Shown piece by piece: positions 1-64,000 of a stretch of DNA of 64,000 nt (position 1 is its first letter; each line of letters opens with the position of its first letter). The translations under genes and the position numbers were made by a program. Location: the NCBI RefSeq assembly GCF_003325455.1, contig NZ_CP025198.1, positions 3,224,001 to 3,288,000 on the forward strand, given 5' to 3'. A model generated the notes under the pieces. It worked only from the letters and a program-made list of their open reading frames with translations. It was not told the origin of the DNA and searched no databases. The DNA comes from Acidipropionibacterium virtanenii (GTDB lineage: Bacteria > Actinomycetota > Actinomycetes > Propionibacteriales > Propionibacteriaceae).

Positions 1-2825
1 GCCAGCAGGTCCTTGGCCAGGGGGCCGCCGAGTCTGGCCGGTACCCCGAGGACGCGGCGGGTCCAGTCGGCGTACCAGGACTGGGTGTCGGTGACCGGGT
101 CGAGCTCCATCCGGTTGCCGACGCCCCGGGAGCGCCCAGCATCCCAGGACCGGGCAGCTCCGCCGCCGACGTAGGGGAATCCGGGTGTGGCACGCCCGGC
201 GGGGAAGGCCGGCATGCCCTCTCCGCGGGGGCGTCCGCCCCACAGGTAGAAGCGACGCCCGTCGTTCTCGATGAACTTCTTGAACCAGGGGTGATCGATG
301 GCCCCCTGGGTACGCATCCGCTCCAGGACGCCCCGCACCCACCGGATCTGGACGTCCTCGGGAGTGCTGGCTGCCATCGGATCGCCGAGCCGATCCTCGT
401 CGAACTCGGCCAGCACCTTGCGGGCGATGCCGCTCAGCGCTTCCGGCGTGGCCTCGACTGTGGCGGACGCTGATCCGGTGCGTTCCAGGGTGCGGCCGAA
501 ATGGCCGGAGAGGCCGAATTCGAGGATGGCGTCGAAGCGCAGACGTCGGCTCACCGTGCGGCGCACGGCGTCCGGGATGCCCGACCAGGTGGGCGACGTC
601 CAGAAGGCCTTGTTCTCCTCGCCGGCGAGCTCTGCAGGCAGGAGCCGGTAGCGGCGGAAGCGGTCGTCTCGGGCCAGTTCCAGCACGCGGGAGGTGAGTT
701 CGGGGAGGCTGAGGGACTCGTCCCCCAGAGCTTCGCGCAGCACCGCGCGCAGGGTGATGGCGTGGGACCGGGCGGAGATGAACCCGGCGTGGTGGGCGGC
801 GTCCTGGACGGAGTCGGCGAAGACCAGCGCCTTCTTCTCGCGAGGATCCAGCTCCTGGCTGCCGAACAGGTTGGACATGGTGACCGACAGCAGGGTGGCG
901 ACGGCCGATCCGAGGAAGCGGATCCCGTCGCGCTGGCCGCAGGAGGGGCAGACGTCGTTCTGGGAGTCCTCGCCGGCGTTCTCGCCGGTGAGCATGAGCA
1001 CCGGCAGGGTGAGGCCCTCGCGGTAGTCCTGCTCGGCGAGGTCGTCATCGTCGAGGCCGGGCGGCTGGGTGGAGAAATTCCTGCCTCGGGGCCTGAACCA
1101 GACAAGCTGGCGGCCGGCGCCGGGGTCCTGGCCGTCCTGTGCTGCTTCGGCCTCGTTGCGGGCGCTGATGAGAGCCCGGATCTTGTCGCTGTGGTTGGCG
1201 TGGTTGCGCCGGATGGCGTCGTCGCGGGCCGCCAGATCGGTGCCGGTGTTGGCGAGCTGCACCGCCCACCCGGAGCGCCCGCAGTGGCGGCAGTAGACGG
1301 CGGGGAACCAGTAGTGCTCCTCATCGGTCGGGTCATCGGCGTCGGTGGTGGGGGCGCCGTCGTCGGACCAGTGGTAGCGGACGCCGGTGGTGGCCTCGCG
1401 GTCGATGCGGGAGAGTTCGCGGATCCACAGGTGGGTCTCGGTGGAGACGACGTTGCGGTTAGGCAAGGCGCGCAGATGCGCCAGAGCGGAGACAAGATCC
1501 AGCAGGAATGCGACGCGGTCCCCGTGACCCTTGCTGCCCGATTCGCCGGGGAAGAGCTCGGGATCGTCGGCCAGGGCGTCGACGTGGGTGGCGTCGCGGG
1601 TGGCCGTAATGAGTTTCTGGACGAGGGGGTGGGCGCGGGCCAGGGCAAGAAGGCCGGCATGGTCGTCGGTCTTCGGACGGGCCGGGTCACGGTCCAGATC
1701 TGTGGGCTCGTACATCCGATTGAGGACGGCGTGACAAATGGCGGCGGAATCGTCGGCATTGTCGGCTGCGCGGTGGATATCGGTGGCGCCGCTGGTGGTG
1801 ACAGGAGCCGGCGCCAGGCCCATGGCGGCCACCTCGTCGGCGGCGCCGGTGGCCCATTCGTCGACATCCTGGCGGGACTCGGTGACCACGCAGGACTGGT
1901 CGAACTGTTCGCCGAAGATGGTGCTGGCGAAATCAACCATCTGAGCGCGACCGTCGTCGGAGCCCCCTCCGAGGGTGGCGGAGGTGCCGACGGGGGTGAC
2001 GTTGCCGAGCGGCCGGGTCCAGTTCTCGGGATGCGCCGAGTTGGCGCGCAGCGTCAGGCCGAGGCGCCGCAGGAGCATTGCGACGTCGGTGCCCTGGGCT
2101 CCGTCGTAGGTGTGGAACTCATCGAGAACGAGGTACTGCAGGCTGTCGGCCGATGAGGCCCAAATAGCTTGGTCGGCCTCGCGCAGGAGGAGCTGGTCAA
2201 GCATCTTGTAGTTGGTGAGCAGAATGTCGGGCGGGTCGGAGCGGATGACGCCGCGGTCGCCGATGAGACCGTCGGCGCTGACCCTGGTCCGCGAACTGTG
2301 TTCGCCGGTGTAGATGGCCGCGGTGACGCCGCCCCAGGGGTTCTCGCCGGGAGCGCTGATGAGCCGGGCGAGGCGCGAGGCCTGGTCGGTGGCCAGGGCA
2401 TTCATGGGGTAGAGGAACAGCGCTTTGACGCCACGCTGACCCGAACGGCGAGCCCGGGCGGCATGGTCGAGAACCGGGTAGGTGAAGGCCTCGGTCTTGC
2501 CGGATCCGGTGCCGGTGGTCACCAGGGTCGGGAGCGGACGCCGGTTCGCCGAGTTCAGGCGGGCGAAGGCGCGTGCCTGGTGGATGTAGGGATTGAAGTC
2601 AGGAGGCATCCACGCCAGCCCGTCGGCGGCGCGTCTGGGCGCCGCCTGGAAGGGCAGGCTGGTGCGGATGTAAGGCCCCTTGAACAGGCCGTTGACGGGG
2701 TCGTTGAGGAATGCTTCCAGCGCACTGCGGGCATCACCGTCGGCCAGGGCGAAGGTGGTGGTGAGGTACTCCAGCAGACTGTGCTGGAGGTTCCGGGCCT
2801 CGCGCGGTGGAAGCAGTTCGCTCAT
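1..2825 (-). CDS. Giant DEAD/DEAH-box helicase of a defence operon (partial, C-terminus off window)
   Basis: About 941 residues are visible, read leftward from an ATG at 2825; the 3' end lies beyond base 1. The frame shows Walker A TGTGSGKTE near residue 107, then LFLYPMNALATDQ, LTNYKMLD and a DEFH box (in DEFHTYDGAQGTD) near residue 235. Possible zinc ligands follow as CRHCG near 513 and CPSCG near 628, with KALVFADSVQDAAHHAGF just after. These belong to very large superfamily 2 helicases of defence islands, many ending in a DUF1998 domain (DruE-like). The start overlaps the methylase stop as ATGA, so translation is coupled. By position it would match DrmA of class 1 DISARM, but the YPMNAL and Cys-rich features look more DruE-like. 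DNA translocation or unwinding is inferred. DUF1998 itself cannot be seen here. Confidence 0.85.
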   Translation of the reverse strand, partial: MSELLPPREARNLQHSLLEYLTTTFALADGDARSALEAFLNDPVNGLFKGPYIRTSLPFQAAPRRAADGLAWMPPDFNPYIHQARAFARLNSANRRPLPTLVTTGTGSGKTEAFTYPVLDHAARARRSGQRGVKALFLYPMNALATDQASRLARLISAPGENPWGGVTAAIYTGEHSSRTRVSADGLIGDRGVIRSDPPDILLTNYKMLDQLLLREADQAIWASSADSLQYLVLDEFHTYDGAQGTDVAMLLRRLGLTLRANSAHPENWTRPLGNVTPVGTSATLGGGSDDGRAQMVDFASTIFGEQFDQSCVVTESRQDVDEWATGAADEVAAMGLAPAPVTTSGATDIHRAADNADDSAAICHAVLNRMYEPTDLDRDPARPKTDDHAGLLALARAHPLVQKLITATRDATHVDALADDPELFPGESGSKGHGDRVAFLLDLVSALAHLRALPNRNVVSTETHLWIRELSRIDREATTGVRYHWSDDGAPTTDADDPTDEEHYWFPAVYCRHCGRSGWAVQLANTGTDLAARDDAIRRNHANHSDKIRALISARNEAEAAQDGQDPGAGRQLVWFRPRGRNFSTQPPGLDDDDLAEQDYREGLTLPVLMLTGENAGEDSQNDVCPSCGQRDGIRFLGSAVATLLSVTMSNLFGSQELDPREKKALVFADSVQDAAHHAGFISARSHAITLRAVLREALGDESLSLPELTSRVLELARDDRFRRYRLLPAELAGEENKAFWTSPTWSGIPDAVRRTVSRRLRFDAILEFGLSGHFGRTLERTGSASATVEATPEALSGIARKVLAEFDEDRLGDPMAASTPEDVQIRWVRGVLERMRTQGAIDHPWFKKFIENDGRRFYLWGGRPRGEGMPAFPAGRATPGFPYVGGGAARSWDAGRSRGVGNRMELDPVTDTQSWYADWTRRVLGVPARLGGPLAKDLL

Positions 2826-5800
2826 GATCGATCCATCCCCGCCAGACGTCGTTCGAACTCGCGGTAGGCCCGGGTCATGTCTTCCTCGCGATCGTAGGTC
2901 CGGAATGGCAGGTCGTAGGTGTACTCGTAGCCCGAGGCGTTGGTCGCGGTGCGATCAGACCAGGACAGGTTGTCGCCCTTCTTCTTCCACGCCTGATAGA
3001 CGGTGTTGGGGATCACCCGGCCGTTCGCGTCGTAGATGTACTTCGTTGTGCTCTTCCCGTGGTCATAGTCGTAGAGGACCCCGAACTGGGTGCGGTAGAC
3101 CGTGCAGAGTTCTTCGGCGGGGATACCCAGCATGAGGGCCACGAGGGCATCGATCTCCACGAGCGCCTGGCGCCGGTCCGCATCACGGCGCAGCGGGGTG
3201 GCCATTGACCAGTCGGGTGCCCCCTCCCCGAGTGAGGCGTGCGTGTAGTCGGTGAAGGTCCAATGGTCAGTTTGGAAGGCTGGGTCCCAGCACTCGGCCC
3301 ACAGATCTGCGTACGCGTTCGTGAGGCAGTTGAGTCGCAGGGTCCGGAGAATCAGGGACGGGATGAGGACATGGTCAAGTGGCGGGAGAGGAAGGCGCTC
3401 GAAAGCGGCAGTTCTTATCGTGCTTTTTGGAACTGCACGTATAAGAAAATCAGAAAGAATCGACGACGCTGAGCCCACGCCGATAATTGACGATGCTCCT
3501 TCATCGCATGACGCGTCAAAAATACCATCGACGTGTGCAGAGCCGGGGGGGATCACGGCTGGAAGGAGTGTTCTCTCGCCAACATTATATGCCATTGCTC
3601 GCCATGCGACTCGATAGTGATTCCGTGCCGGATCCCCATTCCAATGAGTGTACGCATGATCATATCTCGCTAGATCGCCAGCAGGCTCATAAGCGGTTAC
3701 GGGGATAGCGTCGCCAACCAATCGCTCGAGATCAACAGATGACCAGTCTCGATTGTTCTTCATTTCCTTGTTTGGAATCTGGTAAAAAGGGTTCGATATA
3801 AACAGATGAGGACCCTGAAGAATAACATCGTCCCAACCCGCTGGCACACCCCACCCCTGGATGAAGTACCCTCTCGTACGGTCGTTCTTCTCGTGCCATC
3901 CCGGCGAGAACCGCAATCCAAGCGAACCGATGCGGTCTGCGTGAGCGAGCCTCGCCAGCACATCGGCGATGCCGCGGTTCACCGTGTACACCATCCGGGA
4001 GCGCCTCGCCGACGTCTCAGGGCTCTCCAGCAGATCACGCCAGATGGTCAGCGTCTCATCCGTGACCCGTTGAATACGGGACCGATGTGGTCGAGTGTCC
4101 CAATGGCCTTGGAACTTGAACCCCGGCTCATCCCCACCACCATTGTGGCGGTATGAATTCTCCACAGTGTTCGGCATGTAAATCGCTGTTGCTTGATCAA
4201 ACGACACCGATCTTCCGGGGGTTCCATAGACATTCACGCCAAATGTCTTTTCATTCTGAATCTCAAAGAGCTTCATCTCATTGATAAACTGCCAATGACG
4301 ACGGAGTCTAACATAACACTCATTACGTAGAGTTCCCGCCTTCTCGTCAGTGAAATGGGTGTCGAGATGAATAAGGGAACTTACCCCTCGGACCGACTCG
4401 TGTGCCCACACCTGCGACATGAAGCATCGGTACAGATCTGGCTGAAGACCTTCCAATACCGGATAATTTGTGGGATCCCCGACGAATCCGGACGTTCCTC
4501 CGATGTCCCCCACTCCGTCGGCGACGCTGTCGATCATTCCTTCGTGACTCAGTGTCAGCTCACGTCTGGAGTCTCGTGCCGCTTCTGATGGCTTGTGTTC
4601 GAGCATCCACCACGGATCTCCCTCCGCCAGCAGAGCATCCAAGTCGAGGATGGGCCTTACCCACGGAGGGTTTCCGAGCTGGAGGTCGAAGCCTCCCTTC
4701 CCGAAGACGGTGGCGAAGTCGAGCTGCCAGTGGAAGAAGCCCTGCTGGGCCGCGACGCGCTCGCACTCCCCTAGCCACGGATGCTCGGCGACCACATCCG
4801 ATACATGCGGCGCGGCTCCGGCACCGGCGAGTTCGAAGTTCTCCTGATCGGCGAGGCCTTCCCACTCGTTGGCCGGGGCCAGGCTCTCCGCCCCGCGCTC
4901 GGCAGCCTTGCGTGACCTGTTGCTCTGCGTCCCGAGGATCTGCTCGGCGACGGCCAGCCACTCGTCGAACTCAGGCGGCGTCACCGATGTCGTCAGAGGC
5001 CAGAACCACAGGGCACACCAGGCATCCATCACACGGCGCAGCCGCTGGTAGGCGCCGTCGGGATCGGACAGACTCTGCTCGATCTGCTCCCTGGTCACGT
5101 AGGTCTTGGGCGCGTTCTTCGGTTCCTGCCCCCAGAGCGGGATATCCCTGCGTGTCTGCTGCTTGGCGATGGTGAGGCGACGGTAGGCCATCGTCCACAG
5201 CTCTTCGACCTGGTAGCCGAGATCAATGAGCCGGTCCACCTCCTTCTTGGTGGGCTTTGCTGTGGCGCGGCGTCGCCAGGCCTTGATGGCCTTGACGGTG
5301 TCGGGAACGAGCTTCTTGGCCTCCTTGGACGCCGCGGTCGAGCCCCAGCCAGCAGCCGGCATGAGCCAATGCGGGATCCTCCCGGCGGCCTCGGTGAGCC
5401 CGTCTCGGTCGCCGTTGACGATGGCGTCAATATCAGTGAGCGCCACATCGGTGGGCGGCATCGTCAACCAGGACTTGCTCATGATCTGGTCGCGCCGGTA
5501 CACGGCTCGTCGGGCCCCGATCAATGAATTGCCGCGACGCAGGTGCAGGCCGAACCAGGGGGCCTGCAATCCCTTGGCCATCGACGACAGCCACAGAGTG
5601 ATCTCGGCGAATTCCACGGCGGTGGCGTTGAGATCCACCCCGTAGACCTGGTGCAGGGCGATGGAGGCCTTCACCTTCTGCAGTTCCTGCGGGTACTCCT
5701 CCGGGTCAATGCGCTCGCCCAGTTCGTTCTGTCTGCGTTCCAGATACTGTTCGGCGAGCTGGTTCACGGCCTCGATCGCGAATGCGCCCGAGCCCAGTGC

Positions 5801-7624
5801 GGGCTCGCAGATGGTGAGATCAAGGATCGTGTCGGCCGGCGTCGTCAGATCATCCTGATCCAGGAGCTCTTCCAGGGCCTGACCGACGGTGAACCGGGTG
5901 AGGACCTCCGGTGTGTAGTAGGAGGCCGACTGCTGACGCTCCCGGCCCGAGAGCCGGAAGACGAATTCGCCCTTGCTGTAGCGGCGCGGGACACGCTCGC
6001 CGGTGTCGGGATCGTCGACCATGACGAAGTCCTTCTCGGCGATGCTGTCGGCCCGGTCGATCGGCACCACCCAGGAGCCCTTACTCGGGTCGCCGTCGTG
6101 GGCCACCTCATACAGCTCCTCTGTGGCGAAGAACCCCGTGTAGCTCATGAGGCCCTCGTAGACGGCACCGAGCTGGTTGATACCGAGCTCCACGTAGGAG
6201 ATGAAGCCGCGTTCGCGTCCCTTCTTCTCCTTGGTGAGCAACAGCATCGCGAGCACCGTCTGGAGTGCCTCGTTGCCCAGGCCGACGTCGTCGATGAGCG
6301 CGGTGGCCTCGCGCTTGAAGAGGTCGGCGCGCAAGCTCTGGAACTCCAGGCCCTGGAGCTCGCCGGACTCGTCGTCGCCCTGAGCCTCATCGGTCTTGGC
6401 GGCGCCGGCGTCATGCCCGTGGTCGATGAGCCCGAAGAGCGTGCCGAGGGACTGGTAGATGTGTGTGCCCTGTTTGGAGCGCTGGCTGGTGAGCTTCACC
6501 TGGAGCAGGTCGCGCAGACGATCCACCGAGTAGCCCGCCTCATACTCGGGAGCGCCCACCGGCAGAATGCCGAGCTGTGGGGAGGCCTCGGCATAGAGCA
6601 GGAAGAGGATGCGGTAGAGGAATCGCAGGGCCTGGTTGGCCAGCCGCTGGGCCTGATCGTCGGTCAACGGATCCAGGTTCATTGTGCGGTGCCGGTTCAC
6701 CACCTCGTTGGCGATGACCTCGATGCTGGTGCGCACACCCTCGCGCAGATCGGCGGAGACGCCGACGGTGTGTTTCGTGGAATCCTCGAGGGTCTCGGAC
6801 CACCAGATTGTGCCATCCTGATCTGGCGCCAGGGATTCGGCGTCAATGCAGGTGATCGCCGTATCGAGTTCGCCGGCTCGCTTGGTGTCGTTGCGGTCCA
6901 GGACGGTCTGAAGGTCGATGCCCAGATAGCGGCCCTGCTGCCATCTGGCGGCCTCGGCGACGACGAGCCAGCGCCCGGCCATCACCAACGCGAACTCGGC
7001 GGGATCACCGTCGCGAGGCGTGAAGAGCTGAGAGAGGGTCTTGGAGACCGAGGTGAGCGGGTCGCTCTCGTCATCGGGGGTCCACTCCGACAGGAGTGTC
7101 GGGGCGCCTTTGAGGAAGAGGTCCTCCAGGGTCTGGACAGGGACGGCGTCGACGATCGCCAAGGGGAATTCGGACAGGCCGTGGGCGGCGTAGCGGCGGA
7201 CCGGGCTGTGAGATGTGGCTGAGGCGGCTGACGCTGGCGATGCGGAGGCGTCGTCGTGGTGGAATTCACCGGTCTCGTAGCCGAGCGCCGTGCGGAGATT
7301 CTCGTAAAGTTCGGCAGCCGTGCCGCGCAGGTCGTCGTCGATGAGCGCTGTCTGCGCGTCGCCATTGGTTCGTGTGGCCCCGTTGGTGAGGGCCTCGCCA
7401 CTGGTGGCATCCGGGTAGAGAGCGCTCATCGCGGCAAGAAGATCGCGCCGGGTGCTGGTGATGGCGGACTTGGAGGTGGGTTCCTCGGAGGCGTCCCAGG
7501 CCTTGCGGCGTTCGAGGACTCTCTTGTGGAAGGTCTCGTTGGAGGCGTCGGAGGTGAAGTAGTGCTCGCTGATCCAGTCCTCGACCACGCGGAGGGCGTC
7601 GCTGGAGGCCATCTCACTCACCAT
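2822..7624 (-). CDS. Eco57I/PglX-like N6-adenine DNA methyltransferase (DrmMI-like), 1600 aa
   Basis: A long N-terminal region precedes the methylase core. YYTPEVLTRF lies near residue 570, the SAM-binding motif I EPALGSGAF near 608, and the catalytic motif IV NPPW near 984. These define a gamma-type N6-adenine methyltransferase of the Eco57I/PglX kind. The predicted role is marking host DNA, or serving as the methylating arm of a DISARM- or BREX-like system. The start overlaps the SNF2 gene by 11 bp and the stop overlaps the giant helicase by 4 bp. The section from about 3400 to 4500 (residues about 1040-1400, after NPPW, where a target-recognition domain is expected) is visibly richer in A and T than the rest, suggesting a swapped specificity domain. 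A fused nuclease, as in true Eco57I, is not evident to me. Confidence 0.9.
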   Translation of the reverse strand: MVSEMASSDALRVVEDWISEHYFTSDASNETFHKRVLERRKAWDASEEPTSKSAITSTRRDLLAAMSALYPDATSGEALTNGATRTNGDAQTALIDDDLRGTAAELYENLRTALGYETGEFHHDDASASPASAASATSHSPVRRYAAHGLSEFPLAIVDAVPVQTLEDLFLKGAPTLLSEWTPDDESDPLTSVSKTLSQLFTPRDGDPAEFALVMAGRWLVVAEAARWQQGRYLGIDLQTVLDRNDTKRAGELDTAITCIDAESLAPDQDGTIWWSETLEDSTKHTVGVSADLREGVRTSIEVIANEVVNRHRTMNLDPLTDDQAQRLANQALRFLYRILFLLYAEASPQLGILPVGAPEYEAGYSVDRLRDLLQVKLTSQRSKQGTHIYQSLGTLFGLIDHGHDAGAAKTDEAQGDDESGELQGLEFQSLRADLFKREATALIDDVGLGNEALQTVLAMLLLTKEKKGRERGFISYVELGINQLGAVYEGLMSYTGFFATEELYEVAHDGDPSKGSWVVPIDRADSIAEKDFVMVDDPDTGERVPRRYSKGEFVFRLSGRERQQSASYYTPEVLTRFTVGQALEELLDQDDLTTPADTILDLTICEPALGSGAFAIEAVNQLAEQYLERRQNELGERIDPEEYPQELQKVKASIALHQVYGVDLNATAVEFAEITLWLSSMAKGLQAPWFGLHLRRGNSLIGARRAVYRRDQIMSKSWLTMPPTDVALTDIDAIVNGDRDGLTEAAGRIPHWLMPAAGWGSTAASKEAKKLVPDTVKAIKAWRRRATAKPTKKEVDRLIDLGYQVEELWTMAYRRLTIAKQQTRRDIPLWGQEPKNAPKTYVTREQIEQSLSDPDGAYQRLRRVMDAWCALWFWPLTTSVTPPEFDEWLAVAEQILGTQSNRSRKAAERGAESLAPANEWEGLADQENFELAGAGAAPHVSDVVAEHPWLGECERVAAQQGFFHWQLDFATVFGKGGFDLQLGNPPWVRPILDLDALLAEGDPWWMLEHKPSEAARDSRRELTLSHEGMIDSVADGVGDIGGTSGFVGDPTNYPVLEGLQPDLYRCFMSQVWAHESVRGVSSLIHLDTHFTDEKAGTLRNECYVRLRRHWQFINEMKLFEIQNEKTFGVNVYGTPGRSVSFDQATAIYMPNTVENSYRHNGGGDEPGFKFQGHWDTRPHRSRIQRVTDETLTIWRDLLESPETSARRSRMVYTVNRGIADVLARLAHADRIGSLGLRFSPGWHEKNDRTRGYFIQGWGVPAGWDDVILQGPHLFISNPFYQIPNKEMKNNRDWSSVDLERLVGDAIPVTAYEPAGDLARYDHAYTHWNGDPARNHYRVAWRAMAYNVGERTLLPAVIPPGSAHVDGIFDASCDEGASSIIGVGSASSILSDFLIRAVPKSTIRTAAFERLPLPPLDHVLIPSLILRTLRLNCLTNAYADLWAECWDPAFQTDHWTFTDYTHASLGEGAPDWSMATPLRRDADRRQALVEIDALVALMLGIPAEELCTVYRTQFGVLYDYDHGKSTTKYIYDANGRVIPNTVYQAWKKKGDNLSWSDRTATNASGYEYTYDLPFRTYDREEDMTRAYREFERRLAGMDRS

Positions 7625-10523
7625 CCTGGTTCTGGGCTGCCGGGGTGCTCTCGGGGACCACCACGAGCAATGGGCGGACCAGCCGCTGATCAGGCACCAT
7701 CTCTGCGATGAGTGCCTTCTCCCGGTCCACAGCCACGCGACGGCGTTTCACGCTGGTGGTGCGCATGGGGAGCTGGTCGGCGGCGGCGGACCACTGGTCG
7801 ACCTGCTGACTCCAGTTCTGGACGCGCTTCGTGGTGTCCTTCGTCATGGAATCGGCCACCAGACCGAGATACTTCTCGGCCTTTACCACCGCCTCGGGGA
7901 TGAGGCTCCGGAGGCTCTCGACATCGGCGACACCGCCGGGATTGTTACGGCTCTGGCCGAAGCCGACCGCACGCAACATGTCGGCGCTGGAGTCGTGCGG
8001 CTGGGCTGTTGCGAGGGAGGCGAAGGGGTCGTCGGGGTTGTGGGGAACCGACATCCAGACCGCGCAGACCACCTGGCCGCGCTTGTTGGTCACCGTGCCG
8101 AGGGCGAGCACCGTCGGGACGTCGACGTCGCCCCTCACCGCGAAGACCTGGTTGCGGGAGAGTGCCGCCAGGCAGCGGTCCGCGGCCCAGTCGAGGACCG
8201 GGTGGAGGGGGCCCAGGTAGTGGGCCTCGGGCCAGGAGGAGCCGTTCTCGTCATTGAGGGCGGCTCGCAGCAGCTTGTTCGCCTCGGTGCTGTTGGTGGC
8301 GAGTTTGATGTCAGTGAGGACGCGACGGTCCTTGAGGTAGGAGTCGGGGAGCACTTCCAGGCGGGTTTTGAGATCGGCCGGCGGAGTGAATTCGATGAGG
8401 TGGTCCTCGGGGAACTCTTTCCAGTTGATGCCGCCGGAATTGCCCTCGCCGGGCTTCTGGGCCTGATTTTTGCCGTAGTAGTCGTCGACGGCGTCGCGGA
8501 GGAAGTCGGCGTCGGTGAGATACAGCGGATCTGTGGTCGTGGTGTTCCGGGTGGTGGGTGCCGCGGGTGCGGGGGTCTCGCCGGCGCCGATCGCGTCGAG
8601 CCAGGCCGTCAGGGAGTCCGCAGGATCGGCGTCGAGCTCCTCGGGATCCTTGACGACGTCGTCGAACTCGCGTTTGTGGGCCAGGACGTCGCGGATGGCG
8701 TTCTCCTCGGCAGTGGCCGAGTACTCGCCCATCAGGGAGGCGGCGTCACCCAGGGCCTCGTGTGCCTTCTCCTCCTTGTCGAGGAGTTTGGACAGGACAC
8801 CGACGTCACCACCCCACGTCTCGGTGCTCGGGTTGAGCAGGAGGGTGGTGATCTGCGGGCGGTGGCGCTGGCCGTAGCGGTCGATGCGGCCGTTGCGCTG
8901 CTCGATGCGGATGAGCGACCACGGGATGTCGTAGTGGATGAGCTCGTGGCACTGGAGGTGCAGGTTGACGCCCTCGGAGGCGACGTCTCCGGTGACCAGG
9001 ACGCGGATGGGGCTGTTGGACTGTTTGAAACTCTCCACGATGCTCTGCTGGTCGACGTCGGTCATGCCGCCGTGGAGGATCTGGACCTGATCGGGCTTGA
9101 GTTTGAGGTCCTTGGTGAGCTTCTCCTGAAGCCAGTGGAGGGTGGGGACGCGTTCGGAGAAGACAACCGCGCGTTCCCTTGAGGTCTTCTTGATGCCGAT
9201 CTTCTTGAGGTAGCTGACCAGGGCGTCGTACTTCGCTGAATGGTCGAAAGTGGCGACATTGAGATCGGCCAGCCGATTCAATGCCTTGACCTCGGTCGCA
9301 TTCGGCCGATTGCTCTCCAATTTGTTGTGTGGATCCAGCCGATTGGCAATGCTGTCGCGCAGGGCGGCCGGGGAGGAGAGGAAGGCCTTGGCGAGGGTCC
9401 AGGGGAACAGGCCGACGGTCTTCTGGCCTGAGTAGGGGGAGACGCCGGATTCGGGATGAAGCCAGACCTCGGCGAGCTCTGTGGCGACGGCGTCCTCCTG
9501 CGGAGAGGCTGTGATCAGCTCGTTGTTGGGGTCGAGGCGTTCGGCCCATTCGCCGCCGACGGTGGAGGCGACCTCCGGGGAGTTGCGATGGCGTCGGACG
9601 ACGAGCCTCTTGACGTCTGCCGCGTTGAGTTCGCCCGCCGGGGTGACGGCAGTGGGTTCCAGGAGCCGGATGAGCTCAGCGAAGGATTCCGGTTTGCCGT
9701 TGTGCGGGGTGGCCGAGGCGAGGATCAGGGAGTCGGTGTTCGGGGCGAGGACGGTGGCCAGCTGGTTGTTCTTGGAGGAGGAATTGGTGACGTTGTGCGA
9801 CTCGTCGATGACGACGGCGTCCCAATGGTGCTTGCGCAGATCGGTGGCGAAGCGGTCCTGCTTGAGGGTGTCGATTGAGATGATGACCCGTTTGTAGTAG
9901 GTGAACGGGTTGCGGTTGGCCGGGATCTTCTGGCGGACCCGCTGGACGCCCAGCGAGTCGAGGCGGACGAAGGGGATGTCGAATCGGCACCACATCTCGT
10001 TCTGGGTCTGCTCCAGGACGTGGCGGGGGCAGACGATGAGGATGCGTTCCCCGCGGCCGCGCCGGATGAGTTCGGAGAGGATCATGCCGATCTCGAGGGT
10101 CTTGCCGAGCCCGACGGCGTCCGCCAGGAGGATTCTGGTGCGAAGCCTGGAGGGGTCGAGAGCTTTCGCGACTGCCGACGTCTGGTACGGGAGCTCGTCT
10201 GCCAGGGCGCCGTGGGAAACCGTCAGCGTGGTGTCGGTGAGCGGGGTGGCGGTGCGCCGGATCGTGGACTCCAGCCAGAGGCGGGCCTTGCGGTAGTGGG
10301 AGGAGTCGTCGGCGATGACGGTGGCGTCGTGGGGGTCGAGAGTGCTGGCTTCGGTGTCGATGCTGGGGTAGAAGCTGGCCGTGGTGCCCTTGACCAGTTC
10401 GGACATGCCGGTGACGTGGAGAAGCTGGCCGTCCGTGGTCTGCTCCACCGAGTTGACCAGCCACTCCTCGTCTCGGACCAGGACGATTGACCCCGGTGCG
10501 ACGTTGAGGTCAGTAGCGGTCAT
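7614..10523 (-). CDS. SNF2-family helicase/ATPase (DrmD-like), 969 aa
   Basis: Superfamily 2 motifs run in order: an LLADAVGLGKT Walker A near residue 137, VVIDESHN (DESH variant of DEAH) near 241, LILASATPHNG (motif III), VLVTGDVASEGVNL, and motif VI IRIEQRNGRIDRYGQ near 544. This is the RapA/HepA-like SNF2 arrangement used by DrmD of class 1 DISARM and by other phage-defence helicases. ATP-driven double-strand DNA translocation is inferred. The ATG at 10523 is preceded by AAGGGGAG. It is the first gene of the leftward operon and overlaps the methylase by 11 bp. The length of about 970 aa and the neighbouring PglX-like methylase support a defence role rather than the RNA polymerase recycling of RapA. 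Confidence 0.88.
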   Translation of the reverse strand: MTATDLNVAPGSIVLVRDEEWLVNSVEQTTDGQLLHVTGMSELVKGTTASFYPSIDTEASTLDPHDATVIADDSSHYRKARLWLESTIRRTATPLTDTTLTVSHGALADELPYQTSAVAKALDPSRLRTRILLADAVGLGKTLEIGMILSELIRRGRGERILIVCPRHVLEQTQNEMWCRFDIPFVRLDSLGVQRVRQKIPANRNPFTYYKRVIISIDTLKQDRFATDLRKHHWDAVVIDESHNVTNSSSKNNQLATVLAPNTDSLILASATPHNGKPESFAELIRLLEPTAVTPAGELNAADVKRLVVRRHRNSPEVASTVGGEWAERLDPNNELITASPQEDAVATELAEVWLHPESGVSPYSGQKTVGLFPWTLAKAFLSSPAALRDSIANRLDPHNKLESNRPNATEVKALNRLADLNVATFDHSAKYDALVSYLKKIGIKKTSRERAVVFSERVPTLHWLQEKLTKDLKLKPDQVQILHGGMTDVDQQSIVESFKQSNSPIRVLVTGDVASEGVNLHLQCHELIHYDIPWSLIRIEQRNGRIDRYGQRHRPQITTLLLNPSTETWGGDVGVLSKLLDKEEKAHEALGDAASLMGEYSATAEENAIRDVLAHKREFDDVVKDPEELDADPADSLTAWLDAIGAGETPAPAAPTTRNTTTTDPLYLTDADFLRDAVDDYYGKNQAQKPGEGNSGGINWKEFPEDHLIEFTPPADLKTRLEVLPDSYLKDRRVLTDIKLATNSTEANKLLRAALNDENGSSWPEAHYLGPLHPVLDWAADRCLAALSRNQVFAVRGDVDVPTVLALGTVTNKRGQVVCAVWMSVPHNPDDPFASLATAQPHDSSADMLRAVGFGQSRNNPGGVADVESLRSLIPEAVVKAEKYLGLVADSMTKDTTKRVQNWSQQVDQWSAAADQLPMRTTSVKRRRVAVDREKALIAEMVPDQRLVRPLLVVVPESTPAAQNQDGE

Positions 10524-10537
10524 CGACTCCCCTTGTG

Positions 10538-10566
10538 AACAGCGCTGTTAGACGACCGCGAGCATA
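10538..10566 (-). promoter_or_regulatory. Putative promoter and palindromic operator of the defence operon
   Basis: Reading leftward, TATGCT (complement of 10561-10566) is a good -10 box, and the perfect 12-bp palindrome AACAGCGCTGTT (10538-10549) sits between it and the Shine-Dalgarno of the SNF2 gene. A repressor bound here would block initiation or early elongation. It resembles but does not match the Gram-positive SOS box (GAAC-N4-GTTC). No dedicated regulator gene is adjacent. Confidence 0.4.
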
Positions 10567-10735
10567 GTGGCAGACGGGCTGGGGCGCGGGGAGGCGCGCA
10601 GAATCGCGGGTGGTGCGGGCGGATGTGCGCATCCAGTCACCGTCGCCGGGCCCCTGTGGACTCCGGCCGCCAACTCCTTGACTACAGCCAGCGAACGCGC
10701 TTCCATAGTGAATGAGCCCCCGCCCGCCGGGTTGG

Positions 10736-12060
10736 GCAGGGCTCCGGAAAAGTCGGTCGTGTGTGCTGTGACTAGGGGTTGAGCCAGGTTCGGCGTGTCT
10801 GGTGGGCGGGCGAGGCCGCCATGGATTGGATGGAAGTACTCCTACAACCCGTCCAGCCATAAGGACCCCGCCCGCGATGCCATCCTCTCCCAGCGCAGTG
10901 TCTGCACGCACCCTTGACACGCCCCCACCCGATGCCCGGCTGGCCGATCACCTGGCCCGTATCCCCGACCCCCGCAAACCCCGCGGCAAGCGATACCCCT
11001 TGCCAGGACTGCTTCTGGTCGCGGTCTCAGCGGCGATGGCCGGCTGCCGGGGATTCACCGCCACCGGCGAATGGGCCGCCAGACTGACCGCCGCGGCGCT
11101 GGAGGAGTTCGGGCTGAGATCGGCCCCCGGCGAATCCACCCTGCGCAAACTCTTCGCGCGCATCGACGCCGCGATGCTGGACGCCGAGTTGTGCCTGTAC
11201 GCCTGGACCCGCACCACCACCGTCGAGGGGCGCCGGGTCATCGCGGTCGACGGCAAGACACTGCGGGGCTCCCGCTCAACCACCCAGCGGGCCCGCCATC
11301 TGGTCGCCGGCCTCGACCACGCCTCCGGCACGGTCGTGGCCCAGGAGGAGGTCCAGGCCAAGTCCAACGAGATCCCCGCCCTGCCCGCCATGATCGCCGC
11401 CCTGGGCTCTCGGGCCGCCGGGGCGGTGATCACCGCCGACGCGCTGCACACCCAGACCGCCTCCGCGACCGCGATCCTGGCCGCCGGGGCGGACTACGTG
11501 TTCACCGTCAAGTCCAACCAGCCCACCCTGTTGAGGAGACTGGCCGGCCAGCCCTGGAAGCACGTTCCCGTCGGCCACGTGAGCGTGGAGAAGCTCCACG
11601 GTCGCCGCACACGGCGGAGCTTGAAGGTGATCCAGGCCCCCCGCGATCTGGGGTTCCCCGGCGCCTCCCAGATCGCCCAGCTGCGCCGGATCTCCACCAG
11701 GGGCGGCAAGAAGACCGTCGAGGTGGTCTACCTGATCACCTCCGCAAGGCTGCCGGCCGCCTCCCCGGCCCGGATCACGACCTGGATCCGGGGTCACTGG
11801 GGCGTGGAGAACCGGCTCCATTGGGTCCGCGACGTCACGTTCGACGAGGACCGCAGCCAGATCCGTACCGGCCAGGGCCCGCACGTGATGGCCAGCCTGC
11901 GCAACCTGGCCATCAGCATCCACCGGCTGACCGGGGCCACCAACATGGCCCAAGCCACCCGTCAGGCCGCCTGGGACCCACTCGCCACTTGCAACATGCT
12001 CCTCACACTCTGAACACAACAACACCACAGGGAGGAGACGCGACTTTTCCGGGGCCCTGC
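10736..12060 (+). mobile_element. ISAs1-family insertion sequence, about 1325 bp, with target duplication
   Basis: Terminal inverted repeats at 10736-10755 and 12041-12060 match at all but one position (left GCAGGGCTCCGGAAAAGTCG, right complement GCAGGGCCCCGGAAAAGTCG). The element is flanked by direct copies of CGGGTTGG at 10728-10735 and 12061-12068; a ninth base G also matches. A duplication of 8-10 bp is usual for ISAs1. The single transposase ORF is intact, so the element may be active. It lies between the divergent defence operon and the GmrSD-like gene. Confidence 0.9.
10877..12013 (+). CDS. ISAs1-family DDE transposase, 378 aa
   Basis: The protein begins MPSSPSAVSARTLD. It has the N-terminal LARIPDPRKPRGKRYPL region of the DDE_Tnp_1-associated domain, then VIAVDGKTLRGSR (first catalytic Asp), ITADALHTQ (second) and IRGHWGVENRLHWVRDV with FDED near the C-terminus. 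These are hallmarks of ISAs1 (H-repeat) transposases, and the length is normal. The ATG at 10877 is preferred over an upstream GTG at 10802 because family similarity begins shortly after it. The reading frame is intact and fills the element. Confidence 0.95.
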   Translation: MPSSPSAVSARTLDTPPPDARLADHLARIPDPRKPRGKRYPLPGLLLVAVSAAMAGCRGFTATGEWAARLTAAALEEFGLRSAPGESTLRKLFARIDAAMLDAELCLYAWTRTTTVEGRRVIAVDGKTLRGSRSTTQRARHLVAGLDHASGTVVAQEEVQAKSNEIPALPAMIAALGSRAAGAVITADALHTQTASATAILAAGADYVFTVKSNQPTLLRRLAGQPWKHVPVGHVSVEKLHGRRTRRSLKVIQAPRDLGFPGASQIAQLRRISTRGGKKTVEVVYLITSARLPAASPARITTWIRGHWGVENRLHWVRDVTFDEDRSQIRTGQGPHVMASLRNLAISIHRLTGATNMAQATRQAAWDPLATCNMLLTL

Positions 12061-12075
12061 CGGGTTGGGGAAGTA

Positions 12076-12113
12076 AAGGCCAGGACACCTGCGGTTTCGT
12101 GGGGCCTGGCCTT
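12076..12113. terminator. Hairpin just outside the IS
   Basis: AAGGCCAGG (12076-12084) pairs perfectly with CCTGGCCTT (12105-12113) across a 20-nt loop. It lies 15 bp beyond the right end of the IS and could act as a terminator or shield. There is no T-tract. Confidence 0.4.
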
Positions 12114-12251
12114 CGCGCTGCCCGACCAGCTCGAGTCAGATGACGTCACCGGCCCTGTACGCCTGAATCCGGGTACGTGGCTCTGCGCCGTTGACTATCC
12201 CAGATCACTCACCGACAGACCATCCCTGCCGGGAGGATTCCCGTGACCCTT

Positions 12252-12286
12252 GTGAAGACGTCAGCAGGCGCCGATATGGTATCGAC
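12252..12286 (+). promoter_or_regulatory. Promoter for a leaderless mRNA of the DUF262/HNH gene
   Basis: TATGGT at 12275-12280 lies 6 nt before the ATG at 12287, the spacing expected when transcription starts at the A of the start codon. No Shine-Dalgarno is visible. A weak TTGTGA is present near 12250. Confidence 0.45.
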
Positions 12287-14194
12287 ATGCCTGAGGCCAA
12301 GACCAGCTTTGATGCCAGCCCCCGCCACCTCACGGAGTTGTTAGGTGACGCACGAAAGGGCAAACTGCAGCTCCCGGACTTCCAGCGCAGCTGGGTGTGG
12401 GACGAGGAGCGCATCCGCAGCCTCATCGCCTCGATCTCGCGGGGCTTCCCCGTCGGCGCCATCATGACGCTCAAGACCGGCGGATCGGTGGCCTTCAGGC
12501 CACGGCGCCTTGAGGGCTCACCGGAGCCGTCGGAGGACCCCTCCGAACTGCTGCTCGACGGCCAGCAGCGCCTCACCTCGCTCTACCAGGTCATGGCGCG
12601 CAAGGAGGTCGTCGAGACCATCACGCCACGGCGTCAGAAGGTCAAGAGGTGGTTCTACCTCGATATCAAGAAGTGTCTGGACCCGACCGTCGACCGTGAC
12701 GAAGCGGTCGTCAGCGTCCCTGAGAGCCGGCTCATCACCTCCAACTTCGGGCGAACCGTCGAACTGGACCTCTCGTCGCGGGAGAAGGAGTTCGAGAACT
12801 GGATGTATCCCCTCAATCAGGTCTTGGACTGGAGCAGTTGGTACGGAGAGTTCGTCCAGCACTCGATGAAGAACCTCGAGGCCTTCCCCGCCCAGAATGA
12901 GCAGATGCTGGCATTCAACGCCGGCGTGATCAAGAGTTTCGAGGATTACCTCATTCCGGTAATCGCACTGGACGCCTCCACCAGCAAAGAGGCCGTGTGC
13001 GTCGTCTTCGAGAAGGTCAATACCGGCGGCAAGCCACTGGACGCTTTCGAATTGATCACCGCCATGTACGCGGCCGATGGCCACGAGCTGCGCAAGGACT
13101 GGTTCGGCACGGAGAGCACCGACGGCAGGAAAGACAGGTTCCGGAGCGCTCTCCGGCTCCCGTCATCGCCGGAGGGCGTGCTCTCAGGTGTGGGTAGCAC
13201 CGACTTCATGCAGGCCATCTCGCTCTTCCACACCCGCGATGTGAGGAATGCGGCAGCCGACGCCGGAAAGACAGGCAAAGAACTGCCGAAAGTCTCCGCG
13301 ACACGGCAGTCACTGCTTGACCTCCCCCTTGCCGCCTACCTCCAGTACCAGGACCGCGTCGAACGTGGCTTCATGGAGGCTGCGAAGTTCCTGGTCCGAT
13401 CGGGGATCTACCGCGTCAAGGATCTCCCCTACCAGAGCCAAGTCGCCCCGCTCGCCGCGATCTTGGCGGAGCTGGGGAAGGAGGCCGGCTCCCCCGCGGC
13501 GGCCGAGAAGATCCGACAGTGGTACTGGAACGGCGTGTTCGGCGAGCTGTACGGATCATCAACCGAAACACGGATCGCGCGCGACTTTATTGAGGTGGTG
13601 GCCTGGGTCCGCGGCGGGCCCATTCCCACAACAGTGCATGAGGCGACCGTCCGCGCCGACCGCCTGGAGACAATGCGGATGCGGGTGTCCGCCGCGTACA
13701 AGGGCGTCAACGCACTGCTGACGTGCAAGCACGCACAGGACTTCCGTACGGGTCAGGAGTTCTCGCAGACGATCTTTTTCGACGACAACGTCGACATCCA
13801 CCACATCTTCCCGAAGGACTGGTGCAAGAAGCAGGGCATCCCGGCCACGGTCTACGACTCGATCATCAACAAGACGCCGATCTCTGCTCGGACGAACCGG
13901 ATCATCGGCGGTGTGGCGCCCAGCTCCTACCTGGCGAAGCTCAAGTCGGAGTTCTCTGTGGAGTGGGCTGATCCGGATGGTGTCCTTGATGAGCGCCTCC
14001 GGACCCACCTCATCGATCCCGGCCTCCTTCGTGCTGACAAGTTTGAGGACTTCATGACTGCGCGGCAGGCTTCGTTGGTCTCAATGATCGAGGAGGCGAT
14101 CGGCAAGGCGGTGATCGTTGACCAGCCGACCGAGGCTGAGGTCATCGACGAGGACCCGGAGGAGATCCAGTTCCTCGGCAGTGAAGCGGTCTGA
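12287..14194 (+). CDS. DUF262/HNH protein (GmrSD-like restriction family), 635 aa
   Basis: The N-terminus has the DUF262 signature QLPDFQRSWVWD near residue 28 and LLDGQQRLTSLYQ near residue 87, the ParB-like NTP-dependent fold of GmrS. The C-terminus carries DIHHIFPKDWC near 504-513, an HNH-type DUF1524 motif as in GmrD. Fused GmrSD proteins are type IV restriction enzymes that cut modified (for example glucosylated hydroxymethylcytosine) phage DNA; related DUF262 proteins occur in other defence systems. The ATG at 12287 is chosen over an upstream frame-open GTG because similarity begins a few residues later and a -10 box fits it. It stands alone, transcribed away from the helicase/methylase operon. 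Confidence 0.85.
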   Translation: MPEAKTSFDASPRHLTELLGDARKGKLQLPDFQRSWVWDEERIRSLIASISRGFPVGAIMTLKTGGSVAFRPRRLEGSPEPSEDPSELLLDGQQRLTSLYQVMARKEVVETITPRRQKVKRWFYLDIKKCLDPTVDRDEAVVSVPESRLITSNFGRTVELDLSSREKEFENWMYPLNQVLDWSSWYGEFVQHSMKNLEAFPAQNEQMLAFNAGVIKSFEDYLIPVIALDASTSKEAVCVVFEKVNTGGKPLDAFELITAMYAADGHELRKDWFGTESTDGRKDRFRSALRLPSSPEGVLSGVGSTDFMQAISLFHTRDVRNAAADAGKTGKELPKVSATRQSLLDLPLAAYLQYQDRVERGFMEAAKFLVRSGIYRVKDLPYQSQVAPLAAILAELGKEAGSPAAAEKIRQWYWNGVFGELYGSSTETRIARDFIEVVAWVRGGPIPTTVHEATVRADRLETMRMRVSAAYKGVNALLTCKHAQDFRTGQEFSQTIFFDDNVDIHHIFPKDWCKKQGIPATVYDSIINKTPISARTNRIIGGVAPSSYLAKLKSEFSVEWADPDGVLDERLRTHLIDPGLLRADKFEDFMTARQASLVSMIEEAIGKAVIVDQPTEAEVIDEDPEEIQFLGSEAV

Positions 14195-14356
14195 GCGACA
14201 CATCGGCGAACTCTGCTCTATCGACGGTAGCGAATTTCCAGGTGCTGACTAATAATCGAGGTCTACTGAGGAATGTTCTTCACAATCATCTCGACGAGGC
14301 CCTTAAAAAGAAGCGAAGCAGACACTATTGGACGGCCCTCACCTTAAGGAGATTGA

Positions 14357-15307
14357 ATGTCCCTGACTCAAGAATTGAAAGACAGTACGTCTCGCGCTTA
14401 CCGGTTCCTTCATGGCCACGCTCCAATCCTGGCAGATGCTGGAACTCGAGGCGCAGCCGGACGGAACGCAGCCGCAGCCTTGCACTTCGACCGCCTCAAG
14501 TCTCATGATGTCGTTGTTTCGGTACCCCCGAGTGTCACAAGCCTTACGAGTCACTCTACTCTTATCGGCACAGCTTTTGATTACCGAGCACGAATGATGC
14601 TTGACGTCCTTTACCCGAGGGATACGGTCGCATACCGTGGCCTCAGCATATTCTGTTCTAGCTGCCCGCATACAGAGGGTGGCAACAAGTTAGCAAAGGA
14701 GCTAACTAGGACCTTCCAAGAAGCAGAGTACCTCTACGCGAGCAACGACCCCGTCGGCCGTGACACCGCCGCAATCATATTCGCTTGGTGTGAGAGCATG
14801 CGTCGAAACGCCATTCCAACTGTCATGGAGAGTCGATTCGGTCATCAGTTCGTCGAAGTTGTGAATTCCGGCGGCAATCTGATCGATGTCATTGACCCAG
14901 TCCAACTCTCGGACCTTCAAGCCCTTAGAATTGACGCTGAAGAGCAGATCTCTGAGTGGCGGAAGAGGATTGTATCCGGAGCGCCATACGAACCCAACCC
15001 CATATTCAGCGGTAGTGGATGCGTCGGAGGCGCGGATGCTGACTGGATCATCGATGATACTCTCATCGACTGCAAGACTACCAAGAACCTTACCAATTCA
15101 TGGATTCGGAAGGCTCTCTTTCAGTTGCTGGGATACTCACTCTTGGACTTTACCGACTATTTCGAAATTCGAAATATCGGGCTGTGGCTTCCACGCTTTC
15201 GCGCGTTCCAAGTCTGGAACATATACGACATCCTCGATATCTCTTCCAAGCGAGAACTTCAAAAGGTTCGGCGCGAATTCGAGAAGGCACTCACTTCAGA
15301 TACATAA
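14357..15307 (+). CDS. Unrecognised protein with a PD-(D/E)XK-like nuclease motif, 316 aa
   Basis: I do not recognise the family. Near residues 226-243 the frame has GADADWIIDDTLIDCKTTK, which fits the D-Xn-(D/E)XK core of restriction-endonuclease-like folds (Asp in ADADW, then the DCK triad). A helical N-terminal half precedes it, and FQLLGYSLLD follows, as in nucleases that pack a helix after the core. It starts at an ATG with a strong AAGGAG at 14346-14351. Base composition is lower in GC than neighbours, and codon choice includes many A/T-ending codons, suggesting recent transfer. It ends 17 bp from the convergent metallopeptidase gene. A nuclease role is inferred from the motif and the defence setting. 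Confidence 0.7.
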   Translation: MSLTQELKDSTSRAYRFLHGHAPILADAGTRGAAGRNAAAALHFDRLKSHDVVVSVPPSVTSLTSHSTLIGTAFDYRARMMLDVLYPRDTVAYRGLSIFCSSCPHTEGGNKLAKELTRTFQEAEYLYASNDPVGRDTAAIIFAWCESMRRNAIPTVMESRFGHQFVEVVNSGGNLIDVIDPVQLSDLQALRIDAEEQISEWRKRIVSGAPYEPNPIFSGSGCVGGADADWIIDDTLIDCKTTKNLTNSWIRKALFQLLGYSLLDFTDYFEIRNIGLWLPRFRAFQVWNIYDILDISSKRELQKVRREFEKALTSDT

Positions 15308-15324
15308 TCGCAAGTTATTCAGAA

Positions 15325-16524
15325 TCATGTACTCGCAGCGTACGCACCTCCTTCACGGTGATCGAGGGGCAGCTGCCCCTCGAGTCGGTCGGCGTATTTG
15401 TCGAAGCCCTTCACAGATCCGAGACCCATGAGGCGCATCACATCGGGGAGTGGGGTCTCGCCCCTCTTGGTGTCACTGATTAATGCCTGTGAGAGTCGTT
15501 CGCCGATCCGCAGCGGCTGGTTGCTGTAGAAGCTCCCACCCTTGGAAGCAGTCTTCTCCGCGATGAAGCCCATGAGTCGGCTGACCTCCTGCTCGTACAG
15601 CAGGTCGAAGCCTTCACGCGGCAGCAGCTTGGCAGCTCGCATCTGGAGCAGCACCACCAATGTGGAGCACTTGTAGAAGTCTGCAAGGCATTCGAGCTCC
15701 TCTGTGAGATCCGCTCTCAGATCCGCTCTTGCCACCAGATCTCTACGTGGGACGGCGACCTCGGCCGCAACCTGGTCGCACCACTTCTCAACCGGAGACC
15801 TGTCCTCGGCGATCATCGCCTCGGCGTCGCTGAGTCCTGTCTCACCTCGCCAGACGTGCGCGAACTCGTGGAGGAGAGAGAACACCTGACCGGGCTTGGT
15901 GTCCTTGGCATTCACGAACACGTACGGAGCCAGATCGCTATGGAGCGCGAACCCCCTGAACTCTTCTCGGTCAAGTGGCCTGTGGGTGTCGTTCCCCACC
16001 ATGGAAGACACCGACACCAGCCCACCAAGGCTCTCGAACGTCTGGACGAGGTACTTCCTCGCTCCGTTCGCGTCTCTGAGCGCAGATCGATCCTCCGGGC
16101 CGTAATCCAAGGCATCAGAGATCAGGGCCGCTGCCTGGTCGGCGGACATTCCTCTCGCGGATCCGACGAACTCGACAGGCTCTGCCCCGATCCGCACCAA
16201 GTAGTCCTCGAACCAAGCCTGCCGGCTCTGCGCGAGATACACAGTCTGCAGCAGTTCCTGACTCGGTTCGCGGTGTGCCTCTGGCCCCGAGCGGAAATCC
16301 GGGATCGGAAGACGCTCCTCCGGAGGTTCAGGCAGCATGAGCATCCCAAATGGGACATGGGTGAACTCCGCGAGATCCTGCGCCTGATTCACCGTCGGCC
16401 GGGCCTCGCCCACAAGCCACCGGTCCCAGTCACGGAACTTCTTCCTCATCGCCTCCGGAGCACGGCGACTGCGCTTCTGTGCCCACTCCAGGACGGGTCG
16501 TGGCACATCGACGCGCGCGGTCAT
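15325..16524 (-). CDS. ImmA/IrrE-family zinc metallopeptidase, 399 aa
   Basis: HEFAH near residues 218-222 is the zinc-binding HEXXH motif of ImmA/IrrE-type (COG2856) proteases. The N-terminal 60 residues (WAQKRSRRAP... LAEFTHVPFGMLMLPEPP) resemble the short regulatory domain seen in proteins of this class from toxin-antitoxin loci. Such proteins cleave repressors, or act as antitoxin partners of DUF4411 PIN-like toxins. Here no DUF4411 gene follows; instead the PD-(D/E)XK-like gene converges 17 bp away. The ATG at 16524 has GAGGAGGGG upstream. Cytoplasmic. The substrate is unknown; an XRE-type repressor is the usual target. Confidence 0.85.
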   Translation of the reverse strand: MTARVDVPRPVLEWAQKRSRRAPEAMRKKFRDWDRWLVGEARPTVNQAQDLAEFTHVPFGMLMLPEPPEERLPIPDFRSGPEAHREPSQELLQTVYLAQSRQAWFEDYLVRIGAEPVEFVGSARGMSADQAAALISDALDYGPEDRSALRDANGARKYLVQTFESLGGLVSVSSMVGNDTHRPLDREEFRGFALHSDLAPYVFVNAKDTKPGQVFSLLHEFAHVWRGETGLSDAEAMIAEDRSPVEKWCDQVAAEVAVPRRDLVARADLRADLTEELECLADFYKCSTLVVLLQMRAAKLLPREGFDLLYEQEVSRLMGFIAEKTASKGGSFYSNQPLRIGERLSQALISDTKRGETPLPDVMRLMGLGSVKGFDKYADRLEGQLPLDHREGGAYAAST

Positions 16525-16776
16525 GGCCCCTCCTCATCGCCTGTGCAGGCAAGCATCCCAGCTCCCACGGACAGGAACAAGATCCTGGGAGCAGGGACAC
16601 ATCACGATGGGTGCGCCTGACGTCGCCCAGCCTGGAGTAGCTGAGGCAGTCAGGCAGCCAAATTCCTGCCTGGCCGCCGAGGCGTCAAACCTCGTCGACG
16701 AAGGCCAGAGCCGCTCTACAGTTCAACTACACGCTCACAACACGAGGACGGGATCATAGCCCGGATCCGCGCTTTC
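16525..16776. other. Intergenic stretch between divergent genes
   Basis: It holds the start region of the metallopeptidase and the upstream region of the small protein at 16777. I see no hairpin, tRNA or further gene. No clear promoter box can be assigned. Confidence 0.5.
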
Positions 16777-16998
16777 ATGGATTCGAAGCAGAACGTCAAG
16801 GTGCACCCGACGGAGGTTGACTGCCAGCACCGGATTGTCAGCTCGGGCGGAGCCCGGTTGCTTCACCTGAGCACATTCGGTTCCGACCAACGAGCAAGCC
16901 AACCGAAAATGAGCCAGAGCATCCAGCTGGACAGCGCGCGTGCTGGCGAACTCATCGACATCATCGAGGCTGCATTCCCAGAACGCCGGAACCGCTGA
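16777..16998 (+). CDS. Small conserved protein of unknown function, 73 aa
   Basis: The frame reads as a compact two-strand/helix protein with RLLHLSTFGSDQRAS and SQSIQLDSARAGELIDII followed by AAFPE. This pattern (strand, polar turn, QSIQLD, helix ending in a FPE-like tail) resembles short hypothetical proteins I have met in actinobacterial accessory regions, but I cannot name a family. No Shine-Dalgarno is visible and the frame stays open upstream, so the true start is uncertain. The opposite-strand frame at 16735-17064 is judged a shadow. Confidence 0.6.
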   Translation: MDSKQNVKVHPTEVDCQHRIVSSGGARLLHLSTFGSDQRASQPKMSQSIQLDSARAGELIDIIEAAFPERRNR

Positions 16999-17120
16999 CC
17001 CCGCACCTCCTCGCCTCGCCGCCGGGGCAGCCTCGCCCGCATCCTTACGGGACGGTCGCGACATACAGACCTGTTTCCGCCCGGTTCAGTACGCTGGAGG
17101 GCAGGAGGGAGGAGAGGGCT

Positions 17121-17618
17121 ATGGCGTTCAAGGGCACCAAGATGACGGTGGGTGAGCTCATCGCACGCGCTACGGCCAAGCCGGATCCCGACTGGGCGGC
17201 CGTATACGGAACAGGACTACCGCATGACGCCGCCGATGAGGCTACCGAGGTGGCTCGCATGATCGCCCGGGGCGAGTCGCTGAACTCAGGCTGGCGCTTC
17301 GGAATCCTCCAGACCCTCGACGACTACAACTCGGCGGTCCGTCGAGGCGGCACCGCGTTGGGCGCCCGCATCTTCGAGCGGGAACCGCGACGCACCGGCG
17401 CTGACGAGCTCGACGCAGCCTTCGCGGCCCTGGCCGAACACCTGGCCTCTCGGGACGGATGGACAGCACCTGCCTGGGCGTCGGATCCAAGTCGGCGCAC
17501 CGAGCGCTGGTATCCGTCCCAGTCGCCAGCCTTCTACGCCGAAGCCAACCTGCAGTCTCCATCCGCCTTCCGCCGCCGCGGCGTGTACATCAGCGCCGAT
17601 GCGCTCAACCGCGCATGA
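17121..17618 (+). CDS. Conserved hypothetical protein, 165 aa
   Basis: A soluble, helix-rich protein starting MAFKGTKMTVGELIARAT, preceded by a strong GGAGGAGAGGG. It contains GWRFGILQTLDDYNSAVRRGG and ends in ...VYISADALNRA. I do not recognise a domain. Its stop overlaps the ATG of the decayed downstream frame as ATGA, so it was the first gene of a coupled pair whose second member is now broken. Codon use matches the high-GC neighbours. Confidence 0.65.
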   Translation: MAFKGTKMTVGELIARATAKPDPDWAAVYGTGLPHDAADEATEVARMIARGESLNSGWRFGILQTLDDYNSAVRRGGTALGARIFEREPRRTGADELDAAFAALAEHLASRDGWTAPAWASDPSRRTERWYPSQSPAFYAEANLQSPSAFRRRGVYISADALNRA

Positions 17619-17933
17619 GCCGAACCCACGTCTACGACCTCGCCGAACGCCTCCCGAAACTGTCGGAGGCCCCGGACATGATCCAGTCATGGACACCGAC
17701 GTGCAGGCTGAAGTTCAGATCCCCGTGGACGTGCGTATCGCAGTCAAGCAGACACTGAGCTATCCAGACTGGCAGGAATGGATCCCGTGGGCCTGGGCCA
17801 TGCTCGCCCGGGCCGGGGACGTCCCGATGGTGCTCGACGAGGACGCCCCGGACTACCTCTCCCATGTCATCACCTTCGCATCGACAAGCACCGCGCCTAT
17901 GACGCACTCACTGGTGCCACTGACCTCGGCTGA
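17615..17933 (+). pseudogene. Decayed second gene of a coupled pair
   Basis: ATG at 17615 overlaps the upstream stop. The first frame gives MSRTHVYDLAERLPKLSE, then coding character jumps to another frame (MDTDVQAEVQIPVDVRIAVK... to DYLSHVITF, ending near 17878) and then to a third (IDKHRAYDALTGATDLG, stop 17931-17933). Three in-series coding pieces in three frames indicate at least two frameshifts. I cannot name the family. The original product was probably a soluble protein working with the 165-aa neighbour. Confidence 0.5.
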
Positions 17934-18041
17934 ACCCCTGAATGGCAGTGGGCATGAGCGCCATCCGCCGCCGGGGCGTTCTCAGAACTGGCGTCCTCCG
18001 GTACTTCCCGATGCACCACTCAGATTCGTACCATCTGACGC

Positions 18042-18211
18042 ATGGAAAGACCGGACTTCTCGGCGCGGCTGGAGTGAGCCCTCCAGCGCCGAGGATGCCT
18101 CATGAGCGTTGAGGACTTCCTCGCCGTCCTGAGTCAGGTCGGCGCAGAGGCCCAGCTCTTGTCGGCCTGGGCGACGTCACGATCATCAAGGGCAGGAGGA
18201 AGGACTCCTGA
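18042..18211 (+). pseudogene. Decayed short gene with nonsense and frameshift changes
   Basis: An ATG at 18042 sits 7 nt after TACCAT (18029-18034). The frame reads MERPDFSARLE, meets TGA at 18075, continues open as ALQRRGCLMSVEDFLAVLSQVGAEAQL, then only makes sense in a shifted frame (GLGDVTIIKGRRKDS, stop 18209-18211). Read together they form one small protein of about 56 residues. Function unknown. Confidence 0.4.
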
Positions 18212-18254
18212 CCCCAGCTCGCCATCAGGGAAGGCGCCCTCTGATTGCTACCCA

Positions 18255-18283
18255 TTGATACGTACGGACCAGCTCCGTACACT
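18255..18283 (+). promoter_or_regulatory. Promoter and operator of the TacAT-like operon
   Basis: TTGATA (18255-18260), a 17-bp spacer and TACACT (18278-18283) form a near-ideal housekeeping promoter. GTACGGA (18262-18268) and TCCGTAC (18274-18280) are perfect inverted repeats 5 bp apart, inside the spacer and overlapping the -10. The ATG lies 7 nt after the -10, so the mRNA is probably leaderless. Autorepression by the ribbon-helix-helix antitoxin, alone or with toxin, is the expected mechanism. Confidence 0.7.
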
Positions 18284-18290
18284 TACCTGC

Positions 18291-18578
18291 ATGAGTACCG
18301 CTGCCGAATCCCCCAGGGACGCGCGCCTCGACCTACGCCTCCCGCAGGAGACGCGCGCACTTCTCGACGAGGCCGCATCACTGGCAGGGACGAATCTGAC
18401 CGATTACGTCCTCGGGCTGGTGGTGCCCGCGGCACGTCGCGACGTCCTGGAGGCCCACCAAATCCGGCTCTCTCACGAGGCCTGGGAGGATTTCCTCGAC
18501 GTCCTCGACCGTCCCGACAACCCCGAGCTCGCGGCCCTGCGAGGGCACACACCGGCCTGGGGCAAGCCGAGATCGTGA
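18291..18578 (+). CDS. tacA: DUF1778 ribbon-helix-helix antitoxin (TacA-like), 95 aa
   Basis: ARLDLRLPQETRALLDEAASLAGTNLTDYVL is the DUF1778 ribbon-helix-helix DNA-binding segment (about residues 12-42). The C-terminal part, from LSHEAWEDFLDVLDRP, is the toxin-wrapping tail. TacA-type antitoxins neutralise GNAT toxins by covering the acetyl-CoA site and repress their own operon. The ATG at 18291 lies directly downstream of the promoter/operator. The stop overlaps the toxin GTG as GTGA, giving translational coupling. An upstream extension of the frame is open but has no family similarity. Confidence 0.88.
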   Translation: MSTAAESPRDARLDLRLPQETRALLDEAASLAGTNLTDYVLGLVVPAARRDVLEAHQIRLSHEAWEDFLDVLDRPDNPELAALRGHTPAWGKPRS

Positions 18579-19060
18579 GACCCGGCAAGCCGCGACCGAT
18601 CCGCCCCGAGGACCCCGTTGCCGGTTTCGAATGTGCCAGCGAGGCCCTGAACATGTGGCTGGCAGGCCGGGCTCTGCGCAACGAGCGCTCGGGGGATTCG
18701 CGCACCTACGTCAGCATCGATCTGGACGCTGGTGAGATCGCGGGGTTCTACAGTCTGGCCGCATGGTCGGTCGTGCACGGCGACGTCGGCGGAGGATGGC
18801 TCGCGCGTAACGCACCAGACCCGATATCGGTGGTCCTTCTGGGCCGACTGGCCGTGTCCACCAAAGCACGCGGTACCGGTCTGGGACGTGACCTCGTCGC
18901 CGACGCCCTGCAGAATGCGCAGGCGGGCGCCCGCGTGCTCGGCGCTCGCGCCCTCGTCGCCGAAGCCATTGACGAAGAGGCCGAGCGCTTCTACACACAC
19001 CTGGGCTTCTGGCAGTCGAAGGCCCGACACGACCTGTTCGCGGTGAAGCTGACAGCCTGA
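18575..19060 (+). CDS. tacT: GNAT-family acetyltransferase toxin (TacT-like), 161 aa
   Basis: The frame from the GTG at 18575 gives RPEDPVAGFECASEALNMWL (the FxCG-like N-terminal region of TacT toxins), then FYSLAAWSV, VVLLGRLAVSTKARGTGLGRDL (acetyl-CoA binding loop R-G-T-G-L-G) and FYTHLGFWQS near the end, with a conserved Tyr. TacT toxins acetylate the amino group of charged aminoacyl-tRNAs and halt translation. It pairs with the preceding antitoxin by a 4-bp overlap. The length is normal and no key element is missing. Confidence 0.88.
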   Translation: MRPGKPRPIRPEDPVAGFECASEALNMWLAGRALRNERSGDSRTYVSIDLDAGEIAGFYSLAAWSVVHGDVGGGWLARNAPDPISVVLLGRLAVSTKARGTGLGRDLVADALQNAQAGARVLGARALVAEAIDEEAERFYTHLGFWQSKARHDLFAVKLTA

Positions 19061-19114
19061 TCGGATCTTGCCGACTCGTCTGAGGCAGTTCGATGCCCGG
19101 GCTCAACTTCTGGC

Positions 19115-19528
19115 TCATCGCTCATATCGATGCTGCAGAACCTCTCGCGTCATGTGTGACACCGGGCTGAATCCACTGATGACTGGAGCTGTGGCAACCA
19201 CGGCCATGACGAGCACGATGCCGATCAGGAACGTCAGGTCTGATAGCGACCACACGCCCATGGATGCAGTCGTCACCACCGTCGTCAGAAGAGCGACAAG
19301 AACAGCGGCCATCTTCCAGAGGGCCGTGGACGTGCGTGAGGTTACGTCGGAGCCCAGCCTCCGCATCACGTCAATGGCAACTGACATCTCACTCGGAGAT
19401 CGCATCTCCTCCTCATGGCGGCTCACCAGGGACGCGTTCGTTCGTCGAAGCCACAACCTCTCGATCGGCCCGTAGGTCGAAAGAATCACGTCAGTCTCGC
19501 TGAACCTCTTGCCTCTCATATCTCTCAT
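19115..19528 (-). CDS. Small membrane protein of unknown function, 137 aa
   Basis: A charged N-terminal half is followed by two hydrophobic stretches (about residues 72-90 and 97-116, VLVALLTTVV and LIGIVLVMAVVATAPVI) that look like transmembrane helices, then a short polar tail. GC content is lower than average. It is convergent to the toxin gene. No family is recognised. Support is the two clean hydrophobic segments in a full-length frame. Confidence 0.5.
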   Translation of the reverse strand: MRDMRGKRFSETDVILSTYGPIERLWLRRTNASLVSRHEEEMRSPSEMSVAIDVMRRLGSDVTSRTSTALWKMAAVLVALLTTVVTTASMGVWSLSDLTFLIGIVLVMAVVATAPVISGFSPVSHMTREVLQHRYER

Positions 19529-19728
19529 ACTTCAATGATCAGTGCGATCCACGGTCTTGTGACCCCCGACACGATTTGAATTTTGTTGGTTCTCCGCAGC
19601 ACCGACGCCGCCACTCCGAGCGAGCGTCCGGGAGGGCCAAGAGCCGGGAAGAGTCACCGATGTGGTCCTCCCGTCTCCGCGACCACGAGTCTCGCGACAT
19701 CCCACTTGGGCGCAACCGGCCACAACGA

Positions 19729-19800
19729 GACGAGATTCCCGGTCAACGGGGATCTTCGTCCCGAACGCGCCGGGGGCCTCCGTTGAGCGGGATTCTCGTC
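19729..19800. repeat. Dispersed palindrome, family A copy 1
   Basis: Left arm GACGAGATTCCCGGTCAACG pairs with a right arm whose complement is GACGAGAATCCCGCTCAACG. The centre contains CGTCCCG. It has the same layout as the other family A copies at 21089, 28420 and 51951. It lies downstream of a decayed oxidoreductase gene. Confidence 0.6.
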
Positions 19801-19824
19801 CCATGCCAAGGGCCCTGCCCGGGA

Positions 19825-20075
19825 TCAGATGTTCGAGGCCACCTCGTAGGCGTCCCAGATCGCACACAATGTTCGAGACCCGGCGGGCATCATCCAGCAG
19901 ATGCTTCGGCACCGGCGAACCGTCGATCGCCTCCCACAACTGCCGGTACGAGGCGTAGCCGGTGGTGGTGATGACGGTGTCGGCCACCACCTTCTCGATG
20001 CCGGACGGAGTCCTCACCTCCAGCCCGTCGGCCGATCCGGCGATGCCGGGCCCCATCGAGGGAGCGCAGGTGTCA
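19825..20075 (-). pseudogene. C-terminal remnant of an FAD-dependent flavin oxidoreductase
   Basis: Leftward translation gives VVADTVITTTGYASYRQLWE, VPKHLLDDARRVSNI and, after a one-base frame change, IWDAYEVASNI followed by a stop at 19825-19827. This is the usual C-terminus of NADH:flavin oxidoreductases of the 2,4-dienoyl-CoA reductase/BaiCD type (HLLGDCRRV...IWDAYE). Everything upstream (flavin barrel, FeS and most of the NAD/FAD domains) is missing, so it is a truncated, frameshifted relic. Confidence 0.65.
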
Positions 20076-20230
20076 GGATGGGCTGGCCCGGCTCTCCTCA
20101 GGACGTCACTGCGGGCGCTGGACCTTACGAAGACGACGTCCAATCGCACCTCTCAACGCCCCTCACTTTTGGCCCGAATACAGACGCAAACCGGCGCTTT
20201 GATGAATGCAGGATCATCAGCCGTTGTCGC

Positions 20231-20243
20231 TATACTCTTCTCC
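20231..20243 (+). promoter_or_regulatory. -10 box for a leaderless start
   Basis: TATACT (20231-20236) lies 7 nt before the GTG at 20244. No Shine-Dalgarno is present. The spacing matches other leaderless starts in the window. Confidence 0.45.
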
Positions 20244-20837
20244 GTGGATCAGTCCCATTACTGCGCATACATAGACGAGTCCTCCTCAGGTCGCCCCAAT
20301 AATCGGCAGGAGTACCTGGTCTGCGCAGTCGTGGTCGGAAGCACCGACACAGAAGCAGCACGCGACACCCTCGCTCCACTACTCAGACCCGGACAGAAGA
20401 AGCTGCACTGGACAGCTGAGAGCCTTCGCTCTCGAGCGCGCATAGTTGAGACTCTGGCCTCACTCGAGCACATGTCTGCGATCATCAGCCACATCAGCGA
20501 ACCAAGCCCGAAGACAGAGAGGTTCCGGAGAAAGTGCTTGGAATGCCTGTATGTGGAGCTCGTCGGACTCGGGGCATTCGATCTTGTTCTCGAGACTCGT
20601 TCTCCTCATCAGGACAAGCAGGACAGGGCGCACATCGTTGCGCTTCAGAATTCGAGTCTCGACAGGAGGATTCGAATCAGGCACTGCCGTGGTGGTGACG
20701 AACCATTGCTCTGGGTCGCAGACGCTATCCTCGGAGCCGTCAACGCCGACCGGCGGGGTGACCCGACCTTTCTGGACCCCCTGCGCGCACGCATCATCTA
20801 CTCAGGTGCCACACCGTCCTCGCTGCCTCCGGAGTGA
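20244..20837 (+). CDS. DUF3800-like hypothetical protein, 197 aa
   Basis: Starts VDQSHYCAYIDESSSG. The pattern hydrophobic-YIDES, then KLHWTAES near residue 53, a central helical part and WVADAILGAVN near residue 155 is that of DUF3800 proteins, which have an RNase H-like fold and occur in mobile and defence regions. The biochemical function is not established. I prefer the GTG at 20244 over the in-frame ATG at 20202 because YIDES is usually within 10 residues of the start and a TATACT box is placed for it. Confidence 0.65.
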   Translation: MDQSHYCAYIDESSSGRPNNRQEYLVCAVVVGSTDTEAARDTLAPLLRPGQKKLHWTAESLRSRARIVETLASLEHMSAIISHISEPSPKTERFRRKCLECLYVELVGLGAFDLVLETRSPHQDKQDRAHIVALQNSSLDRRIRIRHCRGGDEPLLWVADAILGAVNADRRGDPTFLDPLRARIIYSGATPSSLPPE

Positions 20838-21238
20838 ACGAAAGGCCCTGGATCCAGTCGTCCGGCTGGGGTTCCAAGGCCCTCTACCCGCTCCGTCGTA
20901 ACGGTAGGTGTAGCCCACACGGTACGCCATGACGCTGCCGCGGGCAATAGACCTGCTCTGGAGGGCACCGACCACTTCGGGCGGCCTTCGACCCGGTGGC
21001 CTTCCGAGCGGCGTTCAACTCCCTGTACCCGGACCGGGCCGGTCACGTCGCCTGTCACTACGTGGCGCCGGTGATCCACTGACGCCACGGAATCACCACT
21101 CAACGGGGTGTTTCGTCCTCCAGGAGACGACGACCCCCACCGAATGGTGATTCCTGGTCACAGCCCGGCCGGAGAAGGGGCGGATCCGCTGCGACGCGGC
21201 TGGCGATAACCTGTCTGGACGCGAATGAGGAGACGCCA
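20838..21238. other. Gap with gene remnant and palindrome
   Basis: No intact gene. A plus-strand frame ending at 21083 (AAFDPVAFRAAFNSLYPDR then AGHVACHYVAPVIH and a stop) looks like the C-terminus of a lost protein I cannot name. It is followed by a family A palindrome at 21089-21154. Confidence 0.4.
21089..21154. repeat. Dispersed palindrome, family A copy 2
   Basis: GGAATCACCACTCAACGGGG (21089-21108) pairs with a right arm (21135-21154) whose complement is GGAATCACCATTCGGTGGGG. The central TTTCGTCC matches the centres of the other copies. Confidence 0.6.
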
Positions 21239-21712
21239 ATGAGCGGCTACCAGGCCACCACACCGCAACGGCCGACCCGGCCGGCGCATGCCTGGCGCGG
21301 CACCCTCTACTGGTGCCTGATCCCGGCGATCATCGTCCTGCCGCTCCTGCTGCTGGTCACCCGTCAAGGGTGGGGGTTCCTGTTCGCCCTGTACGCGCTC
21401 CCCGTCATCGTGATCGTCGAGGTCGCCATTCTGGTGGCTGTCCGCAGCCGCGCCAAGGCCCTGGGCACCCAGCAGGTGGGCCCGCTCACCTGCTGGCCGC
21501 TGCTCCTGCACTACATCGGCTCCGTCATCCTGCCGTTCTGCATCGGCGACGCCACCGACCAAGGGAACGTCCCGGCGCCGCTCCAGATCTTCAGCATCCC
21601 CGAGCCGGTGGTGGAAGTGATCGCCACCGTCACCGGCGCCCTGGCCATCCAGGGTGGTCTTGTCGCCCTGATCCTGGCGATCGTCGAGGCGGTCCAGGCG
21701 CGGCGGCGATGA
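21239..21712 (+). CDS. Integral membrane protein of unknown function, 157 aa
   Basis: Four hydrophobic segments are visible, around residues 22-42 (LIPAIIVLPLLLLV), 45-68 (LYALPVIVIVEVAILVAV), 85-101 and 128-150, separated by short loops. The N-terminus is polar and proline-rich and the C-terminus ends in RRR. No family is recognised. It is convergent with the lacI gene, 35 bp away. Compact size and four helices make it a small multi-spanning protein of the cytoplasmic membrane. Confidence 0.7.
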   Translation: MSGYQATTPQRPTRPAHAWRGTLYWCLIPAIIVLPLLLLVTRQGWGFLFALYALPVIVIVEVAILVAVRSRAKALGTQQVGPLTCWPLLLHYIGSVILPFCIGDATDQGNVPAPLQIFSIPEPVVEVIATVTGALAIQGGLVALILAIVEAVQARRR

Positions 21713-21747
21713 TTCCTGGGAGGCAGTGAGCCCCCTGCCTCCCGACC

Positions 21748-22752
21748 TCACCCCTGGCATCCGCACGATCCCCTCACGATCAACTGCATCGGGAACACGC
21801 TGCTCCCCGGCGCCTCCCCCCGCTCGGACAGCACCTCCAGAGCCCGCCGGGCCATCTCCTCGAAGGGCTGGCGCACGGCGGTGAGCGGCGGCCACGAGTA
21901 CGCCGATTCCGCGGTCCCGTCGAAGCTCACCACCGCGACATCGCCGGGCACGTCCATCCCCAGTTCGTGCAGGGCGCGCAGCACCCCCACTCCGATGAGG
22001 TCCGATCCCGCGAAGATTGCCGTCGGAGGCTCATCGGAGGCCATCAGCTCCCTCGCCCCCCGGTAGCCGCCCTCGCGATTCCAACTCGTCAGAGCCGGCG
22101 GCACCCCCGGCAACCCGTGCTCGCGCAGCACCTCGTCCCAGACCACGCGGCGCAGATCCACCTTTCGGCCGGCCATCGGTGATCCGACGTAGCCGATCCG
22201 CTCGTGGCCGTGCGACACCAGATGCTCCACGGCGGCCCTCGCCCCGGCCTCCGTGTCCGCGCCCACCGTCGCCATCCCGGGCACGACGTCCGACCGGTCC
22301 AGCAGCACGCGCGGCAGATCCCCGCCGCCCAGCTGGTACAGCCGCTGGTCGGCGAGATCGACCTGGTAGATCAGGCTGTCCACGCCGCGATCCACCAGCG
22401 ACCGCACCGCCCGCTCCTCCCTGCCGGCCTCCTCATAGGTGATTCCCAGCAGGATGGAGCTCCCCATCGTCTGCGCCGCCCGGTCCAGCGCCTGGATGAA
22501 CTCGGCAAAGTACGCATTGACCACTTCGGGCACCACCATCCCGATCAGGCCGGTCTCCCCCGTCTTCAACGCCCGGGCATTCGCATTCGGCCGGTAGCCC
22601 AGACGCTCGATCGCATCCAGGACGCGCTGTCTGGTCCGCGACGTGACGCGGCGGGGACCGTCATTGATGACATAGCTGACGACCGTCGTCGAGACGCCCG
22701 CAAGCCTCGCCACATCGGTACGGGTCGCCGGCCTCGCTGGCTTCACGCTCAC
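21748..22752 (-). CDS. LacI-family repressor of the first alpha-galactosidase locus, 334 aa
   Basis: The N-terminal helix-turn-helix reads TRTDVARLAGVSTTVVSYVI (about residues 11-30), with the hinge region near YRPNANARALKTGETGLIG, and then a periplasmic-binding-protein-like effector domain to the end. The GTG start has GAGGAGGCCC upstream. It is divergent from the alpha-galactosidase at 23022, whose promoter contains matching palindromes. It is clearly a paralogue of the regulator at 29430-30461. The likely effector is an alpha-galactoside or its breakdown product. Both proteins end in a SCGC motif. Confidence 0.92.
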   Translation of the reverse strand: MSVKPARPATRTDVARLAGVSTTVVSYVINDGPRRVTSRTRQRVLDAIERLGYRPNANARALKTGETGLIGMVVPEVVNAYFAEFIQALDRAAQTMGSSILLGITYEEAGREERAVRSLVDRGVDSLIYQVDLADQRLYQLGGGDLPRVLLDRSDVVPGMATVGADTEAGARAAVEHLVSHGHERIGYVGSPMAGRKVDLRRVVWDEVLREHGLPGVPPALTSWNREGGYRGARELMASDEPPTAIFAGSDLIGVGVLRALHELGMDVPGDVAVVSFDGTAESAYSWPPLTAVRQPFEEMARRALEVLSERGEAPGSSVFPMQLIVRGSCGCQG

Positions 22753-22844
22753 AGGGCCTCCTCGGCACCGTCGGCGACCGACGGCCGGTCACCCCCCACC
22801 AGCGGATTCTCTCATGACCACCGGAACCCGTGCCGCGGCCGCTC

Positions 22845-22933
22845 ATCTACTCGTGACGGATTCTCAATATATGGCTATGGCTACGACTTTTATAGATTTT
22901 CTGGACATTGATCTACTCCTGACGTAGATTCTC
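22845..22933 (+). promoter_or_regulatory. Promoter and two operator-like sites before the first alpha-galactosidase
   Basis: TGGACA (22902-22907), 17 bp, TAGATT (22925-22930) form a promoter. ATCTAC (22911-22916) and GTAGAT (22924-22929) are an inverted repeat lying in the spacer and -10. A second, half-degenerate copy (ATCTACTCGTGACGGATTCT) is at 22845-22864, 66 bp upstream, allowing looping by a LacI tetramer or two dimers. Confidence 0.6.
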
Positions 22934-23021
22934 CACCCAACAGGCACAGCCGCCTGACACCCCGGCGCCACCGGCGCTGAACAGCTCTGGAGACCATCAG
23001 CCCCCGAGAACAGAGGCACCC

Positions 23022-25259
23022 GTGAAACTCGACCCGAACCGCACCGATCTGATCCACCTGCGCGGCGGCGGCACCTCCCTCGTCGTACAGACCCCCGCCG
23101 GAGGCCCGCCCGAAGTCATCGCCTGGACCGCCGACCTGGGCCACCTGTCACCCCGAGCTCTCCGCGGCCTGTCGACGGCGGTCGAGGCGCCCCTGGTGGG
23201 CAACTCCCCCGACGAGCGCGTCCACCCGGGCCTCATCCTGCTCTCCTCCACCGGCTGGATGGGCCGTCCCGGGCTGGTCGGCCATCGCACCGCCGGCCCC
23301 TCCTCCTGGGCGCCCCGGCTGCACACCGACTCCGTGGAACTCACCACTGACGACGCAGAGCCCGATGGTCCCACCACCACCGGCCGGACCGTCACCGCCG
23401 GCCCCGGCGCCATCCACTACCAACTGTCCGACCCCGCCTCCGGCATCCACGTCGGCGTCGATCTGCAACTGCTGCCCGAGGGGCTCATCCGTGCTCGCGC
23501 CAGCCTCACCAACACCGCCGAGGACGTCTACGACCTCGAGGAGCTGTCCCTCGCCCTGCCGCTGCCGGTACGCGCAGCCGAGATCCTCGACTTCTCCGGG
23601 CACTGGGGCCGGGAGCGCGAGCCGCAGCGCCTACCGGTGCGCCTGGGCGTCCATCTCCACGAGGGACGTCACGGCCGCACCGGCTTCGACGCGCCGATGA
23701 TGATGTACTGCGGCGAGCCCGGATTCGGCTTCGAGGACGGCGAGGTCTTCGGATTCCACGTCGCCCACTCCGGCAACCACCGCACCTGGGTGGAGCGCTG
23801 CAACAACGGGCTCCAGGTGATAGGCGGCGGGGAGCTCCTGCTGCCCGGAGAGGTGCGGCTCGCCGCCGGCCAGACCTACACCTCCCCGTGGATCCACGCC
23901 CAGCGGGCCGACGGGCTGGACGCCGCGGCACGGCGTCTGCACCGCTGGGAGCGGAGCCTGCCGTCCCACCCGGGCGGCCCGCGGCCGGTGACCCTCAACG
24001 TGTGGGAGGCCGTGCACTTCGACCACGACCTGCCCGGCCTGCTGGAACTGGCCGATCTGGCGGCGTCGGTCGGCGTGGAGCGCTACGTGCTCGACGACGG
24101 CTGGTTCCTGGGGCGCCGCGACGACCGGGCCGGCCTGGGCGACTGGGAGGAGGACCCACAGGTCTGGCCCGAGGGCCTGCATCCGCTGGTCGACCGCGTC
24201 CAGGGTCTCGGCATGCAGTTCGGCCTGTGGGTCGAGCCCGAGATGATCAACGTCGACTCCGAGCTGGCCCGCGCCCACCCCGAATGGATCCTGCGCGCAG
24301 GACCCGACCTGCCCGTCGAATGGCGCCATCAGCAGGTGCTCAATCTCACGATCCCGGCGGCCTGGGAGCATGTGCGCTCCCGGCTGGACGCCCTCATCAC
24401 CCGTTACGGCATCGCCTACTTCAAGTGGGACCACAACCGCGACCTCGTCGATGCCGGCGACCCGGCCCTCGACGGCCGCCCGGTCGTCGGGGAGCAGACG
24501 CGCGCCTGCTACGCGCTGATGGACCGGCTGCGCACCGACCACCCCGGCTTCGAGATCGAATCCTGCTCCTCGGGCGGGGGACGCATCGATCTGGAGATGA
24601 TCCGCCACACCCAGCGGTTCTGGCTCTCGGACTGCATCGATCCGCACGAGCGTCAGGCCATCATGCGGTGGACCGAGCAGCTGGTCGCCCCCGAGTACAT
24701 GGGCACCCACATCGCCTCGCAGCGCTCCCAGACCACCGGCCGGATGTCCGATCTGTCCTTCCGGGCCGCCTCCGCGCTGTGGGGCCACATGGGATTCGAG
24801 CTGGACCTGCGCGTGCTGGACGACGCCGAGCTTGCTCAGCTGCGCGAGTGGGTGCAGTTCTACAAGGATCACCGCGAGCTGCTGCTGACCGGCGACCTGG
24901 TGCGTCGCGACGTCGCCGACGGCTCGATGTGGCTGCACGGCATCGTGGCCGCCGACCGCTCCCGGGCACTGTACGAACTCACCACCCGGCGCCGCTCCCC
25001 GATGTCGCCGCGCGGACTGGTCACCATTCCAGGGCTGGATGCGGACCGGGAGTACCGGATAGCGCCCCTGCTGGTGGGAGGCGGGCCCGCAGGACTCGAG
25101 CTGCCGCCCTGGGGAGAGACGGGTGTCGTCATGACCGGAGGCTCGCTGGCCCGGATCGGCGTCCACACTCCCGCGATGTTCCCCGACCAGGTGCTTCTTC
25201 TGGAGGTCACCGAGGCCGGCGCCCCCACAACGTCACCCGGCGACGACGCCGAACACTGA
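23022..25259 (+). CDS. GH36 alpha-galactosidase, 745 aa
   Basis: The beta-sandwich N-terminal domain is followed by a catalytic barrel with YVLDDGWFLGRRDDRAGLGDW, FGLWVEPEMIN, YFKWDHNRDL (nucleophile Asp near residue 469) and WLSDCIDPHER (acid/base Asp near 535). These are the GH36 signatures. It hydrolyses terminal alpha-1,6-galactose from melibiose, raffinose or stachyose. There is no signal peptide, so it acts in the cytoplasm on sugars brought in by the transporter that follows 11 bp downstream. The start is a GTG. It shares most of its length with the second copy at 30634-32793. Confidence 0.95.
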   Translation: MKLDPNRTDLIHLRGGGTSLVVQTPAGGPPEVIAWTADLGHLSPRALRGLSTAVEAPLVGNSPDERVHPGLILLSSTGWMGRPGLVGHRTAGPSSWAPRLHTDSVELTTDDAEPDGPTTTGRTVTAGPGAIHYQLSDPASGIHVGVDLQLLPEGLIRARASLTNTAEDVYDLEELSLALPLPVRAAEILDFSGHWGREREPQRLPVRLGVHLHEGRHGRTGFDAPMMMYCGEPGFGFEDGEVFGFHVAHSGNHRTWVERCNNGLQVIGGGELLLPGEVRLAAGQTYTSPWIHAQRADGLDAAARRLHRWERSLPSHPGGPRPVTLNVWEAVHFDHDLPGLLELADLAASVGVERYVLDDGWFLGRRDDRAGLGDWEEDPQVWPEGLHPLVDRVQGLGMQFGLWVEPEMINVDSELARAHPEWILRAGPDLPVEWRHQQVLNLTIPAAWEHVRSRLDALITRYGIAYFKWDHNRDLVDAGDPALDGRPVVGEQTRACYALMDRLRTDHPGFEIESCSSGGGRIDLEMIRHTQRFWLSDCIDPHERQAIMRWTEQLVAPEYMGTHIASQRSQTTGRMSDLSFRAASALWGHMGFELDLRVLDDAELAQLREWVQFYKDHRELLLTGDLVRRDVADGSMWLHGIVAADRSRALYELTTRRRSPMSPRGLVTIPGLDADREYRIAPLLVGGGPAGLELPPWGETGVVMTGGSLARIGVHTPAMFPDQVLLLEVTEAGAPTTSPGDDAEH

Positions 25260-25270
25260 AGGAGTCAGCC

Positions 25271-26530
25271 ATGAGACATGGCATACGGAAGATACTGGCC
25301 GGGGTCGCCCTGGTGGGGCTGACGCTGACCTCGGCCTGCAGCCCGGGAGGCGGACAGGCCGACGAGCCTCTCGACGTGTACCTCAACATGACCGCCGGCT
25401 CGGCGCAGTACACCGAGATGAAGAACATCGTCGCGAAGTACGAGCAGAGGACCGGCACGCGGGTGAAGCTGGCCATCGACTCCAGCAACTTCGAGGACAA
25501 CATGAAGGTCCGGATGGCCGCCGGGGAGATGCCCGACGTCTTCTCCACCCACGGCTGGTCGGTGCTGCGCTACAAGCCCTTCCTGGAGCCGCTCACCCAC
25601 CAGGCGTGGGCGAAGAACCTGGATCCGCTGATCGACGAGACCATGCGCGACGCGAACGGCGACGTCTACTCGCTGCCGATCGAGTACTCGGTGGCCGGAA
25701 TGTCGGTGAACTTCGACGTGCTGCGCAAGGCCGGCGTCGATCCCGACGGCATCAGGACCTGGGACGACTTCGCCGCCGCGTGCGCGAAGATCAAGGCGAC
25801 CGGCGTCACGCCGATCGACAGCGCGGGCAAGGATTTCGGCCCCTCGGGCGATCTGGCCAATGTGATCGCGGCCAACGCATTCACCGAGCGCGAGTTCAAC
25901 GCCATGAAGCACGGCACCTTCGACTCATCGGCCTACGCCACCAACGTGCTGGGACCGGTGGCCAGCTGGGCTCAGGCGGGATACTTCAACAAGGACTACG
26001 TCTCCGCCTCGATCGACGACCAGGCCAGGAAACTCGCCCTGGGCCAGGCCGCCTTCGTGATGGCCGCCAACACCTCGACGCTGTCGACAGCGCTGACGTT
26101 CAACGAGAAGGCCGACGTGGGCTTCATCCCGTTCCCCTCCACCCGCAACGGCCAGTACCTGGTCGGCGGCGAGGGGGTCAACGCCTTCGCCGCGTGGAAG
26201 GGCTCACCGCGCAAGAAGCGCGCCCTGCAGTTCCTGGCCTTCCTCGCCGAACCCGCCAATGCCAAGGCGATGTCGCGCTCCATCGGCTCCTCCTCGGGGC
26301 TGACCAATGTCGACGTCGACCTCGGACGGATCCAGTCCAGCTACGACAAATGGGTCGCGCCGCGGAAGATGCCCATCAAGCCCTATCTCGACCGCGCCTA
26401 TCTTCCCAACGGAATGTTCGCCTCCCTCATCACCACCACCGATTCGGTGATCAACCGTCAGTCGACGCCGGAATCGGCGGCCTCAGAGGTCGGGCGGCAG
26501 TACAAGACACTGTTCGGCCAGCAGAAGTAA
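25271..26530 (+). CDS. Sugar ABC transporter substrate-binding lipoprotein (CUT1), 419 aa
   Basis: A signal peptide with lipobox (LVGLTLTSACSPGG, Cys near residue 22) anchors the protein outside the membrane. The mature part is a family 1 extracellular solute-binding protein: LDVYLNMTAGSAQYTEMKNI, VKLAIDSSNFEDNMKVRMAA, a GEMPDVFSTHG ligand-binding loop and FVMAANTSTLS. It presumably binds alpha-galactosides, given the adjacent GH36 enzyme. The ATG at 25271 has AAGGAG upstream (25258-25263, overlapping the galactosidase stop region). Confidence 0.93.
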   Translation: MRHGIRKILAGVALVGLTLTSACSPGGGQADEPLDVYLNMTAGSAQYTEMKNIVAKYEQRTGTRVKLAIDSSNFEDNMKVRMAAGEMPDVFSTHGWSVLRYKPFLEPLTHQAWAKNLDPLIDETMRDANGDVYSLPIEYSVAGMSVNFDVLRKAGVDPDGIRTWDDFAAACAKIKATGVTPIDSAGKDFGPSGDLANVIAANAFTEREFNAMKHGTFDSSAYATNVLGPVASWAQAGYFNKDYVSASIDDQARKLALGQAAFVMAANTSTLSTALTFNEKADVGFIPFPSTRNGQYLVGGEGVNAFAAWKGSPRKKRALQFLAFLAEPANAKAMSRSIGSSSGLTNVDVDLGRIQSSYDKWVAPRKMPIKPYLDRAYLPNGMFASLITTTDSVINRQSTPESAASEVGRQYKTLFGQQK

Positions 26531-26594
26531 TGCCTCCCAGAAGGAACACATCAATGTCGATGTCATCGTCAGCATTCAGGCCGGGTGAGTCATC

Positions 26595-27530
26595 ATGACC
26601 TCACCTGCCATCACCCCTCCACCGGTCAGCACCTCCGAGATCACTCATCGATCGAGCAGATTCCGGGGCGCCTCGATCAACCTCATGTACCTTCCGGCAC
26701 TGCTCCTGTTCGCGATCTTCATCGTCTACCCGTTCATCAACGGCATCGTCATCGCCACCACGAACTGGGACGGCTACTCCCCAGGCCGCGCCGGTGTGGG
26801 CCTGGCCAACTTCACCCGGCTGTGGAGCGATCCCAACTTCCTCGTCTCGCTGCGCAACACCTTCGTCTACGCCTTCGGCTGCACCATCCTCCAGCAGATC
26901 TTCGGGCTGCTGCTGGCCGTCCTGGTGGACAGCTCGATCCGTGGACGCAATGTCGCCAGGGCGATCATCTACCTGCCCGTCCTGGTGTCCCCCGTCGTCA
27001 TGGGCACCTTGTACTACCTGGTCTTCCGCTACGACCAGGGGGCGCTCAACGATCTGCTCGGGGCCTTCGGGTTGTCCCAGGTGTCCTGGCTGTCGGACTC
27101 CGGATTCGCCGTCGGGGTGATCGTGGCCATCAACTCGTTGCAGTTCGTGGGCATCTCGATGCTCATCTATCTCTCGGGTCTGCAATCCATCGGCTCCGAC
27201 GTGAGGGAGGCCGCCGCCCTGGACGGGGCGGTCGGGTTCCGGCAGTTCCGCCGGATCACCATTCCACTGCTGCTGCCGGCCTTCGCCTCGAGTTCGGTGA
27301 TCAACCTCATCGGCGGATTCAAACTCTTCGACATCATCAAGGTGCTCACCGGCGGCGGCCCCGGTTATTCGACGAACTCGGTGTCCACCTTCATCACGAC
27401 GACATATTTCAGCAATCAGTCCGCCGGCTACGCGGCGGCCCAGGGCGTCGTCCTGTTCATTCTCATCGCGGTGTTCACGCTGGCCCTGAACTGGTGGTTC
27501 GACCGTCGCCGTGCACAGTTGGAGGGCTGA
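26595..27530 (+). CDS. Sugar ABC transporter permease (MalF/MsmF-like), 311 aa
   Basis: Six hydrophobic helices are visible. The cytoplasmic EAA loop reads VREAAALDGAVGFRQFRRITIPLL (EAA-x3-G near residues 204-227), the contact site for the ATPase. The N-terminus is short, as in CUT1 permeases for oligosaccharides. It lies 64 bp after the binding protein and 1 bp before the second permease. Confidence 0.93.
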   Translation: MTSPAITPPPVSTSEITHRSSRFRGASINLMYLPALLLFAIFIVYPFINGIVIATTNWDGYSPGRAGVGLANFTRLWSDPNFLVSLRNTFVYAFGCTILQQIFGLLLAVLVDSSIRGRNVARAIIYLPVLVSPVVMGTLYYLVFRYDQGALNDLLGAFGLSQVSWLSDSGFAVGVIVAINSLQFVGISMLIYLSGLQSIGSDVREAAALDGAVGFRQFRRITIPLLLPAFASSSVINLIGGFKLFDIIKVLTGGGPGYSTNSVSTFITTTYFSNQSAGYAAAQGVVLFILIAVFTLALNWWFDRRRAQLEG

Positions 27531-27531
27531 C

Positions 27532-28350
27532 ATGTCCAGACGCGTCAAGGTTGTTATCGGCATCGTGCTGGTGGTGTTCTGCCTCGTCCAGCTGGTTCCC
27601 TTCTACTTCGGGGTGACGACCGCCTTCAAATCCCAGGACGACGTCTCGTCGGTGTGGCGATTCCCGTTCTCGGGCACCACGATAGACAACTTCGCCTCCG
27701 CGATCCGGGACGGCGGTGTGCTGCGGTCCATCCTCAACTCGGCCGTCGTCACCGTGGCCACCACCCTGCTCACCTGCGTCATCGGAGCCGCGGCGGCCTA
27801 CCCGCTGGCACGCCGCCGCACCGTGCTGAACCGGGGCTTCGAGCTGTTCACCCTCGGGGTGATGATGGTGCCGCCGCTCAGCATCCTGGTGCCGCTGTAC
27901 TCGCTGCTGCACGACATGGGCCTGCTGAGCACCTACACCGGCCTGGTGATCGTGCTGCTGTGCGTGCAGCTGCCGCAGGCGATCTTCCTGTACTCGCAGT
28001 TCCTGCGATCGGTGCCCGTCACACTGGAGGAGGCCGCCTCGGTCGACGGTGCCAGCCGCCTGATGGCCTTCTTCCGGATCGTGCTGCCGGTGCTCAAGCC
28101 GGTCAGCGCCACGGTGATCATCCTCACCGCGGTCAACGTGTGGAACGAGTTCGCGATGAGCTCCTACATCATGGTGCAGCCGGAGATGAGGACCCTCGCT
28201 CCTGCCATCGCCTCCTTCTTCGGGGGCCAGGGAGCCAACGCCAATGCCGCCATCGCGGCGTCCCTCATCGGCGTCATCCCGGTGCTCGTGGCCTACCTGT
28301 TCCTCCAGAAGTACTTCATGAAGGGGATGCTGGCCGGCGCGGAGAAGTAA
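27532..28350 (+). CDS. Sugar ABC transporter permease (MalG/MsmG-like), 272 aa
   Basis: Six membrane segments, with the EAA loop LEEAASVDGASRLMAFFRIVLPV near residues 167-189 and a C-terminal FLQKYFMKGMLAGAEK tail typical of MalG-type subunits. The ATG at 27532 follows the previous stop by one base. No ATPase gene follows, so the pair must use a shared MsmK/MalK-type ATPase encoded elsewhere, as is common in Gram-positive bacteria. Confidence 0.93.
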   Translation: MSRRVKVVIGIVLVVFCLVQLVPFYFGVTTAFKSQDDVSSVWRFPFSGTTIDNFASAIRDGGVLRSILNSAVVTVATTLLTCVIGAAAAYPLARRRTVLNRGFELFTLGVMMVPPLSILVPLYSLLHDMGLLSTYTGLVIVLLCVQLPQAIFLYSQFLRSVPVTLEEAASVDGASRLMAFFRIVLPVLKPVSATVIILTAVNVWNEFAMSSYIMVQPEMRTLAPAIASFFGGQGANANAAIAASLIGVIPVLVAYLFLQKYFMKGMLAGAEK

Positions 28351-28419
28351 GGACGTATGGCCGTCCGCGGATCACTCCAGCCCGCATCGGGCCTGGCCAG
28401 GCCGGCTTCCGAAGACGAA

Positions 28420-28480
28420 TTTCCCGCTCAACGAGGTGTTCCGGCCCGGACGAGCCGAGAACCCCCGTTGAGCGGGAGAC
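28420..28480. repeat. Dispersed palindrome, family A copy 3
   Basis: The left arm TTCCCGCTCAACGAGGTGTT is matched by the complement of a right arm reading CCCCCGTTGAGCGGGAGAC. The centre reads CCGGCCCGGACGAG. It lies 70 bp downstream of the permease operon and may end its transcript. Confidence 0.6.
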
Positions 28481-28507
28481 TGGTTTCGCCGAAGGGTGCC
28501 AGACCGC

Positions 28508-28670
28508 CCCACCGCCCGGACCAAGATCAACAGCGACTACGAGCAGAACGTCAAGAAGTGACGGGCTGACGACCAGCCCTTCCCGATGAGGTCTCCCCGG
28601 CGCCACGACGGCTCCGGGGAGCCTTTCGCATCAGCTCCACCCCGACGACGCCACGAATAGGATCAGAGAC
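28508..28670. terminator. Gap with remnant C-terminus and stem-loops
   Basis: A short plus frame reads TKINSDYEQNVKK and stops at about 28562, looking like the tail of a lost gene. Two hairpins follow: GGGCTG/CAGCCC (28563-28579) and a GC-rich stem from 28589 to 28624 (TCTCCCCGG with CCGGGGAG), then TTTCG. They would terminate upstream transcription. TAGGAT at 28658-28663 is 7 nt before the next ATG. Confidence 0.45.
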
Positions 28671-29393
28671 ATGACCGACGTCCACGCCCACCGCGGCCTC
28701 AACCGGGAAGCCCCGGAGAACACCCTCGCCGCCTTCCAACGCGCCTATGACAAGGGCATCCGGTGGATCGAGACCGACACCGACATCGTCGCCGACGGCA
28801 CCCTGATCGTCATGCACGACGCCGCCACCGACCGCACGACGAACCGCGCCGGCTCGATCTACGATCTCACCGCCGCCGACATCAAGAAGCTGGACGCCGG
28901 GTCCTGGTTCTCCGAGGAATTCGCCGGGGAGCAGGCGCCGACTCTCCCCGAGCTCATCGACTTCCTCAACGAGCACCCGATGAATCTCAACCTGGAGCTC
29001 AAGGGCAATCAGCAGAGCGGCGAGAGGGCCGTCGCCCTGGTCGAGGCCGCGCTGGCCGAGCTCGACCGGCTCGACCCGTCGATCGAGGTGATCATCTCCT
29101 CCTTCGCCCCGCTGCAGCTGGCCGAGGTCTCGCGGCGCAATGAGGGGATCGCCCTGGCCCTGCTGGCCGACGCCCGGGATCTGCGGGCGAACTGGCGGGC
29201 CACCGTCGACCTGTGCGGGGCCACCCTCATCCACCCGAGCACCGCCCTGGCCACCCACGAGACGGTCGACCAGTACCTGGCGGCCGGGCTGGGGGTCAAC
29301 GTGTGGACGATCAACGACCTGTCGACCGCCAACAAGTACCGCAACTGGGGCTGCGGCGTCATCACCGACGTCGCCGATCAGTTGCAGGCCTGA
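28671..29393 (+). CDS. Glycerophosphodiester phosphodiesterase, 240 aa
   Basis: VHAHRGLNREAPENTLAAF carries the catalytic HRG and the E-N pair of the GDPD family; WIETDTDIVADGTLIVMHDA supplies the metal ligands E and D and the second catalytic His. LNLELKG near residue 105 and VNVWTIND near residue 206 complete the barrel. It hydrolyses glycerophosphodiesters to glycerol-3-phosphate and an alcohol. There is no signal peptide, so it is cytoplasmic. The -10-like TAGGAT ends 7 nt before the ATG, suggesting a leaderless mRNA. Confidence 0.93.
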   Translation: MTDVHAHRGLNREAPENTLAAFQRAYDKGIRWIETDTDIVADGTLIVMHDAATDRTTNRAGSIYDLTAADIKKLDAGSWFSEEFAGEQAPTLPELIDFLNEHPMNLNLELKGNQQSGERAVALVEAALAELDRLDPSIEVIISSFAPLQLAEVSRRNEGIALALLADARDLRANWRATVDLCGATLIHPSTALATHETVDQYLAAGLGVNVWTINDLSTANKYRNWGCGVITDVADQLQA

Positions 29394-29429
29394 GGCCGTC
29401 CCGGCGTTCGTCCTGAAAAGACGACGGGC

Positions 29430-30461
29430 TTACCCCAGCCCCTCCTGCTCACGGCATCCGCACGACGCCCGCAGCAGGAGGGTCATGGGGAACAGGACCC
29501 TCTCCCGCTCGGTCGGCGCCGTGACCGACCCGGACGCCAGTTCGGCCAGGGCGGCCTCGGCCATCGCCTCGAAGGGCTGGCGGACGGTGGTGAGTGGCGG
29601 CCACGAGTAGGCCGTCTCGGCAGTGCCGTCCAGGCTCACCACCGCGACGTCGTCGGGGATCCGCAGCCCCAGCTGATGCAGCGCGTGCATCGCCCCGATG
29701 GCGATCTGGTCGGAGGCCGCGAAGATCGCGGTCGGGGTCTCGGGGCCGGCGAACAGCTCCCGGACCCCCTCGAATCCGCCGGTGGGACGCCATGCGGTGA
29801 TCGCCGGGGCGGGCACCGGAAGCCCCCGCTCGGTCAGGACGTCATGCCAGGACTGACGCCGGTAGTCCTGGCGATCGGCCGGCAGCGGCCCGCCGATGTA
29901 GCCGATCCGGGTGTGGCCGTGGCCGGCGAGGTGCTCGGTGGCCAGCCTGGCTCCCTGACCCAGGTCCGCTCCCAGCGCCGGGATCCCCCCGACCAGATCG
30001 GCGCGGTCCAGGAGCACCCGGGGGGTGCGGGCGTCACCTGCCTGGTAGAGCTCGGCGTTCACCAGGCGGCAGTTGAAGATGAGGCTGTCGACGCCGCGCC
30101 TCACCAGGTTCGGAATCACCTCGGCCTCGGTGCCGGAATCCTCATGGGTGATACTCAGCAGAATCGATTTCCGCTGGCTTCGGGCGGCGACGTCAATGGC
30201 GTCGACGAACTCGCTGAAATAGGAGTTTAGGATCTCGGGGACGACGACGCCGATGAGGCCGGTCGATCCGGTCTTGAGAGCCCGCGCCGAGGGATTGGGG
30301 TGGTAGTCGAGTTCGCGGATCGCGTCGAGGACCTTGCGGCGCGTGGCGCTGGCCACCGGCCGCGGGCCGTCGTTGACCACATAACTCACGACCGCGGTCG
30401 AGACCCCGGCCAGGCGAGCGACATCCGCCCTGGTGGTGGGCCTGCTCTCGGCGCTGGACAC
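29430..30461 (-). CDS. LacI-family repressor of the second alpha-galactosidase locus, 343 aa
   Basis: The helix-turn-helix TRADVARLAGVSTAVVSYVV and hinge YHPNPSARALKTGSTGLIG closely match those of the regulator at 21748-22752. The effector domain ends in the same SCGC motif. I place the start at the GTG at 30461 (VSSAESRPTT), preceded by GAGGAG, not at the ATG further upstream, which would add an arginine-rich stretch without family similarity. It is divergent from the second alpha-galactosidase. Confidence 0.9.
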   Translation of the reverse strand: MSSAESRPTTRADVARLAGVSTAVVSYVVNDGPRPVASATRRKVLDAIRELDYHPNPSARALKTGSTGLIGVVVPEILNSYFSEFVDAIDVAARSQRKSILLSITHEDSGTEAEVIPNLVRRGVDSLIFNCRLVNAELYQAGDARTPRVLLDRADLVGGIPALGADLGQGARLATEHLAGHGHTRIGYIGGPLPADRQDYRRQSWHDVLTERGLPVPAPAITAWRPTGGFEGVRELFAGPETPTAIFAASDQIAIGAMHALHQLGLRIPDDVAVVSLDGTAETAYSWPPLTTVRQPFEAMAEAALAELASGSVTAPTERERVLFPMTLLLRASCGCREQEGLG

Positions 30462-30547
30462 ATGCACTCCTCGGTGTGGATATGGGCGACGTCGGCCACG
30501 TCCCGCGAATTGGCGGATCACGGGAACCCTACCGCTGAATTCCAACG

Positions 30548-30563
30548 TCTACCCGAGTAGAGT
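30548..30563 (+). promoter_or_regulatory. Operator and -10 box of the second alpha-galactosidase
   Basis: TCTACCCGAGTAGA (30548-30561) is a palindrome of TCTAC/GTAGA half-sites overlapping TAGAGT (30558-30563), the probable -10. The half-sites equal those before the first alpha-galactosidase, but with a 4-bp instead of a 9-bp gap between TCTAC and GTAGA. An AAGGAG at about 30618-30623 precedes the GTG start. Confidence 0.55.
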
Positions 30564-30633
30564 AAACCACGGCCGGCCGTTCCCAACCGCGCCGGAGCTA
30601 CGCCACGCCGTCCGAGCAAGGAGCAACACCGCC

Positions 30634-32793
30634 GTGAACCTGGACCCCCGCCTGACACCGATCGTCCACCTTCGCGCGGGCGGCACATCCCTGGTCATCG
30701 ACACCACTGCCGACCTCTCCTCCCCCGACACGGGATCCCAGCCCGTGATCCTCCACTGGGGCCCCGATCTCGGAGAGCTGCCGGCATCGGGTCTGGAAGC
30801 CCTGCGCACGGCCTCGGTGGCGCCGGCGCACGGCGGGGAGCTGAGCGTCCCACCGCGGCTCGGCGTCATCCCCCTGGCATCCAGCGGCTGGATGGGCCGG
30901 CCCGGGCTGTCCGGCCACCGCGCGGACGGCTCGGCCTGGGCTCCCCGGCTGATGTGCACCGGGGCGCAGATCGAGGGCTCCCGGATCAGCTACCGACTGC
31001 GCGACGCCGAGGCGGGCCTCGACGTCGATCTGGTCCTCGAAGTACTCCCCCAGGGGCTCGTGCGGCTGGGCGCCGAGATCACCAACACCGGCCAGCAGCC
31101 CTACCATCTCGACGAGCTGTCGGTCGCCCTGCCGCTGCCGCTGACCGCCACCGAGATCCTCGACTTCGCCGGCCGCTGGGGACTGGAACGGGTGCCTCAG
31201 CGCCGGGCGGTGGAGGTCGGGTGTCAGCTGCGCGAGAGTCGCCACGGGCGTCCCGGATTCGACTCCCCGATGGCGCTGTTCTGCGGCGAGAAGGGCTTCG
31301 ATTTCGGCCGCGGCCGGGTCTGGGGACTGCACGTCGGCCACTCCGGCAACGGCCGCACGTGGGTGGAGCGCACCAGCAGCGGGCGTCAGGTGATCGGCGG
31401 GGGCGAGCTGCTGCTGCCCGGCGAGGTCTGCCTGAGCACTGGGGAGTCGTACCGCTCGCCGTGGGTCTACGGGCAGTGCACCGAGGGGCTGGACGACGCC
31501 GCCCGCCAGCTGCACCGCTGGGAGCGGTCACTGTCCGCGCATCCCGGCGCCGAGCGCCCGGTGAGCATCAACGTGTGGGAGGCCGTCTACTTCGACCACG
31601 ACCTGACCACGCTGCTCGATCTGGCGGGGCGGGCCGCCTCCATCGGGGTCGAGCGGTTCGTGCTCGACGACGGCTGGTTCAAGGGGCGTCGCGACGACCG
31701 GGCCGGACTGGGCGACTGGACCGTCGACCCCGACGTCTGGCCCCACGGGCTGCATCCGCTGGTCGACCGGGTCCATGAGCTCGGCATGGGATTCGGCCTG
31801 TGGGTGGAGCCCGAGATGATCAATGTCGACTCCGACCTGGCCCGCGCCCACCCCGACTGGATCATGCGCGCCCGCGACGAGCTGCCCGCCGAGTGGCGCC
31901 ACCAGCAGGTGCTCAACCTCACCGTGCCGGCAGCCTGGGAGTACCTGCGCTCCAGCATCTCCCGGCTCGTCGAGGAGTACGGCATCGGCTATCTCAAGTG
32001 GGATCACAACCGCGACCTCATCGAGGCCGGGGACGCCGGAGGGCGGGCGGCGGTCCACCGGCAGACCCTGGCCTGCTACCGGCTGATGGACGCCCTGCGC
32101 GCCGCCCACCCGGGACTGGAGATCGAGTCCTGCGCCTCCGGCGGCGGGCGGATCGACCTGGAGATGCTGTCCCATGTGCAACGGGTGTGGCCCTCGGACT
32201 GCATCGACCCGCACGAGAGGCAGTCCATCATGCGGTGGACCTCCCAGATCGCCGCGCCCGAGTACCTCGGGTCGCACATCGCCTCGCCGCGCTCGCACAC
32301 CACCGGGCGGGTCTCCGACCTGTCCTTCCGGGCCGGCACCGCACTGTGGGGCCACCTCGGCTTCGAGTGGGATCTGTTGCAGGCCGGCGACGATGAGATG
32401 GCCCGGCTGGCAGAGTGGGTGGAGTTCTTCAAGGAGCACCGGGGAGAACTGTTCTCCGGCGACGTCGTGCGCCGGGATGTGGCAGACGGATCGATGTGGC
32501 TGCACGGGGTCGTGGCGGCGGATCGCTCCTCGGGGCTGTTCCAGCTGGCGACCCGGGAGCGCTCCCCCTTGTCACCGCGGGGAATGCTGAGGGTTCCCGG
32601 CCTGGAACCGACACGTGACTACCGGCTCCGGGCGGTGCTCGTCGGCGGCGGCCCCGAGGGTCTGGCGCTGCCGCCGTGGGCGCAGATCCCTGACGGAGTG
32701 GTGCTTCCCGGCTCGGTGCTGGCCGAGGTGGGCGTCCACACTCCGCTGCTCAACCCCGATCAGGTGCTCATCCTGGAGGCCCGGGCGGTGTGA
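30634..32793 (+). CDS. GH36 alpha-galactosidase, second copy, 719 aa
   Basis: Same architecture as the copy at 23022, with FVLDDGWFKGRRDDRAGLGDW split over two strands, FGLWVEPEMINVDSDLARAH, YLKWDHNRDL (nucleophile Asp near residue 456) and WPSDCIDPHER (acid/base near 521). It is cytoplasmic. The GTG at 30634 is chosen because the sequence aligns with the first copy from NLDPRLTPIVHLRAGGTSLV onward. It has no transporter of its own and may handle a different chain length or linkage imported by the shared permease. Confidence 0.95.
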   Translation: MNLDPRLTPIVHLRAGGTSLVIDTTADLSSPDTGSQPVILHWGPDLGELPASGLEALRTASVAPAHGGELSVPPRLGVIPLASSGWMGRPGLSGHRADGSAWAPRLMCTGAQIEGSRISYRLRDAEAGLDVDLVLEVLPQGLVRLGAEITNTGQQPYHLDELSVALPLPLTATEILDFAGRWGLERVPQRRAVEVGCQLRESRHGRPGFDSPMALFCGEKGFDFGRGRVWGLHVGHSGNGRTWVERTSSGRQVIGGGELLLPGEVCLSTGESYRSPWVYGQCTEGLDDAARQLHRWERSLSAHPGAERPVSINVWEAVYFDHDLTTLLDLAGRAASIGVERFVLDDGWFKGRRDDRAGLGDWTVDPDVWPHGLHPLVDRVHELGMGFGLWVEPEMINVDSDLARAHPDWIMRARDELPAEWRHQQVLNLTVPAAWEYLRSSISRLVEEYGIGYLKWDHNRDLIEAGDAGGRAAVHRQTLACYRLMDALRAAHPGLEIESCASGGGRIDLEMLSHVQRVWPSDCIDPHERQSIMRWTSQIAAPEYLGSHIASPRSHTTGRVSDLSFRAGTALWGHLGFEWDLLQAGDDEMARLAEWVEFFKEHRGELFSGDVVRRDVADGSMWLHGVVAADRSSGLFQLATRERSPLSPRGMLRVPGLEPTRDYRLRAVLVGGGPEGLALPPWAQIPDGVVLPGSVLAEVGVHTPLLNPDQVLILEARAV

Positions 32794-33226
32794 CGGACGG
32801 CCGTGGTCTCCAGCGTGCGCTGAGAGGCGACAGTTTTTCGCTCCAGAGGGCCCAGATCCGGCTCGGCGATATGGAATCCCGGCATCTGGAGCGAGAAAAT
32901 GCGCTCGCGCCTTCGGGGGGGCACCAGCCAGTGGCCGTGGAACCCGTCCTGGCGGCAGTGTCCCTACCTGCTCGTCGAGCCGTTGTAGAACCGATCCCCC
33001 CATGATCAGTGCTTTCCCCAGATGTCGGGAAGCGGTGGCGGCTCAGCCTTGAGCACGCGTCGGAAGCCTCCGGACACGTTGAGTCCAACACACGGCCTCA
33101 CACGTGTCAATTACGTGTCAATGAGGTGTGGCATGTTCGACCATCCCTGGCGGCCGCACCCCGATCCGGACCTCTCTTGGTGAGCCCGGACAGGACGATC
33201 ATGCTTGAGGTCAAGGAGGTAGGCAC
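32794..33226. other. Gap: palindrome and direct repeats, no gene
   Basis: It holds the inverted repeat at 32827-32908. It also holds two direct copies of ACGTGTCAAT at 33102-33111 and 33113-33122 (11 bp apart, about one helical turn), framed by CCTCA (33096-33100) and TGAGG (33122-33126). These may be a regulatory site for mgtC. No ORF with coding character was found. Confidence 0.5.
32827..32908. repeat. Dispersed palindrome, family B (divergent copy)
   Basis: GTTTTTCGCTCCAGA on the left pairs with TCTGGAGCGAGAAAATGCGC on the right, separated by about 37 bp. It shares the AAAATGCGC end and the CTCCAG inner part with the copies at 34907 and 58808, but lacks their GCTAGC. Confidence 0.45.
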
Positions 33227-33910
33227 ATGATCGGACAGGGATATCTACAGGTCGGGGAACTGCTCCTGGCGTTCTCACTCACGGCGCTGGTCGGCCTGGA
33301 GCGGACGATCCGGGGCAAGGGGGCGGGAATGCGCACCCAGGCGATCGTCGGCGTCGCCTCGGCGCTCTTCCTGATCGTCAGCAAGTACGGATTCTTCGAC
33401 GTCCTGGGCACCAACGTCACCCTCGACCCCTCCCGGATGGCCGCCCAGATCGTCTCAGGCGTCGGCTTCCTGGGCGCCGGGCTCATCATCACCCAGCACA
33501 GCCGGGTCCGCGGCCTCACCACGGCCGCCTCGGTGTGGGAGTCCGCGGCCATCGGCAGCGCCGCCGGGGCGGGCCTGTGGCTGCTGGCCCTCGTCGTCAC
33601 CGGCCTGCACTTCGTCATCACCTTCGGGTTCAACTGGGTGCAGAAGCACCTGCCCGATCAGGGCCGACACCTCTCCCACGTCGACGTGAGCTACCGGGAC
33701 GGGCAGGGCCTGCTGCGCGACGTGCTGTCGACCATCACCCGGGCCGGCTGGGCGATTCAGCGCTCACAACCCAAGAGACCCGAGGCCGGGCAGGCCCGGC
33801 TGGTGCTGGAGCTGGAGGGCCCCGCCGACACCGGAGACCTCGTCACCAACCTCAGTGCGATGGACGGGGTCTCCTCGGTGGAGGTCATCACCGACGAGGA
33901 ACGAGACTGA
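33227..33910 (+). CDS. MgtC/SapB-family membrane protein, 227 aa
   Basis: The N-terminal part has about five hydrophobic helices with the MgtC signature LVGLERTIRGKGAGMRTQAI near residues 21-40 and GVGFLGAGLIITQHSRVRGL near 79-98. The C-terminal third (from VDVSYRDGQG) is an ACT-like soluble domain. MgtC proteins inhibit F-type ATP synthase or aid survival under low magnesium or acid. The ATG has AAGGAGG upstream. It is monocistronic; the 150-bp leader contains direct repeats that may control it. Confidence 0.92.
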   Translation: MIGQGYLQVGELLLAFSLTALVGLERTIRGKGAGMRTQAIVGVASALFLIVSKYGFFDVLGTNVTLDPSRMAAQIVSGVGFLGAGLIITQHSRVRGLTTAASVWESAAIGSAAGAGLWLLALVVTGLHFVITFGFNWVQKHLPDQGRHLSHVDVSYRDGQGLLRDVLSTITRAGWAIQRSQPKRPEAGQARLVLELEGPADTGDLVTNLSAMDGVSSVEVITDEERD

Positions 33911-34053
33911 GTCACCGCCCCGGGAACCGCTCCAGCGGGCCGGCCACGGAGAGGCGCACATGTCACTCGGCGAGTGGCATCATCGAGAAAACTGTGCATC
34001 TTCCGGCGTGACAGGGAGCCGACGTAAGGTGCCCACGACGAACAGGAGATGAC

Positions 34054-34902
34054 ATGAGCATCCTGACCGACACCTTCACCCTTTCCAACAGCACTGAGAT
34101 CCCGAAGGTCGGGTTCGGCACCTGGCAGGTGCCCGACGGCAGTGCCACCTATGACGCCGTGCGGACCGCCTTGGATGTCGGGTACCGGCACATCGATACG
34201 GCCCACGCCTACGGCAACGAGCGCAGCGTCGGACGGGCGGTCCGCGATTCGGGGATCGCCCGCGAGGAGATCTTCATCACCTCGAAACTGCCGGCCGACG
34301 CGAAGACCCGCGACCTGGCCGCCGCCCGCCGCGACGAATCCCTGGCGAATCTCGACCTGGGCTACATCGACCTCTACCTCATCCACGCCCCTTGGCCGTG
34401 GGGCCAGTTCACCACCCGCCACGACCAGGGCAACATCGACGCCTGGCGCGCTCTGGAACAGGGCTACGGCGACAGCAGCCTCAAGGCGATCGGCATCTCG
34501 AACTTCGACGTCCACGACATGGAGAACCTGCTGGGCCATGCCGAGGTGGCACCGCAGGTCAACCAGATCCAGTACTACATCGGCTTCACCGAACCGGTCA
34601 TCACCGATTTCGCGCAGTCCCACGGACTACTGGTCGAGGCCTACTCCCCGCTGGCCACCGGCGACATGCTGGGGGATGCCGAGGTGCGGGCGGTCGCCGA
34701 GGCGCACGGCGTGAGCGCGGCCCAGGTGGCCCTGCGGTTCTGCCTCCGCAACGACGTCCTGCCGCTGCCGAAGGCTGTCGGGCCAGAGCACATCCGCACC
34801 AATGCTGAGCTGGATTTCGAACTCACCGATGAGGAGATGGCCGGGCTCTCGGCTCTGACGGACACCGCCCCGGGTCACTTCCACAACCCCACCCAGGGCT
34901 GA
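34054..34902 (+). CDS. Aldo/keto reductase, 282 aa
   Basis: GYRHIDTAHAYGNERSVGRA has the catalytic Asp and Tyr of the family, SKLPAD the catalytic Lys, and LYLIHAPWP the His. GISNF and the C-terminal LPKAVGPEHIRTN cofactor (NADPH) loop are present. This fits AKR5-type 2,5-diketo-D-gluconate or general aldehyde reductases. It is cytoplasmic and reduces carbonyls with NADPH. The substrate cannot be read from sequence. AGGAGA precedes the ATG. Confidence 0.93.
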   Translation: MSILTDTFTLSNSTEIPKVGFGTWQVPDGSATYDAVRTALDVGYRHIDTAHAYGNERSVGRAVRDSGIAREEIFITSKLPADAKTRDLAAARRDESLANLDLGYIDLYLIHAPWPWGQFTTRHDQGNIDAWRALEQGYGDSSLKAIGISNFDVHDMENLLGHAEVAPQVNQIQYYIGFTEPVITDFAQSHGLLVEAYSPLATGDMLGDAEVRAVAEAHGVSAAQVALRFCLRNDVLPLPKAVGPEHIRTNAELDFELTDEEMAGLSALTDTAPGHFHNPTQG

Positions 34903-34906
34903 GGCA

Positions 34907-34984
34907 GCGCGCATATTGCTAGCTGGAGGTCCGTCTCGGCAATGATCCGTCCGAATTCTGCGCTCCAGCTAGCAGAATGCGCGC
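34907..34984. repeat. Dispersed palindrome, family B copy
   Basis: GCGCGCATATTGCTAGCTGG on the left and CCAGCTAGCAGAATGCGCGC on the right pair almost perfectly across about 38 bp. It lies between the convergent reductase and peptidase genes and may act as a bidirectional terminator. Confidence 0.65.
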
Positions 34985-35017
34985 AGCTCTCGTAGTCACC
35001 CCCAACTACTCGGCGGA

Positions 35018-36553
35018 TCAGAAGTCGGAGCGCGAGAACCGGTTGGTCATGAGGTTGCTGGCGGCCTCCAGCACCCGCCCCAGCAGTCCGTCGGTCTCGG
35101 CCCGGAGGAACTCGGCGATGTCGTCATTGGCGTCGGCCAGCTGTCGGCGCACGGCGTCGTCCTCGGGGAAGGCCTCCATGGCGGCCTGAGCCAGCCGGGC
35201 GTCGGTCTGCTTCACCAGGGTGTGTCCGGCCGCCAGCGTCTTCTCCTGGTACCGCTCGATCTCGGGGATGATGTCGTTGAAGTGCGCATCGGTCAGGGCG
35301 GCGATGATCCGCGAAGCCCAGTAGAGGCTGTCAGTGGTGACCCGCTCGGTGGTGTTGGCCAGATATTCCGGCGTGCGCTCCACATTGGTGAACATCGGCA
35401 CCAGGGTGTTGAACGGGTTCGAGGCGAAGGCCACCCACTGGATCGCGCGGCTGGACTCGGGCTTGTAGGGCCGCACCTGGAGGATCGACAGCTGGGAGTG
35501 ACGGTTGATGCCGATGGGCCGCAGCAGATGACGCTGCTCCTCGGTGCCGATGCTGGAGTAGGGGTCGTAGACCGTGCCCTGGTAGTGCAGGCTCAGCACG
35601 TACTTGACGTCCTCGATGGTGAGCCTGCGCTCGGGCACCCGGCCCCACGGAAGGTCGTCGGAGGCCCGGGTGTGCTCGGGGCTGGGACCGTCCCAGTCCT
35701 CGGCGTGCGGATTGAGCACCCGCTGCATGTTCCAGGCCCGCGGCGTGTTGTAGACGTGGTCGGAATCGGAATGGGAGCCGAAGGCCTCGCGCGGATTGAA
35801 GGTCTCCTGCGGGTTGTCGGGATCAGGCAGGGAGAGATCGAGGTGGTTCTCGTGGATGAACTCGGCCAGGTCCGGACTGGCCAGGTGCTCGCGGCCCTCC
35901 CCCATGGCGTCGTCCAGGTCGAAGGAGTCGATGCCGAGCTGGTTGGGCATCGTCACGTACTGGTCGTCGGGCACCCGCCTGGCGATCCAGTGATGGCCGC
36001 CGACCGTCTCCAGCCACCAGATCTCGTCGGCGTCGCTGAAGGCGATGCCGTTCATCTCGTAGGTGCCGTACTCCTCCAGCAGCTCGCCGAGCCGCAGCAC
36101 GCCCTCGCGGGCGGTGTGGATGTAGGGCAGCACGATGGTGAGCATGTCCTCCTCGCCGATCCCGCCGATCTTCTCGGGGACGTAATCAGCCGCCCCTTCG
36201 CGACCGTGAGCCGGCCGGTACTCGACGAACGGGTCGGCGCCCAGCACCCGCTCATTGGTGGTCAGCGTCTCGGTGGCGCTCATCGCGACGTTGGCGGCAT
36301 TGATCCCGGCCGCGCCCCATATCCCCTCGTCGGGAATCGCGTTGGGGGCGGCGGTGTAGCGCATCGGGTCTTGGGGCAGCTCGATGGTGAGGTGACCGAT
36401 GACGCTGATGTAGCTGCGCGGCTGATCGGCCGGAGGGACGACGATGATCTTCTTCGGGTTCCACTCGCCGTTGGCCGAGTCCTCGTTGCGCGCCACCAGC
36501 GGCGACCCGTCGTAGCTCGCCCTCTTGCCCACCAGGATGGTTGTGCAGCCCAC
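35018..36553 (-). CDS. pepD: C69-family dipeptidase (PepD-like), 511 aa
   Basis: Starts (GTG) MGCTTILVGKRASYDGSPLV with Cys3, the likely N-terminal nucleophile of this Ntn-hydrolase family, followed by ARNEDSANGEWNPKK. Further C69 features include GIWGAAGINAANVAMSATET and a QWVAFASNPFNTLVPMF stretch. It cleaves dipeptides in the cytoplasm for peptide-nitrogen use. Length matches the family. It is monocistronic and divergent from the 613-aa unknown gene; an 18-bp stem hairpin stands between them. Confidence 0.92.
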   Translation of the reverse strand: MGCTTILVGKRASYDGSPLVARNEDSANGEWNPKKIIVVPPADQPRSYISVIGHLTIELPQDPMRYTAAPNAIPDEGIWGAAGINAANVAMSATETLTTNERVLGADPFVEYRPAHGREGAADYVPEKIGGIGEEDMLTIVLPYIHTAREGVLRLGELLEEYGTYEMNGIAFSDADEIWWLETVGGHHWIARRVPDDQYVTMPNQLGIDSFDLDDAMGEGREHLASPDLAEFIHENHLDLSLPDPDNPQETFNPREAFGSHSDSDHVYNTPRAWNMQRVLNPHAEDWDGPSPEHTRASDDLPWGRVPERRLTIEDVKYVLSLHYQGTVYDPYSSIGTEEQRHLLRPIGINRHSQLSILQVRPYKPESSRAIQWVAFASNPFNTLVPMFTNVERTPEYLANTTERVTTDSLYWASRIIAALTDAHFNDIIPEIERYQEKTLAAGHTLVKQTDARLAQAAMEAFPEDDAVRRQLADANDDIAEFLRAETDGLLGRVLEAASNLMTNRFSRSDF

Positions 36554-36666
36554 TTCGGCGTCCCTTCACTCGCGGCCGCGCCCGACCGGTTCGGCCCACC
36601 GCCCGATTCTAGGCCCGGCCCGCGGCCCGTCATCCAGGCACCCTGTGCTTTCCCTGTGGAAAAATT

Positions 36667-36722
36667 GCTCCCAACACGCCGTCCTCCAGCTCTGACGGGC
36701 GCCGGGACGGCGTGTTGGGAGC
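36667..36722. repeat. Perfect 18-bp inverted repeat between divergent genes
   Basis: GCTCCCAACACGCCGTCC (36667-36684) is perfectly complementary to 36705-36722, with a 20-nt loop. Both flanking genes point away, so it is not an obvious terminator; it could be an operator, an insertion-type palindrome or a small structured RNA. Confidence 0.6.
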
Positions 36723-36790
36723 GCCTGCTCCACCCGGGGAGAGCCGAACACGGCTCCGCCAGATCCGAGGACTCCCCACCCGCGAGCCAC

Positions 36791-36802
36791 TACGCTCGAT
36801 GC
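36791..36802 (+). promoter_or_regulatory. -10 box for leaderless start, shared with the paralogue
   Basis: TACGCT at 36791-36796 is 6 nt before the ATG at 36803. The 20 bases just before and including the start are nearly the same as those before the paralogue at 39161 (CCACTACGCTCGATGC). No Shine-Dalgarno. Confidence 0.5.
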
Positions 36803-38644
36803 ATGTCGTGGTTCTCAAGCTCCGACCAGCCGGACCCTCCCAGGCTTCCGCCCGGCGTGAAGCACGTCCCCGGACTCGCCGACGAAATCCTCCAGGAACT
36901 CGCTCCCCTCCTGGCCGCCGAGGGAGTCGACATCAACGACCCGAAGGGTGTCGATATCGACGCCCTCCGGGCCGCTCTGGGCCCGGCCATGGAGCGCCGG
37001 AATATGGAACTGTTCACCCCGACCGGCGCCCATCGCACCCAGGCCCTGGCTGTCCTGCGCCGCTTCACCGAGGCGACCGCGGCCGGACGGGCCGACGAGG
37101 CTCAGGCGGTGCTGGACGGCGTGGAGACTGACGAGACCGAGGACCATCCCGCGATCTCCCATGTGATCGGCGTCACCCTCGATCTCCTCGACTCCTGGTA
37201 CTCCGATCGACGCTTGAGGACCGCTCTCGCGTCGACCCGGGTCGCCTCCCGGCGCCGCCCGGTGCGCGCCTGTGCCACTGATCTGCTGTCGGCCGCGCGC
37301 CGGCACACCACCTTCGACTCTCTGGACAAGCTGACCGTCGCCCACGGCGGGCTGATCCTCTTCGAGGGCGGGGCGACGCTCGTCGCGGCGTCGATCGCCG
37401 CGATCGCGAAACGCCAGCGCAGGAAGGTGACCGCCATCTGCCGGGACCTCCTCATCGCCGATCCCGAGTACGCCTCGGTCGACGTCGTGGCCGCCCCCGA
37501 CGGACGGGCGGAGGAGGCCGGCCGGACGACACCGGCCGATGACCGGATCCTGGCCGAGTTCGAGGAATGGCTCTCCCGGCAACCCCAGATCGCGGCACCC
37601 ACCGTGGAGGATGAGGCGACCGCCCTGCGGGCGATCTTCACCCTGGCGCGCACATCCGGCGCCGACCTGCGCAACCCCCATGACATCGGGACCGCCGTGG
37701 ATCTCCTGGTCGACATGGGGACCGGCGACGGGCGGGACGACCACGACATTATGATGTCGAGCCTGTTCGCCCTCGACGAGTACATCCACTTCCAGTGGGA
37801 GATCTCCAGGCGCCCGGAGAACTGGGACCGCGCCCACGACATCGTCGAGGATGCCCTGTCCGCCAGGGACGGAGGCGGTCAGCTCGCCGACGTCGTCGAG
37901 CGCGCCACGGCGGTCGATCCCCAGCTGCGCCGCGCCGCACTGAAGAACACCCGGGTGAGCGCAGCGGTGCCAGTGCTCCTGGAGTGGCTGGGCACCAGCA
38001 GGCCGATCAGCCAGTCCGGGAACCTCCGGCTGGCCGATATCGAGCCGGTGGCTGCGATGCTCGGGGTCCGGGCCAAGGGGGTGCGCAAGGTGCCTCCCCT
38101 GGCCGAGGTGCCGGCGACCGGGTTCGCCACCGACGAGCCACTGCCCGAACCGGAGCCCCTCTTCGCCACCTCGATGCGCCAGGTCCCGGTGCTGTGGGCC
38201 TGGTGGCAGGCGATGCTCCGGTGCGACATCCTCGAGACCACGGCCACCCGCGTCCGCCCCGGCCCCGCATCCGGGCGGTGGATCGACGGAGGCGAGCCCC
38301 CGATCGAGGGCGCCGAGGCCCTCAACGGGCTGTTCGTCTCATTCCTCCTCAGCGAACGGATGTTCGACGACGATCAGTTCGGCAGCGGGGCGGCGGTGGC
38401 GGTCCTGGCATCCAGAATGCTGATAGCGGCGGCGGCACCCGAACTCGGCATCGGGGCCCCCGACGATGCGAGGAGCACGATCCTCCGGCCGCGGGCGCTG
38501 CAGCTGATGGCCCGGCTGGAGCTCCTGGGTCTGCTGACCCGTGACGCCTCCGGGACGCCGGCGGTCCCGGAGGGTCTGAAGTCCGCGGTGCTGCGCGGGG
38601 CGATGCTCGTCATGGACGTCGCCACCAGAGGCGAGGGGACCTGA
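36803..38644 (+). CDS. Unknown paralogous protein A, 613 aa
   Basis: I do not recognise the family. It starts MSWFSSSDQPDPPRLPPGVK and shares with the protein at 39161 ELFTPTGA, ALAVLRRFTEA, RRRPVRACATDLLSAAR, GGLILFEGGATLVAASIAAI and SGNLRLADIEPVAAMLGVRA. It is mostly helical, acidic, with no signal peptide or long membrane segment. It has an extra segment of about 30 residues near the N-terminus (PGLADEILQELAPLLAAEGV) absent from the paralogue. No catalytic motif is visible. Confidence 0.8.
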   Translation: MSWFSSSDQPDPPRLPPGVKHVPGLADEILQELAPLLAAEGVDINDPKGVDIDALRAALGPAMERRNMELFTPTGAHRTQALAVLRRFTEATAAGRADEAQAVLDGVETDETEDHPAISHVIGVTLDLLDSWYSDRRLRTALASTRVASRRRPVRACATDLLSAARRHTTFDSLDKLTVAHGGLILFEGGATLVAASIAAIAKRQRRKVTAICRDLLIADPEYASVDVVAAPDGRAEEAGRTTPADDRILAEFEEWLSRQPQIAAPTVEDEATALRAIFTLARTSGADLRNPHDIGTAVDLLVDMGTGDGRDDHDIMMSSLFALDEYIHFQWEISRRPENWDRAHDIVEDALSARDGGGQLADVVERATAVDPQLRRAALKNTRVSAAVPVLLEWLGTSRPISQSGNLRLADIEPVAAMLGVRAKGVRKVPPLAEVPATGFATDEPLPEPEPLFATSMRQVPVLWAWWQAMLRCDILETTATRVRPGPASGRWIDGGEPPIEGAEALNGLFVSFLLSERMFDDDQFGSGAAVAVLASRMLIAAAAPELGIGAPDDARSTILRPRALQLMARLELLGLLTRDASGTPAVPEGLKSAVLRGAMLVMDVATRGEGT

Positions 38645-38748
38645 GCTGGACCACACCCGGGTGACTCCTGTCCCTATCGCCTTCTACCCCTTTATAACGT
38701 TCTCGTATACTGCACTGTTCTTTTGTATACATCGTCATAATCGGGGAA

Positions 38749-39145
38749 GGGCTCTACGAGCCGCTGTCCGACATCAGTCGCCCTTCTGCCGGACGAAGAC
38801 TGCTCAAAGCCCTGAAGACGGCCCTGTCCTTCAGGGCGTCCTACGACGCATCAGGCACCTGGAACTTCGGAGTCGACCTGTCCGGGGTGACCGGCGGCGG
38901 CGCCGACAGTGGGATCCTGGAAACCGATCTGAGGAAGATCATCAAGGACGTCTCCCTGGCCGCCCGGGAGGAGCACGTCGGCCTGGCCGTGCTGATCGAT
39001 GAGGCACGGTCCTACTCCGAGCGTTTCCAGTTCACGCGGATCGAGCGACTCTCCCCTACCGACGCCCGCAACGCGATCGGCCTGGACGGGCTCGACAACG
39101 GCTTCTTCCGGGCTCGTTGGGATCGAGTGATTCCGGCCGAGAACC
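38749..39145 (+). pseudogene. Remnant of an AAA ATPase gene with internal deletion
   Basis: The frame from 38749 gives GLYEPLSDISRPSAGRRLLK, VDLSGVTGGGADSGILETDL and VGLAVLIDEA, which ends in the Walker B of a bacterial AAA ATPase family. It then jumps directly to RSYSERFQFTRIERLSPTDA, which in such proteins follows well after Walker B. The N-terminal Walker A half and the sensor region are missing. The 100 bp upstream is unusually AT-rich with two GTATAC boxes (38714-38737 region), perhaps the old promoter. Confidence 0.65.
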
Positions 39146-39160
39146 CACTACGCTCGATGC

Positions 39161-40903
39161 ATGTCGTGGTTCTCCAGCTCCGACCAGCCTGACTCGCAGC
39201 CCGATCCGGAGGCCGAGCTGAGAAGTCTGGAACTCTTCACCCCCACGGGGGCCGACCGCGCCAGGGCCCTGTCGGTGCTGCGCCGATTCACCGAGGCCAG
39301 CACCGCCGGTCGCTCCGAGGAGGCCCAGGCGGTGCTGGACGCCGTCGAGCCCGACTCGACTGCAGGCCCGACGATGCCGCAGGTCCTCGGCGTGAGCATC
39401 GGACTTCTCGAGACCTGGTTCAGCGACCGCACTCACCGGTCGGCCCTGGCCCCCGTCCGGGCCGCCTCGAAACGGCGTCCGGTGCGCGCCTGCGCCACCG
39501 ACCTGCTGGCGGCTGCGAGGCAGCACACCGCATACGCATCGATCGACGACCTGTCGATCCGTCACGGCGGCCTGGCGGTGTTCGAGGCCGCCGCGACCCT
39601 CGTCGCCGCGTCCGTGGCGGCCATCGCCAAGAGGCAGCGGCTGAGCGTGCCCCGTGCCTGCCGCGAGCTGCTCATCGCCGATGCCGACTACACCGGCGCC
39701 GAGCTTGCCGCCCACGACCGCGATATCGGCTACTCCGGGTTCACCCCGGCCGACGACAGGATGGTGCAGGCCTTCCGCACCTGGCTGTCGGAGCAGGACT
39801 CCATCGCGGGCCCCGGCGCCGACGAGGAGGTCGAGGTGCTCCAGTCGATGCTGGCGCTGACCCGCGTCGCCGGCATCGATCTGCACAATCCGAATGACAT
39901 CGAGGCGGTGCTCGGCGTCGTCGCCGACATGGGTGCCGACGATGGGACGCCTGCCGATGCGACGACGGCGCTGCTCCTCACCCTCGACGACTACGTACAT
40001 TTCCAGTGGGAGAGGACCCGTAGCCCGGAGGCCTGGGAGCTCGCCCATGACGCCGTCGAGGCCGAGCTCGGAGGATCGGACGAGGAGCAGGTGGTGACCG
40101 ACGCCATCGATGCCACCCGCGACGTCGACCCCGAAATCCGGCGCAGGACGCTACTGGCCACCCGCGCCGTCACCGCGGTACGCGACATCCTGGACTGGCT
40201 GGGCGACGGGCGTCCGATCACCGGGTCGGGCAACCTGCGGCTGGCCGACATCGAACCGGTGGCCGCGATGCTCGGCATCCGCGCCGAGGGGGTGCGCAGG
40301 ACGCCCGAGACGCCGAGATCTTCTCTGGAGGATGCCGACCTCGGCGAGCCCCCCGTCCACTATGCGCGGAGCCAGTCCGAGATCCCCGTGCTGTACGCCT
40401 GGTGGAGGACCCTGGGCGCCTCGGGCATCATCGAGATCACCGCGAGCAGAGCGCACCCCGGCCCGCAGGCCGCCGCATGGCTGGCCGGCGAGGGCCCGCC
40501 GCTGGAGACCCTGGAGCAGTTCGCCGCGTTGCTCGTCGCGATCCAACTCAGTCACGGCATGGATCGCAGGACCGTGAGTGACTGGCGGATCACGCGCCTG
40601 CGTGCCGTCAAGCCGGCCGGGATGGCCCTGGTCGCCGCCACCGACGGGCTCGAGATGCCCGACCCCCAGGACCCGGACGATCGCCTGGACATGCCTGCTG
40701 TTCTCGGCCGACTCGCCTGGCTCCAGAAGCTCGGCCTCCTCGAGAGGAGGACCTCGGGCGAGTTCCGGGCCCCCGAGGGTGCCCGTGCGGCGGTCGCATC
40801 GGGGGCGATGGTCGTTCTGGCGAATGCCGAGGAGGAGGAGTTCGAGGAGTCCCGCTGGGACGAGGATCTTGATGAGGGCTGGAGCGAGGGCCTCGACGAC
40901 TGA
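39161..40903 (+). CDS. Unknown paralogous protein B, 580 aa
   Basis: Starts MSWFSSSDQPDSQPDPEAEL and aligns along its length with protein A, including FTPTGADRARALSVLRRFTE, KRRPVRACATDLLAAARQHT and SGNLRLADIEPVAAMLGIRA. The C-terminus is acidic (EEEEFEESRWDEDLDEGWSE). It is soluble and of unknown function. The start is set by TACGCT at 39149-39154, 6 nt before the ATG, as in protein A. The AAA-ATPase remnant lies between the two copies. Confidence 0.8.
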   Translation: MSWFSSSDQPDSQPDPEAELRSLELFTPTGADRARALSVLRRFTEASTAGRSEEAQAVLDAVEPDSTAGPTMPQVLGVSIGLLETWFSDRTHRSALAPVRAASKRRPVRACATDLLAAARQHTAYASIDDLSIRHGGLAVFEAAATLVAASVAAIAKRQRLSVPRACRELLIADADYTGAELAAHDRDIGYSGFTPADDRMVQAFRTWLSEQDSIAGPGADEEVEVLQSMLALTRVAGIDLHNPNDIEAVLGVVADMGADDGTPADATTALLLTLDDYVHFQWERTRSPEAWELAHDAVEAELGGSDEEQVVTDAIDATRDVDPEIRRRTLLATRAVTAVRDILDWLGDGRPITGSGNLRLADIEPVAAMLGIRAEGVRRTPETPRSSLEDADLGEPPVHYARSQSEIPVLYAWWRTLGASGIIEITASRAHPGPQAAAWLAGEGPPLETLEQFAALLVAIQLSHGMDRRTVSDWRITRLRAVKPAGMALVAATDGLEMPDPQDPDDRLDMPAVLGRLAWLQKLGLLERRTSGEFRAPEGARAAVASGAMVVLANAEEEEFEESRWDEDLDEGWSEGLDD

Positions 40904-40971
40904 CGCCCACATCGACGAAACGCCGAGCAGCGTCCCCGGGGAGCCGGGATCGCGATGATAGACCGGATCGG

Positions 40972-42264
40972 GTGAAGAAACTTCCCCGCATCGTGGGCGG
41001 ATCGGTGGTGCTGGCCCTCGCCGCGACCGCAGCGCTCACCGGCCCTGCACACGCCGAGGACAGCTCCCAGCAGAAGCTGGAATCCGCTCTGGCGACATCC
41101 CAGAAATCGCTGGCGTCGAACAAGGCTCAGGCCGCCACCGCCCAGCAGAACCTCACCACCTCGCAGGCTCGGCTGGCCAGCCAGCAGGCCGTCCTCAGCC
41201 AGGCCACCGCCGACGTCTCACAGGCCCGCAAGCGCGACGAGGAGCTGGGCGCCAAGCTGGCCACCGCCCAGGCGAACCTCAAGAAGGCCGATGACGCCGT
41301 CGCCGCCGGCAAGAAGCAGCTGGCCGCCGACCGGAAGCGCTACGCCACCACGATGAACCGGCTGGTGCAGCAGTCCAGCCCGCTGCAGAGCGTCTCGGTG
41401 TTCACCACCAATATGACGACCACTGACATCAACCAGCGCACCCAGTGGTCCTCGGTGGCCACGAATGTCAGCAAGGACGCGGTGGATCGCATCTCCAAGC
41501 AGGTGACGAAGCTCCAGGCGGACGAGAGGAAGCAGGCTGCCGCGACGAAGGCCGCCACCCGGGCCAAGGCCGAGTCCGCGTCGCAGCTGGAGACCACGAA
41601 GACCCTGGAGTCCGAGGCGAAGTCGGCCGCGGACGCCGTGGCCGCCACCGTGGCGCTCAACAAGGCCGACGCCGAGCAGGCCCAGGCGAAGCTGCGGTCG
41701 AACCGCGCCCAGATCGCCAGCCTCACGACCAAGGTCGAGGCCGCCCGCCAGGCCGCCATCGAGGCCTCCAACCGGCTGGCCCGCCAGGCCGCCGCGGCCG
41801 AGCGACGAGCCGCCGCCCGCAAGAGTTCGAGTTCCAGTGCCGGAAAGGCATCCTCCAGCACCGCCGGGTCCTACTCCGCGGTGGCCAACTACAACGGCGT
41901 CGATCCGTGGGGCTTCTACTGGGGCCAGTGCGTCTCATACGCCGCCTGGAAGGTGCGCTCCACCACCTCCTGGTCGAGCTTCCAGAACGACACCAACGGC
42001 GTCCATTTCGGGAACGCGGTGAACTGGGGAGCCGCCGCCCGCCAGATCGGGGTCGCGGTCAACACCTCCCCCGCGGTGGGTTCGGTGGCCTGGCGCACCA
42101 GCGGCTCGGCGGGCCATGTGGCCTGGGTGACCGGCGTCAACGGGGACGGGACCATCAACGTCTCCGAGTACAACTACAACGTCGCCGGAGGCTTCGGCAC
42201 CCGCTCCCATGTGGACTGGCGATCCGGGGGCAGCTCCGGCTTCGACGGGTTCATCCACTTCTGA
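40972..42264 (+). CDS. Secreted coiled-coil CHAP-domain protein (peptidoglycan hydrolase type), 430 aa
   Basis: A Sec signal peptide (KKLPRIVGGSVVLALAATAA, cleavage after AHA near residue 28) is followed by a long alanine- and glutamine-rich coiled coil (about 30-280). A serine-rich linker leads to a C-terminal CHAP domain with YWGQCVSYAAWKV (catalytic Cys near residue 323) and GHVAWVTGV (catalytic His near 382). CHAP enzymes cleave peptidoglycan stem or bridge peptides; the coiled-coil plan is like PcsB/RipA-type division hydrolases. The start is a GTG. A TAGACC box nearby suggests another leaderless mRNA. Confidence 0.9.
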   Translation: MKKLPRIVGGSVVLALAATAALTGPAHAEDSSQQKLESALATSQKSLASNKAQAATAQQNLTTSQARLASQQAVLSQATADVSQARKRDEELGAKLATAQANLKKADDAVAAGKKQLAADRKRYATTMNRLVQQSSPLQSVSVFTTNMTTTDINQRTQWSSVATNVSKDAVDRISKQVTKLQADERKQAAATKAATRAKAESASQLETTKTLESEAKSAADAVAATVALNKADAEQAQAKLRSNRAQIASLTTKVEAARQAAIEASNRLARQAAAAERRAAARKSSSSSAGKASSSTAGSYSAVANYNGVDPWGFYWGQCVSYAAWKVRSTTSWSSFQNDTNGVHFGNAVNWGAAARQIGVAVNTSPAVGSVAWRTSGSAGHVAWVTGVNGDGTINVSEYNYNVAGGFGTRSHVDWRSGGSSGFDGFIHF

Positions 42265-42353
42265 CTCCCCTTCTGCCTCCAACGTTGAACGAATGCTGCA
42301 TCCGCAGCCCCGGACCCTCGCCCCGTGCACAGCTCGGCGGTGTCAGCGTGGGT

Positions 42354-42366
42354 TAGTCTCTACGCC
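42354..42366 (+). promoter_or_regulatory. -10 box of the third LacI gene (leaderless)
   Basis: TAGTCT at 42354-42359 lies 7 nt before the ATG at 42367 and there is no Shine-Dalgarno. This decides the start over the upstream GTG at 42325. Confidence 0.5.
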
Positions 42367-43386
42367 ATGACAGCACGCCTCAAGGACGTTGCCTCTCGCG
42401 CTGGAGTCTCGGTCAAGACTGTTTCCAACGTTGTGAACAACAAGCCCTACGTGAAGCCCGAGACCCGCCAACGCGTGGAGGCCGCCGTCAAGGAACTCGG
42501 ATACCGCCCGAACATCGCCGCCCGCCAGCTCAAGCGCGGTCGCAGCGGGTTCATCGGACTGGTCGTCCCCGAGTTCGAGACCCCGTACTTCGCAGAACTC
42601 GCCTCGCGCATCTGGGCCGAGGCCGAGAGACACGGCTACACCACCCTGCTCAATCTCACCGGCGCCGACCCGAAACTCGAGCGCAGTGCCTTCCAGGGCG
42701 TCGGCAACCAGCTCATCGACGGCCTCATCTTCTCCCCTCAGGCCCTCTCCGGCCCGCAGATCATCGAACGGACCGAAGCCCTGCCGATGGTGATGCTCGG
42801 CGAGCAGCCCGTCCCGACCGGGCTCGATCACGTCGCCATCGACTCGGTGCGCGCGGCCCGCAAGGCCACCGACCACCTGCTGGCGCGCGGCCACCGCAGG
42901 ATCGGGGCCATCGGGCTCAGCACCGGCCGGGGCACCTCCCTCCAGCGCGCCGAGGGCTACCGGCAGGCCCTGCGCGCCGCCGGGATTCCCATCGATCAGG
43001 AACTCGCCGTGGGCGTCCCCAGCTACTCCCGCCGGGCCGGGCACGCCGCGATGAACCGCCTGCTCTGCCTGCCCGAGCCCCCCACCGCCGTGTTCTGCTT
43101 CAACGACGCCATGGCCGTCGGCGCCATCCGCGCCTGCTACGAGGCAGGCATATCGGTTCCCCGGGAGATGGCGGTGGCCGGCATCGACGACATCCCCGAG
43201 GGCCGCTACATCACCCCCAGCCTCACCACCGTCTCCCCCGACCTGGAGTTCCTCGCCCGTGAGACCATCCGTCTGCTGCTGAGGCGGATCGAGGCCGTTG
43301 CGTCCGATGACACGCCGCCGGGAGTCGACATCTCGGTCCCCTGGCGACTCACCATCCGGGAGAGCACCGGAGGGGCCGGTTCGTGA
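42367..43386 (+). CDS. LacI-family regulator of the galactofuranose-type transporter, 339 aa
   Basis: The helix-turn-helix reads RLKDVASRAGVSVKTVSNVV (residues 4-23), the hinge YRPNIAARQLKRGRSGFIGL, and the effector domain ends with LTIRESTGG. It precedes the ytfQ-like gene by about 300 bp in the same direction. That gap contains two palindromic sites with TTACAACG cores, the likely targets. It lacks the SCGC tail of the alpha-galactosidase regulators, so it is from a different branch. Confidence 0.9.
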   Translation: MTARLKDVASRAGVSVKTVSNVVNNKPYVKPETRQRVEAAVKELGYRPNIAARQLKRGRSGFIGLVVPEFETPYFAELASRIWAEAERHGYTTLLNLTGADPKLERSAFQGVGNQLIDGLIFSPQALSGPQIIERTEALPMVMLGEQPVPTGLDHVAIDSVRAARKATDHLLARGHRRIGAIGLSTGRGTSLQRAEGYRQALRAAGIPIDQELAVGVPSYSRRAGHAAMNRLLCLPEPPTAVFCFNDAMAVGAIRACYEAGISVPREMAVAGIDDIPEGRYITPSLTTVSPDLEFLARETIRLLLRRIEAVASDDTPPGVDISVPWRLTIRESTGGAGS

Positions 43387-43528
43387 GGAACTTTCCCGAC
43401 TCGCCGTCCTGAAGACCGCCTGAGCTGGAACACGGCCGCGCTGAAGGTGAGCGTTCCCAGCGCCGACCCGCGCGGTCGCATGAAAACCCTGACGCTGGGC
43501 GGTCGGCACGATCACACTGCCCACGACG

Positions 43529-43640
43529 ACTTACAACGACGTAAGTCCCCACTCCACGATCTCCTGACAACCCCGTAGTCGGAGGGATTTACAACGAAAT
43601 CATTACATCGTTTACACATGCGGTCGAAGACTGCTAGCGT
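43529..43640 (+). promoter_or_regulatory. Operators and promoter of the ytfQRT-yjfF-like operon
   Basis: ACTTAC/GTAAGT (43529-43546) and GATTT/AAATC (43586-43601) are two inverted repeats, both containing TTACAACG, with centres 56 bp apart. Just downstream, TTTACA (43611-43616), 18 bp and TAGCGT (43635-43640) form a plausible promoter. The 5' leader is then about 40 nt, with AAGGAAGAG before the ATG. LacI-type repression is inferred. Confidence 0.5.
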
Positions 43641-43683
43641 GCTCGTCATCCGACACCGCAGTCCCCATCTCAAGGAAGAGATC

Positions 43684-44760
43684 ATGCGCACTTCGAAGCA
43701 GAACTCAAGGACGGCCACCCTCGCCCTGGGCATGGCCTTCGCACTCGGCCTGGCCGGATGCACCAACTCCGGTGAAGCCGGCTCCACGGCCTCCACCGAC
43801 TCCGGGAAGAAGGCCCAGGCGCAGTCCCAGATCACCGCCGCGAACGGCTGCACCTACAGCAAGCTCGGCGTCCCGAAGGTGGACCTCAAGGGAGCCAAGA
43901 TCGGCTTCTCCCAGTCCGAGCCCGACTCGGCGGCCTTCCGCGCCGCGGAGACCAAGTCCATCAAGGACGCCGCCAAGGCCGCGGGCGCCACCGCCGTCGT
44001 CACCAACGCCAACTCCGAGCTCCCCAAGCAGATCTCCGACATCCAGGAGCTCATCAACCAGAAGGTCGACATCCTCGTCGTCGCCCCGGTCAACTCCGAC
44101 GGCCTCACCCCCGCCCTCGAAGCCGCGCACAAGGCCAAGATTCCGGTCATCACCATCGACCGCAAGGTCACCGACACCGTCTGCAAGGACTACGTCGCCT
44201 TCCTCGGCTCCGACTTCAAGGTGCAGGGCCAGCGGGCCGCCGACGCGCTGGCCAAGCAGACCGACTCCAAGGCCAACGTCGCCGTCCTGCTGGGGCCGTC
44301 CGGCAACAACGTCACCGACGGGCGCCGCGACGGTTTCGTCAACCAGGTCAAGGCCAAGTACCCCAACATCAAGATCGTCGCCCAGCAGACCGCCAACGCC
44401 TCCCGGGACGAGGGCCAGAAGGTCACCGCCCAGCTGCTGCAGACCCACCCCGAGATCAACGCCGTCTACGCCTTCAACGACGAGTCCGGGCTCGGCGCGA
44501 TGGCCGCCATCCAGGAGGCCGGGAAGAAGCCCGGCAGCGACGTCAAGATCGTCTCGATCGACGGCACCCGCAACGCCGTGCAGGCCATCGTCAACGGCAA
44601 GTACAACGGCGTCATCGAGTCCAATCCGCGGTTCGGCGACCTCGTCTTCGAGACCCTCAAGCAGTTCTACGACGGCAAGGCGATCGCCGAGAACATCATC
44701 ATCAAGGACGGCGAGTACACCCCGGCCAACGCCAAGGCCCAGCTGGGTCAGGCGTTCTGA
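43684..44760 (+). CDS. ytfQ: YtfQ-like galactofuranose-type substrate-binding lipoprotein, 358 aa
   Basis: The signal peptide ends in a lipobox (LGLAGCTNSG, Cys near residue 24). The mature protein has IGFSQSEPDSAAFRAAETKS, ILVVAPVNSDGLTPALEAAH, VITIDRKVTD and VYAFNDESGLGAMAAIQEAG, the layout of E. coli YtfQ (GFSQ...RAAET, APV, IDR, NDD). It binds a monosaccharide outside the cell; galactofuranose is the known ligand of YtfQ, while ribose or xylose are alternatives. It is first in an operon with an ATPase and two permeases, as in ytfQRT-yjfF. Confidence 0.88.
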   Translation: MRTSKQNSRTATLALGMAFALGLAGCTNSGEAGSTASTDSGKKAQAQSQITAANGCTYSKLGVPKVDLKGAKIGFSQSEPDSAAFRAAETKSIKDAAKAAGATAVVTNANSELPKQISDIQELINQKVDILVVAPVNSDGLTPALEAAHKAKIPVITIDRKVTDTVCKDYVAFLGSDFKVQGQRAADALAKQTDSKANVAVLLGPSGNNVTDGRRDGFVNQVKAKYPNIKIVAQQTANASRDEGQKVTAQLLQTHPEINAVYAFNDESGLGAMAAIQEAGKKPGSDVKIVSIDGTRNAVQAIVNGKYNGVIESNPRFGDLVFETLKQFYDGKAIAENIIIKDGEYTPANAKAQLGQAF

Positions 44761-44764
44761 CGTC

Positions 44765-46387
44765 ATGGCTGCATCCCGACCGGGCTCCGGACCGGCGCTC
44801 GAGGCGGACCACGTCACCAGGGCCTTCGGCACCGTCAAGGCCCTGGACGACGTGAGCTTCTCCGTGCGGCCCGGCTCCGTCCACGCCCTCATCGGCGAGA
44901 ACGGCGCCGGCAAGTCCACCCTCATCAAGGTGCTCACCGGCGTCTACCAGCCCGATGACGGCAGCATCCTCCTGCACGGGGAGCCCGCACGCTTCAACCG
45001 ACCGGCCGACGCCCAGGACGCCGGCATCTCGACGGTCTACCAGGAGGTGAACCTCATCCCGAAGCTGTCGATCGCCCGCAACGTCTACCTCGGTCGCGAG
45101 CCGCGCACCAGGCTGGGACTCATCGACACCCGCACCATGGACCGCAGAGCCCAGGAGGTGCTCGACGGCTTCGGCCTCCACGTCGACGTCACCGCCGATC
45201 TGGAGACCCTCGGACTCGGCGTCCAGCAGATGGTCGCGCTGGCCCGCGCGGTCACCATCGAGGCCGACGTCGTCATCATGGACGAGCCCACCAGCTCCCT
45301 GGAACGCCGCGAGGTCGAGACCCTCTTCAGCATCGTCCGCAGGCTGCGCGACGCCGGCAAGGCCCTCATCTTCGTCTCCCACCGGCTCGACGAGCTGTGG
45401 GAGGTCTGCGACGAGGTCACCGTGCTGCGCGACGGCCGCGTCGTCCACACCGGCACGATGGCCGAGCTGGACCGACGCCGGCTCATCTCGCTGATGCTCG
45501 GCCGCGACATCGAGGAGGTCGCCCACCAGGGCGCCACCAGCTTCGAACGCACCGACACGGCCGCCGAGGAGGCTCCGAAACTCACCGTCAAGGGTCTCAA
45601 CGTCACCGGGCGCCTCCACGACGTATCCCTGTCGGTGCGCCCCGGCGAGGTCCTCGGCCTGGCCGGGCTGCTCGGCGCCGGACGCTCCGAGACCGTCAAG
45701 GCCGTCTACGGCGCCCTGCCCACCACCTCCAGCGAGGTCGAGGTCGACGGCCGCAAGGTGCGCCGCAACTCGATCCACTCCGCCATGGACGCCGGAATCG
45801 CGATGCTCTCGGAGGACCGCAAGGCCGAGGGGATCATCCCCGATCTCACCGTCCGCGAGAACATCATGATCGCGGTGCCGAAGAAGGTCTCGCGGTTCGG
45901 CGTCATCTCGGCGGCCAAGAGCCGCAAACTCGTCGAGGAGTACATCGACCGGCTCCACATCAAGGTCTCGGGGCCCGAACAGCTCGCCTCCGAACTGTCC
46001 GGCGGCAATCAGCAGAAGGTGCTGCTGGCCCGTTGGCTCGCCACCGATCCGAAGGTGCTGCTGCTCGACGAACCCACCCGCGGGATCGACGTCGGCGCCA
46101 AGGCCGAGGTGCAGCAGCTCATCGACGACCTGGCCGCCAGAGGCTACGCCGTCATCCTCATCTCCTCGGAGACCGAGGAGATCGCAGACGGCTCCGACCG
46201 CGCCGTCGTGCTGCGCGACGGGCGCATCAGCGGGGAGCTCGACGGCGAGGAACTCACCAATCAACGCCTCCTGCAGGTGCTCGTCGGCACCGAGCCCGCT
46301 CAGTCGATCACCGACGAACCGATGATCGACCAGGCGGGCGATGCGCAGGAAACGGCCGACCAGGCCGGGGAGGCGACCACACAGTGA
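44765..46387 (+). CDS. ytfR: Double-domain sugar ABC ATPase (YtfR/RbsA-like), 540 aa
   Basis: Two ATPase domains are present. The first has Walker A IGENGAGKSTLIKVLTG and a VIMDEPTSS Walker B; the signature loop is degenerate (LGLGVQQMV). The second has GLLGAGRSE in place of Walker A, a clear LSGGNQQKVLLARWL signature and LLLDEPTRGIDVG. This is normal for CUT2 ATPases, whose second site is altered. It powers import by the two permeases. The ATG at 44765 follows the binding protein by 4 bp and the stop overlaps the next GTG as GTGA. Confidence 0.95.
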   Translation: MAASRPGSGPALEADHVTRAFGTVKALDDVSFSVRPGSVHALIGENGAGKSTLIKVLTGVYQPDDGSILLHGEPARFNRPADAQDAGISTVYQEVNLIPKLSIARNVYLGREPRTRLGLIDTRTMDRRAQEVLDGFGLHVDVTADLETLGLGVQQMVALARAVTIEADVVIMDEPTSSLERREVETLFSIVRRLRDAGKALIFVSHRLDELWEVCDEVTVLRDGRVVHTGTMAELDRRRLISLMLGRDIEEVAHQGATSFERTDTAAEEAPKLTVKGLNVTGRLHDVSLSVRPGEVLGLAGLLGAGRSETVKAVYGALPTTSSEVEVDGRKVRRNSIHSAMDAGIAMLSEDRKAEGIIPDLTVRENIMIAVPKKVSRFGVISAAKSRKLVEEYIDRLHIKVSGPEQLASELSGGNQQKVLLARWLATDPKVLLLDEPTRGIDVGAKAEVQQLIDDLAARGYAVILISSETEEIADGSDRAVVLRDGRISGELDGEELTNQRLLQVLVGTEPAQSITDEPMIDQAGDAQETADQAGEATTQ

Positions 46388-47394
46388 TATCGACATCCCG
46401 GGCCACCACCGGCTCGTCGACGAGGGGAGCGACGCCGCCTCCCGAGGAGCCCACCGGCAAGAAGTCCTCCCCCGCAGTGATGACCTGGATCTCCCGGTAC
46501 GGCGTCTACGTCGCCCTGGTCATCCTCCTGCTGCTCAACATGGCCATCACCGACCACTTCATGACGGCGTCCAACCTGCGCCTCCAGCTCATCCAGACCG
46601 CCCCGACACTCATCGTGGCGATGGGCATGGCGATGGTCATCGGCACCCAGGGCATCGACCTGTCGGTCGGCGCGGTGATGGCACTCTCGGCGGCCGTCGT
46701 ACCGCTCTACATCGGCTACGGCTCCGCGCCGGCCATCCTCATCGGCCTGCTCTTCGGCATCGCCTGCGGCCTCTTCGCCGGATTTCTGGTGGCCGTCGTC
46801 GGCCTCCAGCCCATCGTCGCCACACTGTCGGTGATGATCGGCGGCCGGGGCCTGGCCAACGTCATCGCCGGATCCATCAAGACCATCGACGATCCGGGAA
46901 TCGTCGCACTGGGTACCGAATCAGTTCTCGGCATCCCCTACTCGGTACTCATCGGGCTGATCGTGGTGCTCATCGTCGCCTTCCTGGTGCGACGCACCAC
47001 CTTCGGCCTCAATCTGGAATCGATCGGCGCCAACAAGCTGGCCACCAAGCTCGCCGGAGTGCGGATCGGGGCGGTGCTGCTGGCCGTCTACGCCATCAAC
47101 GGCCTGCTGGCAGCCCTGTCGGGGATCATCGTCGCCGCCCGCACCCAGGCTTCCGACCCCAAGACGGTCGGCCTGCTGATGGAGATGGACGCCATCGCGG
47201 CGGTCGTCATCGGCGGCACTTCGCTGAACGGCGGCAAGGTGAGAGTCCTCGGCACGGTGGCCGGCGCCCTGCTGATGCAGCTCATCGCGGCCACCCTCGT
47301 CTCGCACAACGCGCCGGACTCGATGGCGCAGATGGTGGAGGCGGTCGTCATCGTCGCCGCCGTCTTCACCCAGGTCGGAAGGCGGAAGTCATGA
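46384..47394 (+). CDS. ytfT: Sugar ABC permease (YtfT-like), 336 aa
   Basis: A polar N-terminal segment of about 35 residues precedes 8-10 hydrophobic helices. GTQGIDLSVGAVMALSAAVV and AVVIGGTSLNGGKVRVLGTV are the CUT2 (BPD_transp_2) signatures. The GTG at 46384 overlaps the ATPase stop. Forms a heterodimer with the next permease. Confidence 0.93.
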   Translation: MISTSRATTGSSTRGATPPPEEPTGKKSSPAVMTWISRYGVYVALVILLLLNMAITDHFMTASNLRLQLIQTAPTLIVAMGMAMVIGTQGIDLSVGAVMALSAAVVPLYIGYGSAPAILIGLLFGIACGLFAGFLVAVVGLQPIVATLSVMIGGRGLANVIAGSIKTIDDPGIVALGTESVLGIPYSVLIGLIVVLIVAFLVRRTTFGLNLESIGANKLATKLAGVRIGAVLLAVYAINGLLAALSGIIVAARTQASDPKTVGLLMEMDAIAAVVIGGTSLNGGKVRVLGTVAGALLMQLIAATLVSHNAPDSMAQMVEAVVIVAAVFTQVGRRKS

Positions 47395-48467
47395 GTTCCA
47401 CACCAGCTGACATCACCGCCGTCAAGGCCCAGCGGCCCGGCCGTCTCGCCCAGATGTCCCGGTTCCTCCAGCGCAACGGCTCCTGGGCGGTGCTGATCCT
47501 CATGGTGATCGTCATGGCCGTGGCCTTCGACGGCTTCCTCACCGGATCCAACCTCGGCCAGATCGCCCGCCAGGCCTCCTTCTACGCTCCTCTGGCCCTC
47601 GGCCTCACCTTCGTGATCTTCACCGGCGGCATCGACCTGTCGATCGGATCCCTCTACGCGCTGGGCGGCGTGCTCGCCGCATGGGCCTCCTCGGCCGGGT
47701 TCATCCCGGCGCTGCTGGCCCCACTGGTGGTCTGCGGGATCATCGGCCTGGTGCAGGGCATGATCGTCGCCGGCACGAGGATCCCGGCCTTCATCGTCAC
47801 CCTGGCCGGCATGATGTTCGCCCGCGGACTCGTGCTGTTCATCACCGACGAGGGATCGGTCACCCACCACGTGGCCCCCTCCTCCGGCTTCACCTCGCTG
47901 GCCAACGGGAACATCCTGGGAATCGGCAACACGGTGTGGCTGGTGGTGATCCTGTTCATCATCGGGGTCGTCGTCTCCAAGCGCACCTCCTACGGCGTCA
48001 CCCTGCTGGCCATCGGCGGCCAGGAGGAGGCCGCCCGGCTGATGGGCCTGCCCGTCAGACGCTCACTGCTCGTCGCACACACCGTCTCGGGGATGCTCGC
48101 CGGACTTGCCGGGGCGATGACCGCCTCCTACACCGGTTCGGGCGTCACCACCCTGGGCGTCGGCCTCGAACTCACCGCCATCTCCGCCGTGGTGCTGGGC
48201 GGCACGATGCTCACCGGAGGATCCGGAACCATCATCGGGTCGCTGGCCGGCATCACGATCCTCCAACTGGTCGCCAACCTCATCAACCGGCTCGGACTCT
48301 CCAACTCCAACTGGCAGTCCGTGGTCAACGGCGTCCTGCTCGTGGTGGTCGCGGTGGTCCAGACCTACCTGTCGCGGATGCAGGCCCGCAACAGGGGCGA
48401 TGCCGCCACCGCCCAGGAGGCCGCCAAGGACGCCCCGGAGCCCGAACCCGCGGTACCGGGGATCTGA
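47391..48467 (+). CDS. yjfF: Sugar ABC permease (YjfF-like), 358 aa
   Basis: Second CUT2 permease, with GGIDLSIGSLYALGGVLAAW and AVVLGGTMLTGGSGTIIGSL. The presence of two different permeases is typical of the ytfQRT-yjfF (galactofuranose) arrangement and unlike ribose systems with one permease. The ATG overlaps the preceding stop (ATGA). A strong hairpin follows at 48472-48547. Confidence 0.93.
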   Translation: MSSTPADITAVKAQRPGRLAQMSRFLQRNGSWAVLILMVIVMAVAFDGFLTGSNLGQIARQASFYAPLALGLTFVIFTGGIDLSIGSLYALGGVLAAWASSAGFIPALLAPLVVCGIIGLVQGMIVAGTRIPAFIVTLAGMMFARGLVLFITDEGSVTHHVAPSSGFTSLANGNILGIGNTVWLVVILFIIGVVVSKRTSYGVTLLAIGGQEEAARLMGLPVRRSLLVAHTVSGMLAGLAGAMTASYTGSGVTTLGVGLELTAISAVVLGGTMLTGGSGTIIGSLAGITILQLVANLINRLGLSNSNWQSVVNGVLLVVVAVVQTYLSRMQARNRGDAATAQEAAKDAPEPEPAVPGI

Positions 48468-48471
48468 ACCC

Positions 48472-48547
48472 TCCGACGATCACTCCCGAGAGACCGCATT
48501 CCAGCATCGGGAGAGCCAGAACGGGTCTCGCGTGAGTGATCGTCGGG
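48472..48547 (+). terminator. Hairpin after the sugar transporter operon
   Basis: TCCGACGATCACTCCCGAGA (from 48472) pairs with a right arm ending at 48547 (GTGAGTGATCGTCGGGA), with few mismatches. It may end or attenuate transcription before the GH2 gene. Confidence 0.55.
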
Positions 48548-48616
48548 AGACACAACTGAATGGGGAACCCACAACCGAATACGGAGAATCACCGTTGATT
48601 CCCGAGGGGGAAACTC

Positions 48617-51600
48617 ATGAGACGACACCGACTACCGGCGGCCGCGCTTGTCAGCCTGGCCATGATCGCAACATCCTTCGGCGCAGTCGCACCCGCGGCG
48701 AACGCCGACGAGGCGAGCACGCCCGGCTCCACCCGGAGCGCCACTGCCACGCCGACCGCTTCCACCACACCGACTGTCTCCACCACGCCGACCACGGCGT
48801 CCCCGTCGGCCGTCTCAGCCCACGCCGGGCTCCAGGCCGACTACTATCTGCTCAACTCCGACTTCACCTTCGGCACTCACAAGGCCACCGTGGTGGAGCA
48901 GAACCTCAACGTCGCCAATATGGTGCCGAACTACCAGCGTTACGCCGGGGTCAAGGAGAAGGCCGGGGTCCGTTGGACCGGCTCCCTCCAGGCGCCCACC
49001 ACCGGGGCGTACACCTTCACCGCCACCGGCGACAACGGCTTCCGGATGTGGATCGACGGCGTCCAGGTCTTCGACTGGTGGGTCGACCAGTGGGACAAGC
49101 CGCAGACGTCGAAGTCCATCCAACTCTCCTCAGGGGCCCACGAGTTCAAGTTCGAGCAGTTCCAGAACGACGGCGGGGCCAACATCAAGCTGGAATGGGC
49201 GGGCCCCGGGATCGCCAGACAGGTCGTCCCCGGCTCGGCCTTCCGACTGCCCTCCTCCTATGACGGGGAATGGGCCGACATCGCCGTGGCCGAGAGCGGT
49301 CGCACCCTCAGCGCGGAGTTCGACTCCGCGCTGTCGGGATCGGTGGACCCCTCCCAGCTCACCGTCCTGGCTGACGGCACCGCGCTGCCGGTCTCCTCGG
49401 CCGGCATCTCGGGCAAGCGCCTCACCGTGAGCGTCCAGGCACCGATCCAGAAGGGCGTCCAGGTGCGCCTGGCCTACAACGGCAAGGGCACCCTGACCTC
49501 TGGCGGCACCGCGGTGAAGGCCTTCGACCTGCCCGCCACCAACGGGTCGACCTATCGGATGTCGACCCCGTGGGCCTCCAAGGTGGACAAGAACAATCCG
49601 CTGCCCGAATACCCGCGCCCCCAGCTGGTACGCACCCAGTGGAGGAACCTCAACGGCCAGTGGGGACTGGCGACCCTTGCCAAGGGCGCTGCGGCACCGG
49701 TCAACGGCTCCGGTGCCGCCTACAAGGAGAAGGTCACCGTCCCCTACGCCCTCGAGTCGACGCTGTCGGGGATCGGGCGCCATGAGGACCACTTCGCCTA
49801 CCGGCGCACCTTCACCGTGCCCGCGTCGTGGCGGATCGGAACCCACCAGCGCCTCAAGCTCAACTTCGGCGCGGTGGACTACGACGCCACCGTCTACGTC
49901 AATGGCACGCAGGTCGCCCATCACACCGGCGGCTACGAGGCCTTCACCGCCGACGCCACCGACGCTCTGAGACGCGGCACCAACGAGCTCGTCGTCAAGG
50001 TGACCGACACCACCGGCGACCAGCCCCGGGGCAAGCAGACACCGAACCCGTCGGGCATCTTCTACACCTCGGCGTCAGGCATCTGGCAGACCGTGTGGAT
50101 GGAGCCCACCCCGACGGCGTCGATCACCAATGTCTCCTACCGCACCGATCTGGCCAAGAGCCAGCTTCAGGTGCTGACAACAGGCGACAGGCTCGCCGGT
50201 CAGAAGGTCACCGTCACGGTCCGCGACGGCCACCGCGTCGTCGGCCGGGCCACCGCCAAGGGCGGCGACTGGGCCAACGTCACCATCCGGCGCCCGCACC
50301 TGTGGAGTCCCGACGATCCGCACCTCTACAACGTCACCGTCGCGTCCGGGGCCGACGTCGTGAGCAGCTACGCCGGGATGCGCACCGTCTCGATCGGCAA
50401 GGTCGACGGGGTCAACAAGATCCTGCTCAACGGGCGGCCGACTTTCCTGCTGTCGACCCTCGACCAGGGCTACTGGCCCGACGGCGTCTACACCGCGCCG
50501 ACCGATGAGGCGCTGAAGTGGGACATCCGGCAGACCAAGGAGTTCGGCTTCAACACCATCCGCAAGCACATCAAGGTGGAGCCGGCGCGCTGGTACTACG
50601 AGGCCGACCGGCAGGGCATGCTCGTCTGGCAGGACATGCCCGCCAACAACGGGGGTAACGCCACTTCGGCGACGCGCGACCAGTTCAAAAAGGAGCTCTC
50701 CGAAATCGTCGCTCAGCACTCCTGGAGCACCTCGATCATCGGCTACGTCCCGATGAACGAGGGCTGGGGCGAGTGGAGCAAGGAGGGCACCGCCGAACTG
50801 GCGGCCACCGTCAAGAAGCTCGACCCGAGCCGGCTGGTCAACGCCCACTCCGGCGTCAACTGCTGCAACTCGCACGGCGACTCGGGTGCCGGCGACGTCA
50901 TCGACTGGCATCAGTACACCGGGCCGGCCTTCCCCTCCCCGGACGCCACGAGGGCGGCCATCAACGGCGAGCACGGCGGGTTCTCCCTGTCGGTGCCGGG
51001 CCACGTGTGGCCCGGTGGATCGGTGAATCCGTACGGCGAGGTGGCCGATTCCGCCGCTCTGACGGCCGCCTACGTCAAGAACACCGCCGCTCTGGTGAGG
51101 GCCGCCGGCAACAACCTGTCGGGATCGGTGTACACCCAGACCACCGACGTCGAGGGCGAGGTCAACGGCCTGTGGACCTATGACAGGCAGGTGCAGAAGA
51201 TGGACAAGGCCAAGGTGCGGGCCGCCAACCAGCAGGTGATCCGGGCCGGATCCGGGGCGCCCGGCAGCCACAAGCCGGTCGGCGGCAAGGAGGGCGTCGC
51301 CCGATGGTCGATGGATGAGGGATCGGGCACGGTCGCCAAGGACTCGACGAAATTCGGCAACACCCTCTACCTGGGTGACGGCGTCACCTGGGGTACCGGT
51401 GCCGACGGCTCCGGCCACTCGCTGGTGCTGGCCGGAAAGCAGTCGGCCCAGACCACCGTCAAGCAGCTCGACACCACCGCGAGCTACACCGTCTCGAGCT
51501 GGGTCAAACTGACCTCGCTGCCCTCCAAGGGCGGCTACGCCACCTTCCTCAGCGCCGACGGGGCCGATCAGAAGAGCTCCTTCTTCCTCCAGTACGGCAA

Positions 51601-51919
51601 CCAGGCCGACATCAACGGCTTCGCGATGTCGTTCGCGGGCGGGCCGCGCGCCGTCGCCCCGGTGACCGCCGAGACCGGCAGGTGGTATCACCTTGTCGGG
51701 GTGCGCGACGCCGCGACCCAGCAGCTGAAGCTCTACCTCGACGGCAAGCTGGTGAGTACGGTCGCCGCCCACGGGGCCTCGCCGAGCACCGGCGTCGTGG
51801 CTCTGGGCCGCGGCCAGTGGGAGGGCAGTTCGGTCGACTACCTCACCGGGGCCCTGGACGGCGCCCGGATCTGGGACCGGGCGCTGACCGATGCGGAGGT
51901 GGCGGCCCTGGCGAAGTGA
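48617..51919 (+). CDS. Secreted PA14-GH2-LamG glycoside hydrolase, 1100 aa
   Basis: A signal peptide (RRHRLPAAALVSLAMIATSF, cleaved near ANA-DEA at about residue 31) and a Thr/Ser-rich linker lead into a PA14 carbohydrate-binding domain (about 75-205). A GH2 region follows: sugar-binding domain (YPRPQLVRTQWRNLNGQWGL near 330), immunoglobulin-like domain, and barrel with general acid/base Glu715 in PMNEGWGEW and nucleophile Glu785 in NGEHGGF. The C-terminal 200 residues form a LamG/concanavalin-like domain. It acts outside the cell on a polysaccharide or glycoconjugate. GH2 includes beta-galactosidase, glucuronidase, mannosidase and, in Streptomyces, exo-beta-galactofuranosidase; the last fits the adjacent transporter. 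No LPXTG anchor. Confidence 0.9.
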   Translation: MRRHRLPAAALVSLAMIATSFGAVAPAANADEASTPGSTRSATATPTASTTPTVSTTPTTASPSAVSAHAGLQADYYLLNSDFTFGTHKATVVEQNLNVANMVPNYQRYAGVKEKAGVRWTGSLQAPTTGAYTFTATGDNGFRMWIDGVQVFDWWVDQWDKPQTSKSIQLSSGAHEFKFEQFQNDGGANIKLEWAGPGIARQVVPGSAFRLPSSYDGEWADIAVAESGRTLSAEFDSALSGSVDPSQLTVLADGTALPVSSAGISGKRLTVSVQAPIQKGVQVRLAYNGKGTLTSGGTAVKAFDLPATNGSTYRMSTPWASKVDKNNPLPEYPRPQLVRTQWRNLNGQWGLATLAKGAAAPVNGSGAAYKEKVTVPYALESTLSGIGRHEDHFAYRRTFTVPASWRIGTHQRLKLNFGAVDYDATVYVNGTQVAHHTGGYEAFTADATDALRRGTNELVVKVTDTTGDQPRGKQTPNPSGIFYTSASGIWQTVWMEPTPTASITNVSYRTDLAKSQLQVLTTGDRLAGQKVTVTVRDGHRVVGRATAKGGDWANVTIRRPHLWSPDDPHLYNVTVASGADVVSSYAGMRTVSIGKVDGVNKILLNGRPTFLLSTLDQGYWPDGVYTAPTDEALKWDIRQTKEFGFNTIRKHIKVEPARWYYEADRQGMLVWQDMPANNGGNATSATRDQFKKELSEIVAQHSWSTSIIGYVPMNEGWGEWSKEGTAELAATVKKLDPSRLVNAHSGVNCCNSHGDSGAGDVIDWHQYTGPAFPSPDATRAAINGEHGGFSLSVPGHVWPGGSVNPYGEVADSAALTAAYVKNTAALVRAAGNNLSGSVYTQTTDVEGEVNGLWTYDRQVQKMDKAKVRAANQQVIRAGSGAPGSHKPVGGKEGVARWSMDEGSGTVAKDSTKFGNTLYLGDGVTWGTGADGSGHSLVLAGKQSAQTTVKQLDTTASYTVSSWVKLTSLPSKGGYATFLSADGADQKSSFFLQYGNQADINGFAMSFAGGPRAVAPVTAETGRWYHLVGVRDAATQQLKLYLDGKLVSTVAAHGASPSTGVVALGRGQWEGSSVDYLTGALDGARIWDRALTDAEVAALAK

Positions 51920-51950
51920 TCAGCTGGCCCTGACCGCCTGATCGCAGTTC

Positions 51951-52020
51951 CCGGATTCCCCGCTCATCGCGGTGTTTCGTCCCGGCCGGGACGTAAACCC
52001 TCGTTGAGCGGGGAATCCGG
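51951..52020. repeat. Dispersed palindrome, family A copy 4 (most regular)
   Basis: A near-perfect 70-bp palindrome with 35-nt arms and no loop. Each arm begins CCGGATTCCCCGCTCA and ends CGTCCCGG. It lies between convergent genes and could serve as a terminator for both. Confidence 0.75.
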
Positions 52021-52022
52021 CG

Positions 52023-53009
52023 TCAGCGGGCCGGGACCGGAGAGGGTTCACCGTCCCCGGAGGGAACCGACCCGGTATCGGCCTCGGTCCGCGCGGGCTC
52101 GCCCGCCGAAGTGGCGGTCGTCGTGGCCTCGGGGGTGGGACTCTCGGGAGACACAGCCGGGGAGGACGTGGTGGGTTTCGGGCTGGAAGGGGTGGCCTCG
52201 CCCGTCCCCCCCGGGGAGCCCGGGGAGGAGGGGTCGACAGATGTGGAGGGAGAGGGCTTCGGGGTGGGCGAGGTGGTGCCCCCCGATCCGCCCGGGTGTG
52301 TGGGACCGGGCGGTGTGGAGGGCCTGCTGCCCGAACCGCTGCCGCTGCCCGAGCCGCTGCCGGTGCCCGAACCACTGCCGGTGCCGCTGCCCGCACCACT
52401 TCCACTGCCCGAACCGCTGCCGCTGCCGGTGGCCGGATTGCCGCCGGGATTGCGCGAGCCGGTGTCACCCGATGTCGAGCCCGACTTCGAGGTGGCGCTG
52501 CCCGGGCGCGAGGCATGGCCGCCATTGGCCCCGGGAGTGGCTCTCGGAGCAGTGTCGTCGTGCCGCTTCTGAGGCACCGACGACGGCGTGATGGTCAATG
52601 ACGCCGGTGAACTGTAGGTGCCCGAGGCGCTGATCGCGCTCACCTTGATGACCACCCGAGAGGCGCCGAGCCACGGATAGGTGAAGGTGGTCACCCCGAC
52701 GCGCTTGGTCGGCCCACCCTGCACGGTGACCTCGAAGAGGGAGGTCAGGGTAGCGTCGCCGGCGTCCCACCCGACCGTGAAACTGGAGGCGTTACTGGCC
52801 GTCAGGCGGAGATTGCGGACCGCGCGCGGGGCCCGGGCCTCGTCCGCGTCGACGGCCGCGGTGGTGCGGGAGGACAGCGGAGGGGCCCCCGTCCCCTTCA
52901 TGGCGCCGCGACCGCTGACGTCGCGCGTCCCGATGGCGACAGCGCCCGCCACGCCGGCCACCGCAAGGGTGATAGCCGCCGCGATCATGACGATCCAACG
53001 CTGTTTCAC
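52023..53009 (-). CDS. Membrane-anchored or secreted Fn3 protein with Gly-Ser linker, 328 aa
   Basis: An N-terminal hydrophobic segment (residues 6-26, IVMIAAAITLAVAGVAGAVA) anchors or exports the protein. A fibronectin type III-like domain follows (about 58-130, RNLRLTASNASSFTVGWDAG). The rest is low-complexity: a GSGSGS run encoded at about 52330-52440, then Pro/Ser/Thr-rich sequence. It looks like a surface spacer. The GTG at 53009 is preferred because TAGACT (53016-53021, complement) lies exactly 6 nt upstream; a GTG at 53012 is also possible. Function unknown. Confidence 0.75.
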   Translation of the reverse strand: MKQRWIVMIAAAITLAVAGVAGAVAIGTRDVSGRGAMKGTGAPPLSSRTTAAVDADEARAPRAVRNLRLTASNASSFTVGWDAGDATLTSLFEVTVQGGPTKRVGVTTFTYPWLGASRVVIKVSAISASGTYSSPASLTITPSSVPQKRHDDTAPRATPGANGGHASRPGSATSKSGSTSGDTGSRNPGGNPATGSGSGSGSGSGAGSGTGSGSGTGSGSGSGSGSGSRPSTPPGPTHPGGSGGTTSPTPKPSPSTSVDPSSPGSPGGTGEATPSSPKPTTSSPAVSPESPTPEATTTATSAGEPARTEADTGSVPSGDGEPSPVPAR

Positions 53010-53166
53010 CACCCCAGTCTAAGCAGACAAAAGCTCAGAATCACGTTTATCTCACTCTCAGCTTCATCTCAGAACCCGGGAAAACCCCTTACGAAAAGCC
53101 CTGGTACAAACCCCGATCCTGAGGATGACAGGCCTCTTCGTCTCAGGATCCACGACTCGCGGACAG

Positions 53167-53194
53167 GCGACACGCCCCCCGGGGGGCGTGTCGC
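53167..53194 (-). terminator. Terminator after the MFS gene
   Basis: GCGACACGCCCCCC (53167-53180) is followed directly by its perfect complement (53181-53194). This 14-bp stem lies about 70 bp after the stop of the leftward transporter gene and before the Fn3 gene. Confidence 0.65.
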
Positions 53195-53264
53195 ACACTC
53201 CTGCTGCGCCGGAGCAGGTCCTCGGTACACGTTCGTTCGGGGCCTGCCTCGGCACTGCCGAGCC

Positions 53265-54728
53265 TCAGGCCGAGGCGAAGTCCTCCTCGAGTTGTTCCAG
53301 CGAACGGCCCTTCGTCTCCGGGATGAACTTCAGATAGAAGAACACCGTCAGGAAGTTCACCGCAGCGAAGATGAAGAACACCCCGCCGCCCAGGGCCGCC
53401 TCCAGGGGCGGGAAGAGTCGCGCCACCAGATAGTTGGCCATCCAGTTGGCGAACACGGCCACCCCCATCGCCTTGCCGCGGATCCGCAGCGGGAAGATCT
53501 CGGCCAGCATGAGCCAGAAGATCACCGCGACGAAACCCTGCATGAAGAACAGGAAGAGCATCATGAAGGCCAGCACCAGGTAGGAGCGCACCGGCCCCTC
53601 GGCTCCGAAGGAGAACACGGCGCCCATCGCCGCCAAGGCGCAGGTGACGCCGACCTGCCCGATCAGCAGCATCGGACGGCGCCGGAACCTGGGCAGCAGG
53701 ACCATCGACCCGAATGCGACCGAGCACACCGCGACGACGCCGTTGCCGATGGTGGCCACCAGTGATGCGCTGGTCCCCAGGCCGGTGTCGATGAGGATCA
53801 TCGGCGCGTAGTACATCACCGAGTTGACGCCGGTCATCTGGGACAGGAAGGCCAAGCCGATGCCGATCAGGGTGATCCGGCGTATCCACGGCACATTGAG
53901 GTCGCTCCAGAACCGGGTGCTGGACTCCTGCTTGATGTTGTCGATGTGGCCCTGGAGGGCGTCGAGCTCTCCGGAGACGTCGTCCCCCTTGCGCAGCTGC
54001 CACAGCACGTCGCGGGCCTCGGCGCGGCGTCCCTTGGACATCAGCCAGCGCGGCGACTCGGTGAGCGTGAAGGTGCCCAGGAACAGCCCGAGGGCCGGCA
54101 GAGTACACAGCACGAGCATGAATCGCCAGGCGTGCGGATGCCCGGGCCAGACGTTGGCGATCACCGCATTGGTGGTGTAGGCGAGCAACTGCCCGGTGAC
54201 GATGGTGAGCTCGTTGCGGGCCACCAGCATCCCGCGCATCTCGGTGGGCGCCAGCTCCCCGATGAACACCGGGACGGTGGCCGACGCGCCGCCGACGGCC
54301 AGACCGAGGATGAAGCGGAAGACCACCATGACGGTGGCGGTGGGGGCCAGGGAGGTGCCCAGGGCCCCGATGATGAACAGCAGGGAGAGGATGAGCAGAG
54401 TCTTCTTGCGTCCTCCCTTGTCGGCCATGTTGCCCGAGAGGATGCCGCCGAATGCGGCGCCCAGTACCAGCGACGAGGTGACGGTGGCCACCTGGTCGGC
54501 GCTCAGGGCCAGGCCGCCCTTGACCGTGGGCAGTTGGAGGAAGGGGATGGCGCCGGAGATCACGCCGGTGTCGAAACCGAAGGCCAGGGCGCCCAGGGTC
54601 GCGACGAAGACGACGCGGTGGATGCTCTTCTTCTTCATGTGTGTGCCCTTGACGGAGATGTCGGGGGCGGCCGCGTCTGGGCCCGGGGTGGGGGTGGAGG
54701 AGCTCTCTGGCTCCACGGGTGCTGTCAT
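53265..54728 (-). CDS. MFS sugar/polyol-proton symporter (IolT/XylE-like), 487 aa
   Basis: A 31-residue soluble leader precedes twelve transmembrane helices. Sugar-porter signatures are visible: FGFDTGVISGAIPFLQLP, GGILSGNMADKGGRKKTLL, RFILGLAVGGASATVPVFIG, ESPRWLMSKGRRAEARDVL and a C-terminal FIPETKGRSLEQLEEDF. Such transporters carry myo-inositol, xylose or galactose with protons. It is the last gene of the leftward operon that includes an isomerase and a Gfo/Idh/MocA dehydrogenase, which favours a polyol such as inositol. A start at the internal Met (MKKKSIHR) is possible. Confidence 0.92.
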   Translation of the reverse strand: MTAPVEPESSSTPTPGPDAAAPDISVKGTHMKKKSIHRVVFVATLGALAFGFDTGVISGAIPFLQLPTVKGGLALSADQVATVTSSLVLGAAFGGILSGNMADKGGRKKTLLILSLLFIIGALGTSLAPTATVMVVFRFILGLAVGGASATVPVFIGELAPTEMRGMLVARNELTIVTGQLLAYTTNAVIANVWPGHPHAWRFMLVLCTLPALGLFLGTFTLTESPRWLMSKGRRAEARDVLWQLRKGDDVSGELDALQGHIDNIKQESSTRFWSDLNVPWIRRITLIGIGLAFLSQMTGVNSVMYYAPMILIDTGLGTSASLVATIGNGVVAVCSVAFGSMVLLPRFRRRPMLLIGQVGVTCALAAMGAVFSFGAEGPVRSYLVLAFMMLFLFFMQGFVAVIFWLMLAEIFPLRIRGKAMGVAVFANWMANYLVARLFPPLEAALGGGVFFIFAAVNFLTVFFYLKFIPETKGRSLEQLEEDFASA

Positions 54729-54770
54729 TTCTGTGTCCTTCGCGTCGTCGTTGACGGGTGGAATGGGATC

Positions 54771-55571
54771 TCAGTCGAGGTCTGAGAAGGTGGTGATGAA
54801 GTCGTCGAGGGCGTCATCGGAATCGGCGGAGGCGAAGGCCTCCATGGCCACCACCCCGTCGTAGCCCATCTGGTCCAGCGCCCTGGCCACATTGCGGTAG
54901 CAGATCTCCCCGGTACCGGGCTGGCAACGTCCCGGAGCATCGGCGATCTGGATCTCCCCGATCCACGGCAGGGACTCACGACAGGTGTCGATCAACCGCC
55001 CGTCGCCCAGCTGGGCGTGGTACAGATCCAGATTCATCCGCACATGGGGCGAGTCCACCGCCGCCACCAGCGCCCTGGTATCACCCGGATGGGAGAACGG
55101 ATCCCCGGGATGATCGGTCGGCAGATTCAGATTCTCCAGGGAGAACACGACATCGGCCTCCTGGCCGATCGCCGCGAGCTTCTCGATGGTCAGGGCGGCC
55201 CTGGCCCACATGGCCCCGGTCACGGTCTCCACCTGCTCCACCGGGATACCGCCCTCACCCAGCCCGGTCCCGTGGAAGTTCAACCTCGGACACCCGATCA
55301 CCTTCGCGGCCTCCACCGACTTTCGGGCCGAGGACAGGAACGCCTCGATGCCCTGGTCATCGGTCAGCGTGCCCGAGATGTAGCCGGTCATCGACCCGAT
55401 ATCGGCGCCGACCCCCGCCAGCGCCTCCAGATCCTTGGTCGTCCAGTCCCACATCTCCACCTGCAGACCCCGCGCCGCGATCCGCTCCACCCGCTCGATG
55501 AACGGCCGATCAGTGAAGATCATCTCCGCGCACGCCGCCAGCGTGAACGGACTGTTGGTCACATGCTCCAT
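54771..55571 (-). CDS. TIM-barrel sugar isomerase (hydroxypyruvate/inosose isomerase type), 266 aa
   Basis: An AP-endonuclease 2-type barrel (xylose isomerase-like, pfam01261): FTLAACAEMIFTDRPFIERV at the start (Hyi-like), PRLNFHGTGL, VVFSLENLNL, PHVRMNLDLYHAQLGDG and EIQIADAPGRCQPGTGEICY. The Glu, Asp, His and Glu metal ligands fit the Hyi/IolI group. It interconverts keto-sugars or keto-acids. The ATG at 55571 is chosen for the GAGGAG upstream and the family-like N-terminus, rejecting a longer upstream frame. It lies 34 bp after the dehydrogenase gene. Confidence 0.88.
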   Translation of the reverse strand: MEHVTNSPFTLAACAEMIFTDRPFIERVERIAARGLQVEMWDWTTKDLEALAGVGADIGSMTGYISGTLTDDQGIEAFLSSARKSVEAAKVIGCPRLNFHGTGLGEGGIPVEQVETVTGAMWARAALTIEKLAAIGQEADVVFSLENLNLPTDHPGDPFSHPGDTRALVAAVDSPHVRMNLDLYHAQLGDGRLIDTCRESLPWIGEIQIADAPGRCQPGTGEICYRNVARALDQMGYDGVVAMEAFASADSDDALDDFITTFSDLD

Positions 55572-55605
55572 CGCACTTACTCCTCTGTCTGTTCCTGCTC
55601 GTGTC

Positions 55606-56619
55606 TCACTTGACCTCGTCGATGCCCACCGGCCTGTGTTCTGCCGCCGAGCGGATCGACGCCGCCGCGATCCACTGCGCCCGCAACCCGTCAACCGCAC
55701 CGGGCACCGCCACATCCGCCCCACCGATCCGATCGGCGAAGGCCTGGAACTCCCCCCGATACGCGCCGTGATACCGCGACTCATCGGTGCCACGGGTGTC
55801 GGCATGCATGCCGGAGGCGTCGAAGACCCGGGCCGCCGTGTTCGTCGGATCGCCCATCTGCACCATCCCGGCCGACCCGAACACCTCACCGCGCAGGTCA
55901 TAGCCGTACATCGCACAGAACGACGCCTCCGCAGTGGCGATCGCCCCATTGTCGAAACGGATCACCACCACCGCCGAGTCCTGGAACCCCGACTCCCGGG
56001 CCTGCGGCGCCACCAGCGCATCAGCCACCGCATACACCTCGACCGGCTCCGAGCCGGCGTTGAGCCAGCAGATCGTGTCGAAATCATGGATCAGCGTCTC
56101 GTTGAACACCGTCCCCGCAGCGATCCTCGCCGGATCGGCGCCGAACGGACCCGGATCCCGGGTCAACGAATGCACCCGCTGCACCGACCCCACCACACCG
56201 GCCTCCACAGCCTTCTTCGCATTCACCCACGACTCGGCGAACCGGCGGTTGAACCCCACCTGGAACACGATGCCGGCCTTCTCGGCGTCAGCGGCCGCCC
56301 GGGCGGCCGAGGCCACGTCGACCCCCAACGGCTTCTCAGTGAAAATATGCTGACCCGCCCCAGCGAAGGCCTCGATCAACTCGGGATGCAACTTCGCCGG
56401 AGCCGTGATCACCACCGCATCCACCCCATCATCGCCGGCCAGCTCCAGAGGATCACGGACCGTCCGGGACACCCCCAACCCGGCCGCCAACTCGTCGAGA
56501 TCCGGGGCGAACGGATCCGCCAGCACCGTCAACTCCAGACCAGCCACCTCACCGGCCGTCAACAACCGGGCATGATGACGCCCGATCCGCCCCGCACCCA
56601 CCACAGCAACTCTCGTCAT
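55606..56619 (-). CDS. Gfo/Idh/MocA oxidoreductase (inositol dehydrogenase-like), 337 aa
   Basis: VAVVGAGRIGRHHARLL is the NAD(P)-binding GxGxxG motif at the N-terminus; HIFTEKPLGVD carries the catalytic Lys of the EKP motif near residue 95. VFNETLIHDFDTICWL matches the substrate-site Asp/His region of inositol 2-dehydrogenases (IolG). It oxidises a polyol or sugar with NAD(P)+. First gene of the leftward catabolic operon and divergent from a LacI regulator. GAGGGAG precedes the ATG. Confidence 0.9.
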   Translation of the reverse strand: MTRVAVVGAGRIGRHHARLLTAGEVAGLELTVLADPFAPDLDELAAGLGVSRTVRDPLELAGDDGVDAVVITAPAKLHPELIEAFAGAGQHIFTEKPLGVDVASAARAAADAEKAGIVFQVGFNRRFAESWVNAKKAVEAGVVGSVQRVHSLTRDPGPFGADPARIAAGTVFNETLIHDFDTICWLNAGSEPVEVYAVADALVAPQARESGFQDSAVVVIRFDNGAIATAEASFCAMYGYDLRGEVFGSAGMVQMGDPTNTAARVFDASGMHADTRGTDESRYHGAYRGEFQAFADRIGGADVAVPGAVDGLRAQWIAAASIRSAAEHRPVGIDEVK

Positions 56620-56781
56620 CTGGACTCCCTCGTCCCGTCACGACCTCTGAGGCGGCTTCCGCGCCGCCGCCTGGATCGAATAATTAATACGTACCAGTTG
56701 ATTGTATGGACATGCTTTCGTGGATGTCAACAGGCCGCGCCTCGTCCTCTACACTGATCAGCGCCTGAGACAGGAGACGAG
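56620..56781. promoter_or_regulatory. Divergent control region of the polyol operon and its LacI gene
   Basis: An AT-rich patch at 56678-56710 (AATAATTAATACGTACCAG) contains the palindrome TACGTA (56688-56693) and is the best operator candidate. TACACT at 56750-56755 could be the -10 of the rightward lacI gene, which also has CAGGAGACG before its ATG. The leftward promoter must lie in the same AT-rich patch. Confidence 0.4.
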
Positions 56782-57801
56782 ATGCCCCACGCCGCGGACT
56801 CCGGCCGCCCCACCATGCGCGACGTCGCCCGGGAGGCCGGGGTCTCCCAGTCCCTGGTCTCGATCATCTTCCGGGGTGCCCCCGGGGCGAGTGACGCCAC
56901 CCGACGACGCGTCCAGGAGGTGGCCGATCGTCTCGGTTATGTCCGTGACGAGAGTGCCCGCTCCCTCCGCTCCGCCCGGTCGACCAATATCGGCGTGGTC
57001 TTCCAGACCCGCCAACCCTTCCACAGCGAGATGCTGGACGGGCTGTACACGGCGACCGTCGGGATGCCGAACAGGCTGATCCTGTCGGCCGTCTCGGAGG
57101 CCAGGGACGAGGCGGTCGCGATTCGGGACCTGGTCTCCTACCGGTGCGGGGCCCTCGTCCTGCTGGGCCCCCGCATGCCCGAGGAGGAGCTCATCGAGCT
57201 GGGCGGCACCATCCCGGTGGTGTCGGTGGCCCGCCGCTGTCCCTCGGCCGGGGTCGACTGGGTGGTGTCCGACGATGCCCAGGGGATGGGCCTGGCCCTC
57301 GACCATCTGGTGAGGCTCGGCCACCGCCACATCACATTCCTGTCGGCGCCGGTGTCCCCGGGCGGCAGGGAACGCGAACACGCCTTCCAGGATGCCGCGG
57401 AGACCCGGGGGCTCACCGATGAGGTGATCATTGCGCGCGGCGGCATGACCGAGGCCGAGGGGGTCGAGGCCGCCGAGCGGATCCTGAGCCTTCCGGAGCT
57501 GCCGAGCGCCGTCATCGCCTTCAACGATCGCTGCGCACTGGGGGTCCTCGACGTCCTGGTCCGTGCCGGGGTCGACGTGCCCGGCGAGGTGTCGCTGATC
57601 GGTTTCGACGACTCCCAGATCGCCTCCAGGAAGCCCATCCTGCTCACCTCGGTACGCCAGGACCCGATGAGCCTGGCACGTTTCGCCGCCGAGCGGGCGG
57701 TGCAGCGGATGAGTCCGGAAGGTCCGGCGTCCGAGCCCCGGGGGACGATCCTGCCGGTGACGTTGACGATCCGCGCCACAACAGGGCCAGCCGCCGGCTG
57801 A
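56782..57801 (+). CDS. LacI-family regulator divergent from the polyol operon, 339 aa
   Basis: Helix-turn-helix TMRDVAREAGVSQSLVSIIF (residues 11-30), hinge YVRDESARSLRSARSTNIGV, and a ligand-binding domain with VIAFNDRCALGVLDVL and LIGFDDSQIASRKPILLTSV. It most resembles LacI members controlling sugar-acid or polyol genes. It is divergent from the dehydrogenase operon. Its stop is immediately adjacent (0 bp) to the stop of the convergent lactonase gene. Confidence 0.9.
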   Translation: MPHAADSGRPTMRDVAREAGVSQSLVSIIFRGAPGASDATRRRVQEVADRLGYVRDESARSLRSARSTNIGVVFQTRQPFHSEMLDGLYTATVGMPNRLILSAVSEARDEAVAIRDLVSYRCGALVLLGPRMPEEELIELGGTIPVVSVARRCPSAGVDWVVSDDAQGMGLALDHLVRLGHRHITFLSAPVSPGGREREHAFQDAAETRGLTDEVIIARGGMTEAEGVEAAERILSLPELPSAVIAFNDRCALGVLDVLVRAGVDVPGEVSLIGFDDSQIASRKPILLTSVRQDPMSLARFAAERAVQRMSPEGPASEPRGTILPVTLTIRATTGPAAG

Positions 57802-58737
57802 TCAGGAGAACTGGTAGGAGCTGTGTGCCTTGCCCAGCGCCTCGGCGGCGAAGATCCAGGAACCCTGGTCTCCGTCGAAGTCGTTGGTGCAGATGAGCAG
57901 TGTGCTGGTACCCGGGATGATCATCGGGTGGGTGGAGCGCAGGTTGTGGCCGGTCTCGCGGTCCGGCAGCAGGATCTGCTTCACGAGCACCCCCTCGGCG
58001 CTGAAGCACAGCACCCGGCCCTGCTCGTACATGGCGACGTAGAGGTTGCCGTCGGCGTCCACCGAGCAGGAGTCGGGGCCCTCCAGGCCGGAGAAGGTGA
58101 ACGGGACCGACGTGCCGTAGGGCGGTATCGAGACCCGGTCGTCCTCGAGCTGGATCCAGTGCAGCCGGTTGGCGGCCATCTCGGTGACCCACAGCCTGTG
58201 CTCGTCGGGGGACAGGGCCAGGCCGTTGGGGGTCGCCAGATGGGGCACCACCGGGGTGATCGAGGAGAGGTCGGCCGGCACGTGGTAGATGCCGCCGGTG
58301 GGGTTGAAGACCGGTCCTGTGAAGTCGGAGAAGTAGAACCCGCCGTCGGAGTCGAAGACCATGTCGTCGGGGACGAATCCCTTGTCAGGGGCGATGATGG
58401 TCTCCTGGTGGGAGCCGTCGGGAGCCATCGCGATGATCGAGCCGTTGTCACGCATATTGGCCAGGCAGCACAGGAAGAGCCGCCCGTCCCGGTGGATCTT
58501 GAGGGCCGAGGGGTTCTGCCCGGTCAGGGTGGTGACGACCGACAGCTCCTTGGCCGGGAGCGCCAGCCTGTACACGTTGCCCTCGAAGACGTCGACGAAG
58601 TAGAGGTCGCCGGAACGGTCGAAGCACAGCCCCTCGAGCTGCTTCGGGTCTGGGGAGACCTGGAACCAGGATTCGGCCACCTCCGCGGGGACGGTCCGCT
58701 CGTGATCGGGGATTCCCGCGAGTTCCTTCACTGACAT
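57802..58737 (-). CDS. SMP-30/gluconolactonase-like beta-propeller lactonase, 311 aa
   Basis: Repeated propeller blades are visible: LEGLCFDRSGDLYFVDVFEG, FVPDDMVFDSDGGFYFSDFT, TPNGLALSPDEHRLWVTEM and DSCSVDADGNLYVAMYEQGR. The E, N/D and D residues of these blades are the expected calcium/metal ligands of SMP-30 and Drp35 lactonases. It hydrolyses sugar lactones in the cytoplasm, consistent with a dehydrogenase in the neighbouring operon that would make a lactone. GAGGAGC precedes the ATG. Confidence 0.88.
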   Translation of the reverse strand: MSVKELAGIPDHERTVPAEVAESWFQVSPDPKQLEGLCFDRSGDLYFVDVFEGNVYRLALPAKELSVVTTLTGQNPSALKIHRDGRLFLCCLANMRDNGSIIAMAPDGSHQETIIAPDKGFVPDDMVFDSDGGFYFSDFTGPVFNPTGGIYHVPADLSSITPVVPHLATPNGLALSPDEHRLWVTEMAANRLHWIQLEDDRVSIPPYGTSVPFTFSGLEGPDSCSVDADGNLYVAMYEQGRVLCFSAEGVLVKQILLPDRETGHNLRSTHPMIIPGTSTLLICTNDFDGDQGSWIFAAEALGKAHSSYQFS

Positions 58738-58807
58738 GTTCGACGCTCCTCGGTTTCACAGGCCGCCCACGGCGGCGGCACCGGATGCCAGCCTATTCGA
58801 CGGGCCG

Positions 58808-58885
58808 ATGCGCATATCACTCGCTGGAGGCCCGATTCCGGACAGGAGGTTTCGATCCGCGCCCTCCAGCTAGCAAAATGCGCAC
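58808..58885. repeat. Dispersed palindrome, family B copy
   Basis: ATGCGCATATCACTCGCTGG on the left and CCAGCTAGCAAAATGCGCAC on the right pair across about 32 bp. The arms match the copy at 34907-34984. It lies between thiE and the lactonase gene. Confidence 0.6.
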
Positions 58886-58894
58886 GCCATCGTC

Positions 58895-59554
58895 TCAGCG
58901 AACCTCCGGGAACGCCGCCACCACCCGCCGGACCACCGCTGCCGGGTCCTCGACGCCCATGATCGCCCGCACCAGCGCGAGCCCGGCCACCCCGGTTGCG
59001 GCCAGATTCTCGGCGTCGGAGGGCCTGACATCGCCGATCGCCACCATCGGCAGCTCGGTGGCGGCGACCAGCGGCGGGTAGCCGTCCAGACCCAGGGGGG
59101 TACGTCCCGAGTTCTTCGTGGGGGTGGGCCGGAAGGGGCCGCAGCCGATGTAGTCGAGCTTGTCGGCCAGCTTCTGGGCGCCCTGAACGAGCTCCATGGT
59201 GCCGGTGGTCATCCCGATGATCGCTTCGGGGCCCAGCATCGCCCGTGCCGCCGCCACTGGCAGGTCGTCCCAGCCCAGGTGCACCCCGGCCACCGGGGCG
59301 CCGGCGTACCGGGCGGCGAAGGCCACGTCGGCGCGGTCGTCGACGATCACCCGGGTGGCCGGGGCGACGTCGCGGACGGCCTCGGCGACGGCGGTGAGCA
59401 GTTCGAGCAGCTCTGCCGTGCCGGCCTCCTTGCACCGCACTTGGATCATCCCGGCTCCGGCTGCGGCGGCTGCGGCAGCGGTCTCGACAGTGTGCCGGTC
59501 GTGACCGGAGGTCACCAGGTAGCACCGAAGGTCGAGTTCGTCCGCGCTTGTCAT
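58895..59554 (-). CDS. thiE: Thiamine-phosphate synthase ThiE, 219 aa
   Basis: An eight-strand barrel with IQVRCKEAGTAELLELL (Lys for pyrophosphate), VIVDDRADVAFAA, GVHLGWDDLPVAAAR, DYIGCGPFRPTPTKNSG (phosphate loop with TPTK) and MVAIGDVRP. It joins HMP-pyrophosphate with the thiazole phosphate to make thiamine phosphate. It is last in the leftward thiamine operon, 58 bp after the ThiD-TenA fusion, and has AAGGGG before the ATG. Confidence 0.95.
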   Translation of the reverse strand: MTSADELDLRCYLVTSGHDRHTVETAAAAAAAGAGMIQVRCKEAGTAELLELLTAVAEAVRDVAPATRVIVDDRADVAFAARYAGAPVAGVHLGWDDLPVAAARAMLGPEAIIGMTTGTMELVQGAQKLADKLDYIGCGPFRPTPTKNSGRTPLGLDGYPPLVAATELPMVAIGDVRPSDAENLAATGVAGLALVRAIMGVEDPAAVVRRVVAAFPEVR

Positions 59555-59612
59555 ACGTGTATCCCCTTGTCATCGTTCAGTGTCTGGTCGGCGCCGTGCG
59601 GCAGGTCGGGCG

Positions 59613-61208
59613 TCATGAGAGGGCCCCGGTGGTGCGCAGGGCCTGGTCGAAGAATTCGGCCTCGTGGCGGCAGGCGATGAGGTAGGCCCTGGCCGCGGCG
59701 GCCCGCTCGGCGGGCGAGGCGTCGGTCATGGCCCTCTCGGCGTGCCCGATGGCGATCCAGGTCGCGGCGGTGAAGGCGTCGTCGGAGTAGGTCTGCAGCC
59801 AGGCGGCGTAGGGATGGTCGTCGGCGACTCCGGGCATCGCGGCCCCCACCTCGGCGTACAGCCAGTAGCAGGGCAGCACGGTCGCCACGCCGACGGTGTG
59901 GCCGTCCAGGACTGTCCTGGCCACCAGGAAGTCGACGTAGGCGCTGGTCACCGGGCTGGGGGCGCAGGACCGCCCGGACAGCCAGCCGCGGTGCAGCTCG
60001 GCCTCGACGAGATGGCAGGTGGCGGCCCCTCCCGCCCAGTCGGCGACCTCGGCCGGATCGGTGGAGCCGGCCGCCACCGCGGCGAGGGCCCGCGCGTAGC
60101 CGGCGAGGTACCGGGCGTCCTGGGCCAGGTAGAAGGTGAAGGCATGCTCCGGCAGGGTGCCGTCGACCAGCGCCGTCACGAAACCGCCGCCGTGGATGCT
60201 GCGGGCCAGGTCGCTGCCGGCCCTCCACAGGGCCCGGGTCCACGGTCCGGCCGCGGGGATGGACGCCGGCGCCGGTTCGGTGCCGGGCGCCAGCTGGTCG
60301 GGGGCCTCGAGTCGCGGCGCCACGGCGTCGTCGGCCAGCCAGGGTGCGGGTGAGGCCGCGACTGCCAGACGCCGTGCCCGGTGGCCGTGGTCGACGGGGC
60401 CGTGACCCCTGCCGACGTGCAGCGCGGCGCCGTGCTCGATGGCCTCGTGGAGCCAGTCGGTGGTCCATCTCAGGGCCCGCACGGGGGTGTCACCGGCTCC
60501 TAGTCGGGTGGCCAGGGCCGAGGAGAGCGAGCATCCGGTGCCGTGCGTGCTGGTGGTCTCGACGCGGCTGCTGGGCGCCTCGGCGAGGACTCCGTCGGGG
60601 CCGACCCACAGGTTGGTGGTGAGCCGGGAGTCGAGATGGCCGGTCTTGACGATGACGGCGACCCCGGTCCGGGCGGCCCACTCCCGGGCCTGCGCGACGG
60701 CGGCGTCCTGGTCGGCGGCGGGCTCGGCGCCGGCCAGCACGGCGAGTTCGGGGATGTTGGGGGTGACGACAGTGGCCCGCCGACAGAAGCGGCGCATGGC
60801 CTCCTCGGCGTCGGGCTGCAGCAGCCGGTCGCCGCTGGTGGCGACCATGACGGGGTCGACGACGAGCACCGGGGGCCGGTGGGCGTCCAGCCAGGATTCA
60901 ACCGTCGCGATGATCCCGGCGGTGCCGAGCATGCCGGTCTTGACGGCGTCGACCACGACGTCGTCGGAGACCGATTCCAGCTGCGCGGCGAGGAAATCGA
61001 CCGGCGGGGTGTGGATGGCGCGCACCCCGGTGGTGTTCTGGGCCACCAGGCAGGTGACGACCGTCATGCCATAGCCGCCCGCCGCGGTGATGGACTTCAT
61101 GTCGGCGGCGGTGCCGGCGCCCCCGGAGGGGTCGGTCCCGGCGATCGACAGGACGCGGGGTACGCGGGCGGCCGGAGGCTCTGTGAGCGGGTGGAGGTGA
61201 GAGGTCAC
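59613..61208 (-). CDS. ThiD-TenA fusion: HMP/HMP-P kinase plus aminopyrimidine aminohydrolase, 531 aa
   Basis: Residues about 18-275 are ThiD: VLSIAGTDPSGGAGTAADMK, the VKTGML and VVDPVMVATSGD segments, and the C-terminal THGTGCSLSSALATRL anion hole with catalytic Cys. After a proline-alanine linker, residues about 310-530 are TenA (thiaminase-2 type) with FTFYLAQDARYLAGYARALA, VLPCYWLYAEVG (active-site Cys) and YSDDAFTAATWI. It phosphorylates HMP and salvages degraded thiamine pyrimidine. The GTG start lies just after the riboswitch, whose conserved 3' strand supplies the Shine-Dalgarno. Confidence 0.95.
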   Translation of the reverse strand: MTSHLHPLTEPPAARVPRVLSIAGTDPSGGAGTAADMKSITAAGGYGMTVVTCLVAQNTTGVRAIHTPPVDFLAAQLESVSDDVVVDAVKTGMLGTAGIIATVESWLDAHRPPVLVVDPVMVATSGDRLLQPDAEEAMRRFCRRATVVTPNIPELAVLAGAEPAADQDAAVAQAREWAARTGVAVIVKTGHLDSRLTTNLWVGPDGVLAEAPSSRVETTSTHGTGCSLSSALATRLGAGDTPVRALRWTTDWLHEAIEHGAALHVGRGHGPVDHGHRARRLAVAASPAPWLADDAVAPRLEAPDQLAPGTEPAPASIPAAGPWTRALWRAGSDLARSIHGGGFVTALVDGTLPEHAFTFYLAQDARYLAGYARALAAVAAGSTDPAEVADWAGGAATCHLVEAELHRGWLSGRSCAPSPVTSAYVDFLVARTVLDGHTVGVATVLPCYWLYAEVGAAMPGVADDHPYAAWLQTYSDDAFTAATWIAIGHAERAMTDASPAERAAAARAYLIACRHEAEFFDQALRTTGALS

Positions 61209-61215
61209 CGGGACA

Positions 61216-61293
61216 TCCCTTCGCTAGTCCGAACTAGATCAGGTTCCACGGGTGTGTTCTCAGCGCATCCGATCGCGCACCCCGTGTCCGGGG
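61216..61293 (-). ncRNA. TPP riboswitch (THI element)
   Basis: Read leftward, the segment has ACACGGGGTGC, GCTGAGAACACACCCG, GAACCTGATCTAGTTCGGAC and TAGCGAAGGGATG. These are the conserved blocks of the thiamine pyrophosphate riboswitch (GGGGTGC, CTGAGA, ACCTGATC, CG-AAGGGA). The final GAAGGGA also lies at Shine-Dalgarno distance from the GTG of thiD-tenA. TPP binding would sequester it, which suggests translational control. Confidence 0.93.
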
Positions 61294-61294
61294 C

Positions 61295-62809
61295 TCAGTA
61301 TGTCACGGAGTATCGGTCGTCGTACTTCCCCCCGTCCGGAAGGCGATAGGCCCTGTTCCTGCTGGTCGCCGGAGCGGTCGCCTCCACCAGGCCCGCCTCC
61401 ACCAGGCCCCTGACCTGTGGTCGCAGTGCCGGCACGCTGCGCCCGGTGGCCTGTGCCAGTTCGCGCATCGTCATCTGGTCCTGACCGCGGAGTGCGTCCA
61501 GAATTTCATCCTGCTTGTCGGTGAGTTCCGGGACGGCCCCGCCGGTCTGCACGCCCCGGACCAGGACCACCCGCACCTGGTCGATGGTGGCTTCGAACCG
61601 CGGGGCCGGGAGGCCCCGCGCACGCATCGCGGAATCCATCAGGAGGACCCCGGACCCCTGGTTCTCGCTCACCGTGGAGTCCTCGCCCGGCATCGGGACC
61701 AAGGTCAGCAGTTTGGCCAGGCTCTCGTTGCGGGACCGTGACACACCATCGGCGATGTTCTCCGCCGTGACGCCTCCCCAGAACCCGCCCGGGCTGGTCA
61801 CCTCGACCCGATCGGTGTAGATGTCCACTCCGACCTGCTGTCCACGGGCCTGGACGCTGTAGTCCCGATGGGTGAGAGCGTTCGTAATGGCCTCACGGAG
61901 AACCTCCACCGGGATCTCCGGGACATCACGGCCCGAGACCCCGTCCACGACATGAACCGTGCGGAGATTCGAGAGGACGGCGGCCACGGCGTCCTTGACC
62001 ATCAGGGGGACGGGCCCCTCGCAGATGCGGCGGTCGACGAATCTCACCGCGGCTCCCGGATCTGATTTCCGGATGTCGGGGTGGGTGGTCACGTCGATGA
62101 AGAGCTGCGGGTAGAACTGCTGAGGGTATTGACCAGCGGAGAGCATCCCGGCCAGCAGAGGCCGATCCTTCTTGTCCGTGAGGTTCAGCCTGACCCTCAC
62201 CTCATGTTCGGACTCGGCACCCGAGACCGCCCGTGAGCCGAGTCTCCTCAGGCGTTCGATCAGCGTCTGAATGAGATCCTCGTCCAGATCGTCGACCGTC
62301 GCCCCGTCCACGACCTCCCGATCGGTCCCCAGCATCTCGGTGCGATGACTCAGCAGGTAGATCTCGTATGCACTGAGCCGGACGTTCTTGTCGTCCCACC
62401 TTCGGTACGAACCTTTGCTGATTCCCTGATCCGTGACGAAGCACGGCCCCGGGGCGTCCGGCATCGGATCCACCCTCAGGTTCACCACCGGGGCCCCGTC
62501 CACGGTCATACGGTTCAGGATGTTGGGCGGTACCGGCGTGACTTTCGATCTCTCTCCAGGCTTCTCGATGAGTCCGGAGGCCACGGCGTCGATCGTCCTC
62601 TGGGCGTCGAAACCTGGAGCGGGCTCGAACTCGTGACGTTCATCAAGACCGAGCAGAATGTCTCCTCCATCGGTGTTGGCGAAGGCACTCACCGTGGCCC
62701 AGACATCTCTCGGCACCCCACCGACAGCACTCTTGGCCTCCACCGTCGCGTCATCGCTGCGCTGCCTGCGCAGGCGGTTGACGGTCTCAAGAATCTCCAT
62801 CTCTTCCAT
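61295..62809 (-). CDS. AlbA_2/Schlafen-like putative transcriptional regulator with ATP-binding domain, 504 aa
   Basis: The N-terminal domain (VEAKSAVGGVP, VSAFANTDGGDILLGLDE, about 20-110) is the AlbA_2 (Schlafen-like DNA-binding) fold. A central region with LREAITNALTHRDYS and GGFWGGVTAENIADG has the N and G boxes of a GHKL-type ATPase C-terminal part (HATPase_c_4). A C-terminal winged helix (LTDKQDEILDALRGQDQMTM, RELAQATGRSV) completes the COG2865 arrangement. Its gene is preceded by six 21-bp repeats, a likely binding array. It could also start at the internal Met 4. Confidence 0.85.
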   Translation of the reverse strand: MEEMEILETVNRLRRQRSDDATVEAKSAVGGVPRDVWATVSAFANTDGGDILLGLDERHEFEPAPGFDAQRTIDAVASGLIEKPGERSKVTPVPPNILNRMTVDGAPVVNLRVDPMPDAPGPCFVTDQGISKGSYRRWDDKNVRLSAYEIYLLSHRTEMLGTDREVVDGATVDDLDEDLIQTLIERLRRLGSRAVSGAESEHEVRVRLNLTDKKDRPLLAGMLSAGQYPQQFYPQLFIDVTTHPDIRKSDPGAAVRFVDRRICEGPVPLMVKDAVAAVLSNLRTVHVVDGVSGRDVPEIPVEVLREAITNALTHRDYSVQARGQQVGVDIYTDRVEVTSPGGFWGGVTAENIADGVSRSRNESLAKLLTLVPMPGEDSTVSENQGSGVLLMDSAMRARGLPAPRFEATIDQVRVVLVRGVQTGGAVPELTDKQDEILDALRGQDQMTMRELAQATGRSVPALRPQVRGLVEAGLVEATAPATSRNRAYRLPDGGKYDDRYSVTY

Positions 62810-62828
62810 GGCGGCACCTCAGGTCTCT

Positions 62829-62954
62829 CAGTGATGGCCTCAGTTTATACACTGAGAGCCTCAGTTCCTAGACTGATGGGGACACTTTCGTCAGTGAGGG
62901 CGTCACTTTCGTCACTGAGAGCGTCAGTCAGTCGAGTGAGGGCTCAGTGACGAT
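62829..62954. repeat. Six degenerate 21-bp tandem repeats upstream of the AlbA_2 gene
   Basis: Units start at 62829, 62850, 62871, 62892, 62913 and 62934 with no spacers. Examples are CACTGAGAGCCTCAGTTCCT and CAGTGAGGGCGTCACTTTCG. Several units contain a CTGAG-N3-CTCAG-type dyad. A period of 21 bp places every site on the same helix face. The array starts 20 bp before the ATG and runs into the 3' end of the next leftward gene (62924), whose last ten codons are made of it. Confidence 0.8.
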
Positions 62955-63583
62955 GAAGGGCTCAGCACCCTGGCTGCCAGCCCGAGGAAGAGGCGGGTCA
63001 CCGGGCCGATGCCGAAGGCGTAGACGAAGGTCGCGATGAACAGGCGGCCGCCCAGGGCCCAGCCGGCGGCCATCACCACCACCTCGATCCCCGACCGCAG
63101 CAGCGCCACCGGTTTCCCCGTGCGCGCCACCAGGCCCGTCATGAGGCCGTCGCGGGGACCGGGCCCCAAGGCCGGCGAAATGTACAGCACGGTGGCGAAG
63201 CCGTTGAGGACCACCGCCCCCAGGACCATCGTCAGGTCGGCCCACAGGGGGCCGGGCCGGCGCACCACGGAGGTGGTGGCGTCGATCACCACGCCGACGA
63301 CCACGGCGTTGGCCACGGTGCCCGGCCCGATCCGCTGGCGCAGCGGGATCCACAGCAGCAGCACGAGCACCGACAGCCCGATCGCCGCCTGGCCGGTGCT
63401 CAGCGGGGTGTGCGCCGCGATGCCCTGGTGGAGCACGTCCCAGGGCATGTTGCCCAGCCCGGAGACGATCATCAGGCCCGAGGAGACGCCGAACAGCACC
63501 AGGCCCACCAGCAGGGCGGTGATCCGCACCGGCCAGCTGCGCTCGCCCAGCAGCCCGAAACCCGCGGCGGTACCCGATGCCAT
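62924..63583 (-). CDS. YczE/YitT-like integral membrane protein, 219 aa
   Basis: About five hydrophobic segments (ITALLVGLVLFGVSSGLMIV, AIGLSVLVLLLWIPL, VVIDATTSV and others). GNMPWDVLHQGIAAHTPLST is characteristic of the YczE family, with G-PWDVL-G followed by a helical bundle. Its function is not known in detail. The ATG at 63583 is set by TATAGT (complement of 63590-63595) 6 nt upstream, a leaderless start; longer upstream frames are rejected. The C-terminal tail (SPSSSLSPHSTD) is encoded by the tandem repeat array and probably replaced the original end. Confidence 0.82.
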   Translation of the reverse strand: MASGTAAGFGLLGERSWPVRITALLVGLVLFGVSSGLMIVSGLGNMPWDVLHQGIAAHTPLSTGQAAIGLSVLVLLLWIPLRQRIGPGTVANAVVVGVVIDATTSVVRRPGPLWADLTMVLGAVVLNGFATVLYISPALGPGPRDGLMTGLVARTGKPVALLRSGIEVVVMAAGWALGGRLFIATFVYAFGIGPVTRLFLGLAARVLSPSSSLSPHSTD

Positions 63584-63666
63584 GCGAGGACTATAGGCGG
63601 ATCGGGCCGGCCGGCCCGCCGGTGCCACCGTGCGGACCGCCGGCCCCCCGGCGCCGGGAGCGGGCC

Positions 63667-64000
63667 TCAGATCCTGACGGCGATGGCCCGGCCGACCTCC
63701 TCGTCGATCTTCGTCCAGTACTCGACGATGTGGGAGCGCACCGGCTCGACGACGTCGTGGTTGAGGATCTGGTCGACGATGGTGTCCACCAGGTCGTCGC
63801 GCTCGGCGGGCGTGAACACGTCGTGCACCAGCGAGTGGGCCTGGCCGAAGTCGTCGTCGGCCGAGTGCAGGGTGGCCGCGGCGCGCACCAGGTCGCCGTC
63901 GCTGGCCCACGAGTCGTCGGCGGTGCCGGTCTGCGTGCCCCAGTCGCGCCCGTAGGAGTTCGGGGCGTAGACCGGCGCGGCGCCCGAGTGCTCGTAGCGC
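63667..64000 (-). CDS. katA: Catalase, C-terminal part (5' end off window)
   Basis: Leftward translation from the window edge gives PVYAPNSYGRDWGTQTG, then ADDDFGQAHSLVHDVFTPAE, RDDLVDTIVDQILNHDVVEP and a stop at 63667. These are the C-terminal helices of clade 3 monofunctional haem catalases (PN-YAPNSFG, DFVQA, QP-LYR-like region). Catalase breaks down hydrogen peroxide. The haem-binding and catalytic residues lie beyond base 64000. Confidence 0.88.
   Translation of the reverse strand, partial: RYEHSGAAPVYAPNSYGRDWGTQTGTADDSWASDGDLVRAAATLHSADDDFGQAHSLVHDVFTPAERDDLVDTIVDQILNHDVVEPVRSHIVEYWTKIDEEVGRAIAVRI

Follow-up and report, generated by a model that had tools for sequence, protein, structure and literature searches.

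The operon at the left edge of the DNA analysed here is almost certainly an actinobacterial copy of the ARMADA type II anti-phage system. The DNA is a 64 000-nucleotide window of Acidipropionibacterium virtanenii (contig NZ_CP025198.1, genome positions 3224001–3288000; the genome is 3.43 Mb in a single contig). The system has already been published, and the window copy is an additional instance of it rather than a new hybrid, turning an apparent hybrid into a firm ARMADA type II annotation far from the Escherichia coli copies tested in print. Its relatives suggest how ARMADA systems gain extra defence genes and lead to two testable, if tentative, ideas: one is that a single junction of ARMADA operons accommodates other defences, the other that the ArmC tail and ArmD work as a unit which DISARM shares.

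ARMADA type II was described, with E. coli experiments, in a preprint by Bell et al. from 2025 (PMC12458937; statements drawn from it here reflect the part of its text available to us). In that account armA encodes a BrxHII/RapA-like helicase, armB a PglX-like methylase, armC a YprA helicase with a terminal Vsr-type nuclease, and armD, almost always present, a GajB-like UvrD helicase whose N-terminus is RelE-like. The order armA-armB-armC-armD is given as strict, and the describers call the system a 'missing link' between DISARM and Druantia (PMC12458937).

Gene content, order and classification of the operon

Three minus-strand open reading frames occupy window positions 1–10523, with consecutive overlaps of 11 and 4 bases (Table 1), as a preliminary description of this DNA had stated. 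Frames of 969–2157 codons together with fitting families rule out chance and confirm the three-gene observation. armC runs leftward past the window edge to genome position 3220352, so that its RecA2 domain, MZB/DUF1998 region, Vsr-like end and tail all lie left of the window. That description had also advised looking leftward; neither drmB nor drmC comes next there, but genes for a UvrD helicase, a GNAT/ASCH-like protein and an ASCH-like protein, each overlapping the preceding operon member. In its own genome the operon reads armA-armB-armC-armD and then two appended genes. An SNF2 helicase, a PglX-like methylase and a YprA helicase stand in the order described for ARMADA type II, and a GajB-like UvrD helicase follows armC, as it does there.

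Table 1. Location of the operon members and of features next to them
Feature	Location	Strand	Description
armA	window 7614..10523	-	SNF2/RapA-like translocase, 969 aa
armB	window 2822..7624	-	PglX/YeeA-like adenine methylase, 1600 aa
armC	window 1..2825	-	YprA-family helicase; first 941 of 2157 codons, frame open at window edge; full length 2157 aa
armD	genome 3218032-3220362		UvrD helicase, 776 aa
GNAT/PIN-like/ASCH gene	genome 3216018-3218045		675 aa
ASCH gene	genome 3215512-3216021		169 aa
Transposase element	window 10737-12059		DDE transposase (Pfam DDE_Tnp_1), near-perfect inverted ends
Direct repeats	window 10727-10736 and 12060-12069		matching, 10 bases each
Genes adjoining the operon	window 12191-16524		GmrSD_N protein, IrrE-like peptidase, protein weakly matching the PD-(D/E)xK partner of DRT reverse transcriptases

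ArmA was previously called a DrmD-like SNF2 ATPase, and DrmD is indeed its closest PADLOC family (318 bits); against the NCBIfam DrmD model it scores 349 bits, below the cut-off of 610. It has a Walker A motif (GLGKT, residues 138–142) and DESH from residue 240. The 1600-residue methylase of the preliminary description is ArmB, which matches the PADLOC type IIG methyltransferase model over its full length (1382 bits, positions 1–1529 of 1532), while its matches to DrmMI (173 bits) and PglX (26 bits) are both weaker. Its motifs are EPALG from 607, GSG from 611 and NPPW from 985; a pattern search of ArmB for PD-(D/E)xK, which carries little weight, gave nothing. BREX was considered and rejected, the top NCBIfam PglX score being 28 bits against a cut-off of 400.

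Full-length ArmC has DruE3 as its top PADLOC family (296 bits), as against 58 bits for DrmA. The giant helicase with YPMNAL, DEFH and cysteine clusters that had been reported is borne out: GSGKT lies at 107–111, DEFH starts at 235, YPMNAL is also present, and seven C..C pairs begin at 512, 626, 989, 1402, 1423, 1533 and 1687. A domain scan finds DEAD, Helicase_C and MZB, and likewise in the ArmC of E. coli and of Acidipropionibacterium thoenii.

Twenty aligned ArmC ends (the alignment excludes loci L040, L051 and L060) share 31 invariant columns, including E32, D99, H104 and D115, which we read as a Vsr-type active site. Pfam MTES_1575 (Vsr-like) matches the end of 11 of the 20 members at E values up to 1 (best 6.4e-6); the corresponding region of the window's own ArmC has no Pfam match and aligns with relatives that do. 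Against solved structures the top match of the ArmC end, at an E value of merely 0.29, is a mobile intron protein, presumably a Vsr relative. These alignments point to a Vsr-type nuclease at the end of ArmC, where ARMADA type II has one.

The first two genes invite another classification. Class 1 DISARM (drmD-drmMI-drmA-drmB-drmC) has the same SNF2 helicase and PglX-like methylase pair, and both the order of these two genes and the DrmD and DrmMI scores of ArmA and ArmB suit it. DISARM fails, however, because the three genes that follow armC are not drmB or drmC (neither is among the matches listed for them) and because the helicase, which has an MZB domain of its own, is closer to DruE than to DrmA at the scores given above; the DrmD match also falls short of its model's cut-off. 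We regard an ordinary class 1 DISARM operon as having practically no chance of being correct. The preliminary description had seen a DISARM-like order with a DruE-like third protein, which agrees with these results, and had named downstream drmB and drmC with a third protein closest to DrmA as the marks of ordinary DISARM; neither mark is found. Of its wording 'hybrid or poorly described', the second half was fair and the first is superseded by ARMADA type II.

Nor is a DruE-based Druantia variant at all probable. DruE is the PADLOC family nearest ArmC, and DruE and ArmC are placed in one lineage with a BrxA-like insert (PMC12458937), but the armA and armB partners and armD fit ARMADA, whereas Druantia type III pairs DruE with DruH. 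No DruH-like protein is among the PADLOC matches listed (the best 25 in three of the lists) for the 13 entries (12 genes) scanned in and around the operon. DruE3 terminates in PLD domains and ArmC in a Vsr-type one (PMC12458937), and the ArmC end here is Vsr-like. PADLOC models of 2023 label the operon proteins merely as DruE, DrmD and type IIG pieces.

As a yardstick for ARMADA type II we used an E. coli plasmid locus (L107), distinct from the strains in which the system was tested, E. coli NCTC 12900 and ATCC 8739 (PMC12458937). L107 has the expected motif at all eight residue numbers mutated in that study (K136, D236, G605, N971, K110, D234, K266 and D454), and the window residues aligned to them are identical in 8 of 8 cases (K141, D240, G611, N985, K110, D235, K303 and D508), ArmA K141/D240 aligning with E. 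coli ArmA K136/D236 and ArmB G611/N985 with ArmB G605/N971. Overall identity to the L107 proteins is 36, 34, 30 and 29% for ArmA, ArmB, ArmC and ArmD. The window copy shares with ARMADA type II the four genes, their order, the kinds of domains and all the tested residues, and differs in its two extra 3′-end genes and in that the RelE-like domain of ArmD was not recovered by profiles.

ArmD matches UvrD-helicase at 64 bits, GajB models at no more than 69 bits and a NERD+UvrD model at 85 bits. Its N-terminal domain is conserved in the 22 aligned of 23 ARMADA loci (L060 was left out) and is alignable to the E. coli copy. For these 22 members no RelE/ParE model was among the Pfam matches at E values up to 1, ParE_like was matched in 1 of 14 members (E 0.082), and comparison with solved-structure profiles matched no RelE structure. 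Profile–profile comparison with 10 ParE/RelE sequences (9 of 15 ParE matches plus one RelE-like frame read in L061) gave probabilities of 28.6% and 1.9%, and the predicted fold is unreliable (mean pLDDT 44.9). Since profiles, structures and fold give RelE no support, 'RelE-like' is retained merely as the assignment of the published authors.

In E. coli, protection needs all four genes; six of eight point mutations abolished it, and ArmD D454N and ArmB G605A weakened it. The defence was judged non-abortive, yet lysis persisted at the highest phage doses (PMC12458937). What is established for the window copy is its gene content, its order and its identical motif residues; it is presumably active. 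We propose that ArmB would methylate adenines at a host motif, a mark that probably serves self-recognition, and that ArmA and ArmC would act as ATP-driven DNA motors on unmarked DNA or phage replication intermediates, with the Vsr-like domain at the end of ArmC as the likely cutting activity. ArmD, with the small N-terminal domain called 'RelE-like' in print, would be a further DNA motor required for the attack, and the cell would survive, making this a direct, non-abortive defence.

The two genes appended to armD

The two genes behind armD share its strand; the first overlaps armD by 14 bases, and the second overlaps the first by 4. Their GC contents of 51.5 and 53.5% are 13–15 points lower than the 66.9% of the window.

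Like 9 of 9 homologues, the 675 aa protein carries a GNAT domain, together with the invariant acidic residues D165, E207, D268 and D287, which we take to be PIN motifs; a PIN Pfam match occurs in one of the nine homologues and is weak (E 0.074). A second region weakly resembles a GNAT structure (E 0.028), and the end is ASCH-like, with its top solved-structure match at an E value of 0.01. The 169 aa partner matches PADLOC PDC-M11B and, at 4e-15, an ASCH-type chain that is presumably the Zymomonas ASCH ribonuclease.

Full-length homologues of the 675 aa protein are present in 9 of 391 genomes of the order, its own included (G296, where the match covers only 93 residues, is excluded from the count). 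In all eight other carriers an ASCH gene adjoins and no Arm gene lies within the 20 kb examined. None of the 22 other ARMADA loci carries a match to the pair within the DNA examined, which is short past armD (~0.2–1.2 kb) in L009, L046, L048, L054 and L060.

The available part of PMC7641849 describes (PIN)-GNAT-EVE + ASCH pairs as toxin–antitoxin-like and linked to defence genes, so the pair appended to armD here belongs to an established type. It shares with them the GNAT and ASCH/PUA-like domains, the PIN-like motifs and the adjoining ASCH gene, but the order in the window protein is GNAT, PIN-like, possible second GNAT, ASCH/EVE-like. Most likely the pair is a toxin–antitoxin-like module that arrived separately and is co-transcribed with the operon. 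We think it improbable that the two genes are instead the fifth and sixth ARMADA subunits. Their overlaps with armD and with each other would suit such a role, as would the reported occurrence of (PIN)-GNAT-EVE + ASCH pairs near type I RM and SNF2-containing systems (PMC7641849); against it stand the lack of a match in the examined DNA of the 22 other ARMADA loci, the eight full-length carriers without Arm genes and the difference in GC.

Distribution of relatives and inserts between armB and armC

With ArmD as query (1e-30), 33 of 196 genomes of the order match, and in 20 of them besides the window's own ArmC lies directly before ArmD. The remaining 12 comprise a DISARM-joined case (G089), two with just ArmA and ArmD pieces around other genes (G190 and G077), four with ArmD-like genes near DISARM-like genes (G087, G084, G016 and G105) and five weaker UvrD matches (G048, G143, G135, G167 and G175), among which G143 alone was mapped. 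armC and armD are adjacent in 22 of 22 other loci with both, at BLAST-estimated gaps of -33 to +149 bases; 20 of these loci were chosen by the ArmD query and 2 by ArmC, so how frequently armD is lacking cannot be read from them. The ArmC proteins of Acidipropionibacterium jensenii and A. thoenii are 65% identical to that of the window. More widely, the first 320 residues of ArmC (1e-50) match 41 of 394 genomes of the class, and DNA near the E. coli L107 operon is found in 527 of 5426 E. coli genomes, 513 of them with at least 80% of it.

The gap between armB and armC, taken from BLAST ends, is 1.9–5.6 kb in 5 of 18 loci and at most 65 bases in 13; these are raw locus counts rather than independent lineages, from 16 order-level loci plus L008 and L009, the window excluded. 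The insert matches retron type VII genes in L044, a DRT-type reverse transcriptase with its NUDIX partner in L047, an Orf5/HEC-06-like gene, GmrSD-like by our reading, in L049, and PDC-S08 in L050; that of L046 also holds ArmC pieces, and its two scanned proteins are without a PADLOC match. In L045, LeoBC/LeoA genes on the opposite strand lie upstream of armC, and no armB is seen up to the contig end. The genes of L044, L045, L047, L049 and L050 thus match defence families, either known or candidate ones. In the class-level set of putative type II loci, picked by ArmC match, armB was found in 34 of the 39 places examined of 44 matched. There the gap is 5.1–6.5 kb in 4 of 34 (L134, L141, L148 and L152, whose inserts were read as frames) and at most 218 bases in 30; the other five places have no armB within ~9 kb, which could reflect an insert, type I order or loss. 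armA and armB are at most 140 bases apart in 14 of 15 loci and ~1.1 kb apart in G065.

In L061 and L067, genes of a quite different, restriction-like kind stand between the first 216–222 residues of ArmA and an end piece of ArmD, which looks as though the centre of an ARMADA locus had been exchanged for another system. In A. jensenii (L008:9942-11858) an OLD/AriA-like ATPase gene overlaps the armD end.

Links with DISARM and the surroundings of the operon

Some relatives join parts of ARMADA to DISARM. In a locus of the same genus (L043:8310-10625) a DrmB frame, in which the PADLOC match (237 bits) reaches residue 652 of 771, carries on into sequence that shares 45% identity with ArmC residues 2043–2154. 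Ahead of this fusion of DrmB and ArmC tail lie DrmA and a large TmtA-like helicase, which we read as sacsin-like; behind it comes a frameshifted armD in two frames, and the opposite strand carries a cytosine methylase. L062 (5913-17969) encodes, by profiles, DrmA, DrmB, DrmC, a type I-like methylase, a kinase-like protein and an ArmD-like protein; its genes overlap or abut, so that an extended DISARM run closes with the ArmD-like gene. Judged only from BLAST and frames, L063 and L064 are similar; L065 carries its ArmD-like gene on the opposite strand. On a Tsukamurella plasmid an armA-D-like run, with armC annotated as two pieces, is directly preceded by genes for a DrmA-like helicase and a DUF1998 protein, as read from annotation and BLAST.

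A possible reading of these arrangements, which we hold to be rather doubtful, is that ARMADA II may serve as a chassis: the armB–armC junction would be a recurrent insertion site at which unrelated defence cassettes settle, the 3′ end would take up toxin–antitoxin-like or OLD-type genes, as it does in the window genome and A. jensenii, and the ArmC tail with ArmD would form a portable unit borrowed by DISARM, for which the DrmB fusion of L043 with its broken armD is the example. If so, the ArmC tail would be the docking site of ArmD. The chassis and portable-tail ideas are absent from the available part of PMC12458937 and from the papers among the titles and abstract openings listed, where the junction was not searched by name.

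More defence-like genes lie near the window operon. L005:7384-8394 is a McrC gene (336 aa, Pfam McrBC) 1.1 kb beyond this operon on its left side. It matches the McrBC profile solely from position 57 onward, the 1.1 kb before it, read in three frames, holds no McrB or other long frame, and it is taken as a remnant; McrBC has been noted beside a DISARM-like cassette in the available text of PMC12458937. On the other side of the window operon, a GmrSD_N protein, an IrrE-like peptidase and a protein weakly matching the PD-(D/E)xK partner of DRT reverse transcriptases adjoin it (Table 1). Between the GmrSD gene and armA, ~210 bases before the latter, sits the transposase element, which we take to be of the ISAs1 family, flanked by its direct repeats; from its position before armA it may have parted that gene from its promoter.
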